Shown: piece after piece, positions 1-64,000 of the stretch
How the letters are laid out: every line of letters starts with the position of its first letter
How positions within the stretch are numbered: position 1 is the stretch's first letter
Origin: Branchiostoma floridae
Lineage: Eukaryota; Chordata; Leptocardii; Amphioxiformes; Branchiostomatidae
Direction: 5' to 3'
DNA length: 64,000 nucleotides
Assembly: GCF_000003815.2 (NCBI RefSeq)
Contig: NC_049985.1
Coordinates: forward strand, 4,740,234-4,804,233
Notes under the pieces: model-generated
The model's database searches: none
What the model saw: only the letters and a program-made list of their open reading frames with translations
Told to the model about the DNA's origin: nothing
Position numbers and translations under genes: made by a program

Positions 1-458
1 TTTATGGATGACATCCTCTGTAGACTACAAAAATACAAGATGGCTACATGTACATTTTCAAAAATAGGCACCATAAAGTTCTTATGACTGTTGTAAAAAG
101 AATTAAAGGGACAAAACATGGTATCAGAGCCTACAAGGCGTTCATTCCTGTATTTAAGACCTGTACTTGTGTGGTAAAAGTGATACTAGTATGGTAGACT
201 GGCATCACCAACAAAGTTGGTAACCACACTCATAGCTTCCATATTGGTGTCACTTTTACAACTATCCAATAAGTTTCATTTCTACAACTACAGTCCTTGC
301 TACCTCGCAAGTGTCACTTCTACAAGTACAATTATAAGGCTGCAACACAATATATTTGACTTTATCGTCATGTTGACCATCCCTGCGCGTGCAGAAGAAA
401 AAATTCTTTTTTTTTTTTTCTTCTGAAATCAGGTCATCCATAAAATTTTCTTCGTGGC
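1..458. other. No gene seen at left edge
   Basis: AT-rich sequence with no coding region I can support. A short poly-T run lies near 405-420. The only long frame here (217-426) has no recognisable composition and I treat it as chance. Confidence 0.4.
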
Positions 459-767
459 CTAAGTAGGGCGCTGACTGAACTTTGACATGTACCGTACAGA
501 CTTGGCACGACCTTTGTCCTCTCTTTTTGAAAGAGACGGTATAGCCGTCGTAGCAGCGTTGGATCTTCTTCTAGTCCAGGTCTTTTCCATGGTCAGCTGG
601 TGCAACTTTCCGTTGGTATGGCCACCATCTTCGTCTATAATTTTAACACGGACAGTCGTGAATTTGTCGTAAAAAATTGCGTCTGTCTTCATGATGATAG
701 GAAAGTTTGACGTAGATCCTTGCTGACCGTAGTAAAGGTATCTGTAGTAGTATGTTTGCAGAAGATC
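459..767 (-). CDS. Possible terminal exon or gene fragment, unrecognised
   Basis: On the minus strand an open frame runs from an acceptor-like ATAG|GAT at 768/767 to a TAG at 461-459, giving 102 residues in phase 0. It starts DLLQTYYYRYLYYGQQG, continues through a KIIDEDGGHTNGK stretch and ends in a basic, Ser-rich tail. The composition is protein-like, but I do not recognise a family; a weak resemblance to PLAT-type beta-sandwich strands is only an impression. The pyrimidine tract that would serve this acceptor now lies at about 1071-1090, because a SINE (773-1056) sits between two copies of the acceptor-bearing target site. No upstream minus-strand exon was found, so this may be a stranded gene fragment. 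Confidence 0.35.
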   Translation of the reverse strand, partial: DLLQTYYYRYLYYGQQGSTSNFPIIMKTDAIFYDKFTTVRVKIIDEDGGHTNGKLHQLTMEKTWTRRRSNAATTAIPSLSKREDKGRAKSVRYMSKFSQRPT

Positions 768-772
768 CTATG

Positions 773-1056
773 TTTTAAAGTCCATCCCATACCAAATGGT
801 ACATCGGGCGGCGCCCATCTCCGTTTCAATAGTCCTTGAGCCACATAGCTTTGTGTAATCACTACAGCAGGGGGCTAGGCCACTGTTAGTGCTCTGTTTG
901 TTCAACTACCATACTCTTTTCCGAATGCTGAGTGCTACGCAGAGGAAGCAACATGTACCATTGTTATGACTTTGGTATGACTCGGCCGGGGACCGAACTC
1001 ACGACCTACCGAATGCAAGGCGAACACTCCATCCACTTGACCATTGCACTGGTCCA
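773..1056 (-). mobile_element. tRNA-derived SINE with 14-bp target-site duplication
   Basis: Read on the minus strand, 1056 to 773 begins with a tRNA-like head. A-box-like sequence TGGTCAAGTGGATGGAG is followed by the B-box-like GAGTTCGGTCCCCGG. The body contains AATGGTACATGTTGCTTCC and the element ends in TTTTAAAA-like A-rich sequence. The 14-bp word cagaagatcctatg flanks it exactly (759-772 and 1057-1070), which is a direct target-site duplication. The head-body structure matches deuterostome tRNA-SINEs, by general knowledge. Confidence 0.82.
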
Positions 1057-1294
1057 CAGAAGATCCTATGAAGAAGAACAAATTGTACTGACTTGATTTA
1101 TCCAGTTCTTTTCTGTTAAGTTGATTTGGTAAGTTCATTAAAATGGATTGTTTCTTCTTTTGTAGTGATTTTAGAGGTGACCTGTCCTCGACAAGGAATA
1201 CCTGTTTCACTGTTGTGGAGAAGCGTGATAGATAAACGAATAAATATCAAGTTGACAAATTCGTGCATGTTATTCCAGATTTCGGCCTTAAAAA

Positions 1295-4200
1295 ATGTCC
1301 GGATCTTTTGGTACTGCCCATTCTGAGGAGCGTCTTGCCGCAAGGCAGGAGCTTGAACGTCTCACGAAGAAGTACAACTTCCTTGAGCCAGACCGCGGGA
1401 ACCTGGACGACCCAAAGATCAAGTGGAGATTCACCAAGCCCGACTATACTCAGGCGAACCTCGAATACATGAAGGTGAGTCATGGTTGATTCCTTTGATG
1501 TAGTTCCTACAATAAAGGCTTTACCATGTGGTATTATGACAGTTTTTTTTTTTTTTGGTCACACTCAATACACACCCAATGTCGAGATTTCAGTACGCAT
1601 ACGTGTTTTTCCTGTTTTCTAGGAGAGCCCGTAGCTTTCTGGAACGCTTCCGATGGTAGAAATGCTAGTAGTTACCTTCGCCAAAGATTTATATTCTCCA
1701 AAGAGCGACCACTCCCTATAGTTCCATTATCCGCTCAGACCTCGGCTTGAAAATTACCACCGTCGGTGGCACCTTTTTCGTGTCAACAATTGTTTTTCGT
1801 GACACCGAATGCACGGTTCGAGCCCCACCTCTTCGAGCAGATGAAGCGGTCGGGCTAACTGTAAATTTTGAAATGTTTCGCGGTTTTCGCGCTGATATTT
1901 CTACAGCGAAATCACGACACAGCGAACAGGAATTTTATCGTACCTCCTATCTCTCTCTGCCCAAGCAGCGAGCAATAATACGGCTTACATTCCGCTTTTT
2001 TTGGCTATGTTTTCGGGTCTGTCTGCATGTCTGTCAGTCAGTCTGTCTGTCTGTCTGTCTGTCTTTCTGTCCCCTTGAACAGAATTACTATGTACTGTAT
2101 TACAGCCTAAGAAGTAGTTTGCAGCATTACTTTGTAAACCCCTGGCAAGTGAGCTGCACGGCAGCTTACAAAGGCTCTGATCTGTGACGGTTACGGCCAA
2201 TTCACTCGTGTTCATGACACGAACGTTTGTTTACCTTTACCCTTACCTAGTCCCATTGTCATACCTGAGGGTCGGGGACTATGGTGGCGTTTGTTTACCA
2301 GATCATTATCGGCACAGACGAAGTCACGCACAAGTGTACCTGTTGAGTCAAAACATTTTACACAAGGCTAGAGGCCAATGTCATTTAGCGTTAAAGGTCT
2401 CATTTATAACAAATAAAGGCGATATTACTCTTTAAGATATCTGCTAATTTGTTATCAATATAATATCATAAATGTAACTAAGTATGATGAATAAACTGTT
2501 AGAATTGAATCAGAAGGAGGCCTAATGGAAATATGTTACTATCACGAAACTCAATCAGAAGGAGGTCTAATGGAAATGTGTTACTATCACGAAACTCAAT
2601 ACCCCATGACAGCCTGAGTTGGAGATGTGTTTCAGTAGCTGTATGCAGGTCACGAGTGTACTTTGTCCCATGGCTTTGCGATGCTCGCAACAACAATCTT
2701 ATGTATTTTGCTTCTCATGTGAAGACAGCAGTATCTTAGCGGTAGCTGCTAGTGTCTTAACAGCATACTTGGTACTGCGTATGTTCTTGAAAGCCTTGAC
2801 AACTAAAACTCAACACCACAGCATGTCCAGGTCCAAAGATATAATACAAAATGTGCTGCTGCAGTACCAAGTTCAACAAACAGGGGGCCCAAAATCGACC
2901 TTCACCATCACCAAACACCCACCTACAGACAGGGTTTCCAGCACATAGAGTATATCAGGAGATCCATACGGCACAACATGCCGTAAGTAGCATCTAAACA
3001 AATATTAGTGACCTTTGACACTCTGTAGATTAAGTAGCTACATCCAAACAGCCTTCTTTTTGAGCACCTCGAACAGCCCTGAAGATGCACGGTATAAAGC
3101 CAACAACCCTGACCTTTAACATCCATCTCCAAAATGCCAACATTTCAAAAGAAGATATAGCGCAAAGAACACTCAAATTTGGCGTCTGCCTCGGTGAGCT
3201 TTGCCCGGAAGGTAAATGTATCTATCCTCTACCAGGCTCCGTGGAACGGTGGCCTAATGGTAGAAATTGGACAAATAGAGTCAAAAGTGCGCTAGGGAGT
3301 CGGCCGGACAGAGGAGTTATTTCCTCACCGCCAAATAAACTCCTCTGGTCGGCTAACTCCCCTAGCGTAGTTTTTAGTACTCTATTTGTCCAATTTCTAC
3401 TATTAGACCACCGATCCACGGAGTTTGTCCCTAACTAGGGGAAGACCAAGAACCACCCCGCGGGCTCGCTGGAGCTTGTGGTGGAGAACCTGGTGAAACG
3501 GTGGGAGATGGAGGCGTCGCACTTCAAGGACCTGGACCAGTGGACAACCATCAACAAGGAGAGGTACCGCGCCCAGGCTAACGGCGGAAAGGTTCGTACA
3601 ACAGAAATATGCTTAGTATTGAGTATGAAGCTTAAGATGAGGAGATGCGGCTTTAGACTTTCTAGAGACGTCTGAAAACTGAAGTCGTGCGGTACGCGGC
3701 ACAGTCATCGTAGCCTCATATCAGGCTCTATGGGGCTTTTTTTGGCTTGTAATACACTTTTGCTGATCATTTCTTTTGTACTGGGTNNNNNNNNNNNNNN
3801 NNNNNNNNNNNNNNNNNNNNNNNNNNNNNNNNNNNNNNNNNNNNNNNNNNNNNNNNNNNNNNNNNNNNNNNNNNNNNNNNNNNNNNTGGAGCTTAAACGT
3901 CCGATAAATGACCAGCAAAAGTGTATCATAAGCCAAAAAATGCCCGAGAGAGCCTGATATGGAGGCTATAGTCATCGGTACGAGCCAAAACTATCATACA
4001 GGGAACCGTCCAGGGAGGAAGAAAGAGGGTAGGCAGCCTAAATGATGTGAGGATAACATCTTTTTTTCAGTAAATGGACAGATATGACACTAAGTGAAAT
4101 ACTTAAAAAAACAAGAGTTCGTAGACCTCAGGCCTGCATGAAATGTATTGGGTTTCTGTAGACCTATTGTGTATTTTTGCCTTTTTGTCTGTGGTACGTG

Positions 4201-7200
4201 GTTGGAAAAATGAGCTTTTTGCCCTGTTGGTTGTGCACCATGCAAAAGTCTGAAATTCCATTTTCTGAATTTGTAAGTTTGGACATGGATGAACATTACT
4301 TATTTTGGATTTCTTAAGTATGTAACCAACCACAGTACCTTGAAGTTGTTGAGACGCAACCTTTTTTTTGTCTCAGATGGCCCATGTACATGTAGTTACT
4401 CTGTCACATGATATATTCAGTACTAATATCTTCCTATTTCAATGTACTGACCTAATGCAGCTGCTAAATCTCCTTGGTTTGTGTTCTTCCAATGATATTC
4501 ATTAAAGATTTATTTCTGGGGTGTTATTTACTTGACATCGGAAGGTTACTTGCATAATTTGACCAATGATACTTTTATAGTAGTTCCATAGACTTTAGAC
4601 AATATGAATAGTGCTGGCCCCCATGATGCAGCAGCAACAGTTAGTCCCCAGGGTGGTATGATATTTTCATTCAATCCATCCAACCCAAATCTAAATCTCC
4701 TGTAGTATCTAAGCCAAATTTAACAGCATAATTTACTATGAAAAATGTCCTTGTCAATCCTATTTATAGATGGCAAGCTGCTGGCAATGGAAGCTTTGAA
4801 AACTTCAGAAGCTGTTGTAGTCAGAGCAAACACCCAGCAAACATCCCCCCAAACCAATGAGCAGTTGCTTAGAAGGGGAATTTCATTATATTTGCCGCGA
4901 CAAAATGCAACAAACGATACTGAATTTAAAACAAAACCAAGCTAAGCCTCCACCACTTAACCCTGCCTGTACTATAGACTAAGCAGGCCCAAAAACCAAG
5001 CGAATATGACTAGCCCAAAACTACAAATTACCTGTATACAGTATGGAATGGCATTACCAAAGAAACAAAAAGAAACACAGGACAAATCATACACATACCT
5101 TTCTCTTATGCCCACGCTCTATACAGTTCTCCTCCACATTAGAAAATTGCATCTTCTTCTGTTTAAGTTCAAGTTCAACCATGATTGCCAACATGGTAAA
5201 GGAACTTGTACCAGAACTTTAAACTCAGTACTATACAGCTCTAGAAACACCACAAAGAGTAATAAGCAAACTCCACACTCCCGTCATCTGGCACACCGTC
5301 AGTGCCACTAAGACAGGGGATACAAAGTAACCTGATACATTGAAGGTTGCCCCAGGCCAGATGATGGTTCTACACCCAACCGTAATCTGTTTTCAGAACC
5401 AAGCAGATATTGGGAGGATGCCCCAACCACACCAAAACAGGGTCAACCTATACAGTATCAAGTTCAAGCACTAGGAGGCCCAAAATCAAACCTCACCACC
5501 AGGACACCACCAACAACTCACGTACCAAATAGCAACACAATGGCACCTTGCGTTCCGGAGATATAGCGCACGCCCCGTGCCCGCACAAAAGGTAACCTAA
5601 AATGTCAAGTTCAAGCACCAAGGGGGCCAAAATCAAAATTGAGAATTATTCAGCCACCGCCGACACATGTGCCAAATATCATCGCGCCCGCACCAACCGT
5701 TCAGAAGATATAACTCCGGAAATACCCCTCCCGGACACAAAATTCGACCTGCCGCGTCAAGTTCAAACGCGACAAGGCCCAAAGTCAATCCTAGGCAACA
5801 GGCAACAACTTCCCACCCATGCACCAAAAATCGTCGCAATGGTGCGTATCGTTCCGGACACACAGCGCCAAAAGTGCCCCCAAAACACCAAAAATGCCAG
5901 CTGCAATGTCAAGTTCAAGCGCCAGGAGGCACAAAATCAAACCTGAGTGTCAGGCCACCAGCCCCAACCCACGTACCAAAAATCGTCGTGCTCGCACCAT
6001 CTGTTCTCGAGATACAGCGCCCTAAATCCCCAGCTTCCAAATTTTCCCACGCCCGTGAAAACCATACCTGCATACATGCAGGTAAAAAACGGGAAGGGTG
6101 GAGAAAACCGGTTGCCAGATCCTCTGTGATGCCCCGACGGTCAAATAGTTAGACCAAGAGATAGATGAGATGAGATGAGATGAGATGAGATGAGATGAGA
6201 TGAGATGAGATGAGATGAGATGAGATGAGAGAGACGTAACTTTACTACTACATGTAAATGGAACAAACGACAGATCGATCCTGCGGTCACACCCTGGCAA
6301 CTTGAGAACCTCCGTCATGTTATCACTTACTGTTTCCTAGTTGACAAAGTTGGTTTACAGCCAGCAATCTCTCTCTTGACACGCCTAGATTCAGTATAAA
6401 GCTAATTGAATACGTCGATGTAGGTTAGACATCCAGGTAATAAGATACACCAAAAAGTAGTCAGTGTCACTGTCACTGAGGAGTCAGTGTCACTGACAAA
6501 GGATAGTGGATTCTATCCGAAACGTCTGACCGTTTCAAAACCATATCCAGTTGCTTGAGTAACTACTTTTTGGTGTAAAGCTAATTGAAGATGTCGATTG
6601 TTCGTTCTTCTACCGCTGCAGGATTTCTCCGCAGAAGAAGTCTATAAGATAGGCAACTACAACTGGCTGATGGCGGGCTGTAAGAAGGAGTTGTACGACG
6701 CTGAGAAAGAAGACTTCGAGTCGTCCCATCGCCACTTTCGCGGGGCCTTCCCCGCGGGCTTCCCCTGGGAGGTCCTGGAGGTAGGTATCCGCGTGGAACA
6801 TTAATACTTATAACTACTGGATTTCGAGCTGCGCTCAGCAATAAGCAAAGTCAGAATTAGCGAATTGAGTGAGATATAAGAGATTGCTCGTGTGTGAAAG
6901 AATTTGTAAATATTGTACATCTAAAGCAGTGGGAGACGAAACACATTTTATTTCCAAATGTCCATTCAACCAAACCGAAAGAATCACTCTGTTTAGAGAA
7001 GCCACGAAGACTTATCCCAACTTCCCCACATTGACAGACGAACAGAAAGCCACATTTCTCTTGAAATCGCAGAGCCCACAAATTTTAGAAAAGGTGGGGC
7101 TTTTCGTCTCCCTCTGCTTCCAAAAAAGAAGTCAAACCCAACCTAGAAATAGCCAACACTAGTATTAGAGTAGAATATTGTTCATAACTGTCAATTGTCA

Positions 7201-7942
7201 CTTGTATATTTACAATGTTTATACCATGTACTTGCAATTAGCCCTCGGGCACGAACTTGCAAATAAACTTCTTATATTACTTTCGGATATATCATTCAGT
7301 AGTCTCTGAAACGTCTACATTACCTTCGACAAAAAGGTTATGTTCCCGGTAATGGTCATGCTGTCCAGTACTACTAAGATAGCTCCTGGACAACCCCTAG
7401 CGACCTCCCCTGGAACTACAGAAGCCAATATTGTTGGAGACTTTGAAAGAGAATAAAGGTTGACGGGTCGTGATGATTTTTGTCATAATGTAACGTTAGA
7501 TAGCTTAAGTAATCAGCGTGAGTGATAATTGATATAATCAGGTCCAAATCATGCAAATCAGGAGCGTATTTGCATTGCTGAAGCAAGGACGTTCTTGGCT
7601 GAACCAAGGAGCTTTTATCTGATAAAAGCTCCTTGGCTGAACTTACTGTTGTTTCAGGTGTTCTCGGGACCCCCCACGGTAGCCTTCAGCTGGCGTCACT
7701 GGGCCCACTACACGGGGCAGTACATGGGCAGTCAGGGGGCGGGAGAACTGCTGGAGTTGTACGGGTTCGGCGTGGTCGAGCTGGACGAGAACACTAAGCT
7801 CGTCTCCGTCAACATCTACTACAAGCCGGACCAGTTCGTAGAGGCTCTCAAGGGGGATATCACCCCCGAACAGATGTCAAAGGGAAAGGCGTTGGTGGGT
7901 TCCGGATGCCCCTTTGTTAAGTCTACCCCCACTAGCGTGTAA
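1295..7942 (+). CDS. Pathogen-related-protein-like gene, four exons
   Basis: Coding exons are 1295-1474, 3439-3591, 6622-6780 and 7658-7942. All introns are GT-AG and all junctions are phase 0, giving 258 residues. The protein starts MSGSFGTAHSEER. It carries blocks typical of the plant 'pathogen-related protein' family: GKTKNHPAGSLE at the start of exon 2, WEMEASHFKDLDQWTTINKE, then YDAEKEDFESSHRHFRGAFP in exon 3 and VFSGPPTVAFSWRHW in exon 4. The family is thought to have an NTF2/SnoaL-like fold; its biochemical role is not established, so no reaction is assigned. Length agrees with the plant proteins (about 230-260). No signal peptide is visible, suggesting a cytosolic product. Hairpin MITEs lie directly upstream of exons 2 and 3 and a perfect hairpin upstream of exon 4. 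A possible poly(A) signal AATAAA is at 8850-8855. Confidence 0.85.
1857..1960. repeat. Fragment related to the 40.7-kb MITE
   Basis: The stretch around 1860-1925 (AACTGTAAATTTTGAAATG, then cgcggttttcgcg and cagcgaaat) resembles the left and middle parts of the TACTGTAAATGCA element at 40715-40860. It looks like a degraded, truncated copy within intron 1 of the pathogen-related gene. Confidence 0.4.
2036..2068. repeat. (GTCT)n microsatellite
   Basis: Short tandem GTCT/GTCA repeats in intron 1 of the pathogen-related gene. Confidence 0.8.
2490..2600. repeat. Short tandem duplication, about 48 bp
   Basis: The segment gaattgaatcagaaggagg...taatggaaatatgttactatcacgaaactc is followed immediately by a near-identical copy, giving two tandem copies in intron 1. 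No coding role is seen. Confidence 0.6.
3237..3423. mobile_element. Palindromic MITE abutting exon 2 acceptor
   Basis: The left arm begins CTCCGTGGAACGGTGGCCTA and continues through tagaaattggacaaatagagt. The right arm is its inverted complement, ending ccgatccacggag. Only about 15 bp separate its right end from the first base of exon 2 of the pathogen-related gene (3439). No transposase is encoded, so it is non-autonomous. Confidence 0.85.
3712..3970. mobile_element. Hairpin MITE interrupted by an assembly gap
   Basis: The left arm (agcctcatatcaggctctat, then aatacacttttgctgatcat) is the inverted complement of the right arm (atgaccagcaaaagtgtatc, then cctgatatggaggct). The 100-N gap 3787-3886 lies exactly between the arms, so the central loop is missing. 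It lies in intron 2 of the pathogen-related gene. Confidence 0.8.
3787..3886. other. Assembly gap, 100 N
   Basis: Exactly 100 undetermined bases in the centre of a long inverted repeat. The size is probably a placeholder. Confidence 0.99.
5455..6035. repeat. Diverged tandem repeat, about 140-bp unit
   Basis: About four units, each starting near caagttcaagc (5459, 5605, 5757, 5911) and sharing ggcccaaaatcaaacc, acgtaccaaaaatcgtcg and cgttccggagatatagcgc. An isolated related piece lies near 2865-2945. The overlapping open frames here (5602-6152) are by-products of the repeat. Confidence 0.7.
6160..6231. repeat. (GAGAT)n microsatellite
   Basis: About 14 perfect copies of the pentanucleotide atgag in intron 2. 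Confidence 0.95.
6446..6577 (+). mobile_element. MITE-like element with hammerhead-like core
   Basis: Inverted termini TACACCAAAAAGTAGT (6446-6461) and ACTACTTTTTGGTGTA (6562-6577) bound the element. Inside, 6493-6522 reads CTGACAA, a perfect 6-bp stem GGATAG/CTATCC, then GAAA followed by an ACG/CGT pairing. This is the layout of a hammerhead ribozyme core with one substitution in CUGANGA. It lies 44 bp upstream of exon 3 of the pathogen-related gene. Confidence 0.65.
6855..7280 (+). mobile_element. LINE 3' end fragment
   Basis: The frame 6869-7162 encodes ICKYCTSKAVGDETHFISKC, the Cys/His motif found at the C-terminus of many non-LTR reverse-transcriptase ORFs. A 3' UTR follows, ending cttgcaattagccctcgggc and gcaaataaac. 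A second copy of the same end is at 24411-24725. It is truncated at its 5' side and inactive, and lies in intron 3 of the pathogen-related gene. Confidence 0.75.
7604..7636. other. Perfect 16-bp stem hairpin before exon 4
   Basis: CCAAGGAGCTTTTATC (7604-7619) is followed after one base by its exact reverse complement (7621-7636). It lies 21 bp before the first base of exon 4 (7658), in the branch-point/pyrimidine-tract zone. It may be a MITE remnant or a local snapback duplication. Confidence 0.9.
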
Positions 7943-8849
7943 AGGGCGTGAAAACCCTACCCAGGGCAAGAGTAATAAGGAAGTGCTCCCACTGTGACAC
8001 TGTGTCCAGCAGTTTGAATGGTGGATTAACCCCCATAACCACATAAACTCATAAACATCCTAGACTGTCTCCCAGCCAGAAACTAGAGCGATAATAACTG
8101 TCACAAGATTTAGATATTCTGTATTGGTTTTCATAGGAACACTGGTATACCATCAAACTATGCAGACTGGCCCAAATAACTGTTACATAATCCAAGGATA
8201 TTGCTGCTTTGATAATCAAGACAATAGTATCTGCAACTTTCAGTTTTTGGAAAATCAACTTTGTTCAATTTTCAAGCCAGCCCTGTCAAAATTGTATCAA
8301 ACTATCTAAATATCCCACTCAAAAATGTTGTCCTGACACAGATGAATCAGCTTTTAGTTGGTGTCTAGAAATATGACTTGTAACGTTGGTGTCTATCAAC
8401 CATTATAGACTATATATGGGGCTCTGTACTTATAACATTCAACGATGTCTCACACTAAATGGCATTAGTGTTAGTTGTCACTAGTATATTATCGGCTAGG
8501 TCCACATTTCAGCTGAGCTAACTTCTTTATGTGCTTTATATCTATACTCTAATTTCTCATCTGTTGTCTACAGATTTCAAACAAGGCTTGAAGAGTAACT
8601 TGTGCTTAGTCAACTTTCTCAGACAGGTCACCGCTGAAATGAACTGCATGGGTGCTAGAAGCGTACTGAAGTCCCGGATATGATAGTTTACGTTTATCGG
8701 ATTTATAACGGCAGGGTCTGGTCATTATAATAGCTTTACGTGCCTTTTTAAAAAACCGGAGCTTGCCCAGGTATCAAGTATTGATTGTGTCAAAACTGTG
8801 CTCTACATTTCTGACATTTTATGCGTCCAAATGTATACACTACATTCCT

Positions 8850-8855
8850 AATAAA
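8850..8855 (+). terminator. Candidate poly(A) signal AATAAA (plus)
   Basis: This is the first good AATAAA downstream of the pathogen-related stop codon that I noted, implying a 3' UTR of roughly 0.9 kb. 7943-8849 otherwise holds no gene I can support. Confidence 0.4.
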
Positions 8856-8989
8856 AAAGTTTGGTCAAGCCATATCTTCTCTTTGTCATCATTTGTATAG
8901 TTCGATTCCTGTGAATGGATATGATGAAGAGAAACGACGCAATTCTTATCTACTTTTATCAACATGATATCTATTTTTAATTTCATCAA

Positions 8990-8995
8990 TTTATT
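8990..8995 (-). terminator. Candidate poly(A) signal AATAAA (minus)
   Basis: TTTATT on the plus strand gives AATAAA on the minus strand, about 340 bp downstream of the stop of the Pro-rich/SRCR gene. With the plus-strand signal at 8850 this would make the two genes converge with adjacent 3' ends. Confidence 0.35.
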
Positions 8996-9334
8996 TTACC
9001 AAGGTTAAAATCAAACTCAGGCTACGCCCTGTTTTTCAGGTGTCCCTGGACACATACAAAACTCAAACAACATAAATAAGACATACACATTTCAACAGCT
9101 AAAAGGTAGCAATGTAGTTCCGGCTAACAGTACTACATCAGTCGGTTTTAAAAAGCTGCTATTGTGGTCCACTGTCTCTAATCGGTAGATAGTTCATCCC
9201 ATACATATAGGGTCCTGGAACCGTTGACTGTATCTACACAAATACCAAGGGAAACTTGTGGTCACAGTTCCTATTCCATCCACTTCTCCTCCTGATAAAT
9301 TGGCAAGAAGTTTGACAACATTGCACATAATACG

Positions 9335-12300
9335 TTAACTGTTCTTACTTCTCATGATTGGGGTAACATTAATGCTTCCATCTGGGGCAAACTCGAACTC
9401 AAAGTCCATGTCAAAAAGAAACTGGAACTGATATTCATTTGGCGGCTGAGCGGCCGGAGTCCCCAGTTCGCTAGGGTTGTCATTCGGAGATGGAACTCCG
9501 TCATTTGGAGATGGTACTCCGTCACTTGGAGGTGGACCTCCATCATTTGGAGATGGAACTCCGTCACTTGGAGGTGGAACTTCACCACTGGGAGGTGGAA
9601 CTCCGTCACTTGGAGGTGGGGTTTTGTCAGTTAGAAGTGGAGCTTCGTCACTTGGCGGTGGGACCCCGTCACTTGGTGCTGGAACTTTGTCACTTGGAGG
9701 TGGGATTTCGTCACTTGGAGGTGGAACGCCGTCACTTGGAGATGGAATTTCGTCACTTGGGGGCTTAATCGCGTCACTCGGAGGTGGAACCGGGTCACTT
9801 GGAGGAGGAACTGCGTCACTCGGAGATGAAATGTCATTTGGAGGTGGACCTTCGTCACTTGGAGGTGGAACGCCGTCACTTGGAGGTGGAATTTCGTCAC
9901 TTGGAGGTGGAATGTCATTTGGAGGTGTAACTCCATCATTTGGAGATGGAACTCCGTCACGTGGAGGTGGAACGCCGTCATTTGGAGGTGGAACTCCGTC
10001 ATTTGGCGATGGAATGCCGTCATTTGGAGGTGGAACTCCATCATTTGGAGATGGAACTCCGTCACTTTGAGGTGGAACCTCATCACTTGGAGGTGGAACT
10101 CCGTCACTTGGAGGTGGGGCTTTGTCAGTTAGAGGTAGGGTTTCGTCACTTGGCGGTGGGACCCCGTCACGTGGTGCTGGAACTTTTTCACTTGAAGGTG
10201 GGATTTCGTCACTTGGAGGTGGAACGCCGTCACTTGGAGATGGAACCTCATCACTGGGAGGTGGAACTCCGTCAGCTGGAGGTGGAATTTCGTCACTTGG
10301 AGGTGGACCTTTGTCAGCTGGAGATGGGGTTTTGTCAGTTAGAGGTGGAGCTTCGTCACTTGGCGGTGAGACCCCGTCACTTGGTGCTGGAACTTTGTCA
10401 CTTAGAGGTGGGATTTCGTCACTTGGAGGTGGAACGCCGTCACTTGGGGGTTTAATCGCGTCACTTGGAGGAGGAACCGCGTCACTTGGAGGTGGAACCG
10501 CGTCACTCGGAGGTGTAACCGCGTCACTTGGAGGTGGAACCGCGTCACTCGGAGGTGGAACCGCGTCACTTGGAGGTGGAACCGCGTCACTTGGAGGAGG
10601 AACCGCGTCACTTGGAGGAGGAACCGCGTCACTTGGAGGAGGAACCGCGTCACTTGGAGGAGGAACCGCGTCACTTGGAGGAGGAACCGCGTCACTTGGG
10701 GGTTTAATCGCGTCACTCGGAGGTGGAGCCGCGTCACTTGGAGGAGGAACTGCGCCACTTGAAGGCGAGTCATCCTGACTTAGCGGAAGGGCAACATCAG
10801 CTGGTGATTGTGAGGCATCAGTTGGAGGTGAAAGACTATCTATTGGAGGAGAGGTATCGCTTGGAGGAGAATGTTCGTCCTTCGGAGGTGATGTAGCGCT
10901 GGCATCAGTCGGAGGTAGAATAGAATCGCGTGGAGGAGGAAGTGTGTCATCAGATGGGGGTACAACACCATCGACTGTTGATGGTGTTACATCGTTTGGC
11001 AAATCATTGGCGGATACAGGTGAAGTACCTTCATTTGGGGATGGAGTGACGTTTCCTGGTGTTGATGTGCTCCTCTGAGGGGTCGGCGTGGTATCACATG
11101 AAGGTGACTCAGCTTCCTTTGACGGTGGCGCATTGTCGCCTATGGGAGGAATTACCTCACTTGTAGGAGGTGTGGTTTCTCCTGAATTCGGAGCATCCTC
11201 ACTAAAAGGTAGCACACTATCAATTAGATCTGGATTGTCTTCATTTGGAGAAGAGGAACCATCACTTTGAGAAGGTGCGTGCTCTGGAGGAGCACCATCA
11301 ATCGGAGGTAGGTTTGTTTGATTGGGTTCACTTTCTGGTTGGAGGTCATGACTTAGCATTAGACTCGGTTTACTTTGAGGTACTTTCTCAATATCTGATG
11401 AATCAATTCCTGTTACTGGTGTCGGGTCTTTGTCTTCATCAGCAGTGTCCGCTAACAGCGGCGTCTTTTCATCCACAGGTAGGTCCTCAGGTATCTCCAA
11501 TAGTGGCGTCCCTTCGTTCGCATCTTCTTCATCGGGTACAAGGTCTTTAGTCAGCGGTAGATCATTCTTAAGGTCGTAGGGACGTATCGGATTATCTGAA
11601 CGTTCATATATGTATGGTTTCTCTTTAAACAATGGCAATTCCTCCTTAACAATGGGTGTTCCTGTGTCCTGCGCGTGCAGAGATGGCATACTTAGCTGAG
11701 GGAGGTTCTCGTTTAATAATGGAACCTTCTCACACGTAATTGGTTCGTCGTCTATCGGTGAGAGTAAATCATTCGACTTTGGTAACGACTTTTTTCTTCT
11801 GTCCTGCTCTTCTTGCAAGGGCTCTGGCAGTACTTGGTTGCTTAAAAGCGGTTCCGTCTCATCTACGAATTGAACATCATCTTTGAGCGGCAGAAATGGC
11901 TCCGAAGGTGGCGAACATTCTAGTGGTGATCCTTCCTGCTCGAAAGTTAGACTCTGGCTGAGTATGGATTCTCCACCGTCAGATGCCAGTTCATCTGCGC
12001 CTATGTGTGGCGAACTCAAACTCACGGGTATTGGTAACACGAACCCGTCAAAATAGCCGGCCTGATTCAGAAGCGGTGAGCTCTTACATAGCAGCGGTTG
12101 GCATTCCTCCAACAGAGAACGGCCCCCTAACCGAGACAGACTTCGCTTCAGTTGGAAAGTACTTTCCGTCGCTGATAGTGCGGCTAAAGAACGTAAACTC
12201 GCTGCTATACCCACGTTGTTCTCCTCTAGATCATCAAAATTGTCTTCCAAGTTTCCGGTAGAATCTATGTTGGAGTGTGAACTTGCCTCAGACGCAATAC

Positions 12301-13147
12301 TTGGAGGTCGGAAGTACAGATCGTTTATTGTTTCTATCAGCTTTTCCTCGGTTAAATCGTCGTAGTTCTTCAGGAGGCTACTCTGTGACGTCTGAACAGC
12401 GTCATCGATTACGTCAGGACCTACGTCATCATCGGCGTCGACGACGTTTCCGTCATCGTCGCCATCATCATCGTCGTCGTCGTCGCCATCGTCATCCTCA
12501 TTGTCATCTTCCTCTTCTTCATCATCCTTATTCATCATCCTATTGGGGTATAAACGAAAAATATCATTCAGGTGTTTAGCACGGAAATGGGTCGTTTTCG
12601 ATCCTCATAAATTTCGTACCCTTGCGTGTACTTGCCTACTTCATAAGAGATTACGATCTTAAGTCAAAATTTGTCTGTAATCATGTCTAAATTATATCTA
12701 GTTGCTCGATTAATTGCTATTTGGCGAATATTAGATATCTTCCTCAGTTCATTAAGGTCTAGAACAATAGAATTGTAAGTTGCATCGGCATGAGAAGACT
12801 AAAACCACCAAAGACAAAGCACCGAACCAAATCACCTTCTAGCTACTTACTTCTTGGCTACAGCTGCGGCAGCTGCGCCACCTACAGCCATCCCACCTAC
12901 AGCACCTCCGGGGATCCCTGCAGCTGCAACAATGTCCTCCTCCTCTTCAGGTGGAACTTCATAAACACACGGAATACCATCATGTTATTGATGCTCCATT
13001 AGTAAGATATATATATTACATCTTACACAGAGCTTAAGACTCACCTGTTTAGCTGGGCTGTTCTCATCAAAATTGTCTTCAATAACTAAGAGCTCATCTA
13101 TACTCAATTGCGAACCAACTTGAAAAGAAACGTCCTGCTTCCACATT
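9335..13147 (-). CDS. Pro-rich repeat tail exons; probable 3' end of the SRCR gene
   Basis: Exons on the minus strand: 13118 (or 13147) to 13045, about 12942 to 12851, and 12539 to 9335. The last junction is firm: ..GCC AAG AA|GTAAGT joins CAATAG|G ATG ATG, restoring Lys. The short exons give ..IEDNFDENSPAKQ and EEDIVAAAGIPGGAVGGMAV plus an Ala run ending VAKK, a plausible Gly/Ala transmembrane helix with basic residues on its inner side. The large exon encodes 1,067 residues: an Asp/Glu tract (5-38), a Ser/Leu region, five ExxPLL motifs (145-150, 227-232, 270-275, 342-347, 357-362) resembling [DE]xxxL[LI] endocytic signals, a Ser/Thr/Pro-rich part, then about 60 VPPPSDA-type heptads (about 593-1020) and a unique tail ending MRSKNS. 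Placement downstream of SRCR exons in compatible phase suggests a cytoplasmic tail. The acceptor of the middle exon is weak. Confidence 0.7.
9480..10760 (-). repeat. Coding 21-bp minisatellite (PPPSDxV heptads)
   Basis: A tandem array of 21-bp units encodes PPPSDAV, PPPSDGV, PPPSDEI and similar on the minus strand. The block 10470-10700 is nearly perfect and must be a recent expansion; the rest is more diverged. All opposite-strand frames stay open (SLGGGTA, HLEVELR), which is a by-product of the unit length. Confidence 0.95.
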
Positions 13148-13307
13148 CTGGAAATTTCAAATCGTCATATGGACAGAACCTTGCAGCAGAACCCATTGCC
13201 ATTGCCACTTTTAACAACGCCCACTCATTCCGGGCTTCTTTTTATCTTTTCAGATAAGTGAACGCAAACGTCTTAAATTGAACAAATTCATCAGCATGCA
13301 GTTGATC

Positions 13308-14392
13308 TTATGAAGTACCTTCCGGTTCCTCGGGTTCTTCGGGCTCTGAGTTCTTGCTTTCATCGTTCTGTTCGTCGTTGTTTTCATCATCATCATTATT
13401 GTCGTCATCATTGTTATCGTCATCCTTCTTTTTCTTTGTAGCTTGCTTCTTAGTCGTGGTTGTCGTTGTAGACTTTATAGTCGTGGTTGTCGTTGTTGTC
13501 GCTGCAGTAGTTGTTGATGTTGGTATCAATGTTGTTGTGGATCCCGGCGATGCTGATGATGGGGATATCGACATAATCGACGACTGCGTCGGTGGCAAAT
13601 GTGTTGATGTAACAGTCGTGAGTTTGGAAGTGGCAAGAACCAACGGATGAGTCGAAGTCGTTGCTTCTGCTTTTGTTGATGTTGTTGTTGTTGTTTTGGT
13701 TGTTGTTGCTTTGGTTGTCGTTGATGAAGATGTCGAGGAAGCTGAGGATGTGGACATTGTGGATGGTGACGCGTAGGAGGTTAATGCTGTTGTTGATGAT
13801 GATGATGTTGAAGAGGCTGTCGTTGGTGCAGATGTAGAGTTGAACATTGATGTAGTGCTCATCATAGTAGTTGTGTTGAACACAGTGGATGTGTTGAACA
13901 GTGACGTCGTGTTAAACACGGCTGTAGTATTTGATCCCGAAGTCGTTGAGTTCAACCCCGACGTAGTGTTAAACACTGATGTAGCGTTCGTCGTGACATT
14001 GAACGGAACAGGTGTTGTAGTTTCCGCACTCCTGCACACTATGGCCACGGCGAAGTCTTCGGAACAGAGGAAGATGTCCTTCCAGCTGGGCCCCCAGTCG
14101 CCATGGTGACATTCCTTAAGGTTGCTCTCCGTACCATTGCACACCACATCGTCCAGCCAAATCTCTCGTGTCTCGTTTTCTCCGTCCCCGAAGTACCCCA
14201 GCGGGAGTACCTCCGGTAGTTCAAACGGCGAGAGGTACCCGAGCTGTCCGCAGACCACGAGAGTTTCGTGCAGACCCCATCTCTTCCACGGGAGTTTGAG
14301 TGGATGATCGCAAATGGTTCCCCATCTGTTGTCGTGATAAATTTCCACTCGTCCTTCATATTCTGTGCTCCCATTGACGAGCCGGATTGACT
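13308..14392 (-). CDS. Exon: SRCR domain 9, mucin stalk and acidic tail
   Basis: Begins [20 protein letters not shown] and contains a complete SRCR domain (Cys in TICDH, VVCGQ, VVCNG, KECHH, FLCSE, IVCRS) in one exon, unlike the intron-split domains upstream. Thr/Ser repeats of the FNTTS type follow, then [12 protein letters not shown] and a Glu/Pro tail. An unusual donor-then-stop arrangement lies at 13319/13308. Confidence 0.88.
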
Positions 14393-17300
14393 CTAAATAA
14401 AAAGGCAGAAGCAATAAGGTTGAAATATCAACTCGAATAGGATAAATATTGCTACATATTTTGCAGTAAAGTGACCATCCCAAACCCACACACCGTGTAA
14501 CGTTACAAACACTAAAGGATTATTACTTTCTGCAAGCGCTACTGTTGGCATAAAGTACCATACAGTAAATCTACCTTGGCATTGGATTCCAACTCTCTTT
14601 TCATATTGACACTGGTCTCCATCAGTGAACATGGCCCAAGTGCAATCATTGCTTGTGACGTTTGCCGTGACGTTTGATGACGTGTTGCACGACACTGACG
14701 CGTTCAGGATGACACTCTCCCCCTGACCGAACAAGTACCCGGATGTGGTGTAGTTTCGAGCTCCGGGGTAGTCAAGGATTTCACACACAACCTGACCAAA
14801 AAAACGTCACATTTAGTGCCGGTATGTTTACATGAAAGCTTACTAGTATGTCTTGTGGTAAATAGATAGCATACAAACAAATAAACAATCCGTTTTGATG
14901 TGATTTACATAAATATCATACCTCTGTTATGTCGTCATCCCAGTTGTGGTCACAAACAGCCCGCCAGGAGGCGTTGTTGTACACCTCCAGCTTCGCAAAG
15001 TCAGACAATGGCCAGTCTACCAGCCGAATATTTCCTGAAAGACGAACAGACAGAAGTGAATTTACACCAATTACATTTACTCAATCAACTGGATATCACT
15101 TTGGATCTTTCGTTATTTGGAATGCAGAATTGTATTCTTTGCGAAATTCGCCTCGTCTTCAATTATCCGGCAATGATAAAGTATTTTTGTTGTAAACATA
15201 TCATGAGAATATCATGAGAGACAAAAAATTGTCGTTACTTTCGGTTCGAGATATTTTCCGACACACCCAAAATCCTACCTGCATTAATGTCTTCTCTGGT
15301 AGGGGGCGCTGCCGTTGTAAGGAATGGACCGGGAGGTCCTCCACAGGCAACAGCAACCGCAAAATTCTCCCTGCAAAACGCGACGTCCTCCAAATGCACT
15401 CCCCATCTCGTGTAGTCACACCACTGGAGTTCGTCCTCCAACCCGCTGCAGTGCACTCTCCCCAGCCAGATGGCGCTACTACCTGTTACGAGAGTAAGAC
15501 AGCTGTTAGCACCCCTCAACTCTATGTATCTTAGTATAGCTCAACATACAAAAGTGCTCTACTTGAACAGATGCCTGAAGAACATTCGATCTCTTCTTCT
15601 TCAGAAGTTCAAAGTTTCGGCACCGGACTTTGTACTCCGTACTAACACAACTCTGGAATAGCATGCATTTAGTATGTTAGCAGCATTCAAAGTCTCAGCC
15701 TGATTTACTAAGTAACCTACAAGGTGAAACACTACCGTTCTCCCCGTCTCCGAACCAGCCCGGTGGATAGATCCTCTCCACCCCGAACATCAGCTGCCGG
15801 CACACCACCTCTGCTTCCCGCCGCCCCCACCTCTCGTCTGGCGGTCTGTGCGGGCTGTCGCACACCGTGCCCCACCTGCCGCTGCGGAAGATCTCCACTC
15901 GGCCCTCGTTATAGGAACTTCCGTTGACAAGTCGTAAAGCAGCTGAGGGATATAGGAAATGCTTCATACTAGTGCTTCTTTTAAAATATCATAAGCGTAT
16001 TTTGAGGGTGAGGATGTGAAAGAATTGTAGTTATTTTTTATTACGCGCAACTCGGTAGAAGTTTAATTTACATCAATCACTGTCAGTGTTGATTGAATTA
16101 CTGGTGGGTATTCTCTGACGCAAAGACTTGCCTAAACAACCATACCTTGGGAAGGCTCAGTGATAAACCTGACTGAGTCACTTTAATTAATGGGCATGTC
16201 TTCTGACCAGCTAACCAGCTGACGGTTGGTTAGAAGACCAATATTAATAGTGAAAACCTCAGTTCAGTTTAGCAGAGTCTACCCAAGGTACTTATTATGC
16301 AGGCCGATGGCGAGGCCCAGCATAGGAGAATAACTTGTGAGCGCATTGTTACACGGCTAATCAAGCTAGTAACCCGTACCCCTTTCAGAAAAGCAAAAGC
16401 AACATAAATTGTAGTTATCAAGGATAAGAAACAGTGCCCGTCCATGTTTTCTGTTTGTCTTTATTTACCGTGACAGTAGATCCCGACAACGCTGTTGTTC
16501 CCGCACGTGACGCCGTCGGTGACCACGACCCGGGTGCAGTTGTTGGACGCACCGTCTGAGCGCACACACGACACTCTGGCAACGAGGCCGCCACCCTTTC
16601 CAAATATGGAAGTGCCTGGGAACGAGCTTACAGCCCCCGGATATCCAAGAGTCTGGCACGCCACCTGAAAATATTGTGTCTTGTGAGGCCTAAACTTGCT
16701 TGAACAAAAGCTGGGTTGTTGGTCAGTGACGTTTTCTAGCTACAAAGAACGTATCCCATACTGTATGAATTAAACCTTTACGACGAAAAAGAATTTAACG
16801 TTTAATAGTGCAATTTCCTTTTTTTCCATTTTAAAAATTGACATGACCACATCATTTGTTGTAGTGGCCGTTAGATGCCCAGCCATTGTATTTCTGAGCA
16901 TGCGTACTTAGCATCTAGGGGGCTCTGTTTCATTCTGAGCTGGAAGAACCAGTAGTCAATACCAGTCCGTTGTAACTTGTATGGCTCGTTCTCATTTAAA
17001 TGTCGAAATGCTGTCGCCTGACTTTACGCCTTGATATGGAGCAAACTATAGACAACATCACTGGTTCGTTCATTTTTCCACAACCCCTGTAATGTTTTAC
17101 AAAAGATGCACCACAACATTCGTAGAGGTTGATGGATTAGAAGATTATTATAGCCACGGGTGGGACTTCACACCCTAAAAAATGGCTGTCGCCTGAGAAG
17201 AAACGAAGAATTCAAATAGTAGCCAAAAATGTAACAATTCAGTTCCCAGAATGATTGTTCGGCAGTTGAAACCAGCTACCCAGGCCCTCTGCCCGATCAC

Positions 17301-20300
17301 GTCAGATCGCCCCTGTCAGTGATCTTGGAGGCTGTGTGAGGTAGTTTATGCCTGTCGCCAGATTCTGTAACAAACGTTACCACCACTAGTACGATGGTTG
17401 CCACGGTTATATTATGCACGTATAAGACTAGAAATGGCCGTTTTTGTGACGCTGTACAGTTTTTCTGGCTTTCTAAAGAAACAAGAAAGGGTTGGTGACT
17501 GTCATTTGTATCTCACCATGCTTAACAAAATGTTGTACAGAAATGACTGTAACAAACGTTACCATTGTTGGATGCTGTCTAAGCTTTCTATTTGACCTGG
17601 TGTAAAAAAGCTGCCCACTTTTCAAATGTCCCTAGGGACATCCACTTATACCTAAATGATGTAGTCAATAAGGTACGTCCTTTTGAAGAAAACAGGGTAA
17701 AGTCTACTGTTGTAACAAACGTTACCGGTAACGTTTGTTACATGCCCTGTAATGTATTATCAATGGGACCGAAAATAATAAGTTGCCATTTTTTGGCTAT
17801 GGTTAAAAGAGGAATTTTCCCAAACAACCAAGTAGTTTTCAGTGAAAATAAAGCCGATCTATTTTTCGACCAAAAAAATGCCATTTTCGACATTTCAATG
17901 AGAACGAGTGGTATGTGTCTGTACTTCACTTAAGTAGCTGGTATTGTTTTGTTGTCATCGACATCCATGACGGTCGCCGTCATGTTGGATTTGAAGAGAC
18001 ATTACAGCTAACTACTGTAGATACTACTAAATATGTATCACGAGGAAAAGCTGTGTACCTCTGCTTCATCCATCCCCCAGTCGTCAGCACATACCGGCCA
18101 CCACCGGGTACCATGGTGCACCTCCAGCCGGCCCAGATTACGCATAGGCCCGTCCGCTATCCTTATGTTACCTGATGTAAACCGACAATAGAAACATTGT
18201 TATGATTCGTAGGCACTTTCTTCGTGATTTTGGTCAGACATTAAATTTTTGATTTGCTCGAATTTCATTGAATTGTTTGCGGATCCGTTTTTTATTGTAG
18301 GCTATGAGGTCCGACTTTAATAGAAGTTTATTTGCAAGTTCGTGCCCGAGGGCTAATTGCAAGTACATGGTATACACATAGTTAATTCTCCGACGACGCG
18401 CACGCATTTTATTGTTAACTAACCAGCAGGTCATTTATGGGATTTAGACCCGGTACGTCAGAACCAGCCTTGGGTCATTTTCTCCGCCAGAAGGCGCAAT
18501 AAACCAACAGCAACTGTTGATGTATCATGCCATACAGACTCGTCGCCTCCTGTCGGAGATGCTGCTTCAAAAAGCCAGTCGGGCTGTTTGCGGAAACGAA
18601 AAACCAGGTATGTCAAGAAATATACAAAAATGTACGCTCATTTCTATTTTTTACGGATGGTGAGTGTGACCAAACTATTAGTTGAGATCCTCTACAACCG
18701 GTCAAACGCAAAGTCCTAATGTTACCTTGGCAATGCAGTCTGACGACGCTGTGATTTCTACAAAAGTCGCCTTCGGTGGCGAAAGACCGTGTGCAGTTTT
18801 CAGACGTTCCGTTGATGCCCAAACACGAGACGTTTGCCACAATGCTGTCGCCTGTTTCTTCCGCCGTGACGTGGCTGATCGCGCCTGGGTAGCCAAGAAC
18901 TTGGCACGCATTCTGTTTGGGAGTAAAGGCACAGTTGTTTATTTGTGTCATTATCTATAAAGATTTATGGAAAGCTTGAAGTAATAGGTGAGTACCATCC
19001 CCTACTCTTTTGCGATAAGTGTGGCGGATTCTTAAATGTCTGCTAGATGTGGGTCTTTCAACCATGGCATCACAGACTTTACTACCATCCTAGAGAACGC
19101 CCCTAAGCTAATCAAGGCAGCCATTATCACCCGAGTCGAGTGAAGAAACAGGTGTTAAGTTTACCCACAACAGTGTGGGCTTGCCGGGGATTCTAACCCA
19201 GAACCTTAAGATTCTTTAGCCAACAACCCCATTCTTTAGTCACAAGACCATCATGCCACCTTTATTGACTGCATTACATTTGAAGATACGGAGACATTTC
19301 AATTCTACGTCACTACAGTTGAAAATGTAACGATAAAGCCAAAACTGTACCTCAGTTTCCTCGTGCCCCCAGTCCGCAGCACACACAGCCCACCAGCGGG
19401 TACCGTAGTACAGCTCCAGTCGGCCACGGTGCGGCACGGCCCCGCCTACCAACCGAGTTCGGTCTGGGTACAGGGAAATGTTATTACTGGCACTAGTATA
19501 TGACGGTGTATGTGTCTCCGATGATAGACATTTCTACCGATGTACGCGTAACTTCAATTTTGAAACCTCATCACTCAAAACATGAAACATAATATTTAAA
19601 GTCTTTAAAGTAACATCTTTAAAGTAGCCGATAAGGCGTCAGAAGGATAACGGCCGAGATACAACAATTAACCGGTTTCGACCTTTTATTCAAAAGTCTT
19701 CATCAGAATGACAAGAGAGTACCGCACTTGCTTTTATATTGTTGTTACTATTTATAGCCACTACTCTAGTTAGGGCAGGGTGCCCTGAGGAGTTCGGACA
19801 GGGCGCTCTAGGAAATAGCCAATCATCTTACAGGAAATTTGTGAAAGAATAAATTTTTCCTGCAGGAAAGGAATACATAGCGACTTCTGGAAAATAAAAA
19901 TGAATTAAGATATTTTACTTACCGTGGCAATGGACTGCTATAACGCTGTTATTCCTACATGAGGTGTTGTTGGTGGCAAAAGAGCAGTTCTCTCTCGTGC
20001 CATTGACAACTACACACGAAACGTTTGTGGAGACGTCACTTGTACAGTTTTCTGTCGTTCCGTTGATGACACATGGGGTATTTACGACACTGCCGTTATT
20101 CGTATCCATGAGCGCCTCTGTGCAGTAGGTGACAGCTCCAGGAAAACCCAGGGAACGACATGCCATCTGTGGGGGAAAAAGAATATAAAAATGTTTCTCA
20201 TATACCAAGAGCTTCGCCAGCTTGTCCCCTTTTTTATCATTGGCCATATCATTCGAAGAGATGGAGATCTGGTGAAATTTGTCGCATTTCGCGTCGACGT

Positions 20301-23300
20301 CGTGTTATTTAATACGACATCTCAAAGTATGTCTTCACAACCTTCATACTCCGCACAAGTTTGAAAACAATCATCAAAGGAATGTGTTTTCGACAAAGTT
20401 AATTTTTTTACGCAAGTTATAAAAAACAGCAGTGCCTGCACCTCAGTTTGCTCCTGTCCCCAGCTCTCCGCACAGACGGGCTCCCAGCGGCGGTCCCGGT
20501 ACCTCTCCAGCCGGCCGCGATGGGGCAGAGTCCTGCTGACCAGCCGGAACTGATCTGGGGTAAGGTAAAGATAAAGGTAGCCCATAGTGGTTTCGAGGCT
20601 GAAGGGACAGCGGGTCGTGCATTGTGTCTTCAAAGCCCATCCCTCTCCTTCCAACGCTATCGACCACCACCGCTCAGTTTAATTCCCAACTGAGGTCAGC
20701 TAGGTACCCATTTCTACACCTGGGTGGAGTGATAAAAATTGTGAAAAGTGCCTTTCCGAACTAGGACCCGACTGAAAATGAAGAATAAAAGTGTATACAC
20801 ACAGATTATGCTCATAACTATCTTTTTACGTTGTGTTTTATTTTTTGTCTTTTATATGGAACATGTCTTTCCGGCAAACTAAGTTCGGAAATATGATATA
20901 TCATTAGTTGAGTTACTTTAGATCCTATCAAATACAAATTTACCTTGGCAATGTAGTCTGACGACGCTGTGGTTTCTACAAAAGTCGCCTTCGGTGACGA
21001 AATTATGCGTGCAGTTTTCAGACGTTCCGTTGGCGCTCAGACACGAGACGTTTGCCACAATGCTGTCGCCCGTTTTGTCTTCCGTGAAGTGTTCGATCGC
21101 GCCAGGGTAACCAAGAACGTCACACGCATTCTGTTGGGGAGTAGAGGCACAATCGTTTTATGGTTGTTATTTATCAAGATGTATCACATTTGTGAAAGAC
21201 TTGACAAAACAAGTGGCTTTATCACCCTTTCAAGATGTCAGCCCAGAGACCAGACTGTAAAGTTGGATCCACTTGCAGCGGAAAAGACCCCTACTCTTTC
21301 CAATAAGTACAGTGTGTTCTTTAACGTATACGAGGCGTGGCTCTATTCAACCACGGCACACATACATGTAGGTTTTAAGTCCCATCCTAGAGACGTTCAG
21401 TGAGGCCTGCCAGGGATTCAAACCCAAAACCTTTAAATTCTTTCATGATCAACCCTAACCACGATACCACCACGCCACCTTTATTGACTGCATCAGGCCG
21501 TTTTGAAGGTAAGGAGACATTACAATTTTATAGCACTAATCATCAAAACTGTAACGTTACCTCGGTTTCCTCGTGCCCCCAGTCTGCAGCACACACAGCC
21601 CACCATCGGGTACCGTAGTACATCTCTAGGCGGCCACGGTGCGGCAAGGCCCCGCCGGCCAACCGAGTTCGGTCTGGGGGCAGAAAAATGTATTCTGACA
21701 TTGTCTGTTGCAATAGATATTTTTATCGATTTACGCGTAATTACAATTCCCTCGTCGTCTCACCATTAAACATGCTTATGAACTTTTTCACCATATAAAA
21801 AGACTTCATTACGATTTCTGAACAACAACATAAAACGATCTTGATGTTTTACTTACCGTGGCAGTGAACTGCTACAACGCTGTTATTCCGACATGTGGTG
21901 TTGTCGGTGACAACCGAGCAGTTTTCTATTGTGCCGTTGACGCTGATACATGTGGCGTTTGTACAGTCTTCTGTCGTTCCGTTGATGACACAGGAGGTGT
22001 TTGCGACACTGCCGTTATTCGTATCCGTGAGCACCTGTGTGTAGTAGGTGACGGCTCCGGGAAAACCCAGGGAACGACATGCCATCTGTGGAAAGAAAGG
22101 AAATATGAGAAAAATATGACGAAAACTTCGCCAGCAGTCCTTTACTTATTGGCCGTATGATACAAAGAGATGAAGATCCGGTAAAAAATTGTCATATTTC
22201 GTGTCCATTGTAATTACAACATCATACAATATGTCTTCACTACCTTCATAATCCCTACAGCAAACTAAACGTTGCCAAACAAGACAAATGTTGCATTTTC
22301 AAATGCTATCTATGATATATCATAGTAAAAGCGATAGACTTGCAATCGTCAAAATGAAGCTGTTTTCAGCATAGTTTTTTTAAAGCAAGTCCGACAAAGC
22401 AACAATTGGACAACAATGCCTGCACCTCAGTTTGCTCCTGTCCCCAGCTCTCCGCACAGACGGCCTCCCAGCGGCGGTCCCGGTACCTCTCCAGCCTGCC
22501 GCGGTGGGGCAGAGTCCCGGTGACCAGCCGGAACTGATCTGGGGTAAGGTAAAATAGAGGTAAAGATACATGCAGTCCCATAGCCTTTAAGGCGGTAGGG
22601 GCAGTGGGTTGTTATCCACTATGTCCAGGACATGGTATTGGAAGGTTGAGCCCAACCCTCTCCTTCCACCGACTTTTACCTTCTCAACTGAAGTCAGGTA
22701 CTGATTATTACACCTGGGTGGATCCGGAATGAGGAAAATTTAAGTGGCCTTTCCAGGGGCACCACATGAGTAGCATGGCAGGGGTTTCGAGCCCAGGACC
22801 TCTGGGTTCTGGACCTAACATTACGCCAACACGAAGCCTATCTTTTGCTTCCCTGTCCATGGTGCTGACTGTGTTTCCCTGTCCTTGGTGCTGACTGTGT
22901 TTGCCTATCCCCGGTGCTGACTGTGTTTCCCTGTCCTTGGTGCTGACTGTGTTTCCCTGTCCCTGGTGCTGACTGTGTTTCCCTATCCCTGGTGCTGACT
23001 GTGTTTCCCTGTCCCTGGTGCTGACTGTGTTTCCCTGTCCTTGGTGCTGACTGTGTTTCCCTGTCCCTGGTGCTGACTGTGTTTCCCTGTCCCTGGTGCT
23101 GACTGTGTTCACTTGGTACTGACTGTGTTAACCTGTCCCTGGTGCTGATTGTGTTTCCCTGTCCCTGGTGCTGACTGCGTTTCCCTGTACCTGGTGCTGA
23201 TTGTGCTTCCCTGTCCCTGGTGCTGACTGTGTCTCTGTCAGCATTTTACAAGGCCAGCATATACATGACATGTGGTTGGAATGCGTTTTGCAAGGTCCGC

Positions 23301-25644
23301 ATACCTGCGACAGGTGATGGGATTCAGAACTAAAGTAGTGAAAATATTTAGTAAACAAGAATTCGAAGATTCTATACCTCCGTGAACTAAATTTGTATTT
23401 TGGGTTTCTTGAAATAGCCATAGTCTCTAGTATACATTTGCATATTGGAGCGTTAGTGTGTGGAGTTATTTCTATTTCCCTACAAAAGAAGTCATACTAA
23501 AGAAGAAAACATAAGCCCTTGATTTACCACGACAGTTGATTCGGACGACGCTGTTGTTACTACACAGGATGGCGTCAGTGACCAAAGAACAGTTTTCTGC
23601 CGTCTGATTGGTGCTCAGACATGAGACGTTTACGACAATACCATCATTCGGTCCGTCTTCTATGACGTAGCTGTTCGCCCCAGGTAAACCAAGAGCCTGA
23701 CACGTCACCTGCGTTTGTGGAAGAATAAAAGAGAACATTTTCATATTTGCATGCCGGTAGCATCCTTGAATATACTTGAGGCTTTTTATAGTGTCTTTTG
23801 CTGTTTCAACCATATTGATTTGATTATACGACATTCTCTTGGAAACACTAAACTGGTGCGAGCGTGCGAATAAAAAGTTTGAAAAAAGTTACCTTCATGG
23901 CGTGATTCAAGTTTTCAATAAGGTTGAACAAATAAATGGCTGAACACAGATCTTCTTCTTTGACTTAAGGGTGGACATTGTACGACATTGATAGTCGTTG
24001 TTACAGTATGGTTGAAAACTTTTTTCTTTGGAAACAACCGAAAACTTGATGTGCGCGGGTGTCATCCATATTATCAAATCAATATGGCCTTGAAATAATT
24101 TTCAACAAACTAAACACTACATAAATTCATACTAGTAATTGCCGAAGATCCGTCGTGAATTTTGCATTTATGAAATCATTACTAAATGCTATAGTCATAG
24201 TTGCACCTGAGTTTCATTAAATCCCCAGTTGTCCGCACACACCGGCCGCCATGCGGACTTGTAATGTAACTCCAGCCGGCCGCGGTGGGGCACGCGTCCG
24301 CCGGACAGACGAACTCGGTCTGTATGACGACAAGAGAACTTTAAAGCACCTCCAAGATAATGCTAGACTTTGTACAATAGCCATGTTCGAAGAGACGTGA
24401 CTGAATTGTTAATACATAATTTGTTTAGAGAAGCCACGAAGACATATCCCAACTTCCCCACATTCACAGACGAACAGAAAGCCACTTTTGTCTTGAAATC
24501 GCAGAACCCACAAATTGTAGAAAAATTGGAGCTTTTCGTCTCCCTCTGCTAGCGCTTCCAAAAAGGAAGTCAAAGTTTAACACAACCTGTTTAGAAATAG
24601 CCAACACTATTATTCGAGTAGAATATTGTTTATAACTGTTCAACGTCACTTGTATTTCTCCTATGTTTTACCATGTACTTGCAATTAGCCTTCGGGCATG
24701 AACTTGCAAATAGACTTCTTCTTACTATTAATAACAGCTGAGGGCGTCACAATGGCCAAAATGACGCACTGCCTAATAGAATAATCATCCGTGTGCACAA
24801 ATGGTTAGACAAACTGTTTCTATGTATGTATGTATGTATGTATGAATGTAAAGTTGAACGTTAACGTTAAGCGGTGATAGATTGAACATAACAAATTCGA
24901 CGACCCGGTTTGGATGAAGGTCGTTGACAGTGTCTGTGACACCGGATTTGATGTTAATAGACGACGACGTACTTGCGAGCTACGTCGTAGTTGGTTGAGC
25001 TGTGTCGTAGACGTAGCCAGATGGGACAGACATGGTGTGTTTGCTTAATTTTGACGGAATAGAAAACTGTACAGGTCGTAATACGGATCCGTCAACCCCC
25101 CCCCCCCATTCCTAGCTGACCTGACCTGAGATTTCCCTAGCCTAAGGGTCACTAAGAGTGAAAGTGTGGATAAGTCCATTTGCATACGATGGGCAGACGT
25201 TTTCTTTTAGATGTCTACAGCACCGTCTCTAAATAATTTCATTATGAGATCTCACTGAGAGGAAACGATATAAAGAAATTACTCATTACAACCAAAAACG
25301 TTACCTCGGCCTTCGTTTCAATAAAAGACCATACGTCCATCAAACCCGGTATTCAAGAAAAGAGCTACACTGTTTATCCACAATTGCTTTGTCTGGTAGA
25401 GAATCAACTGGAATACAATGATGTACATGTACAAACCCACTGACAACCATGCTAATAGATGTAGACTGTAGCCTTCAGAAAACAGGTGTAGCTCCCTAGA
25501 CCTTTTAACAGTGGACAAAAAGTGCATTTTCATGACTCGTGTTGTTACAATACAGTACTTACCCACAACGCTCTCTACTGGTCCCTGCAACGCCAGCGTT
25601 GAGAAGACCATAACCAAGACCACATACGCCTGTAGCAGCAGCAT
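13308..25644 (-). CDS. Multi-SRCR-domain scavenger-receptor-like gene
   Basis: Eighteen exons on the minus strand: 25644-25563 (signal peptide [20 protein letters not shown]), 24319-24207, 23708-23528, 22538-22426, 22085-21857, 21673-21561, 21130-20944, 20554-20442, 20166-19923, 19463-19351, 18912-18726, 18171-18059, 16664-16469, 15942-15736, 15482-15279, 15034-14922, 14791-14575, 14392-13308. Phases agree at every junction. Read to the TAA in the last exon this gives 1,269 residues: signal peptide, nine SRCR domains with six Cys each, a Thr/Ser-rich mucin-like stalk (about 13480-14000), a Lys patch and an Asn/Asp/Glu-rich tail ending EEPEGTS. The stop directly follows a usable donor (GGAAG|GTACTT, exon end 13319), so splicing into the exons at 13.1-9.3 kb is likely. 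SRCR proteins bind microbial or endogenous ligands outside the cell; the ligand is unknown. Many Asn-X-Ser/Thr sites predict heavy N-glycosylation. Confidence 0.88.
14575..15034 (-). CDS. Exon pair: SRCR domain 8
   Basis: Exons 15034-14922 ([20 protein letters not shown], ending DDDITE) and 14791-14575 ([20 protein letters not shown] to GIQCQ). Six Cys are present. It is a divergent domain with several N-glycosylation sites. Confidence 0.85.
15279..15942 (-). CDS. Exon pair: SRCR domain 7
   Basis: Exons 15942-15736 ([20 protein letters not shown] to GDGENG) and 15482-15279 ([20 protein letters not shown] to VACGG, then a short Pro/Thr linker). The intron position (phase 1, inside the domain) differs from that of domains 1-6 and 8, showing a separate origin from those units. 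Confidence 0.9.
16469..18171 (-). CDS. Exon pair: SRCR domain 6
   Basis: Exons 18171-18059 ([20 protein letters not shown] to MDEAE) and 16664-16469 ([20 protein letters not shown] to YCHG). The phase-0 split falls between Glu and Val-Ala-Cys, as in domains 1-5 and 8. The 1.4-kb intron holds the palindromic 17.4-17.7 kb repeats. Confidence 0.88.
17365..17742. repeat. CTGTAACAAACGTTAC repeats and 32-bp perfect palindrome
   Basis: The word tgtaacaaacgttac occurs at about 17366, 17548 and 17711. The last copy is fused head-to-head with its complement to form a perfect 32-bp palindrome at 17711-17742. It lies in the intron of SRCR domain 6 and is probably nested or fused termini of a non-autonomous DNA transposon. 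Confidence 0.75.
18323..18375 (-). mobile_element. LINE 3' tail fragment
   Basis: On the minus strand this reads tgcaattagccctcgggcac, then gaacttgcaaataaacttct. It is the same 3' end as at 7231-7272. Only the tail is left. Confidence 0.7.
18726..19463 (-). CDS. Exon pair: SRCR domain 5
   Basis: Exons 19463-19351 ([20 protein letters not shown] to HEETE) and 18912-18726 ([20 protein letters not shown] to RLHCQG). Nearly identical to domain 3, with which it shares the duplicated block and an intronic SINE. Confidence 0.9.
19165..19265 (-). mobile_element. tRNA-derived SINE head
   Basis: The minus strand shows ggtggcatgatggtcttgtg (A-box-like), then ttctgggttagaatccccgg (B-box-like). It is the older of a duplicated pair with 21396-21490. 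Confidence 0.55.
19671..19706 (-). ncRNA. Hammerhead-ribozyme-like core, retroelement remnant
   Basis: The minus strand reads CTGATGA, then a stem-loop GACTTTT-GAAT-AAAAGGTC, then GAAA followed by CCGGT. This is the conserved order CUGANGA, helix II, GAAA, with a short self-complementary ACCGGU helix III. Such cores occur in Penelope-like retroelements (known from the literature). Whether it cleaves is untested. Confidence 0.55.
19923..20554 (-). CDS. Exon pair: SRCR domain 4
   Basis: Exons 20554-20442 ([20 protein letters not shown] to QEQTE) and 20166-19923 ([20 protein letters not shown] to VHCHG). The second exon is the longest C-half: it carries an internal duplication of the NGTxENC unit, adding two Cys. 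It is the paralogue of domain 2. Confidence 0.9.
20944..21673 (-). CDS. Exon pair: SRCR domain 3
   Basis: Exons 21673-21561 ([20 protein letters not shown] to HEETE) and 21130-20944 ([20 protein letters not shown] to RLHCQG). It is the paralogue of domain 5. Confidence 0.9.
21396..21490 (-). mobile_element. tRNA-derived SINE head (duplicate)
   Basis: The minus strand shows ggcgtggtggtatcgtggtt and ttttgggtttgaatccctgg, matching the copy at 19165-19265 at the duplication offset. Confidence 0.55.
21857..22538 (-). CDS. Exon pair: SRCR domain 2
   Basis: Exons 22538-22426 ([20 protein letters not shown] to QEQTE) and 22085-21857 ([20 protein letters not shown] to VHCHG). Like domain 4, the C-half has a duplicated NGTxxxC unit with extra Cys. 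Confidence 0.9.
22620..22835 (-). mobile_element. tRNA-derived SINE
   Basis: The minus-strand head is at about 22835 (tgttggcgtaatgttaggtc; ctgggctcgaaacccctg) and the body runs to about 22620 with the caggtgtaataatcagtacc segment. A headless equivalent lies at 20590-20760. Confidence 0.5.
22850..23235. repeat. 26-bp minisatellite, about 14 copies
   Basis: Tandem units of tgctgactgtgtttccctgtccctgg with small variations, in the intron between SRCR domains 1 and 2. The open frame on the minus strand is a by-product. Confidence 0.95.
23528..24319 (-). CDS. Exon pair: SRCR domain 1
   Basis: Exons 24319-24207 ([20 protein letters not shown] to FNETQ) and 23708-23528 ([20 protein letters not shown] to INCRG). 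It joins in phase 1 to the signal-peptide exon. Confidence 0.9.
24411..24725 (+). mobile_element. LINE 3' end fragment, second copy
   Basis: Matches 6990-7280: it encodes [20 protein letters not shown] and ends ttgcaattagccttcgggca. The 5' part is lost. It lies upstream of SRCR domain 1 in intron 1. Confidence 0.75.
24824..24850. repeat. (TATG)n microsatellite
   Basis: Short tandem tatg repeats in intron 1 of the SRCR gene. Confidence 0.8.
25563..25644 (-). CDS. Exon: signal peptide of the SRCR gene
   Basis: The ATG at 25644 opens a hydrophobic leader of about 20 residues ([18 protein letters not shown]) followed by QGPVESVVG. The donor GTGG|GTAAGT leaves phase 1, exactly what the first SRCR exon needs. 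A second, in-frame reading through the donor has no support. Confidence 0.85.
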
Positions 25645-25844
25645 CCCTCCACAAACACTTACAGACGCAAAACGTTGAATCTGGACATTTTGAGCCCCTC
25701 TAAACGGTGCAACACGTTTGGACGACCTTAGTGGCGTGTTGTGGTTTTTGTCTCGGGCCCTTGGGCAGATGACGCGGGTAGTCGTACTGGTTTAACGCAC
25801 GCCCGGCGAAACGTGTCCGACTAAGTGGCCCAAGGCAGTAACCG

Positions 25845-26460
25845 CTCGGCACTTCTCGGTATTGTTCAGGGCGATGAGACTAGAGTACATAATGCGGGAC
25901 TGAATCATAATACCTGTAGTCATGAAGGCAACCTTGGTTTGCTCAATGCCAAAAACCCGGTCTAATGTGTACATAGTGTAATAATCCGGCTCAGTCTTAG
26001 TGTTTTATGTTTTGCAATTTGCACATTTAGTTCATCTTTTTGAAGGCGAATCTTTTCATCTTTTTGGACCTTCACTACTACTAGTATACTTCATGTACTT
26101 CTAGTACAACAGTAACTAGGGCCACTTTTGTCGATTGGAGATTCCCAATGTATTGCTACTCATCTGGCTATTTTATGGCTCTAAAGCCCGTTGTAGCCAA
26201 ACTTTCCGGAGAGAGGTGACTACGAAGTGTGCATGTCCTTCGACGGTATTGTTCAGAGTGATCAAACTAAAGTACATAATACGGGACTGCATCACAATAC
26301 ATGTCATTATGTACCCAACCATGGTGTTGCTCAAGGTCACAAACCTGTAGCGTGTAAGAATCCGGCTCAGTCTGAGTGTTTTTGTAACATCTAGTTCATC
26401 TTTCTGGAGGCGAATCGTTACTCTCACTACTAACGTTACAACGCGCCTTCTACTCCTAAG
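25845..26460 (-). repeat. Two diverged copies of a coding-like segment
   Basis: The segments 25851-26063 and 26233-26420 share, on the minus strand, IRLQKDEL, KTLRLSRI and MIQSRIMYSSLIALNNT or MQSRIMYFSLITLNNT. Frames are interrupted in the first copy. A faint likeness to the end of a seven-transmembrane receptor is only an impression. I treat them as tandem pseudogene fragments upstream of the SRCR gene. Confidence 0.4.
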
Positions 26461-26559
26461 GTAGCTACGGCTACCATTATCATTCATTGGAGATTCTCAC
26501 TGCATTGCTACTCATCTGTCTATCTTATGACTCTAAAGCCTCTAAACTTTTAGGTACCT

Positions 26560-28283
26560 ATCACGAGCAGAGAGAAGTGACGACGAGGTGACCTCTAACG
26601 TTTTACCTGTCCATCCCAGAACACAGTATTTATCCGTGACTCCCGGGGCCAATGTTGGTAAATAATAATAGTGTGGCAAAACGAAATCTTGAACGCCTTT
26701 TTTTTTTAATTCTGACGTGAACTCAAAACAGAAACTGTCTTGTAAAGTAAACTAGACAAATAACCGTCCTAGACCGTATGAATTGGAAAGTGAAGTTTGC
26801 CCAGTCGGCGTAGAAATGGGCGCGATTATCTGAACTGTCTGTCGGGGTGCGTCGACTGCAGTTCCGCTGACCTCCACTGGACGATACCTAAAAGACGGCC
26901 TCAATCGCCAATCAAATCAAATCTTTTCAATGATTCATGACTGTAAAGTTGAACATACTCGTTTTCCGTACTTTCCGTAGTTCCGTACTCTCGTGTATCC
27001 TGTTATAATTTCAACCGGTTCGATGTCAGTCTACTCTTTGTGATTCTTAACCATGTAAATCTCCGTTGGCAAAATATTGTGTTCTGCTCTCTTAAGTCCG
27101 CTACGACAACGCGTCTTTGTATTTTCGGATCATGTCTTCATCCTTTAAAATCCTTCTCCCCCCGGACGCATGGAGACTAATCCACATAGGCTCTTTGTCG
27201 TTCTCGGTTGCGGTTCTGTGTTTCTTCTGCCCCTAACAGCGTTTACATTGGGTCTATACGGTATAATCCTGTGGCGATAGACGGAGGCGCTGACTGGCCT
27301 CATGACGTATAGCAGCTGTGATAACTCTTCGGAGGTATCGGGACATTCGGCACCCGGACGGGTCGGGCCCTAGCTGGTAAGGATGTTTCGGCACCAGGTC
27401 CGGGACGTCTAGGGTTATGGTCAGTATTACGGTTAGGGTAAAGGTTAGAGTTAGAATTAGGGTTAGGGTTGAGTTAGAATCAGTCCAAACTCATTGTGTT
27501 TGACCATTCGTTTATTGAACTTCTTTGACTGCTAGTGATTGTAAATGATGGTGCACATGGAATCCTACTTAGCTACATTTGTACCAAGACTTATGCTCTC
27601 TACCGTAAAAATCAAATTCCACATCTGAACTGAAGTACAGAAACAAGGAGGTTGAAAGACCCCTCCCCCTGACAGAACGAAGTCAATGTGAGTATTCAGG
27701 TGGTCTCGTTCTCAGGTTTTCACCAGTACCCATAAGCGTTTCGGTGAGACCATCATGCTCTCTCACCTTGTACCCACTTTGACTTCTCCTCTGCTGACAT
27801 GCCGGACTGACACATTACGAAACAAGCGTGGACTTTTTCAATCTGATCTAACATCTTTCATTAATTTTTCATCTTACCCTTTGGGCAGTCACCTACAACT
27901 AGCACGTGTGCCATTCTAAAGGAACGTTACAGACGAGCATTTTTGACTACGGATATCAGATAAACGTTGAACAAAAAACATCTATCAGACTAAAGTGAAA
28001 GATACAGGTATAGGAAAAGACCAGATTTAAGGTTAACATTTCTCATTGTTAAAAAAGAGGAACTTTCATCGATCATTGAAAAACGAGGGAGTATAATTTC
28101 AGTTACGTTTGGGACAGCATCCTGCTTATCGCTGCAATGCTACAATGCGGCCAGGAGTGGCAGAGTTCGTTGCACCTTGATAAAGGCAGCCGGAATTGAC
28201 TGCTTGTGCAGAGTGACCTTAACTTAGCATGAAAGTTACTATGTGTTGGTAAATGACAATATGAAAAAATAAACGTAACCTAC
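26560..28283. other. Intergenic, no gene seen
   Basis: No coding frame with convincing composition. The only notable stretch is a degenerate TTAGGG-like run at 27410-27480. Confidence 0.5.
27410..27480. repeat. Degenerate TTAGGG-like run
   Basis: Variants of ttaggg (ctagggtta, cggttaggg, gaattagggttagggttga) occur about seven times. This is consistent with a decayed interstitial telomere-type repeat or chance enrichment. Confidence 0.45.
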
Positions 28284-28500
28284 CCAACACTGAAAAATAA
28301 TTGGGACTAAAATTTCGGCAAGGACTGAACCAGTCCACTGTTGCTTCTGGGACGTGACGTTGGAGACACGTGACCTAGAAACAGGTGCCAGATAACCTGT
28401 GTCGCCCCCCGTCTCAGGTCAACGGTGGACGATGAGCTACAGAAGACGGGTCCATTCCACGGACAAGACTGACGGAATCATTACTATTTTTCAGTGTTGG
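28284..28500. mobile_element. MITE in deiodinase 3' flank
   Basis: Inverted termini CCAACACTGAAAAATA (28284-28299) and TATTTTTCAGTGTTGG (28485-28500), with partial extension into acctac/taggt outside. The element is 217 bp and lies just downstream of the deiodinase stop codon, within the probable 3' UTR. Confidence 0.8.
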
Positions 28501-28582
28501 TTTAGGTAGTGTTCTTTTATAAAACATTAACTTGCATAGCGATTTGCTTTCTCGTCTTAACTAAGGAAACAGTTCATCTGTT

Positions 28583-31500
28583 CTATCCAGAGAATTTCTG
28601 CAGCCAGTCGCGAACTTCCTCAGGTTTGTATCCGTCCGGGCCCGGGTCGCCCTGGTAGACACACACGCCGTCCAGCACGATGTACAACCTGTGGACGACA
28701 ATAATAAGCAATGTAAGATCTCAAACATCAGTCAAATATTTTGCAAAAATGAATTTGTAAACCTCTGCTTTTCCTTATTGGAAACTAATCGCTAATTCTG
28801 TCGGAGCGTTTTCTGCCTTCCTTTGGGACTTAACCCTTGTCATACTGAAAATTGTTTTTTGCATATCTAATCCCCTAAGCTGGTTAATTAATCATATCAG
28901 TAAAACTTGGTCGATTCTGTGCTACTGCTGTAGATTTACCTCACCAAACAATGCGGTTTGCGCTGAGGTATGCATATGCCGCATTTAGGTGAGAAATGCC
29001 CCAACCCCATAAAGATACTGGACCCACACACAGAAATCATGCATGTTTTTCCCGTATACAGTGGACGCTAGTTAATTGCACGTCGGATAAACGCACACTT
29101 CGGTCAATTGCACGGATTCCTAAATCCGGTGGTGCCGGTGCGGCCCAACTGGATAACTTCGCATTATCGCACACGCCTGTTAATTGCACGGCATTCGCTG
29201 GCAAATTGGGTGTGCAATTAAGCGACTTTCACTGTATATACAGGCTCAGCAGGACAAGGATTTTAATATCCATGCCAAGACTGCGGCAACAATTTTGGAC
29301 GTCCGGACCAGGGCCAAACCATCATGCAAGTCTCACCAGTCAGACCATCTCCGCCACTAGGTTAGGGCCAACTTTGGACCCAGGCTAGCGAGAACAAACT
29401 TGCACACACACTAAGACAAACAGGCCGAAAAATAACTTTCACGGAGCTAAGGGTAACGGTTGCATGGCAGAAATCCTTGATATCAAAATTTCCCAGTCTA
29501 TAGCGTGTAAATGTGAAGAATCACAAATCCATGAAGGCGCATTTGTGTCACTTATCCTCAATAACTTTGTCCAATTTCTACATGCAAGTTATGTAAACTA
29601 TAATGTAGCTAATTAATTCTAAGGATCAATAAAAAAAACAGCACCTCTGTCTAAGCAGACATATTTTTGGAGTTAAAAATGGTATTCAGTACTGTTTATT
29701 CTGTTCTAGTACAGATACTGGTTGGTACAGGTACAATGTACACAGTCCTACGTGTGCTTAGCGCAGGTTGCTGAATCATGGTGTGCCATTGGTATTTGCC
29801 TATCAGCCATACCCTCAGTATTAACTGGCACGTCCCATTTTAATCACATAGTTTGCTTGAGACAGAACTAAGTGCTCTAGAATAGAACACATGGTGCTCA
29901 CTCGTGTGTCAGCATCGCGCACGTTCAAACCAATAAATAGATGTATGGATCTTTTTTTTTATTTATTGGTACACATATAAGACAAGACACAGTGGTAAAT
30001 GCACTCTAGCAAAGCTAATATTAACATTACCACTAGGACATTTGAAAATAAAATAAACAAAGGACAAAACAATGTGAGATCAAATTAAATAGTAGTACAG
30101 CAGTGGGGTGGCGGATCCAACAAATAAATATATATATATACATACAAGATTTTAAAGGAAAATATTCAATCAGTTTGAAAACGGTTGGTCTGGAGTATGT
30201 ATGTCTGTGTAAGTTGCATAATATGGGTATTTGTTTCTGTTGGTAAAGTGGGTGAACCCCTGAGTAAAAGTTGAGTTAAGACTGGGTCAGACGTAGTTTT
30301 CAAATCAAGGGTTAAAAGGTCTTGAAGATTGCAGAGAAGGGTTTTTCTAAGTTGGTTGTAGTTAGGGCAGTACAATAAATAGTGGACAACGCTTTCACAT
30401 CGGGAGCCACAGCCACAGATGTATGGATTTCTTTAAATGCATTGTATTTAATGTATCCCTACAGCAAACGGTGATGTGTGCTTCTGAGGAGAGCCAAAAT
30501 CACATTACTATACGAGACAGTCAAATGTCATAAGATCGCCACATACTTAAAGTCATTCTGAACAATCAGAAAACTCCCGTTAAACCTGTGCGGTTAAGAC
30601 GATAAATTTTAGACCTACTGCCAAGGGCCTGGTCAATGTCGTCGCGCGGTTGACTTGAGGCACACTGAGGGCATCCGTCGGGACGTCGTGCTTTTGTCGT
30701 AAGAAATTCAACCTTCGTTCTACTGAAATTGTTGTCGTTGCTCCTTGTCAGCTGTTGGCTCTGTCATAGCCTCCTTGAAATTCTGCGACATGAAATTCAT
30801 AAGACGACTGTGCCGTGCCGTAACTCTTGGGGCATGCCGTTTTGCGGAAAGTGCGACCAAAATTGAAATTGGATTGCCGTTAATCTCCAAGCAGTACTAA
30901 ACACGCAAAGGTACAAAACGATCTTTATCTTTGGTCTTTATCTTTGCCAAATCTTCTCTACGCTGTCGCAGTGAAATCGCTGTTTCCAGCCGAGAGGGGG
31001 ACGCAACTCACCTGTCGGGCATTGCGGCGTAGGCGCGCACGGCGGCGTTGTCCATGGTGTCCACCAGGATGGGACAGGGGATGTCGTGCAGGGCCAGCAT
31101 CTCCGCCGCCGCCAGTCTGTCCTCCAGACGCCGGTGCTGCCGGATGTCCATGTTCCTGCTCATGACCCAGCCGTCCGTGGGGTGCGCCTCGGCCACGTAC
31201 ACCACCACGAAGTCGGCCACGGCGGCGAAGTCAGACATGATCCGCTTGACCATGTCCAACTTCGCCCGGAACGGTTGTCAGGTGTTGCTGCCGAAGCTGA
31301 TGACCAGAGGGCGGGCGGCGCGGGCGAACTGGAGCAGCCGGCAGGAGCTCCCGTCAAGCCTGACCAGGGAGGAGTCGGCGGCCTTGCCTCCCGCGGTCAC
31401 TTCAGCCTCCAGGTTTAACATCTGCGCGGCCATCCTTCCTTTCCATGAAGCAAAACTTGTCAGCTCGTAGAGAAGTTGTTGGTACTCCTCGGGCGTTTCA

Positions 31501-31691
31501 AATTCGAAGACTCCTGGAGCCACTTTCTTTGAGCCTTTCTCCATTCGAGACAAAATTTGTCGTCCGAGAGGCGGGAAGAGACATGCCGCCCTGACCAAGA
31601 CACACATTACGAGGAAAAACGGTGTTGCTAGGACATAACGCAGCAGAAACCACACTGCCCCCGACGCTCTTTTCAGGTAGACGGGGGCCAT
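28583..31691 (-). CDS. Iodothyronine deiodinase (selenoprotein), proximal copy
   Basis: Exon 1 is 31691-31012 and the terminal exon is 28688-28583. The phase-2 junction ..CCC GAC AG|G TTG TAC gives 261 residues. Deiodinases remove iodine from thyroid hormones using selenocysteine. Here Sec138 is encoded by TGA at 31280-31278 inside VISFGSNT-U-QPF, and the frame continues immediately with RAKLDMVKRIMSDFAAVADF and the family motif VYVAEAHPTDGW. The N-terminus MAPVYLKRASG is followed by a hydrophobic membrane anchor (about residues 12-36). The terminal exon encodes YIVLDGVCVYQGDPGPDGYK and ends WLQKFSG. The start ATG is the one aligned with the second copy; an upstream in-frame ATG at 31730 is less likely. 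The residues around Sec (Asn before Thr, Gln after Sec) differ from vertebrate enzymes. A 3' SECIS element is required but I could not identify it by eye. Confidence 0.9.
29059..29234. mobile_element. Tigger/pogo-like MITE with TA target site
   Basis: Termini CAGTGGACGCTAGTTAATTG and the inverted tgcaattaagcgactttcactg, each flanked by TA (29057-29058 and 29235-29236). Repeated aattgcac words lie inside. It is non-autonomous and lies in the deiodinase intron. Confidence 0.75.
30120..30425 (-). mobile_element. LINE 3' end fragment (reverse-transcriptase tail)
   Basis: The minus strand encodes PYICGCGSRCESVVHYLLYC and then PNYNQLRKTLLCNLQDLLTL up to QTNRFQTD and a stop. This is the Cys/His C-terminal signature of non-LTR ORFs, followed by an AT-rich tail. 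It lies in the deiodinase intron. Confidence 0.75.
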
Positions 31692-32469
31692 TTCACGGTG
31701 CCAGGTAATGACTGACAAAGGTGAACCCACCCTTTGGTTTAAATATTGTCGGGGTTATTTACATGTCTACAGGTACAATGTACAAAGTCCTACGTGTATT
31801 TAGCGCATATTGCTGAATCACGCTGTCATTGGTGTTTGCCAATCAGACATATATATCCTCACTAAGTACCAATTGGCACGTCAAGTGACCGCGTCCGACG
31901 AAATATTCCATTTCTAATCTCTTAGTTTTCTTGAGAGAGAACCATGTGCTCTAAAAAGAACACAAGCTTAAGGTTTTCTCTCGTATGTCAGCATCGCGAA
32001 CGTTCAAGCCAAAAACTGGGTTTAAGGATCTCTGTGACTGCATGATTGTATCTAACGTATCCCCTACAGAAAGCGATAACGTACGCGTGCAGCTCTGAGG
32101 AGAGCCAAGATCACATTACTGTAGGAACAGTTTTAAGTCACCACATACTTAAATTCATTCTGAACAATCAAATACACTCCCGTTAAACCTCTGCGGTTAA
32201 GATGATAAATTTTATAACTACTGTTAAGGGCCTGGTCAGCGTCGTCGCACGATTGACTTGAGGCACACTGAGAGCATTCGTCAGGTGCTTTCGTCGGGCA
32301 AAGTTCAGCTTGCTTTGTACGGAAATTGTTGCCGTTGCTCCTTGTCTGCGATTGGTTCTGTCATAGCCTCCTTCAAAATTCTGCGACATGAAATTCGTAA
32401 GACAGCCTACTACGATGATCATGGTCGTGCTGTAACTCTTATGTCTTGTTTTCGGCATTGGAATATGAA

Positions 32470-32530
32470 TGAATGAAGACATTTATTGTACAGTTTTGCC
32501 CGACCGAGCTAAGTACAGGTCACAACAGGT
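32470..32530 (-). mobile_element. LINE 3' tail fragment
   Basis: The plus strand reads gacatttattgtacagtttt and cgagctaagtacaggtc. A related end lies at 56318-56358 (ttttattgtacatttatgct, cgagctaagtacaggtc). Confidence 0.5.
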
Positions 32531-32772
32531 CAAGATATATACATATAAAAGTATCACAAATCTAGTCTAACACAAAAGTTCGGCTTCTTCTCGCTTCTTG
32601 GTAATGGTGAAAATATGAAGCATGGTGTAAAAGTATGATTCAAAGACAATCAAAGACGCAAAGGTACAAAACTTCGATCTTTATCTTTGGTCTTTATCTT
32701 TGCCAAATCTTTGGTAGCTCAGCAGTCGCAGAGCGATCACAGTTTCCAGCCAAGAGGGGGACGCAAACTCAC

Positions 32773-33446
32773 CTGTCGGGCATTGCGGCGTAGGCGCGCA
32801 CGGCGGCGTTGTCCATGGTGTCCACCAGGATGGGACAGGGGATGTCGTGCAGGGCCAGCACCTCCGCCGCCGCCAGTCTGTCCTCCAGACGCCGGTGCTG
32901 CCGGATGTCCATGCCTCCCCTCATGACCCAGCCGTCCGTGGGGTGCGCCTCGGCCACATACACCATCACGAAGTCGGCCACGGCGGCGAAGTCAGACATG
33001 ATCCGCTTGACCATGTCCAACTTCGCCCGGAACGGTTGTCAGGTGTTGCTGCCGAAGCTGATGACCAGAGGGCGGGCGGCCCGGGCGAACTGGAGCAGCC
33101 GGCAGGAGCTCCCGTCAAGCCTGACCAGGGAGGAGTCGGCCGCTTTGCCTCCCGCGATCACTTCAGCCTCCAGGTTTAACATCTGCGCGGCCATCCTTCC
33201 TTTCCATGAAGCAAAACTTGTCAGCTCGTAGAGAAGTTGTTGGTACTGGTCGGGCGTTCTGTAGACTCCTGGAGCGACCTTCTTTGAGGCTTTCTCCATT
33301 CGAGACAAAATCTGTCGTCTGAGAGGCGGGAAGAGCCATGCTGTCCTGACCAAGGCAGTCAGGACGAAGAAAAGGGGAGCTGCTAGGACGTTAAGTAGCA
33401 AAAACCTGACGACCCCCGACGCTCTTTTCATGTAGACGGAGGCCAT
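32773..33446 (-). CDS. Second deiodinase catalytic exon (distal copy)
   Basis: A second large exon encodes MASVYMKRASG, a membrane anchor, SRMEKASKKVAPG, the same GSNT-U-QPF site (TGA at 33041-33039, Sec136), EAHPTDGW and the same donor MPDR|GTGAGT in phase 2. Only the leader and membrane anchor differ strongly from the proximal copy. No terminal exon is visible between 32772 and 31700; the nearest compatible acceptor is that at 28688. It could therefore be an alternative first coding exon of the same locus (259 residues) or a copy without its end. Confidence 0.85.
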
Positions 33447-33527
33447 TTTTGCGGTGACAAAAGTTGCGGGGTCATTTACATGTCAACGTCCGCACGGTCA
33501 TAGTACGGTAACGGTCAGTAATGTGTC

Positions 33528-33694
33528 ATCTCCAAGCAGATCCTACGGTGGCATAAGATTGTATCAAAAACTGCCAGAGGAGTAAAGCCGGCTTAAAGAT
33601 GCGTATGCGGTGTCCGTCTGACTCCCTTTGGCCGGCTGTACTTTCTTTGCCAGCTTTGATAAGAGTTATGGCACCGTAGGATCTGCTTGGAGAT
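33528..33694. mobile_element. MITE, ATCTCCAAGCAGATCCTACGG termini
   Basis: Left terminus atctccaagcagatcctacg; the right terminus is its inverted complement ending gcttggagat. The element is 167 bp and lies just upstream of the distal deiodinase exon. Confidence 0.85.
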
Positions 33695-33817
33695 TAGGAA
33701 ATGTGCACATCAGTGGTATCCAGGGGCTGGAAGAAACAAGCCCCTACCAGACTCTACGTGTCGCTGGCTGGAAAACAGTAGATATTGGGCAAAAATACAG
33801 ATAACACACGGCTGCAT

Positions 33818-34039
33818 ACTCTCCAAGAAGAGGTTAGGCTGTGGTTGTTTTTTCAAACTTTTTTTTAGTCGTTCTTATCGGGCTTTCTATTTTGTATTGT
33901 ATCTTGTATTGTCAAAACATAACGTTTGGCTGGCGGACTTCATGTTCAAGAAACAATTCAAAGTAGAAAGCCCGATGAAAATGACTAAAAAAACAAAGAA
34001 AAACAACAACAGTCGAAGCCTAACCTCTGCCTGGAGAGT
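33818..34039. mobile_element. Hairpin MITE, ACTCTCCAAG termini
   Basis: Left arm actctccaagaagaggttag plus an inner arm tcgttcttatcgggctttct; the right arm agaaagcccgatgaaaatga and cctaacctctgcctggagag is inverted. A relative lies at 37542-37700. Confidence 0.8.
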
Positions 34040-34377
34040 AACGGTTATACACCATAGGGTACTGTAACTCCTCTAGTGTGTTATCTGTACATTTTCCCAG
34101 TTTCTACTATTTTCGACCTCCTGACACAAAATTCTTGTTTGCTGGGCAAACAAAAACCCCGTATTGTGTCTTTTGAGCTAGTTCATCGCGTCAGCAATTG
34201 CATCATGTATTTAGCGCATGTTGTCAAAAAGTATGATGCAAAAGACAACTTAACACTCAAAAGTGCACAACTTCGTTCTTTATCGATATTTTTAAACAAC
34301 CTGATGCTAACTTTTAAGTCATCATGTGACATAGGCTAGGTAGCGCGGTTTGACGGTTTGTCCGTCGTTCGACTTTT

Positions 34378-34475
34378 TAACCATACATACTATTACGTCT
34401 TCAACCATGCATACTATTAGTCTTCAACCATGCATACTGTTACGTCTTTAATCATGCATACTATTACGTCTGCAA
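34378..34475. repeat. 25-bp tandem repeat, four copies
   Basis: Units of the type ttcaaccatgcatactattacgtc, slightly diverged. Confidence 0.85.
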
Positions 34476-34729
34476 CACATCTTTGAGCCTATCTTATCAG
34501 TAACACATTAACATGAGCATTTTTCCACTGAGACCAGGACGCTGGTAGTGTGCACTGAGGAGACAAACAACTGAAGTTACATCTAAATACGACCAAGGAG
34601 GTTGAAAGAGGGTCTTTTTTTTTTACCTCCTTGATACGACCAGCTTCGGTTGGATTTGTTGATGAACAGAAGGGTGCCCGATTCTAAAATCGACAGAGGT
34701 TCGTGCGTAAAATCTACCCTATCATATAT

Positions 34730-35555
34730 AATACCCCCCTCACATTATATACGATCTTCGGACGTACTTCGCGATCGCAGGAAGGTCGGCTGATTTTAAG
34801 ATCTTAAGATGGTCTTGCGTATTTTTCGCCCCAAATCTGTCCCCCTCACATATAAGCGAGCCTCGTGTGATCGACGGTAAATAAATCTATGATAATGAAC
34901 CTCCCATGACCTCTTGCACGCGGACAAGGGAACACAAAACGTTCCTCTAAAAAGGCAAGAGATCAATAAATGTTACTTATTTAGTTGTCGGAATCTTTTT
35001 AACCAATAAATGGAATGCGCGGGCATAATAGAAATGACACAAGATAGGAAAGTGTGTCACAAAGCCAGCCTACATACTGCCACAGGAGCCACAATGTTAG
35101 AATTACCCTCTCATTCCCAGAAATTCAATATTTGTAAACAATCAGAAGTCGGGTGAACGTCGCCCGAACGTCGCCCGACTAACGGGCGTTCGCCATCCGA
35201 TTTGCGCTCGATGATTAATAACTATGTCTGTGCTCGCCTATCGGTCTTCAATCGTTGGATTGACGCAAGACTATTGACCGATACCCTTGCGAGGTATGCA
35301 CGATTTGCACGCACGATCTGCGACTCGGTAAAGAGCTCTGCTATCTCGGAGATCTCCTGCGACTTGTCGCTTATGTTAAGAACATGTTTCGTTGCACCGC
35401 GACCGTCGTAAGACTCCTGAAAATTGCCGGCGATCCCTAAAATTCGCAAGATGATCGTGAGAACACCGGACGTCTTACTCACGAAAATATCATTTAGAGC
35501 TCGTAAACTAGTCTTCCGATCGAATCGCGCCTAATGTGAGGGGGGTATAATGGCG
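34730..35555. mobile_element. Non-autonomous DNA element, ACCCCCCTCACATTA termini
   Basis: Left end atacccccctcacattatat at 34730; inverted right end cctaatgtgaggggggtata near 35532-35551. The right-hand inner sequence (tttagagctcgtaaactagt) is the same family as the gap-interrupted element at 49621-49897. No transposase was seen. The related but less ordered sequence 35556-35910 may be a second, broken copy. Confidence 0.6.
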
Positions 35556-36624
35556 TTTAGTGACTTCGGCCATACCCAAAAAATCGTGCGATGATTGAGA
35601 CAACATCGGACGTTTTACTGTCGGGAATATCTAGCGTCCACCAGGCCTTCCTACGGGGGTACGGGATCGCAGAATTCGGGAAAAAGTCGGGATATTGGCC
35701 AGGGGAGTCAATACACGCTTTAGATTCCTGGCTGCGCGGCCGACCAACTCCTGTGATAGCAAAACTCCCCTGACAATCTATTCTCCCTATAATAGCCAGT
35801 GTAGTCAGTCTAGTATAGAGACTAGGCAATATCATTCAGAGCTCACAGACTCGTCTAACCTGGTACCCGAACCTATCATAGCTGCCCGTCTCTTTTATTC
35901 CATCTCTTAAATCCTATTTGCTATAGGAGACGAAGAGTCAGCAGCTACAGTAAATAGGTTTGGATGTCTGGCTAAAACTAGTCGGACGGCCGATCGATTT
36001 CCGCGCTATGTGACTGTGGCTTTACGCTATGTTGCGGCTGCGATTTTATCTTCTTTACTTCCACTAGAATGGCTGCCGGCTTTCTTAATGGAGAGGCATT
36101 AGTGTGCAATCCCTGTCTGTTCTATTCTTACGCTCCTTTCTTTTACACAATTAACCCCCCTTTGTTATTGGGTTTCAATCTCTCTCCCACACCCACCTGT
36201 AGAGTCTGTCACCAGGGTTTAGCTATCATTGCTTTGGGTGGCACAAATAAGGCGCCATACAGTACGTTAGATTCTACCCGTCCACTCTTTGATTGATGCA
36301 AGATTTTCTAAAGGTCTTTCAGCAATTATTCAAAAACACATAACGAGAAAAATTATGATTGAAAGGTAATCCAAAATTGTTGCTATATATTGCAAGAAGT
36401 ACTGGAACGCTGAAATAGTTCTTAGGCATGGATTCTGTTATAACAATAAACAGATCGTTTGAAATATTTGGACGGAATATATCTGGTTTTTCGACGGATT
36501 GGGCCTTAAGGTAGCATTTACGAGTGAATAGTTTACTGAAAGGTATCCAGGGTCCATTATATACACGTTTCTGGGATTAACAACAACAAAATGGCGGTGG
36601 TCCCTGTGTAAACTGCACGCTTGT
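35556..36624. other. Intergenic, repeat-derived, no gene seen
   Basis: Contains degraded copies of the 34.7-kb element family (atcgtgcgatgattgagaca, cgacgttttactgtcggg). The open frames at 35557-35835 and 36069-36296 have no protein-like features. Confidence 0.4.
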
Positions 36625-37275
36625 TTAAATCTTGAATGCTCGAATAAATAAATCCGAAGCTCGTCGTTGAAAACCTCTACTAGTACTAGCGGCACTGTCC
36701 GATGTCTTCCGTTTTTTCGCCGTGTCATCGTTGGGGTAAGATTCAATCCTGATCTTAAAGTAGGAGGCCACTGGCAGCAAGGTGTTCTCGTCTGTGTAAA
36801 CAATCACTCCGCTGGTTGATTTTTCTCCCGCGTCCTTTACAAACTTTTCCGTCATGTCGTCGGGAACTTCAAAAGAGTCTTCCCCCACAAATGTGAACCC
36901 CGGGTCCAGCACTCCGAACCGTAGCAGCCCGGTCAGCTTGACTTCCCGACCGATAAATTCCCTGTCAAACATCTCCCTCTTATCCAGTATGTTATCATCG
37001 ATCTCCTGCAAACATTCCGTCGCCATTGAAAGGTCGGCTTCTCCCAGGCGTTTTCCCAAGCCCGGTATAAACGTCGGGATCTCCTCGGCAGTCGGGGCGA
37101 CGTCCCCCCGAGGCTGTTGGAGGTTGTCCTCCTCTGAATCGAACGCGTCTTCTGTCAAACGGCGTTTGGGCGTGTTCGACTCCGCCTCGTCGTCGGTTGT
37201 GTCGTTATCGGGTCCCTCCCAAGTCAACTCGACCTCTTCAGATGTGACGCTCCGAATACGCACTCTTCTCTCCAT
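36625..37275 (-). CDS. Unrecognised intronless ORF, 216 residues
   Basis: Starts MERRVRIRSVTSEEVELTWE at 37275 and ends FIRAFKI. Residues 20-60 are acidic and Ser/Thr-rich with TPKRRL, a possible nuclear localisation or phosphorylation region. A compact middle (about 85-180) reads GLLRFGVLDPGFTFVGEDSF and later GVIVYTDENTLLPVASYFKI. A KKRKTSD patch precedes the C-terminus. The regular hydrophobic pattern makes it more than a chance frame. I do not recognise the family; it could be a single-exon gene or a retrocopy. The upstream GC-rich stretch 37280-37350 could be a promoter. Confidence 0.55.
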   Translation of the reverse strand: MERRVRIRSVTSEEVELTWEGPDNDTTDDEAESNTPKRRLTEDAFDSEEDNLQQPRGDVAPTAEEIPTFIPGLGKRLGEADLSMATECLQEIDDNILDKREMFDREFIGREVKLTGLLRFGVLDPGFTFVGEDSFEVPDDMTEKFVKDAGEKSTSGVIVYTDENTLLPVASYFKIRIESYPNDDTAKKRKTSDSAASTSRGFQRRASDLFIRAFKI

Positions 37276-37541
37276 ATTTTATTTCCTCACGGCCCGCTCA
37301 TATCATGCGAACTAGGTGACATCTCAAGCGGCCGCCGTCCGTAATGTAATAAACACAGCTGAGATAATAGCGGCTCGTGTTACCAGGGAGCGTTAACGTT
37401 ATTACAGAAAAGCATCACCCCAGGCGGTTATTTCTCGCATGCGCAGTGCCAGTGGTTTCCTTAGCCTGGGTGCCGGACTGCCTCCTAGGTTCACACTGGC
37501 CGTACTGTACGCGTAGGCAGTGGCTAACGGCTACTATCCAC

Positions 37542-37700
37542 GCAGAGGTTATTAGGCTCCGGCTAGTTGTTTTACGTTTTAGGCGTTGGTATCGGACGGT
37601 CTATTTTGTACCGTTTTCTTTATGCCTCGCGACCGATACAAAGCCCGATAAAAACGCCTAAAAACGTTTTAAAAAAGACAGCCAAAGCCCAACCTCAGCT
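37542..37700. mobile_element. Hairpin MITE related to 33818-34039
   Basis: Left arm gcagaggttattaggctccg and gttttaggcgttggtatcgg; the right arm ccgatacaaagcccgata, aaacgcctaaaaacg and gcccaacctcagc is inverted. Confidence 0.65.
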
Positions 37701-37704
37701 TAGA

Positions 37705-37880
37705 GAGCAGCTTAAGGCCCTGCCTCTTGAACTTTAAACCGTGAGTTCGATTCCGAATAGTTTTCTCACCTGAGAACCACGCTGCCGTCAAGGGTTGCAG
37801 TCCTAGGGAAAGGACATTAAGCTGTAGCACTGTTTATTGTGCTTGTCGAAAAAAAACTGGCCTAAGGGCAATTTTCACTT
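37705..37880 (+). mobile_element. Possible tRNA-derived SINE
   Basis: The B-box-like ccgtgagttcgattccgaat follows a degraded A-box, then a SINE-like body with cctagggaaaggacattaag. Low certainty. Confidence 0.35.
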
Positions 37881-38049
37881 CACAACCTGTGAATAGATTA
37901 CATAGCGTCCGTCTTCTCTGTTACGACCAGTGGATGAATGGCTCTTCTGTGACTGGATCGATGTCACTTTCACTTTCACAGGTCGGCTCCTCGGCTAGCC
38001 GGCTCCAGGGCCAACATGCACCCAAAGAAATTGTACCACAGCCCTTAAT

Positions 38050-38252
38050 TAGCCTAGGTCCCATTTCCAAATAGGGGCCCAGTCGGGCAGCTTTTGGGAG
38101 CGAAGAGAATGATATAAAAGACGTCAAAATCCACAAAATGTCAAAATAAGATTCATGGGTATAGTTTGTGTATATTGATAGATATACATTCTAATTCTTC
38201 ATTTCTTAAAACATCCCGGCCGGGCCCCGGTATGGAAATAGTCCTAAGACTT
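38050..38252. mobile_element. MITE, TCCCATTTCCAAATNGGGGCCC termini
   Basis: Left arm ctaggtcccatttccaaata, then gggcccagtcgggcagctt; right arm ggccgggccccggtatggaa and atagtcctaagac, inverted. Same family as 46508-46703. Confidence 0.75.
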
Positions 38253-38969
38253 AGACCCTGACGAACAGTCTGGAGTCCAGGCTATGGTTTCCCCGGAGCT
38301 GGTTCAGCATGTCACCGGGAAGGGATAGAATCGGTTACCGCAGGTCAATACCAGATGTTACCGCTGTAAGGTACACTGCATTAAGGAAATGAAGCCAGGA
38401 TTAAAGTGCTTTCTCAAACGCCGACAGTGAAAATTGAAAGATTGTACGAAGCCCCCGATAATGATAGCAAAAATTGGGCAATTAAGTCCAAATCGTCCAT
38501 ATGCATATATGCCAACACCTAACGTTATATTCCAGACCAGATATATTTTCCATACTGACATGTACGTAACAGATATGAGAGAGATACGGGTATACAGTAG
38601 TTACGATATGTTAGCTGTAGCATCTATGATGTATACATTAGAGCAGGCTCGTTTTATCATTGCACCATATTGATCAAATTAAAGAAAGCATTAGAAGTGG
38701 CTGAACGGTGGCAGACGCTCAACAAATCGATATCCAAGTCCTCCGGGCTATCCGGCAAATTTTCACTCATTCGATCAGCGAATGCACTGGTAGGTATTGA
38801 AAAAGTGTTACGCCTTGTCTAGGTTAAGGACAGATGCATTTTATTAGCCTAAATAGAGCAGCTACTGCAAGGAGCCCCGGTATAACGTTAAATAGTGTGG
38901 TACCCAGGCAAGCATTAATTTCAAGGAGGTAATAGAATCATTTTTCAGGTATAGTTTTTGTCGTCTGTG

Positions 38970-38971
<2 letters not shown>

Positions 38972-39027
<56 letters not shown>

Positions 39028-39270
39028 ATGTATGTGTGTGTGTTTGTGTGTGTACGCGCGCGTGTGTGTCTGCCCTTCTCATATCTGTCACTGACCATAT
39101 CTCTCTCCCTCGAGTTGTCTCTCTCTCTCTTTGCCTCTCTCTGTTCCTCTCTACTCTCTTCTCTGTGTGTATGTGTGTGCCTCTGTCTCTATCTCTCTCT
39201 CTGTTCCTGTCTACTCTCTTTGTGTGTATGTCTCTCTTTCTCTCTCTGTCTCTCTCCTCTCTCGAGCGGT
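38972..39270. repeat. (TG)n followed by (TC)n microsatellites
   Basis: A TG run at 38972-39062 and then CT-rich repeats to 39270. The overlapping open frames here are meaningless. Confidence 0.95.
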
Positions 39271-39939
39271 TTACCTAGTGTTCAGCAGCGCCTCCTGTCT
39301 GGATCAACGAGCAACGACAAACAAGTCTACAGCCAACAAGTGATGGACCCACAAAACTGTCAACAAAACGGGTTGTTGCACTGAATGCACTCTCTGACTT
39401 TTTTCTAAATATTTGACCAAAAAAAGACTATATCTTATTTTCACGTCATTTTAGGATAAAAAAACATTAATCTAAAATAAACTCATTGAAGTACACAAAA
39501 AGCTAGACAGTTCAGTTTATAACTTAACTCTCTCCCCCCCCCCTCACATTTTTGGACCAGTCTGATTCCCAAACTCCTCTCCGGGTGTAATTTTGGCGGG
39601 AAAAGTCCATATTTGGCAAGATCTTGGCAAGTTTGGAGGAAGCGACTAGACTGGCGGTCGAGGTCAAGTATCGCCAACAGGAAGACGAAGGTATGATGTC
39701 CCAAGTTTGTTTGGAATATGCTACAGAAACGTAGAGGTACATTTGTAGAAAAAGAAGATAGTGTAAATAGGCAGCTGTAAATAGCGAGGTAGCATTTTTC
39801 TTCTTGAGATAGAGCAAGGAGGTTGGGTAGATGGGAGAAGGGGGAGGGGGGCAAAGAAAGGTAACGGAATGTTACTAGTAGTAGTAGTCCCTTTTTAGTT
39901 CATGAACAACTTCGTAAGTATAAGACACCCAGCATGTGT

Positions 39940-40015
39940 ATATCACACACTCACACAGACACACATCATTACGTTCTCACGCACGCGTGTACACACACTG
40001 ACACAACATCATCTG

Positions 40016-40048
<33 letters not shown>

Positions 40049-40150
40049 TCACACACACACACACAATGTGCACACACACACACACACACACACACACTTG
40101 TGTACAAATACGCAAATACGCATTGACACACACTTGTATCCACACATGCA
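39940..40150. repeat. (CA)n microsatellite
   Basis: CA-rich repeats, longest between 40023 and 40096. Confidence 0.95.
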
Positions 40151-40439
40151 CAGACACATTTGATGTTACCTATCCCATTTTCTACCTGATGAAAATCAAG
40201 AGTTTCTTAGGAGGTAAATACACTACAGGCCTGCGCCATCTGTTATAAATTATATGATCATGATACTTTGGACCGGTTCAGATTAGATGCAGGTGAACAA
40301 CACAAATTATGCCTGCACAACTGTAATTCTATCTGCACTAACCTGAACATGCAGATGAACTGCTGTGATTCCTTTAATTTTTGGCGACGCCTCAGGGGCT
40401 AGCCTACTATTATAGTGTGCGACCGTTTCACAAGAATTC

Positions 40440-41465
40440 CCAAAATCCCGCAGGCATGTCAGGAATTTTTCCACGCCTGCGTAGTTGCATCATCCTTTAG
40501 GGGAATAACTCGGGAATGGGTTGACGGATCTTCATAATATTTAAAAATTAGATAGCTTCAGAGATGCCTTACATAATGAAATGCTAATCATGCAAATCGA
40601 GAGCTAATTTGCATAATTAATGAGGATACACTGCATTTCATGTTAGAATACGAAAAGATATGCCATATGTAACTAAAAGGAAGAATTATACGGCTTAAGT
40701 ATAATTATGTTAAGTATACTGTAAATGCAGAAATGTTTGCGGTGGATTAATGTTCGCGGTTTTCGCGGCGACCACTTTACCGCGAAATCCACAGCGAAAA
40801 GTCAATTTTCCCGCTACCGCGAAATTAAATCCCCGCGAACTTAAATGCATTTACAGTATATCTGATTGGCGAAAATTCCCAAAATTCCACAGCAGTTCAT
40901 CCGCCCGTGCGTAATTGCTTCACATTTTTGAAAGCGAATAACTCGGGAAGGGGTTGATAGATCATGATGTTTTTCATATGTAGATAACTTCCGAGATGCC
41001 TTACATAAATAAGGACTATTAATGCAAACCAGGGGCTAATTTGCATAATCAATGAGCACAGTTTATTAAAGCCACACAATACTAATTTCATTATACTAGG
41101 CCACTTAAAATGTTAAACATGACATATGTAACTAGAAAAGAGAGAAATATCGATAGACATCAATTATGCAAATTGTTACCTAATTTACATAATCAATGGG
41201 AAATGTTGCATTATAGTGTTAAATGACGAAAATTCCATTCTTGCGACATTTGGCAGCAACATGTACGTTAAGTTGAACATGCAGACGTAAGACATGCAAA
41301 TCAGGGTCTCATTTACATAATCTATGAGAAAATGCTACAATAGCTTTCTTTGCTATGACTTTCATATTGAGAACACATTCTTATTTAGAGAGGAGATGAT
41401 CAACTGATGTCTTTTATGCAAATCAGGACCTCATTTGTATGATCAATGAGAAACATTTATAATAT
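40440..41465. repeat. AT-rich repeats with paired ATGCAAAT/ATTTGCAT
   Basis: About five diverged units, each with atgcaaat(c) then ctaatttgcat(aat) and tcaatgag (near 40597, 41021, 41166, 41297, 41417). The first two also share aataactcgggaa and gatgccttacata. One further unit lies at 7551-7580. Confidence 0.7.
40715..40860. mobile_element. MITE, TATACTGTAAATGCA termini
   Basis: Perfect or near-perfect termini tatactgtaaatgca and tgcatttacagtata, with inner inverted blocks of cgcggttttcgcgg and ccgcgaaat type. Confidence 0.85.
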
Positions 41466-42029
41466 GTCACACGAGCTCGTAGCAAGAGATCGCCTTTCTT
41501 GTTAACAGCAATGCCCTTCAAACACCCATCACGTAAAACAATCTTCATAGTTTACATACAGCCAGGCGAAAGGATAGAATACAAACACAACACACCTAAA
41601 ACAACAATCATTAATACTTATAAACAATAAAACCGTCGCCATGGCAATAGTTTTTATTGCCACATTTTTTGCAGTTGTTTTATATTTACGGTTTCCCTGG
41701 TGACATTTTTTACTTGAGTGTACATTATATGAATACGAACGTCAATCCCTATTTAATACTTTACAAATAGACAATAACTGTAAGAAATTGTCAAAACAAG
41801 ACTTAAGTACTTGATGTTATGCAAGGACGATCTTGCTATTGACACATTATGTAAATATGTATTCCATGTGTTTCAAAAAGAGAGAAGAACATGTTTAGAT
41901 GCAGCCATTAGAGATTGTAGCACATAGCATAGTGTCTTAGTTCCTTTTCCATTTAGACTAGTTTAAAATCATTGTGTACGTTTAGTTTTTTCCTCTGCAT
42001 CCATAAGACCACATGTGGTCCTTTTGTGC

Positions 42030-42066
42030 ATTTAGCCCTCGGGCATGAATATGCAATAAAGATTAT
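42030..42066 (+). mobile_element. LINE 3' tail fragment
   Basis: Reads atttagccctcgggcatgaa, then atgcaataaa. Same signature as at 7240 and 24685. Confidence 0.6.
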
Positions 42067-42285
42067 CATATCATATATTAAAACCACTGGTTTCTATTAC
42101 TGCATATATGTGACTGGCGCTAAAGTGAACATCCTGCTTTGTGCCCCTCTGAAATAAGATCACTGCAAACTTAAAGGAATTTGCAGTTTTTCAAGCCCAG
42201 AACAATTTTTCATTAGTTTACAAGAGTACAAGAAAAGCATGCATCACTCAAGTGAATATTTTTAATTGCAGAGCAAGGAGTCATC

Positions 42286-44826
42286 ATGACAGAAGAGACC
42301 ATACTCAGCAAGATTTCAGGCGACTTTCTGGAGTGCACCATCTGCCTGGAGCCGTTTAAGGGTCCGAAGGTCCTTCCGTGTCTCCACACCTTCTGTGAGG
42401 TTTGTCTGGAGAAGTTTGTCGCACAGCAAGATGCAGTGAAGGACAAGTTTCCATGTCCAACTTGTCGGACGGACACCTTACTTCCCAAAGGTGGAGTTGC
42501 AGGGCTCAAAAACAACTTCTTCGTCCAGAGCTTGAGTGACACAGTTAAGACTCACCAGAGTTTAGTTGGCAAGGAAGATGATAAAGTACAATGTAATGTC
42601 TGTGAAGAAGAAGTGGCTAGCCATGGCTGTGTCCCTTGTGAAGAGTTCTTGTGTGATGAGTGTGCCTGTGCCCACCACCGTGCCAAACGTACACGCAGCC
42701 ATGAAGTCATCGGCGCAGCGGAGCTGAAAGAGCAGCTCATTGCCAAGACAGGATTGCTCAAGTCGAGATCATTGCCCATGTGTCCAAAACATCAGGATGA
42801 GAAGCTGAAGTTCTACTGTAAGGCGTGCCAGCACCCCGTCTGTCGAGATTGCATGGCACTACAGCACAAGGACCACAGCTACGGCTACCTGGCAGATGAT
42901 GCGGCTGACATCCGGACGACGATAAAAGGCAAACTGGCAGCTGTCAAGCCGAAAATAGCAGAATATCAAGACAAGGCAAGCGCTGTAGCCAAGAAGAAAG
43001 CTGAAGTGGACAATAGAAGTAAGAAAGCTGAAGACGACATTGATGCAGCTGCAAATGAGGAGATTGAGTATTTGACTGGCCTTGTGAGACAGAAGCAGAC
43101 TGAACTGAAGGAAAAGCTAGCCTCCATCACAGCAGCCCGCTCCAAGCAGCTCTCTGCTTCTGAAGACAGCGTTGAGAGCACCTTGGGATGTCTGTCCAGC
43201 ACAGTGGACTTTGCACAGAAGGTTGCAGAACATGGCAGCGACTTTGACGTCATGAACGTGCACGCTGATGTCGCAGCAAGGCTGGACTCACTCCTGAAAG
43301 CTCCAACCCCGGTCATTCCTGACAGCATCAGTTATGTCTTATTTGATCCCAAGACAGAAAGGAACAGAAAAAGAGTTGTCCTTGGCAACATCGTCGATAA
43401 AGAAATGCTGACGGAGAAGACAGAGGAAGAGGATGAGTCACGGCCTGAGGCGACCTTTCGTTTCACCGTGGAGAACTTCAGCAAGCTTGAGAAGGAGAAG
43501 CTCAGTCCTGCTGTCTTCATCCGCAACTTACCGTGGAGAATATGTGTTAAGCCTTGGTCTGATTCCAGCAAAAAGAGCCTTGCTGTCTTCCTGAAGTGCG
43601 ATGCTGACTCCAAAAGCTTGTGGTCCTGCCGTGCATCGGGCGAGCTGCGGTTGATATCTCAGAAGAATGGTGTTCAAACGTTCACAGAGAACGTTGATCA
43701 GGTTTTCTACAACAAGGGCAAAAGCTGGGGGCACAGGCAATTCATCCCGTGGCATGAAGTATGTGATCCGCAGAAGGGATACATAAAGGATGACAAGATT
43801 GTGCTGGAGGCTTACGTAAAGGCAGGCGTTCCTTGTGGGGAAAAGGAAATTGTTCTTGACAAATTGGACTTGTCTGATACAGGTGAAGATTTGAAGGAAG
43901 AGGAGGTGGCAGAAGAAGAAGAGTCACAATCCGAGGCAACCTTTCGTTTCACAGTGGAGAATTTCAGCAAGGTTGAGGGGAAGAAGATCAGTCAGACAGT
44001 CTTCATTCGCAACCTGCCGTGGAAGATATTTGCCAAGCCTCACTACATCCCCAACACCAACAATAAGACACTTGGCGTCTTCCTGCAGTGTGATGCTAGC
44101 TCCAACAGCCTTTGGTCCTGTCACGCAACAGCTGAGCTACGGCTGATACCACAGAAGAAAGTGGTACAGACGCTTAGAAAGAAGTTAGAACGCGTCTTCT
44201 ACAGCAATGCGAATAACCGGGGGTTCCCTGAATTCGCAATGTGGGAAAAGGTGTGTGACCCGTGGATGGGATACATCAAGAATGACAAGATTGTGCTGGA
44301 GGCTTGGGTGAAGGTAGATGCTCCTCGTGGTATCAAGGAGATCACTCTTGGCAACATATTTGAGGAAGGAATGCAGGAGGAGCTGGAGGGAGAAGACAAG
44401 TCACGATCTGAGGCAACATTCCGTTTCATGGTGGAGAACGTCAGCAAGGTCAAGGAAAGGCAGTACAGTCATCCGTGCTTCATCCGCAACTTGCCGTGGA
44501 AAATGTATGTGGCACGTCGCGACATCCCAGATGCCCAGCTGCCAAACAACACGAGCCTTGCTGTTTTCCTGCAGTGTGATGCCGAATCCAACAGCACGTG
44601 GACATGTTTGGCCTCAGCCGAGCTGCGACTCATACCGCAGAAGAAAGGTGTAGGAATGTTTAAGATGAAGTTGCGAAAGCACGTCTTCCACGAGGGAGAA
44701 AGCTGGGGGTTCCGAGAATTCATGCCATGGCATGACGTGTGTGATCCAAATAAGGGATACATCAAGGATGACAAGATCGTGCTGGAGGCTTACGTGAAGG
44801 CAGACACTCCTCGCATTGTAGCCTGA
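42286..44826 (+). CDS. TRIM-type RING/B-box protein with three MATH domains
   Basis: A single coding exon of 846 residues. The context tttttaattgcag|agcaagg just before the ATG suggests an untranslated first exon upstream. RING: Cys17, Cys20, Cys32, His34, Cys37, Cys40, Cys57, Cys60 (C3HC4), so a likely E3 ubiquitin ligase. B-box 1 starts QCNVCEEEV and B-box 2 CPKHQDEKLKFYCKACQHPV; a coiled coil lies at about 210-320. Three TRAF-like MATH domains follow (about 388-515, 550-678, 708-840), each starting EATFRF[TM]VEN with [FV]IRNLPW and ending GYIK[DN]DKIVLEA. They most resemble the substrate-binding domain of USP7. The SWG motif is kept in the first and third but is NRG in the second. Acidic linkers (EEEDESRPEA type) separate the domains. 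The architecture recalls TRIM37, which has one MATH domain. Cytoplasmic or nuclear; substrate unknown. Confidence 0.93.
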   Translation: MTEETILSKISGDFLECTICLEPFKGPKVLPCLHTFCEVCLEKFVAQQDAVKDKFPCPTCRTDTLLPKGGVAGLKNNFFVQSLSDTVKTHQSLVGKEDDKVQCNVCEEEVASHGCVPCEEFLCDECACAHHRAKRTRSHEVIGAAELKEQLIAKTGLLKSRSLPMCPKHQDEKLKFYCKACQHPVCRDCMALQHKDHSYGYLADDAADIRTTIKGKLAAVKPKIAEYQDKASAVAKKKAEVDNRSKKAEDDIDAAANEEIEYLTGLVRQKQTELKEKLASITAARSKQLSASEDSVESTLGCLSSTVDFAQKVAEHGSDFDVMNVHADVAARLDSLLKAPTPVIPDSISYVLFDPKTERNRKRVVLGNIVDKEMLTEKTEEEDESRPEATFRFTVENFSKLEKEKLSPAVFIRNLPWRICVKPWSDSSKKSLAVFLKCDADSKSLWSCRASGELRLISQKNGVQTFTENVDQVFYNKGKSWGHRQFIPWHEVCDPQKGYIKDDKIVLEAYVKAGVPCGEKEIVLDKLDLSDTGEDLKEEEVAEEEESQSEATFRFTVENFSKVEGKKISQTVFIRNLPWKIFAKPHYIPNTNNKTLGVFLQCDASSNSLWSCHATAELRLIPQKKVVQTLRKKLERVFYSNANNRGFPEFAMWEKVCDPWMGYIKNDKIVLEAWVKVDAPRGIKEITLGNIFEEGMQEELEGEDKSRSEATFRFMVENVSKVKERQYSHPCFIRNLPWKMYVARRDIPDAQLPNNTSLAVFLQCDAESNSTWTCLASAELRLIPQKKGVGMFKMKLRKHVFHEGESWGFREFMPWHDVCDPNKGYIKDDKIVLEAYVKADTPRIVA

Positions 44827-46507
44827 GACTCAAAGAATTAAGCTAACCATTGTGATAGCAGTCTATCCACAGCACCCTCTGTGTGTAAGACTGGACAAAC
44901 ATTCCTGACTATAAGCTGTTTCACAGTTTAAACTGTGCATGCACAGTGTGATATAGTGTGGGTAATACATCCAAGTTGATGGTCCATAAGACATAAAGCA
45001 CATCTAAACATATATTAAGCATGGTCTAGAGGAGAACTGTTTACCAACTAGGTGCCTTCACCTTTGACCTTATTCATTTGCAGTTCAAATTGTGAGCTGG
45101 CTTAAAACTTTGGAAGTGGATATGACCATTTCCAGGAGATGAGGGATCAGCAGTTTTTGCTGAAAAGTAGATTTATGTATTTTGTTGATTTTTAGTAAAA
45201 AGAAACAAAGCATAAACATATACTTTCAAAAGAAATAGAAAGTATCTAACTAAACAATTATCAGGATCTCGATATTTAGGAGCTGTTTTTAAATGCTTAT
45301 GTGAAGGTAATGCAGAATGGTATGTTGTTTTTGCATATAACTTCTTTAAACATTCCCAAATTCTACAAATACACTAGCAGCTGTTTTCCTTCAGTTTTTA
45401 CAAAAGTGTTTCGAACAAACATACTCTTACAGTTTGCCTTATGTGGCTGGAGAAGATCTCTACTATTCAAGTATCCTGTCCTTTATTAGCATATATTAAC
45501 TTATTGTCTTCAATAACATTGTTACTGAGTCTTTATGATGGATGTTATTACTGCTATCTGTAAAACATTGTTGACCTTTAGGAGAAATCTATTCAGGTGA
45601 ATAGAGTTTTGTTACTTTGGAGTAGTTGTCAGTTGCGCTAGATTTTGGTATTGTTTTCTAGTACTGAAATGCAACTTGCTAAAAATGAAGGAAGCACTAC
45701 AGTTGCCCAAATGACTGACGTAGATTTAGGACAGTTAACTTTATTGTGTAACAGACTAACACTTATTCTTATGTTCTCGCATTTCTCTAACATTTGTATT
45801 GTTGGTATTTAAGAGCCATGTAAGAGCGTACTTTCTTCCAAAGTTGTGTATAACCTCATCATCAGTTACTCAAGTTGCAAACAAGTTCAGTCAGCAGATT
45901 GGCCAGTGAAAAGATGCTTCACAAGTGAGTGCCATTCATAGTAGTTTATTCAAAGCACATCACGCCTTTTATTACAATAACATTGTATAGAAAAAAAGCA
46001 GTCTTTGGCGATATCAAGGAATGTAACACTATATACAAGACAACATGAAATGTATGATACTGGGTCTCGATGCAAGTTTCTCAATGTCTTTTCTTCCTTA
46101 GAGAAATCTAGTGCAGTAGAATATGAAGTTACGTTACTTTCATGATATGGTATTTTCGTTAAATCCTTCAACATGCACTAAAACATTGCTTGTAAGAGGG
46201 CGCATGTTAAGATAAATCAACTTCTTTTTGAAATTTGCAACAGCGCGGTTGAAAAGCATTACTGATTTTGCTGACATTGCTTTGATATTGACATGTGAAA
46301 ATCCGTTCTGTTACAACTACATCCTCCTACAAAGAGCCGAGGCCTATACAATATGGCATATGCATTGGAGAGTCTATGCTAAACCAGGTTGAGGTTTCTC
46401 ATTTGGGGGCGTGGCCTCTAATCAGATAATCGGATTTGCCGAAAGTTTTAGGTGACTGGTTAACTGACAGCTGGCCACACCCACAAAAGTTAAAACGTCA
46501 GCCTGGT
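44827..46507. other. Probable 3' UTR and intergenic
   Basis: AT-rich, without protein-like frames. The first part is presumably the 3' UTR of the TRIM gene; I did not find an unambiguous poly(A) signal. Confidence 0.4.
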
Positions 46508-46703
46508 TTAGGCTAACGTCACATTTCCAAATCGGAGCCCGGTCGAGCTGTTTGTGGAAACGGAAAATAGAAATGTGTACACAAATAATGTCCACGATTT
46601 ATAATATACTCTTTACGTCCTGTGTACTTTGGTGTCTTTTATATCGTACTTTTCCCGAATGCTGCCTGGCCGGGCCCCGATTTGGAAATGTGAGGTAGGT
46701 CTT
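46508..46703. mobile_element. MITE, CACATTTCCAAATCGG termini
   Basis: Left arm taggctaacgtcacatttcc, then aaatcggagcccggtcg; right arm gccgggccccgatttggaaa and tgtgaggtaggtcttag, inverted. It ends about 90 bp from the stop codon of the LRR gene. Confidence 0.8.
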
Positions 46704-46794
46704 AGCAGAGCCTCCCCAGCGAACGTATACTGTACAGGCCGTGGACGAGGCTCTGGATCTGCGCAGGAGAATGTTACAACTGAAAAGTCTGTTT

Positions 46795-49700
46795 CTATCC
46801 AAATATGATGCTTCTCTGTGGATAGATCTGCAGGTCGGGCAGATTGGAGACGTTCTCGAACCCAGGTGGGAACGAGATGAGCTGGTTGTCATAGAGATGT
46901 AGGCTGGCGAGCTCGGGCAGCTCGCACACTCCTGAGGGAACTGTCGTCAGACGGTTACTGCTGATCCACAGCTTCTTCAACCGCTGCAGCCCCACGATTC
47001 CCGGCGGGAGAAATTTCAGACGATTGTTGTGCAACGAGAGGACTTCCAGCCCTCTCAACTGTAAGAGCTGTTCCGGGAACTCTTCCACGACGTTCCACTG
47101 TAACTCCAGTTTCCTCAGAAGTTTTAGGCGGGAAAATTCGGCGGGAAGTTCCGACAGACGGTTGTCCGAGAGGTCAAGCTCGATCATGAGCGTCAACAGG
47201 CAGATGCCGCTGGGCAGCTGGGTGAGGCCGGCGTTGGCTAGCCCCAGTCTGCTCAGGTTGCTGAGTCGGGATATGTCCTCTGGCACCACTCCGATCTTGT
47301 TGAAACTCAGGTTCAACACCTGGAAAAACGAGAAATCGAAGATCAATTTTTATGTTTTTGTGAATTCCGTAATGTCAAAGACGTGGCAATCACAGATGTT
47401 TGTGATCCTCCCTTTCTTTGGTTGACCAACCCCAGCTATCTCGCTATCTATTACAATCAAGCTTTATTCATTAAAACGAAAAACTACAGGGAATGACTTG
47501 CGCCCCTGAATTTTGTACAGTTTGTTACAATGGGTTCATTAAAACAATCAAAAAAGTAAGATCAATTGCAATCGTTGGGGACGGCGGTTGTCCATTGACA
47601 TTACTTGCAGGAATGGTGGTGTCGTCCTGCATGCAATGCTGCATTGCATGCAAACACCGCTAGGGCGGCCTTAAATTGCATGTTTCTCTGGCAAAGTTTG
47701 GGATCGCAATAACTACCCACATATCAAAATTCAAGCAAATCCATCGAAAGGTTCTTGAGTTATGATATATGTGTGACCACACACATGCACAACCAAAAAC
47801 GATACCTCCCGTCGGTGATGAGCCTCATTCCCGAAGGTAAAAAAAAAGAACAGGAAAGACATTTCAAAGACCTACTAAGAGTTTATTGAACAAGTGCAGT
47901 AGAGTATGACTTGTGACTGCCAGACTGGGTGATGTCTAAGGTCTATCAGGGGTCAAGTAACGTGGTCTAAATACATATGTGGAACTCCGTGAGACATGTG
48001 GAAAAACACAAAAATGATGCTTTTTTTCTTCAATACATGCACTGAGCGGACCACTATCTGGCATCTACATCCCAACATCATACCTGGATATAAGTCAGGG
48101 GGTCGTTGTTTGAAAGACATCAACTCTGGTGTGATTAGAAATGACGATAACCCCGCGGTTTTGGTAGTGTTTGATTTTGTTTGATTGGTAGATTTTGCAA
48201 CACATTTGTAACGTTAGATTTTGTACCACATTGGTAGATTTTGTACCACATTGGTAGATTTTGTACTACATTGATAGATTTTGTACTACATGTAACACTA
48301 ATAGCAAGCATACCAATGGATAATGATTTGGCGCGTGGCAAGGGTATTTAATATCCAAGTCAATTAAAGGAGGTTTTGTCACCTTGCAACATGGTACTAA
48401 GGCATTTCACTCTTATCACCGACATATGAAAGGTATAATTCAATTGGATCAATAAAGCCCTCCAGCCATCAAATTATCGCATGAAACCGTGAATGTTATC
48501 AGTGAAACGCGCCTATCGGAGAACCGTGGAATTCCGATCAGATATCAGTTAGGATTGTGACGTCTTCCAGCAGGTTCTGTATTATTTCATGAGTTTTACT
48601 GTATTTGAAGCTTAATTTAAGGTGACTACGTCAGAGCACAGGTTAAGGGCCTGGGTAGTCACATTCGTCGCACGCAACCTTGAGGCATTCCTGAGATAGC
48701 GGTGATCGTATCGTACATATTCAGCTGTCTTAGTAAGTCAAGGGCTGTCTTGGATCCTGATAAGCGGACATGGTTCTTACGGTCACAGCCTGCTTGAAAC
48801 CTCTACGATCAAAAGTCGGATCACGGCATACGACGGCTTTCGTGACCGCCGTTGTACGATTTTATACAATGCCTAACTTTTTCCAACACAAACGTATGCA
48901 CGGATCAAAGTTTCAATGACCACTGTAGCCTCTTCTGGATCAATACAAATAAAGTTAAGCATTGTACTATGACTACTACCAACACAGATGAGTTTCCATG
49001 ATAATTTGTACGATTTTTGTAGTTGTAGAATTTGCAGCTAGGCCATGAGTGATGACAGAACCGACGATCGACAAGGATTTTCAAAGGAATTTCTCCGCCT
49101 CACGACAGCTGTGTTGTACTAGACACACATGACTGTCGAGAGAATGTCTTCAAATGTCATCAATTTGCTGTATTAAAGCTGCCATGCGACAAACGAGACC
49201 GGGTCTGTAATCATCATCACTGAGCATCATTATGAACATCACTATCGTCACTGTTAACTACGGTGTTTATCTCATTGTTATGTTGATCTGCCCACATACT
49301 GAAGGCTTTTTGCCGTGAAGCCATGCGGTGAATTATGGTGTTTAGTCATTTGAAACCACGTTCTTTACATGAGCAATTTGACATGAATGTTGACGAGTAC
49401 TGTGATCAGCTCCATTTGCATGAAAAACTAGAGACACGGTATAAAATGTGTCATCTTTAGGAATCAATTGAAATAACGGCAGAATTATAAAAGATTTATA
49501 TACAAACCTCGAGTGTTCATAGCAGATAAAGTAGTATTCGCGAGTCATTCGCGACATTTCCAAGAATTTCCTCAGTTTGCGATCGTGCGACAAACGTACG
49601 ACGAGTATGACTTGGTCCTAATACCCTCCTCACATTAGGCGAAAATCGATCGGACGACGAGTCTGCGAGCTCTAAATTACGAGGAGGCATGACCCTGCTG

Positions 49701-52700
49701 CCGACGAAGAATAGGCAGAGTTCCACCGCACGGNNNNNNNNNNNNNNNNNNNNNNNNNNNNNNNNNNNNNNNNNNNNNNNNNNNNNNNNNNNNNNNNNNN
49801 NNNNNNNNNNNNNNNNNNNNNNNNNNNNNNNNNCGTAATTTAGAGCTCGCAGACTCGTCGTCCGATCGATTTTCGCCTAATGTGAGGGGGGGGGGTTAAA
49901 GCATCGTTTTTAGGTATTGTCGTACTAATGTGTGTTTATTGACTTTCAGACTTATCTGCCCACTTTGTATACCAAGGATATAGGTGCATCGACGTATCCT
50001 ATCCCCCGATGACAAAATACAGGAAGATATAGCTACTAATCTTTTTCATTCCAAAAGATTACTTCACCTAGGCAGAGTTCCGTTGATCATCGTTTTATAA
50101 ACGACAAAATCCGTCCGCCACGAAGCACATCACACACCTCTCACATATGATATACACTGTAACGCTAGTTTACTTTTATCCGCTGAGTAAACCATATCAG
50201 TTGTTGTTAGAAACATGGTATTTAGGGATATCAAGTCGACGGATGGTAGTTTCTAATTACGATATTATAAAAATTCCACATTGTGATGAAACCACCGTCC
50301 GTTGACTTGATATCTTTGAATACCCTGTTTTTAAAAGCAACGGATATAGGTCACCCCGCGGATAAAGGTGAACTAGCGTTACCAGTCATCGCAGCTGTGA
50401 AGCGGTTCTAATAACTGACACAGCTGGGCGCTAAACCCTGCCTGCATACTTCAAACACAGTCCAGCGGATCAACACAGATCTTCTTTTGAAGTGCTTGTC
50501 AGTCAGCGAGAAGATGGTGTCACTGATACAAGGGGAAGACATGCTGTCCTTTCAAACAACCTTAAAAGGCGTTTCCTTAAGGTCTTGTGGGACGTATCAT
50601 TAGAGTGGCGTTATTTTACTCAAATTCAGTCGAAGCGACCTGCCAGGAGTTTTTAGAAATCACTTTTCTGACCTTTTTCAGATTTGTGTATGCGTGTCTG
50701 TCTGTTTATATACAGCATAACTCAGGAGGTCGTGGATAGATCTTTAGGATATTTGACATGTTGTAAAATGGCAAAATGAAAAAAATAATTAGATTATGGG
50801 CCCTCTGGCGGCTTCTCAAGGTACTGCATCCGGACTTACGGTTTTAATCTCTCGAGTTCTGATGCTATGGTGATGATGTTTAATTGTAGGTAGTTATTGG
50901 GCTCGTTTCAGAACATAGTTTATGGCCCTCGCAGCTTTTTTTGAATTGCAGAGGCAGATTTTGTTTCAAAGATTTGGAAGTGAAACAGCTGCAGAAGAGA
51001 GGGTTGAAGGATCGTAATGACTTAAGTTAGATGTTCCGAACGGTTTGGACGGTATTCTGAACGTAAAAACCCGCTAGGAAAAGAGGCCCCCGGTAAGATA
51101 GTGACTGACCCGGAGTTTGGCTGAAACTCTGTCAGGCGTGAGTTCCCTGTTGTCTTTAGACAAACCGTTCTGTTAACGGAGGGATGTTGATATAGTCTTA
51201 ACAACGAAGAGAGACGAGTTGCGGGTGCTTCTTTGTGTGCATAGTACGACTTTGTATGTAACTTAAAAGGGTATAAGTAGTGTTGATCATAGGGATTGTT
51301 ATTTATTCATAATTACAGGTCTATCGTGAGGTTCTATTGTGCAATTGGTTATAGTAACTAAATGTCAATACTTTCGGTAGCAGTTTATCAGTTTTTGTCT
51401 GTGATGAAGAGTGATATGTCATTTTGGGGTATCCCCTGATGCTGCTTATTATAAACCCACAATAGTGAACGTAGTGCCCGATAGATGATTAGACATTAGT
51501 GTGACGTGCTCAATTACTTTACGTCTATCCAATAGACTACAAGCAATTAGGCTCAATTAGCCTTCGGGCATGGTTTTTGCGAATAAACATCATTATTTCG
51601 TTGTGACGAGTGGCGGTAGCTTCACTGTGTACAGAGTGAAACACCAGACATCCTCTGATGTCTAGTATTCTGTGGAGAAGTCGAGACTGAACAGGCCTGG
51701 TCAAAGATAAAGGGAGGGCCTGGCAAGACTGCGAAACGTTGCAGACAGTGGACAAACGGCGAAGATGACAGTAAAAAGACACAGATAAAAAGAAAGTATA
51801 CAGTGCAGATAGATATGTGGGTCATCTGTGTTATCACAACAGAATTGACGCATGGTGCATGATAAATGATGTATGCGAGGCACAATGGATTGGTACATGC
51901 TATTTTCAAAAATAACACACGCTGATAGAATGAAATATGTCGTGGTACATAAAAAGACGGCGACTGAGCCATGGGCTTTTGGCCATGGATTTTTTTGTTG
52001 TGTTAAAGTTTTGTTAATTTTGCCCAATTTATTTGTTGCCACGTAGAGTTGGTATCATCAAACGAAAGGTAACAAAAAGGCAACAAAAACTTTATTTAAG
52101 GGCCATACGCCCACCCCGACAATGTAAACTCCAAGCAGATGCACGTTGTTCATTCTCAGTGTTTTGCAACGTTTAGTTCTTTTTACTAGTATTACAATTT
52201 CCCTTTCGTTTCGTAGATGAAGATGAATCCCTGAAAGAGTGTAATTCGTAAATAGAGTACCAAATGTTGCCAATTATTGAGACTGAGCCGCATTCTTACG
52301 TCTGCTTGGAGTTGAGAGAATGAGCAGGAAATGTTATAGTGGTTTAGCCTGGGTAACAAATACTTTATAGTATTTTTTTTAGGTAGCGAGTGTAAGGAGC
52401 CCGGTAGAATACGGATGGTACCCAGGCTAATAGTGGTTGCACATACACACATAACTTCTATCATACTAATAACATTGTTATCCAGTCTATCGTGGATTTT
52501 GTGGGCTCTCTTCGGGGGGCTAGGGGTTCTCCGGCGGGCGACTTGAGTAAAGAAATTAGTATCGTGGAACTACTACCGATTGCTAGATCTAAAGGATCAA
52601 CCCGAGTACCTTGAAGAGGGCCCTACCAATCCACGTGCACGATATACCGGATACTGTGCCAGGTTCCCGTCAGACGACACTCACCTCCAGATTAAACAGT

Positions 52701-55076
52701 TCCAGGACTCCCGGGGGGAAGCGTGTCAGGTTGTTGTTGTTCAGCTCCAATCCGCGAAGCCGCCTCAGCCTGTAAATCTTCGCCGGTATCTCGTCCAGCA
52801 CGTTGTAGCTCAGGTTCAGGTTCTCCAGCGTAATCAGATACAACACCTCCTCCGGAAGTTCCGCGAAGTTGTTGTTGTTCAAGATCAAGTTCACGAGCCG
52901 AGCTAATCTGGAAATTCCTTTGGGAACAGTTCTGAGCTCGTTGTAGCCCATGTCAAGGCTTATCAGATTAACCAGATCCGTAATCTGTTCAGGAAATGTT
53001 TTAAATTCGTTGGTGCTCATGGTCAGGCTCTCTAAGCTGCGGAGTCGCCGGAATTTGCTGGGGAGTTGTCGGAGCTTGTTCTTGCTGATGTCGAGGACTT
53101 GGAGGTCCCAGAGGGAGAGCAAAGCGTCCGGGAGGATCCGCATGGCCCTCCCGCCGAGCTCCAGCTCCCTCCTCCCTCTGCTGAGGAAGGACATGGTCAT
53201 CTCGGTGCGGAGGATGGTGCCCATGTCGGCGGTGGGAGGCGTGCCTAGCAGGGCGGTGTCGCTCACGGTCCTCGGCAGAGTCATGGCCCCGCTTACCTGT
53301 GCCGAGACGAAACAACACAACAAAACTGAGGAATGCAATCATCTGTAGTCTATATACACATGTATACTCATCAAACTGTCCCTTCGACGACCCTTCAATA
53401 TGTTATAGAGGATAGACATTCAGGGGCAGTGTCGCTCACGGTCCTCGGCCGAGTCATGGCTCCGCTTAGCTGTTGAAACAAGAAGGGAGTAGAAACTGCA
53501 GACAAAAACAATATAATGTTATACAAATATCCTGATTCCCGGGAATCGAACCCGCGCCAGCCAGCTCGCAAACCAAGACGCTAAATCGTTCGGCCAAAAG
53601 GCTTAAAGCCGTTTGGCTTGGCCAGTTTAGCAGTCCATGTACCCCACTGTTGCAACAGAACACAACAAAGCTGAGGACTGCAATCATAATTTCACCTGTA
53701 GTCTGTATGCATTCATAAAAACGTCCCATGAAGAAACGAGTAAAATAGACTCTCCAGTAGACTATACGATAGTCTTAGACACACTTGGGTACGCGCTACC
53801 GAGATAGACGCAACAACAACACAACAAAGCTGAGGAATGCAATTTCACCTGTAGTCTGTATACACTCATAAAACTGTCCCGCGGACGAGTAAAGTACACT
53901 CTTCAATAGGCTGTACCATAGGCACAAAGGGGTAGACTCTTCTGTGTGCTTTGGCGTCGCCAAACACCAGACTTGTACAGAAAGATCCCTCTGGACTAGT
54001 TGTTGAAAGCTTGAGGTATACTGTGTAGACACTAAACGGCCTTGTGGACACGTTTAAACACAGTTTAAAGACCACCAGAGGGGGGAGGGTATGATCATGC
54101 ATGTAGAACTGACAGCTGACCCGCCACTCACCTCTCGCTGCGTGACACCTGCATATTGAATGTAGACCGCCTGGAGTCTATAAAGAAGGCACAAGCCCAT
54201 AGAATTCTAACCTGGAATCCAGTCTACTGCTGGCTGGGCCTACCGTACTTAGTGCAGGCTTTTGTACGGGNNNNNNNNNNNNNNNNNNNNNNNNNNNNNN
54301 NNNNNNNNNNNNNNNNNNNNNNNNNNNNNNNNNNNNNNNNNNNNNNNNNNNNNNNNNNNNNNNNNNNNNNAAGTAGCGAAAAGCTTCCGAAAAAATAAAC
54401 TCCGCCTGGAGTAAGTCTTATCCAAGATAAATTCACCGAGGTGTGGCCGGTTACCTAAGCGGCTGGGAGCTTCCCTGGCCCCGTACAAAGCCTGCACTAA
54501 GTACGGTAGGCCCATCCAGCAGTAGACTGGATTCCAGGTTAATAGAATTCCGCCTATCATCTTCTTTTGATTATCTGATCTAATCATGCAAAGAGTCCAT
54601 TATATTTTGGCAGGGCCTTGTAACTGATATGCATAGTTGAAGCTCGGTAAATAAACCTATAAGATTAGTATATGCACTACGGGGGACTATGTATGTGTCA
54701 CTTAAGGCTATGTTTTATGAGGGTGATTAGAATGCTGTGTACATACCTCGAAAGTTGACATGGAACGAGTCAGGTTTCCCGTGTGTCCGAAGCGGCCGGC
54801 TCCGTTGGGAAGGTGCCCGTTTTTCTGGTTCTTGTTGTTACCGCTGCTGTGGTGTCTTCCCCTTCTCTTGGGAAGCGGTAGCGAGCGGCTGTGGTGCTGG
54901 TTCGAGGTGCTGTTCTCCGGGCGGGGAGCCCTGGGCGGTTTCGGCGGCGGAGTCCGACTCTTCCCCGGGCTGTTTCTCGCGGGCGTGCCCTGGCGTACGC
55001 CCTGACTCTGAGGCGGTGTACGGGCCCTCTGCCGGTGTACGGGGACCGACACGGGTCTTGAGTCCTTATTCCCCAT
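46795..55076 (-). CDS. Leucine-rich-repeat protein, probably N-myristoylated
   Basis: Three exons on the minus strand: 55076-54747, 53296-52685 and 47319-46795. All junctions are phase 0, giving 488 residues. The first exon starts MGNKDSRPVSVPV (Gly2, Ser6: N-myristoylation consensus) and is basic and Pro-rich with an SH3-ligand-like PPPKPPRAPRP. Exons 2 and 3 encode about 15 LRRs of 23 residues (L..L.LS.N.L..LP..I..L..), from LELGGRAMRILPD to LASLHLYDNQLISFPPGFEN. The junction NLE|VLNLSFNKIGVV falls inside a repeat and restores it. The pattern is the plant/Ras-suppressor-like intracellular LRR type. LRRC30-like proteins with a myristoylated start are the closest I can suggest, from memory and unverified. 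Likely a membrane-anchored scaffold. Confidence 0.88.
47454..47530 (-). mobile_element. LINE/SINE 3' tail fragment
   Basis: On the minus strand it ends aatgaataaagcttgattgt, after tacaaaattcaggggcgcaa. In LRR intron 2. Confidence 0.4.
47628..47652. other. Perfect 12-bp arm palindrome
   Basis: tgcatgcaatgc, one base, then gcattgcatgca. In LRR intron 2. Confidence 0.85.
48188..48290. repeat. 20-bp tandem repeat, about five copies
   Basis: Units of tagattttgtaccacattgg, lightly diverged. In LRR intron 2. Confidence 0.9.
49621..49897. mobile_element. TIR element around second assembly gap
   Basis: Left arm cctcacattaggcgaaaatc, then gatcggacgacgagtctgcg; right arm gactcgtcgtccgatcgatt and ttcgcctaatgtgagg, inverted. 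The gap 49734-49833 lies between the arms. Same family as 34730-35555. Confidence 0.8.
49734..49833. other. Assembly gap, 100 N
   Basis: 100 undetermined bases inside an inverted repeat. Confidence 0.99.
50159..50382. mobile_element. Long-TIR hairpin MITE, GTAACGCTAGTT termini
   Basis: Arms of about 90 bp: gtaacgctagtttactttta, tccgctgagtaaaccatatc, gatatcaagtcgacgga and their inverted complement to 50382. The element is about 224 bp. In LRR intron 2. Confidence 0.9.
51545..51590 (+). mobile_element. LINE 3' tail fragment
   Basis: Reads caattagccttcgggcatgg, then ttgcgaataaacatc. Fifth copy of this tail in the window. Confidence 0.55.
52128..52312. mobile_element. MITE, ACTCCAAGCAGA termini
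   Basis: Left actccaagcagatg; right cgtctgcttggagt, inverted. The terminus is related to the element at 33528-33694. Confidence 0.6.
52345..52429. mobile_element. MITE, TAGCCTGGGTA termini (short copy)
   Basis: Left tagcctgggtaacaa; right ggatggtacccaggcta; the inner ggtagcgagtgtaaggagcc is shared with 56183-56295. Confidence 0.8.
53306..53905. repeat. Triplicated intron segment, with partial exon-2 copy
   Basis: The sequence acaacaaa(a/g)ctgagga(a/c)tgcaat, then acctgtagtctgtat and a catccc-like end, occurs near 53312, 53649 and 53818. Between the copies, 53424-53480 repeats the 3' splice site and first 40 or so bases of LRR exon 2 (gtgtcgctcacggtcctcgg and ccgagtcatggctccgctta). Confidence 0.75.
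53527..53625 (-). mobile_element. tRNA-like SINE head or tRNA pseudogene
   Basis: The minus strand shows ttttggccgaacgatttagc, then gcgggttcgattcccgggaa, a good T-arm/B-box. No clear anticodon-stem pairing was confirmed, so a SINE head is the safer call. Confidence 0.5.
54202..54550. mobile_element. TIR element around third assembly gap
   Basis: Left arm gaattctaacctggaatcca, then gtctactgctggctgggcct and cgtacttagtgcaggctttt. The right arm is the inverted complement to 54550. The gap 54271-54370 follows directly on the left arm. In LRR intron 1. Confidence 0.88.
54271..54370. other. Assembly gap, 100 N
   Basis: 100 undetermined bases inside an inverted repeat. Confidence 0.99.
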
Positions 55077-56182
55077 CCTTCACAATCCTGGCATGCCGAC
55101 AGGGAGCAACTTTTGTTGCCTACACAACGCAGGCACGTTGTCCTTGGTGTCGTTAGCCAAAGACAAACACACTGATATGCTTGTTGAACTTACGATCGCT
55201 GTCATCCGTCACCGATATAGAATCATATTAAACCTCAGGTCCCGAATCACAGTATTCACGTCCTCGGTAGGTCCCAGGCATTTCGATTTAAGTTTCAACC
55301 CCGCCCTTAACACAGATTCGTTGATTTAGATATTAAATCCCTTGACAAATACCTCGTTTCAGAATGATGGCGAAATCTTACCGCAATCTCAGTGTATACA
55401 CGATTGTGCAGGTAGCGAAAACTTGTTGGACGAGATTGGACGCTAATGTTTTGGGGCCGTTTCCACTCCACTGGTTGCCCCGCTTGCAACAGCTAGCCCC
55501 CAAAACATGCCACTGGTCTTTCCCAAGAGGCATCACACCACTGGAATAACCGGAATGATTGCAGAGCCCCCGCCCATATACAGCATGTGGTAGGGTCGGA
55601 TACTGTACATGCCCCAGTCTGGCTTCTTTTAACAAGTGCAATCAACACCGTTTCTGTGACCCTTGAAATATGTGTCAAAATCATACGTTCCATTTAGTGC
55701 ATCTCTTTCGCAACATCTAAATTGATTTTCTTAACTTAAGTTTACTTTGAACTTGGGCGTGAACCAGTAGCTATTACTGGAGTAAACTTGAAAAGTGTGT
55801 CGGAGAGCGCCCCGGAGTGCACTGTGTAAAAACCCTGTTTGATCAGCAAATGTGTTTGCATAAAGGTCATGATTTACTCCTCAAAGAGTCAATACGTTCA
55901 AATCACAGTCTGGAAACCGGGCTCTTTCCAGGGCTTCCACCTGCCACCTTTTGCCCCCAATCTACAGACACTGATCTCAGTAATATCTATCTAGCTATCT
56001 AAGCGGGGTCTAACTAGGGGGCCTGTTGTAGAATTTCCTTGGGGGCATGTTGACCCTAAACCCGAGGCCCATGAACGGCCTGGCAACAATCCAGGCTATC
56101 TCCCCTGAGTTGGACCCTGCGTAGCATGCCTGTAGCCCGGTATGCAAACTTACTATAGTATCTTCCGCGTCTCTTCTGTGAC
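55077..56182. other. LRR upstream region, no further gene
   Basis: The 5' flank of the LRR gene. 54750-55080 is GC-rich, and the promoter is presumably just right of 55076. No exon is supported to 56182. Confidence 0.4.
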
Positions 56183-56295
56183 TAGCCTGGGTACCATCCG
56201 ATTTCTACCGGGGCTCCTTACACTCGCTATCCTAAAAATACTTCAGGGTAGCGAGTGTATTAAAGGAGTGTAGAAATCAGATGGTACCCAGGCTA
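56183..56295. mobile_element. Near-perfect hairpin MITE, TAGCCTGGGTACCATC termini
   Basis: tagcctgggtaccatccgat ... cactcgctatcct, loop, gggtagcgagtg ... atcagatggtacccaggcta. The element is 113 bp, almost wholly palindromic. Confidence 0.92.
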
Positions 56296-57689
56296 TTCCG
56301 TGACGTCCTCTCCGTAATTTTATTGTACATTTATGCTCCAACGAGCTAAGTACAGGTCGTAGCGATTACGTTTGCTGGCCCTGGAGCAGAGGAGCTGGCA
56401 CGTTCAGACCGTGGCTTAAAGAGTCTGGCATCCAGGCTAGTTGTAAGAATGCCAGAGGCGTGTTTTGCGGGACGTGTGGTGACAATTAGTACATTGTCAA
56501 CGTTTGTGCTGTCAGTGTTCAAATATGGGTTTTGGTATTTCGTGTTTCGTGCCAGCGCCAAATAAAGGAATGTTATCCTGTTTTCACAAATACATGTATG
56601 TGGGTCAGATTAGATAGTAGTTTTCCCAAAGGACGAGATGATATTTTGTCATGACTTTACACAATGCTCGATGTGTTAGAGATTACATAGCATTTGCAAC
56701 AACTGTTCCATAAGCATATAAAGAAAACTGGAATATAAAGAATGAACGATGTATTTTAGACAATGACAAAAAAGTAACAAGCTTTATAGTATACGATTAT
56801 TAACAATCATAAGATTAAAGATAGATAAATGAATTGTTAAATAATAACTGAAAAGTCAGTTTAATTTAAGGAGAAAAAAATTAGAAAAACTGACCAGCAA
56901 TAACTGTTTATCGATTCTTTCTCAGTCCTTCTATGTTTGTTGAAAAATTTGTACTGCAAGATGAATTGTTAGCAGGTAACACACACACACAAGGCCATAC
57001 ATGTAGTCCACATCGCGTGCGTTCCGGCAATGCTCCACCGTTACGTCCATCCGTAATGCACCCGGGTGGCGGACGCTCCATTGGTAAGGCTGCTGACAGC
57101 TGGGAATATAGCCTATATCGTAATGTTTCAAGGGTTTATACTGGCTACATGGCTCCAGGGGCAACACGTCCCAAGGATTTTTGCCTTACCCCCTGAGGAA
57201 GACCCTAAGGAAAAAAATCCTGGAACCGTGAAGCTAGCATGATAATACTAACTATTGTCTACAAGACGCTTTATGGTGTTTTACTGATCCCAGTTCTTCT
57301 ATTTTACTAAAGAATTGATCTTTTACTGTTATCCTATGTTTTGAGCCTTTCTAATTGATACCAAACCCATAAAAATCTATCGGCTTGTGTTATTGCACTG
57401 GGGGCACAGGTAACACTCTCAGCACCGAGGAGCTTACGAAGGTATGGCAGCCTGATTAAATCTCGCTTATAGCAGCCCACCCAACATCCGGTCTGCGGGG
57501 AGGGGCCAGTTACAGCCCTGGACAGCAGCGTTTGTGTTACGTTACACAGACTAGCTACCATGGAGCTATTTTCGATGCTCCTAGATAAACCCTGTATATC
57601 AAACATTTATGACTATCTGTTCCTACATATACTCTTGTACAAAGAAGTGAGAAGGCGTGACCATCCTGTTAGCTTAGTACCTTCAAATA

Positions 57690-57838
57690 GTTAAATTGTA
57701 TCTTATTGCTTTCCTGTTATGTCTGTTATCAGTGACCTGTACCTACCCGTCGAGGCATGGATGTACAATAAAGGTCTTTCATTCATTCATTCATTCATTC
57801 ATTCATTCATTCATTCATTCATTCATTCATTCATTCAC
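57690..57838 (+). mobile_element. Retroposon 3' end with (ATTC)n tail
   Basis: gcatggatgtacaataaagg, then about 15 copies of attc. An (ATTC)n tail is typical of CR1/L2-type LINE or SINE ends. Confidence 0.6.
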
Positions 57839-58027
57839 TATAAACACACCCTTGAAACAGTCTGGGTCCCAGGCTACTGAAAGTCCAGCCGGCGTCCGGA
57901 GATAGGCGGGGAGGATGTACGGAATGTTAACGGGGTCGTCTGCCCGGTGTTTAGCACAGACACAGCCGCCTGGTCGTGTTGATGTATCGGTCTGGGCAGT
58001 CGACGGGAATGACCCTTGCGTGTTAGC

Positions 58028-58341
58028 ATGTCAGCTCCGGGGGATTGAATGTCACAAACATCGTCAAAGTGATTCGGTTTGCTTGTAGCCGAGGGAAAAG
58101 AACTAGATCACCCCTAGATGTCATTCAACAGAATTTGTATAAAAAGTATGTAAGAAAGTTGAAGGAAAATAATTTAGTTTGGACCTAAGTTTAATAGATT
58201 AACTTTATAACCTACCCAGCCATAGCATGTCAGCTCGGGGGGATTGAATGTCACAAACATCGTCAAAGTGATTCTGTTTGCTTATAGCCGAGGGAACAGA
58301 TCTAAATCACCCCTAGATGTCCTTCAACAAAATTCGTATAA
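58028..58341. repeat. Tandem duplication, about 198-bp spacing
   Basis: catgtcagctccgggggatt through cccctagatgtcattcaaca at 58028-58141 is repeated at 58226-58341 with few changes. Confidence 0.85.
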
Positions 58342-58379
58342 TGTATTAAGGTTGGCTAAATTGGCATTTTTACTTTCGA

Positions 58380-58575
58380 TTGTCTGTCGATCTGTCTATA
58401 TATCGATCTGTCTGTCTCCTGTCTGTCCGTCTATCTATCTACCGAACCTTCTATATCAATCTACCTATCTATTCATCGATCTATCCAAGGACATTACATA
58501 GGATACTATCTACTTCGTTTATCTTTCTATCTATTCATCTGTCAGCTATCTAGTGTGTCTATTTATCCATCTATC
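58380..58575. repeat. Degenerate (TCTA)/(TCTG) tetranucleotide repeat
   Basis: Mixed gtct, atct and atcg tetranucleotides. Confidence 0.8.
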
Positions 58576-58670
58576 GACAAGACAATGCAGTGACGTACGA
58601 CAATGATCACATTTGTCTTTTTAATTGTGTGATATTCTAGTAGTTATATGAAATTAAGTTCAGTCATCAC

Positions 58671-59023
58671 AGAAAGTATCCTTTTTGAGGTGCGTAATTA
58701 TTGGCCCTCCAGTATGAGTGATGCGGAAATCGTCGTCTGGAGCCTAAAGTCACCTATGTGCTAAAGCGACCATCCTGAAGCAGATGCCTAATTCCACAGA
58801 AAGCAGAAAACTTGTCGATGGGCGGGTGGGTGGGACGCTTCAGGCTCCAGACTTTGCCGGAGGGCCAGCACACAGTAGAATGATATATTCATGCGCGCAT
58901 CTCTTATTTATAGGGGGAGTGACGTCATACTTTTCGGGCCAATCATTGTGCACCTCAAATAGTATCCTTTTTGAGGTGCGTAATTATTGGCCCTCCAGTA
59001 TGAGTGATGCGGAAATCGTCGTC
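58671..59023. repeat. Repeated block with TATA/CRE-like motifs
   Basis: cctttttgaggtgcgtaatt through cggaaatcgtcgtc occurs at 58679-58739 and 58963-59023. Between them, 58852-58954 (ccggagggccagcacacagt, cttatttatagggggagtga, cgtcatacttttcgggcc) is repeated almost exactly at 63900-64000. An inverted junction ccaatcattgtgcacctcaa / tttgaggtgcgtaattattg joins them. Confidence 0.8.
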
Positions 59024-59429
59024 TTCCGCCTTTGCCATCTCTGGCTATTGAGCCCTTCCTCTTCCCTTTGAACCCCTTAACTTTGTACCTGTATCAGTAT
59101 CTATAATTAGTATAGATATCTAGCTAACGTAACCGCCCTTCAGCGTAACGCATTAACGTGTCTGTGTCTGTATACATCAACGCGTTCGTATCTGGATCTA
59201 TCTGGCTAATATAACATTCCTTTAGAAGAACGCTTGTCATCCGCTCCCTCTATACCTCTTTCACCACACCCTTTCTCATTATTCTCTCTCAACTCCCCAT
59301 CTCTCATTTCCCCTCTCTCAACTCCCTTCTCTCATGTAACTCCTTTCTCATCTTACCTCTCACATTGCCTCTCCCTTGTACGGTACCCACTCTCAAACAA
59401 CCCAACACTCATATATAGCCCACTCTCAT

Positions 59430-60110
59430 TTTTTGCTGCACGACAAACAAAATGGAGGAAGCAACGCAAAATTGTTATCTCAAAACCGTTCCTCTACGAT
59501 CACTCGAAGGAAGAACGATGAGGACACGGCCAAGCCCAGTTCTGAATTATCCGCGTTAGAGGTAAAACAAAACTATTTTTCCCTCGCATCGCAGGACCAT
59601 TTGTCTTGAGCCTCGACTGTCTCTATGCCCAACGGCCCCCAGCCTTATCCAACCTCAACTTTCAAGCATCCGCTTGACGATGCTGATCCCCAACCTTTCA
59701 GAGGACGGAGACGCTCATATTTGCCACTCTTCCTGCTTAATAAACTCGACCCACCGAAGCAACAATATGGAAAGACACCAGGCTTGCACAAGTGGAGTGC
59801 AAAACTGTTCCAAACGCCCACCGCGACCTCGGAGATGCATAATGCCCAAAAGTATTATTCTGAGTCCGGACGACCTCTCAACAGTTCAAACACGAAATTC
59901 TTTTTCCTTAATAGAGATAGCGGTAAGCCCAAGATGGAATCGAAAGACAAACATAGTGTTCCACATCATAGCTTCGATGTTGGGATCCGGTGTAAAATCT
60001 GTAAGGGTACTTGCAATTGTGTCGGCTGATTCAACTCAGTCAGTGAAGCGACAGCCAGAGATGAAAAATCCGTCTAATACAATAGCGAAGTAACACCTTA
60101 CGGTATCCAG
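59430..60110. other. Open frames of uncertain nature, no gene called
   Basis: Two overlapping plus-strand frames (59625-60029 and 59674-60093) stay open over 400 bp, one ending VGIRCKICKGTCNCVG. Neither has a recognisable domain and they overlap, so at most one could be real. This may be a decayed retroelement. Confidence 0.3.
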
Positions 60111-60237
60111 CCTACGATTTCTTACAAGGTTTCCGACCTAGAAAAGTCCTCCCTTCTTTAATACCAGTCTGAGCCATTTTAGTCTTATTACCAAAATTGT
60201 ATCAACCAAAAGAGTGTTCTAATCCATGTCTAGCTTG

Positions 60238-60470
60238 ATGCTTCAATTATGGTACACGATCTCGGAGCGCAATACAGAGAAACGCCCCTAGGTGTCTCAA
60301 ATCGAAAGCTAACAGGAGGAGCTCATGTGACCACTCCAGAGTCCCTGTCACACAGGCATATGTGGCGATAGGGAGTATACGTGCCTGGCAAAGGCGCATA
60401 TCACAACATCTGATATCCTTGCGGTTCCACACTGGATTTCTTAGTCTACCAAATGCAGAGGCGGCCAAGA
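60238..60470 (-). pseudogene. Decayed LINE reverse-transcriptase C-terminal fragment
   Basis: The minus strand encodes AFGRLRNPVWNRKDIRCCDM, then RLCQARILPIATYACVTGTL and LRHLGAFLCIALRDRVP. This is the post-palm pattern (R-x5-L-x-L-PI-x-x-Y-x-x-x-TG, then RLxAFxxxxLRxxxxxRVP) of jockey/CR1-like reverse transcriptases. It ends at a stop and has no intact remainder. Confidence 0.65.
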
Positions 60471-60920
60471 GCGATCCTTCTCTTTGCGTCGTTTTAGTAC
60501 TATGTACAACACTTCCCAGGAAAACAAACTCAGATTTTCACAACTATTGTGACCTCTATGGAAAAGATTTCTTGAACTATTTACCCGAGATGACTTCTCA
60601 CTTGCAGCATTTCCTTTTCGAGCCCCTTTTCTTACATGCGACTTCAAGCTCACTTGTCAAGAACTGCAATTTGCTGAATATTGTCGCTGAAAATGTAACG
60701 TCATTATGCAAAGTCTCGGGCTGGGACGAAAATTAAGTACAGAGCAGAGTGGACTCATTCCTCAGCCAACCGCCATCTATCACACCACAGTCATCTCTCA
60801 GTAAGACATCTGGACCCGCATATCTCCAGTTTTAAAACACTTTTATTCAGTTATGCCAAACTGGTTACGAAATGTGAATAAAGAGACTCTTTTTACCCAA
60901 CCAATGCTTTATTCACACCG

Positions 60921-60952
60921 ACGTTTCGGTGACCGTCTGTTACCTTCTTCAG
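60921..60952 (-). ncRNA. Hammerhead-ribozyme-like core, retroelement tail
   Basis: The minus strand reads CTGAAGA, a helix II-like ggtaacagacggtcacc, GAAA and then CGTCGGTG, followed by tgaataaagc. The order fits a hammerhead core (CUGANGA, helix, GAAA). Similar ends are known in Penelope-like elements. Helix III is not clear. Confidence 0.45.
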
Positions 60953-61142
60953 GGCAATTCTGACTGGTTCACATTGTACTGCAGGACAGGTGTCGCTGCT
61001 CACAGTTCAGATGCGGTCACAAACAAAAAGTATTTACATATGTACAAACAGCTTTGATGCACACATTTACAATGCGGTCCTAAACGTAAAGGAGTGTAAT
61101 ACATCCATAACACAATCAGTTGTCAATTAACGATGAATTGAT

Positions 61143-61180
61143 GTAACGTTTTTTTTTTTTTTGTTTTTTTTTTTTTTCCC
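61143..61180. repeat. Poly-T tract
   Basis: Two long T runs separated by one G. Confidence 0.95.
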
Positions 61181-61595
61181 TACTTCTTAAGAATATTGTC
61201 CCACACGTGGTTAAGGAATGTGTTTCTTGCGTACTGCCTAGAAAATTCGCACTTGTATACCTTCCAGTGTAATATGCCTTGCCCTTGGTACCTATTTAGT
61301 GCGACCGTCCTTATATAACAACACAATTTTGTGGATTCAATGCCTTCTCGATCTCATGGCGATATGATTTCTGGCTTGCGGTCTTCAAAACCTTTTACGG
61401 CGAAGTACGAGTACGTTTTCCTTCCTAAAACATCCACCGTGAGCTCCATATTCTTCTGCGGCACTTCCCTGTGCCTGCCTGGGTATTTCAATTTCGTAAA
61501 CTCAGGGGGTTTTAAATTTGGTTGAGTTCAATGTGAAGACGCTGGTGCCACCTCTCTGTGTATGAACGGAACTGATCTGAACCGAGATCAATATC

Positions 61596-62140
61596 TTCCC
61601 GCGACACTCGCCGGTGCCTGCCCGGGTCTTACCAACTTCGTGAGCTCTACCCGCGACACTCGCCGGTGCCTGCCCGGGTCTTACCATGGCCATCTTCGTG
61701 AGCTCTACCCGCGACACTCGCCGGTGCCTGCCCGGGTCTTACCATGGCCATCTTCGTGAGCTCTACCCGCGACACTCGCCGGTGCCTGCCCGGGTCTTAC
61801 CATCTTCGTGAGCTCTACCCGCGACACTCGCCGGTGCCTGCCCGGGCCTTACCATCTTCGTGAGCTCTACCCGCGACACTCGCCGGTGCCTGCCCGGGCC
61901 TTACCATCTTCGTGAGCTCTACCCGCGACACTCGCCGGTGCCTGCCCGGGCCTTACCATCTTCGTCGTTCGTGAGCTCTACCCGCGACACTCGCCGGTGC
62001 CTGCCCGGGCCTTACCATCTTCGTCGTTCGTGAGCTCTACCCGCGACACTCGCCGGTGCCTGCCCGGGCCTTACCGTCTTCGTGAGCTCTACCCGCGGCA
62101 CTTCGCCGGTGCCTGCCCGGGCTGTACCGTCTTCATGAGC
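61596..62140. repeat. GC-rich minisatellite, about 52-60 bp unit, ten copies
   Basis: Units ctacccgcgacactcgccgg, tgcctgcccgggcc and ttaccatcttcgtgagct, with short length variants (ggccat or gtcgtt insertions). Confidence 0.95.
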
Positions 62141-63899
62141 TGTCCTTTCCTTGTGGCACTCAAGTGTCCGGAATGGCGAGGAGGGTGAGGGGGCCTAAGA
62201 GAGGCTGACAGGCTGCTGTTCCTGCGCCACCACTTGCTGCTACATCTTTTGTCGTACCTGCCGCATCTGAAGATCCCTGAAGTCCGAAACTTCTTACAAG
62301 GGTCGTTACGGGTGGGGGAGAACGTCACGCGTGAACCAGCACGTCCCGGTTCCTGAGAACTATGCGGAAAACAAAACACAATTATCGATACCGCTGACGA
62401 AATTACACACAAAATCCAGCCGTAACAATATCCACACCATACGCACTCGACATCCCCCCGCCTAGCGCTCAAAGGTGGGCAAGCCACGATAACATGAACA
62501 GTCCTAGGCCATGCGTGCTCCCCGTACATACATGCTCAACAACCACACGCTAAGCTTGGCAAAAATAGGCCACGCACACGACAATCACCTTACGTACGGG
62601 CAACACCCACGCAATCCAAAAAATTAAACTTGACAAACGAAAACGTATAACAATAACATGTACGTAACAAAAACCACGCTCTAGAAACGCTGGCAGTCTG
62701 CATTACCACGCTCTAGAAACGCTGGCAGTCTGCATTACTACATCGCCCACGAGGGGGATGGCGGCGGGTTTCAATTCCTGAAAAGAAATCCAAAAATGGT
62801 AGCCAAAGTGAGTCCCGATGCCATGACAGTGCTATCCTAAAATCCTGCATAAAACCATACACACGAAAAAAAATATAAAGATTTAAAGAAAATGACAAGA
62901 AAAATGGCGAAGCTCTAGATCTGTAATGGACCTCCGCACTGTATGGAGGCGTTCGTAGAATTCCCTGGTAGAGGATGGATGCAGATTGTGATTTCAGCCA
63001 CGGCGATACTGTGAGAGTATCCATCTTGCTTCTTTGTTCGGGGTTTCAAACCACGTGTCTGCGTATCACTAGAATATACACAAAAATCAGAAAATGACAA
63101 GAAAATGGTGAACATCTCGGTTTGAAACTCTCCTCAATAACAGACAAAAGCCTCCCTTGCCTTCCAAGGTAGAGGATGGCAACGGATTCTATTATCCCAC
63201 CACGGTGACTCAGAGGGTAGCCATGTTGCATCTCCTCGACAGCGACAGCTCTAGCATCCTGGTAACACTTTCATAAAACAAGAAAAACACACAGATAGCA
63301 AACTCCTAAACAGCACCACTAATCAGCGTCGTCAACAGGTGGCCACAGCAAAATTCAACAGAGGATGCGATCGTATATACCAAAAACTGAAAAGAAACAT
63401 TCTAAATATTAAAGGTAGCTCTCTCCCGTCGGACCTGCATACAACGTTTACAAAGCGTTCACAAAACACTCAGCAAACAGGCAACAGACAAAACGCGACA
63501 ATGAAACTATGTGACAGTCAACCGGAAAAATTTGCAAAAACGTGAAGTTCTTCCGTACGGCAGAAACATGACTCTGCGAGCCCTGCAACAGGCCTAGACT
63601 ACAGATATCAAACATGTCTCACCACAATACCATACCACAAAACGAACAAGTAAATCTCCAGACCGGGCTCAGATAATGATTTCCTGTGTTCGACCAAACC
63701 TTGCGTGGTACCGTGTATCTCGGATACAATACCCGGGAGAGTACGAGCTGTCGTCACGAGCTTGAGCTGCTGCACCGTATCGTGTAGTAGCGAGTCTCCC
63801 GCCGGCATTCTCGTGGCCTTTTCCCGGCAACGACGTGGCCTTTTCCCGGCAAGTTTTCTGCGCTGGGGCGATGAAGGACGTACGCTGCTAGCTTCAGAC
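62141..63899. other. Intergenic, no gene seen
   Basis: Contains an immediate 37-bp tandem repeat (accacgctctagaaacgctg, gcagtctgcatta) at 62676-62740 and two related blocks, 62890-63010 and 63070-63240, that share 'aaatgacaagaaaa' and 'gtagaggatgg' sequences. No coding region is supported. Confidence 0.4.
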
Positions 63900-64000
63900 G
63901 AGCCGGAGGGCCAGCACACAGTAGAATGATATATTCATGCGCGCATCTCTTATTTATAGGGGGAGTGACGTCATACTTTTCGGGCCAATCATTGTGCACC
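63900..64000 (+). repeat. Second copy of TATA/CRE-like block, cut by window end
   Basis: Almost identical to 58852-58954, including cttatttatagggggag and tgacgtca. The copy continues beyond the window. Confidence 0.85.

What the first reader, a model, noticed from the sequence alone, without database searches (positions are those of the whole stretch)
28583..33446. Two selenocysteine deiodinase exons, one terminal exon
Seen: exons 31691-31012 and 33446-32773 both encode an intact membrane anchor, GSNT-U-QPF and EAHPTDGW and end in the same donor at the same phase, but only one compatible terminal exon (28688-28583) is present. The duplicated segment starts at about 29.73 kb and so excludes that exon. 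Inference: the two catalytic exons may be used alternatively, with separate promoters, sharing the last exon, 3' UTR and SECIS. That would make a single selenoprotein locus with two membrane leaders.
Basis: partly seen in the sequence, partly recalled or inferred. Interest (0 to 1): 0.8.

Follow-up and report, generated by a model that had tools for sequence, protein, structure and literature searches.

The report
Two deiodinase first exons, one ending
In what looks like an amphioxus genome, a thyroid-hormone enzyme gene carries two near-complete, selenium-coding first exons in tandem, each with its own promoter-like signals, but only one final exon and one selenium-insertion signal, so the two probably share them; no RNA evidence was available.

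Summary
Two intact Sec-UGA deiodinase first exons (33446-32773 and 31691-31012, minus strand) end in the same donor and phase. The only compatible terminal exon found is 28688-28583. Its 3' UTR holds one SECIS (27766-27705; 58.5 bits with a model built only from three paralogs). No terminal exon or SECIS was found between the copies. The genome search gave five such first exons but four terminal exons; the other three genes each have one.

A clean tandem duplication made this: units 33484-31768 and 31767-29726. The distal copy keeps a promoter block found exactly twice in 513 Mb, here and upstream of a paralog. The proximal copy lacks it but has a TATA-like/Inr pair at 32-bp spacing. Most intron sequence differs by about 0.2 per site, so the copies are not mis-assembled alleles. 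The distal exon evolves under constraint (omega 0.31, p=0.02); the proximal exon is intact, but its omega (0.58) cannot be told from neutrality.

Best reading: a GCNT2/UGT1-like locus with alternative first exons sharing one terminal exon and SECIS. That both are transcribed and spliced is inferred; no RNA data could be consulted. Main rival: the proximal exon is silent.

The parts
32773..33446 (-). Distal catalytic first exon (674 nt, 224 codons + 2 nt), Sec UGA at 33041-33039
   Evidence: Pfam PF00837 when joined to terminal exon
31012..31691 (-). Proximal catalytic first exon (680 nt, 226 codons + 2 nt), Sec UGA at 31280-31278
   Evidence: Pfam PF00837 when joined
28583..28688 (-). Shared terminal coding exon (completes Arg, then LYIVLDGVCVYQGDPGPDGYKPEEVRDWLQKFSG, stop TAG)
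   Evidence: aligned to the C-terminal part of solved DIO3 4tr3
27705..27766 (-). Single SECIS element in the shared 3' UTR (ATGA ... AAA ... TGA)
   Evidence: 58.5 bits, E 2e-14 with model R1 built from three paralogs only; alignment; Rfam RF00031 itself does not hit it
33485..33541 (-). Promoter block ATCTGCTTGGA-N31-GACCGTGCGGACGTT upstream of distal exon
   Evidence: two-part pattern occurs exactly twice in the genome, here and upstream of the paralog in L026; local alignment 26.5 vs largest of 300 shuffles 19
31739..31745 (-). TATA-like TATTTAA of proximal copy (-54 from ATG)
31710..31715 (-). Initiator-like TCAGTC of proximal copy (A at -22 from ATG, 32 bp after TATA start)
   Evidence: also acceptor-like, but splicing the distal exon to it is out of frame
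31768..33484 (-). Tandem duplication unit, distal copy (U1)
29726..31767 (-). Tandem duplication unit, proximal copy (U2); starts directly after the end of U1
29950..30420 (-). Dispersed repeat in the proximal copy's intron, absent from the distal copy, so inserted after the duplication
   Evidence: 40 scored genomic matches at 92-100% including itself, of 140 candidates; gap in the copy alignment

Best explanation
This is one iodothyronine deiodinase selenoprotein locus with two alternative first exons, each encoding the membrane anchor, the selenocysteine and most of the catalytic domain. A tandem duplication copied the first exon with a short 5' flank (38 nt now in the distal, 76 nt in the proximal copy) and about 1 kb of intron, but not the terminal exon. 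Transcripts start either at the distal promoter (ancestral) or at a promoter just upstream of the proximal exon, beside the duplication junction. A distal transcript should splice 32773 to 28688 and skip the proximal exon, which lacks a useful acceptor; a proximal transcript splices 31012 to 28688. Both mRNAs then use the same last 34 residues, 3' UTR and SECIS, at the same UGA-to-SECIS distance. Shown: anatomy, duplication boundaries, a single terminal exon and SECIS, conserved distal promoter block, constraint on the distal exon. Inferred: that both promoters fire and both splices occur.
For: Five first exons but four terminal exons of this type in the genome search (a lower bound by the tool's note). 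No terminal exon between the copies and no SECIS there (best 8.4 bits unfiltered vs 58.5 for the real one). Precise tandem junction at 31768/31767. Distal promoter block found only here and at a paralog. TATA-like/Inr at 32 bp before the proximal ATG. Both reading frames, Sec codons and donors intact, with one in-frame 6-nt indel and no frame-changing one in 674 aligned exon positions, against 17 indels, 12 frame-changing, in 710 aligned intron positions (one-sided intron stretches left out). Distal omega 0.305, rejected against 1 at p=0.022, although no partner but 28688 was found for it. The terminal exon encodes the conserved end of the catalytic domain. UGA-to-SECIS distance 1198 nt for both.
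Against: No transcript evidence. Proximal omega 0.576 does not differ from 1 (p=0.39), and separate omegas fit no better than one. The window's SECIS is the most diverged of four: Rfam RF00031 does not find it, though it finds the three paralogous ones below the gathering score; its minimum-energy fold is not the SECIS fold. AATAAA signals lie in both introns on the coding strand (32487-32482, 29967-29962) and could end transcripts early. The TATA/Inr match was noticed first and scored afterwards. In the upstream comparison the proximal copy shares no promoter block with the paralogs.
Confidence: 0.62

Rival explanations
1. Only the distal exon is used. The proximal exon is a copy nested in the first intron without the ancestral promoter block; its intact frame reflects youth and gene conversion from the distal copy, and it is silent.
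For: The ancestral promoter block stays with the distal copy. Polarised changes on the proximal branch are 5 synonymous: 12 nonsynonymous, as expected without constraint. Core homogenised to 97.3% beside 80-82% in most of the intron, so conversion could keep a dead copy looking intact.
Against: Divergence of the leader has left frame, anchor and start intact, with one in-frame 6-nt indel. The proximal copy has a well-spaced TATA-like/Inr pair, density 0.005 per 60 bp. Its omega does not differ significantly from the background either.
Confidence: 0.22
2. Only the proximal exon is joined to 28688; the distal exon is an orphan that ends in its own intron (AATAAA at 32487-32482), giving no selenoprotein.
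For: The proximal exon is nearer; a polyadenylation hexamer follows the distal donor by 285 nt.
Against: Distal exon under significant constraint, keeps the ancestral promoter block and a consensus donor; without the terminal exon the conserved end of the catalytic domain is missing and no SECIS was found in reach.
Confidence: 0.08
3. The duplication is an assembly artefact (two haplotypes laid in tandem).
For: Lancelets are extremely heterozygous (1 SNP per 34 nt, passage of PMC12373286); the core identity of 97.3% is of allelic size.
Against: Divergence of 0.20-0.23 in most of the intron and 0.17 in the leader is far above 3%; the junction is a clean head-to-tail join; the protein search met this locus on one contig only.
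Confidence: 0.05
4. Both exons are used but as mutually exclusive internal exons behind a common noncoding first exon, rather than as first exons with separate promoters.
For: An acceptor-like TTTGTCAG lies 20 nt before the proximal ATG.
Against: The distal copy has no AG in the 83 nt before its ATG; the proximal motif coincides with an initiator at TATA spacing; the paralog in L024 has the same TCAGTC at -26.
Confidence: 0.03

Closest known systems
GCNT2 (IGnT) variable-first-exon cluster of vertebrates
   Different: Two first exons and one constant exon here; deiodinase, not glycosyltransferase; the constant exon also carries the SECIS that both UGA codons need; core homogenised here, whereas that paper reports no predominant conversion
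UGT1 cluster
   Same: Tandem variable first exons with specific promoters plus common downstream exons (search listing of PMC3325998; passages of PMC1885805)
   Different: Clusters of drug-metabolising enzyme exons; no selenocysteine (recalled)
Human DIO2 splice forms with different Sec codons
   Same: One deiodinase gene whose alternative forms use different Sec TGA codons (passage of PMC2874816)
   Different: Reported there as alternative splicing of one gene, not as tandem copies of a whole catalytic exon
Branchiostoma floridae deiodinase family (9 DI genes, cluster Bf.DI_a/b/c)
   Same: Same family and probably the same species; clustered duplication of DI genes described (passages of PMC3473315)
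   Different: The passages I saw describe a cluster of separate genes, not a shared terminal exon; the supplement was not read

Membership tests
Iodothyronine deiodinase | T4_deiodinase domain PF00837 over the curated cut-off | tested here: met
   207.5 (proximal) and 206.9 bits (distal), cut-off 27
Iodothyronine deiodinase | Homology to solved deiodinase catalytic domain including its C-terminal end | tested here: met
   4tr3 DIO3 2.9e-43 over residues 88-257 of the joined distal protein; the proximal was not run
Iodothyronine deiodinase | N-terminal membrane anchor | tested here: met
   Kyte-Doolittle 19-mean 2.27 and 2.48
Iodothyronine deiodinase | Deiodinase activity | not testable with these tools
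   needs enzyme assay
Selenoprotein | In-frame UGA at the conserved Sec site | tested here: met
   33041-33039 and 31280-31278
Selenoprotein | SECIS in 3' UTR, by homology to paralogous SECIS | tested here: met
   58.5 bits, E 2e-14 at 27766-27705
Selenoprotein | SECIS recognised by Rfam RF00031 | tested here: not met
   no hit at E up to 10 in 151 bases; paralogs hit at 22.6-31.6 bits, below the gathering 35
Selenoprotein | Sec actually inserted | not testable with these tools
   needs 75Se labelling or mass spectrometry
Variable-first-exon cluster (GCNT2/UGT1 kind) | Tandem homologous first exons with compatible donors and one set of constant exons | tested here: met
Variable-first-exon cluster (GCNT2/UGT1 kind) | A separate promoter before each first exon | tested here: inconclusive
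   sequence signals for each; no start-site data
Variable-first-exon cluster (GCNT2/UGT1 kind) | Transcripts joining each first exon to the constant exon | not testable with these tools
   no RNA data on hand

The most novel reading that the evidence does not exclude
A deiodinase locus built like GCNT2/UGT1, in which one shared SECIS serves two UGA-bearing catalytic first exons under different promoters, so that two membrane-anchored deiodinases with different leaders are switched by promoter choice; the first selenoprotein gene of that build, as far as my searches show.
Probability: 0.55. Interest if true: 0.6.

Novelty: new variant of a known kind. Interest (0 to 1): 0.45.

Why it matters
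A selenoprotein gene depends on a SECIS in its 3' UTR, so a partial tandem copy without that end would normally be dead. Sharing the terminal exon shows a way to multiply selenoenzymes by copying first exons alone. In a lancelet it also bears on how thyroid-hormone metabolism diversified before vertebrate DIO1-3. It could lead gene predictors to call one gene where two proteins are made.

Tried and rejected
Hidden terminal exon between the copies: whole-window minus-strand scan and blastn of 29720-27600 against 32772-31692, nothing beyond short chance pieces. Second SECIS: own rule-based folding scans (the second also listed a poor candidate at 26399), Rfam and a model from three paralogs; only 27766-27705 stands out. 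The Rfam miRNA-like hits at 33818-34039 are all below their gathering scores and sit on an inverted repeat; not taken as miRNAs. Splicing the distal exon into the acceptor-like motif before the proximal ATG gives an out-of-frame stop at the seventh codon; rejected as a fusion. Free folding of the 63-67-nt SECIS windows is not decisive (z -0.7 to -1.9). Mis-assembly rejected by divergence. A counting slip (one position too many per stretch) was mended. An 18-letter promoter pattern with one extra N matched only the paralog; the corrected two-part pattern matched both. Literature searches (open-access library) showed no paper describing shared terminal exons in deiodinases, judged from listings and, for PMC3473315, PMC8699336, PMC9856734, PMC2874816 and PMC3316567, from passages only; (selenoprotein + mutually exclusive exons + SECIS) gave 0 papers. 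One search was meant to tie the 513-Mb genome size to B. floridae; of its 7 papers I looked into two (PMC12373286, PMC12768270), which have '513' only in reference lists, so the species remains an inference.
Full report
Where it lies. The window is C7:4740234-4804233 of a 513.4-Mb, 431-contig genome. Size and deiodinase repertoire fit the lancelet Branchiostoma floridae; that is my inference, no call names the organism. The gene features below are on the minus strand.

The observation. Both exons are as described. Exon 33446-32773 and exon 31691-31012 each run from ATG through a hydrophobic anchor, GSNT-U-QPF and EAHPTDGW to GACAG|GTGAGT. Each joins in frame to 28688-28583 (cacag|GTTGTAC), giving 259 and 261 residues counting Sec, both PF00837. 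The joined distal protein aligns to solved DIO3 (4tr3, 2.9e-43) and DIO2 (9h48, 1.8e-35) through their C-terminal part. That part, encoded by the terminal exon, belongs to the thioredoxin-like fold (recalled), so a first exon alone should not make an enzyme.

How many pieces in the genome. A search with the proximal joined protein gave 23 matches, a lower bound by the tool's own note. Five are first exons of this type: two here, C1:12428651 (L024), C12:19416669 (L025) and C1:12263272 (L026). Four are terminal exons of this type: one here and one for each of the other three genes. The remaining 14 matches are other deiodinases or fragments. Counting matches that cover the Sec position and hold a TGA, I get ten (the five, plus L007, L016, L017, L018, L022); I did not align each TGA to the Sec site. 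PMC3473315 lists nine DI selenoproteins in B. floridae (passages); nine would fit if this locus was counted once, but I did not read its supplement.

No second end. Scanning the whole minus strand of the window against four terminal-exon peptides gives 193 at the known exon, 29 for the runner-up and 5 for the best place between the copies. For the SECIS I aligned the three paralogs' elements, built a model from them alone and searched the window: 27766-27705 scores 58.5 bits (2e-14); the next is 9.3. Unfiltered search of 31500-33000 gives at most 8.4 bits. The element keeps ATGA, AAA and TGA. It is nevertheless the weakest of the four: Rfam SECIS_1 finds the three paralogs at 22.6-31.6 bits, all under its gathering score of 35, and does not find this one. 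Its minimum-energy fold is not the SECIS fold.

How the pair arose. The distal unit 33484-31768 and the proximal unit 31767-29726 abut head to tail. The sequence just before the proximal unit is the copy of the unit's own intron end, and just before the distal unit the homology stops. The unit thus holds a short 5' flank (38 nt distal, 76 nt proximal), the exon and the first part of the intron, but not the terminal exon. A 0.47-kb repeat with 40 scored copies at 92-100% including itself entered the proximal intron after the duplication.

Promoters. Because the unit starts so close to the ATG, only the distal copy keeps the ancestral upstream region. A block ATCTGCTTGGA-N30-34-GACCGTGCGGACGTT occurs exactly twice in the genome: before the distal exon (33541-33485) and before the paralog in L026. 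The distal/L026 local alignment of the 150-nt flanks scores 26.5 against a maximum of 19 in 300 shuffles; proximal/L026 does not exceed shuffles (121 of 300 as good). The proximal copy instead has TATTTAA at -54 and TCAGTC with its A at -22, a 32-bp spacing. Such pairs (one TATA mismatch allowed, spacing 28-34) occur 10 times on both strands of the window, this one included, 0.005 per 60 bp. I saw the motif before scoring it. L025 has TATATAT at -44 and TCACTC (one mismatch) at -13, and L024 has TCAGTC at -26, so an initiator close to the ATG may be a family trait. The distal copy and L026 have no exact TCAKTY in the 120 nt before the ATG.

Selection and conversion. Between the copies the intron differs by 0.20 and 0.23 in two stretches of 373 and 225 aligned positions, and by 0.116 in the 112 positions next to the donor; the leader by 0.169; the core by 0.027. 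One-sided intron stretches were left out. The introns carry 17 indels in these 710 positions, 12 not multiples of three; the exons carry one, of 6 nt, in 674. Synonymous divergence is 0.275 in the leader and 0.048 in the core, so the core has been homogenised or is constrained at silent sites. The same contrast holds between genes on different chromosomes (core 0.18-0.24, leader 0.78-1.19) and between the two on C1 (0.079 and 0.354). A codon model on a fixed five-gene tree gives omega 0.305 on the distal branch (against 1: p=0.022), 0.576 on the proximal branch (p=0.39) and 0.355 elsewhere; separate omegas are not better than one (lnL -2235.21 vs -2235.58). Polarised changes are 11 synonymous to 12 nonsynonymous (distal) and 5 to 12 (proximal), with 7 unresolved left out. 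The distal exon is therefore kept as protein although its only partner found is 28688, which is the strongest indirect sign that it is spliced there. For the proximal exon the case rests on intactness and on its promoter-like signals.

How it probably works. Two transcription starts, two first exons, one terminal exon and SECIS; the UGA-to-SECIS distance is 1198 nt in both mRNAs. In a distal transcript the proximal exon should be skipped: its nearest acceptor-like motif would lead to a stop at the seventh codon. AATAAA hexamers in the introns (32487-32482 and 29967-29962) are a possible source of truncated RNAs.

Comparison. The build is that of the vertebrate GCNT2 and UGT1 clusters, where each variable first exon has its own promoter and is spliced to common exons (PMC1885805 passages; PMC3325998 listing). 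GCNT2 is especially close, with a transmembrane segment in each variable exon. Human DI2 forms that use different Sec TGA codons are a precedent for one gene serving two Sec codons (PMC2874816 passage). I found no paper on a selenoprotein of this build (searches; open-access library only). Both copies are deiodinase relatives by the tests I ran; activity, Sec insertion and transcripts remain untested.

Noticed in passing
L024, L025, L026 and window first exons: The catalytic core is far more alike at synonymous sites than the leader, even between genes on different chromosomes (core dS 0.18-0.24, leader 0.78-1.19): interlocus conversion or silent-site constraint.
   Followed up: partly
window 33860-33993: Inverted repeat (47-nt arms, 87% complementary) about 0.4 kb upstream of the distal exon, MITE-like, drawing several sub-threshold Rfam miRNA hits on both strands.
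   Followed up: no
L019, L020, L021 (C5): Three short deiodinase-like matches (residues 178-242, 48-56% identity, two with an internal TAA) on another chromosome, possibly decayed fragments or part of another gene.
   Followed up: no
L030-L031 (C15:5.76-5.78 Mb): Cluster of three TGA-bearing deiodinase-like genes on both strands, each with its own C-terminal exon match; resembles the published Bf.DI_a/b/c cluster, though the strand order I see is +,+,-.
   Followed up: partly
   Followed up: no
window 28583-27705: The 3' UTR before the SECIS is the longest of the four genes (about 0.83 kb against 0.4-0.6 kb by coordinates).
   Followed up: no
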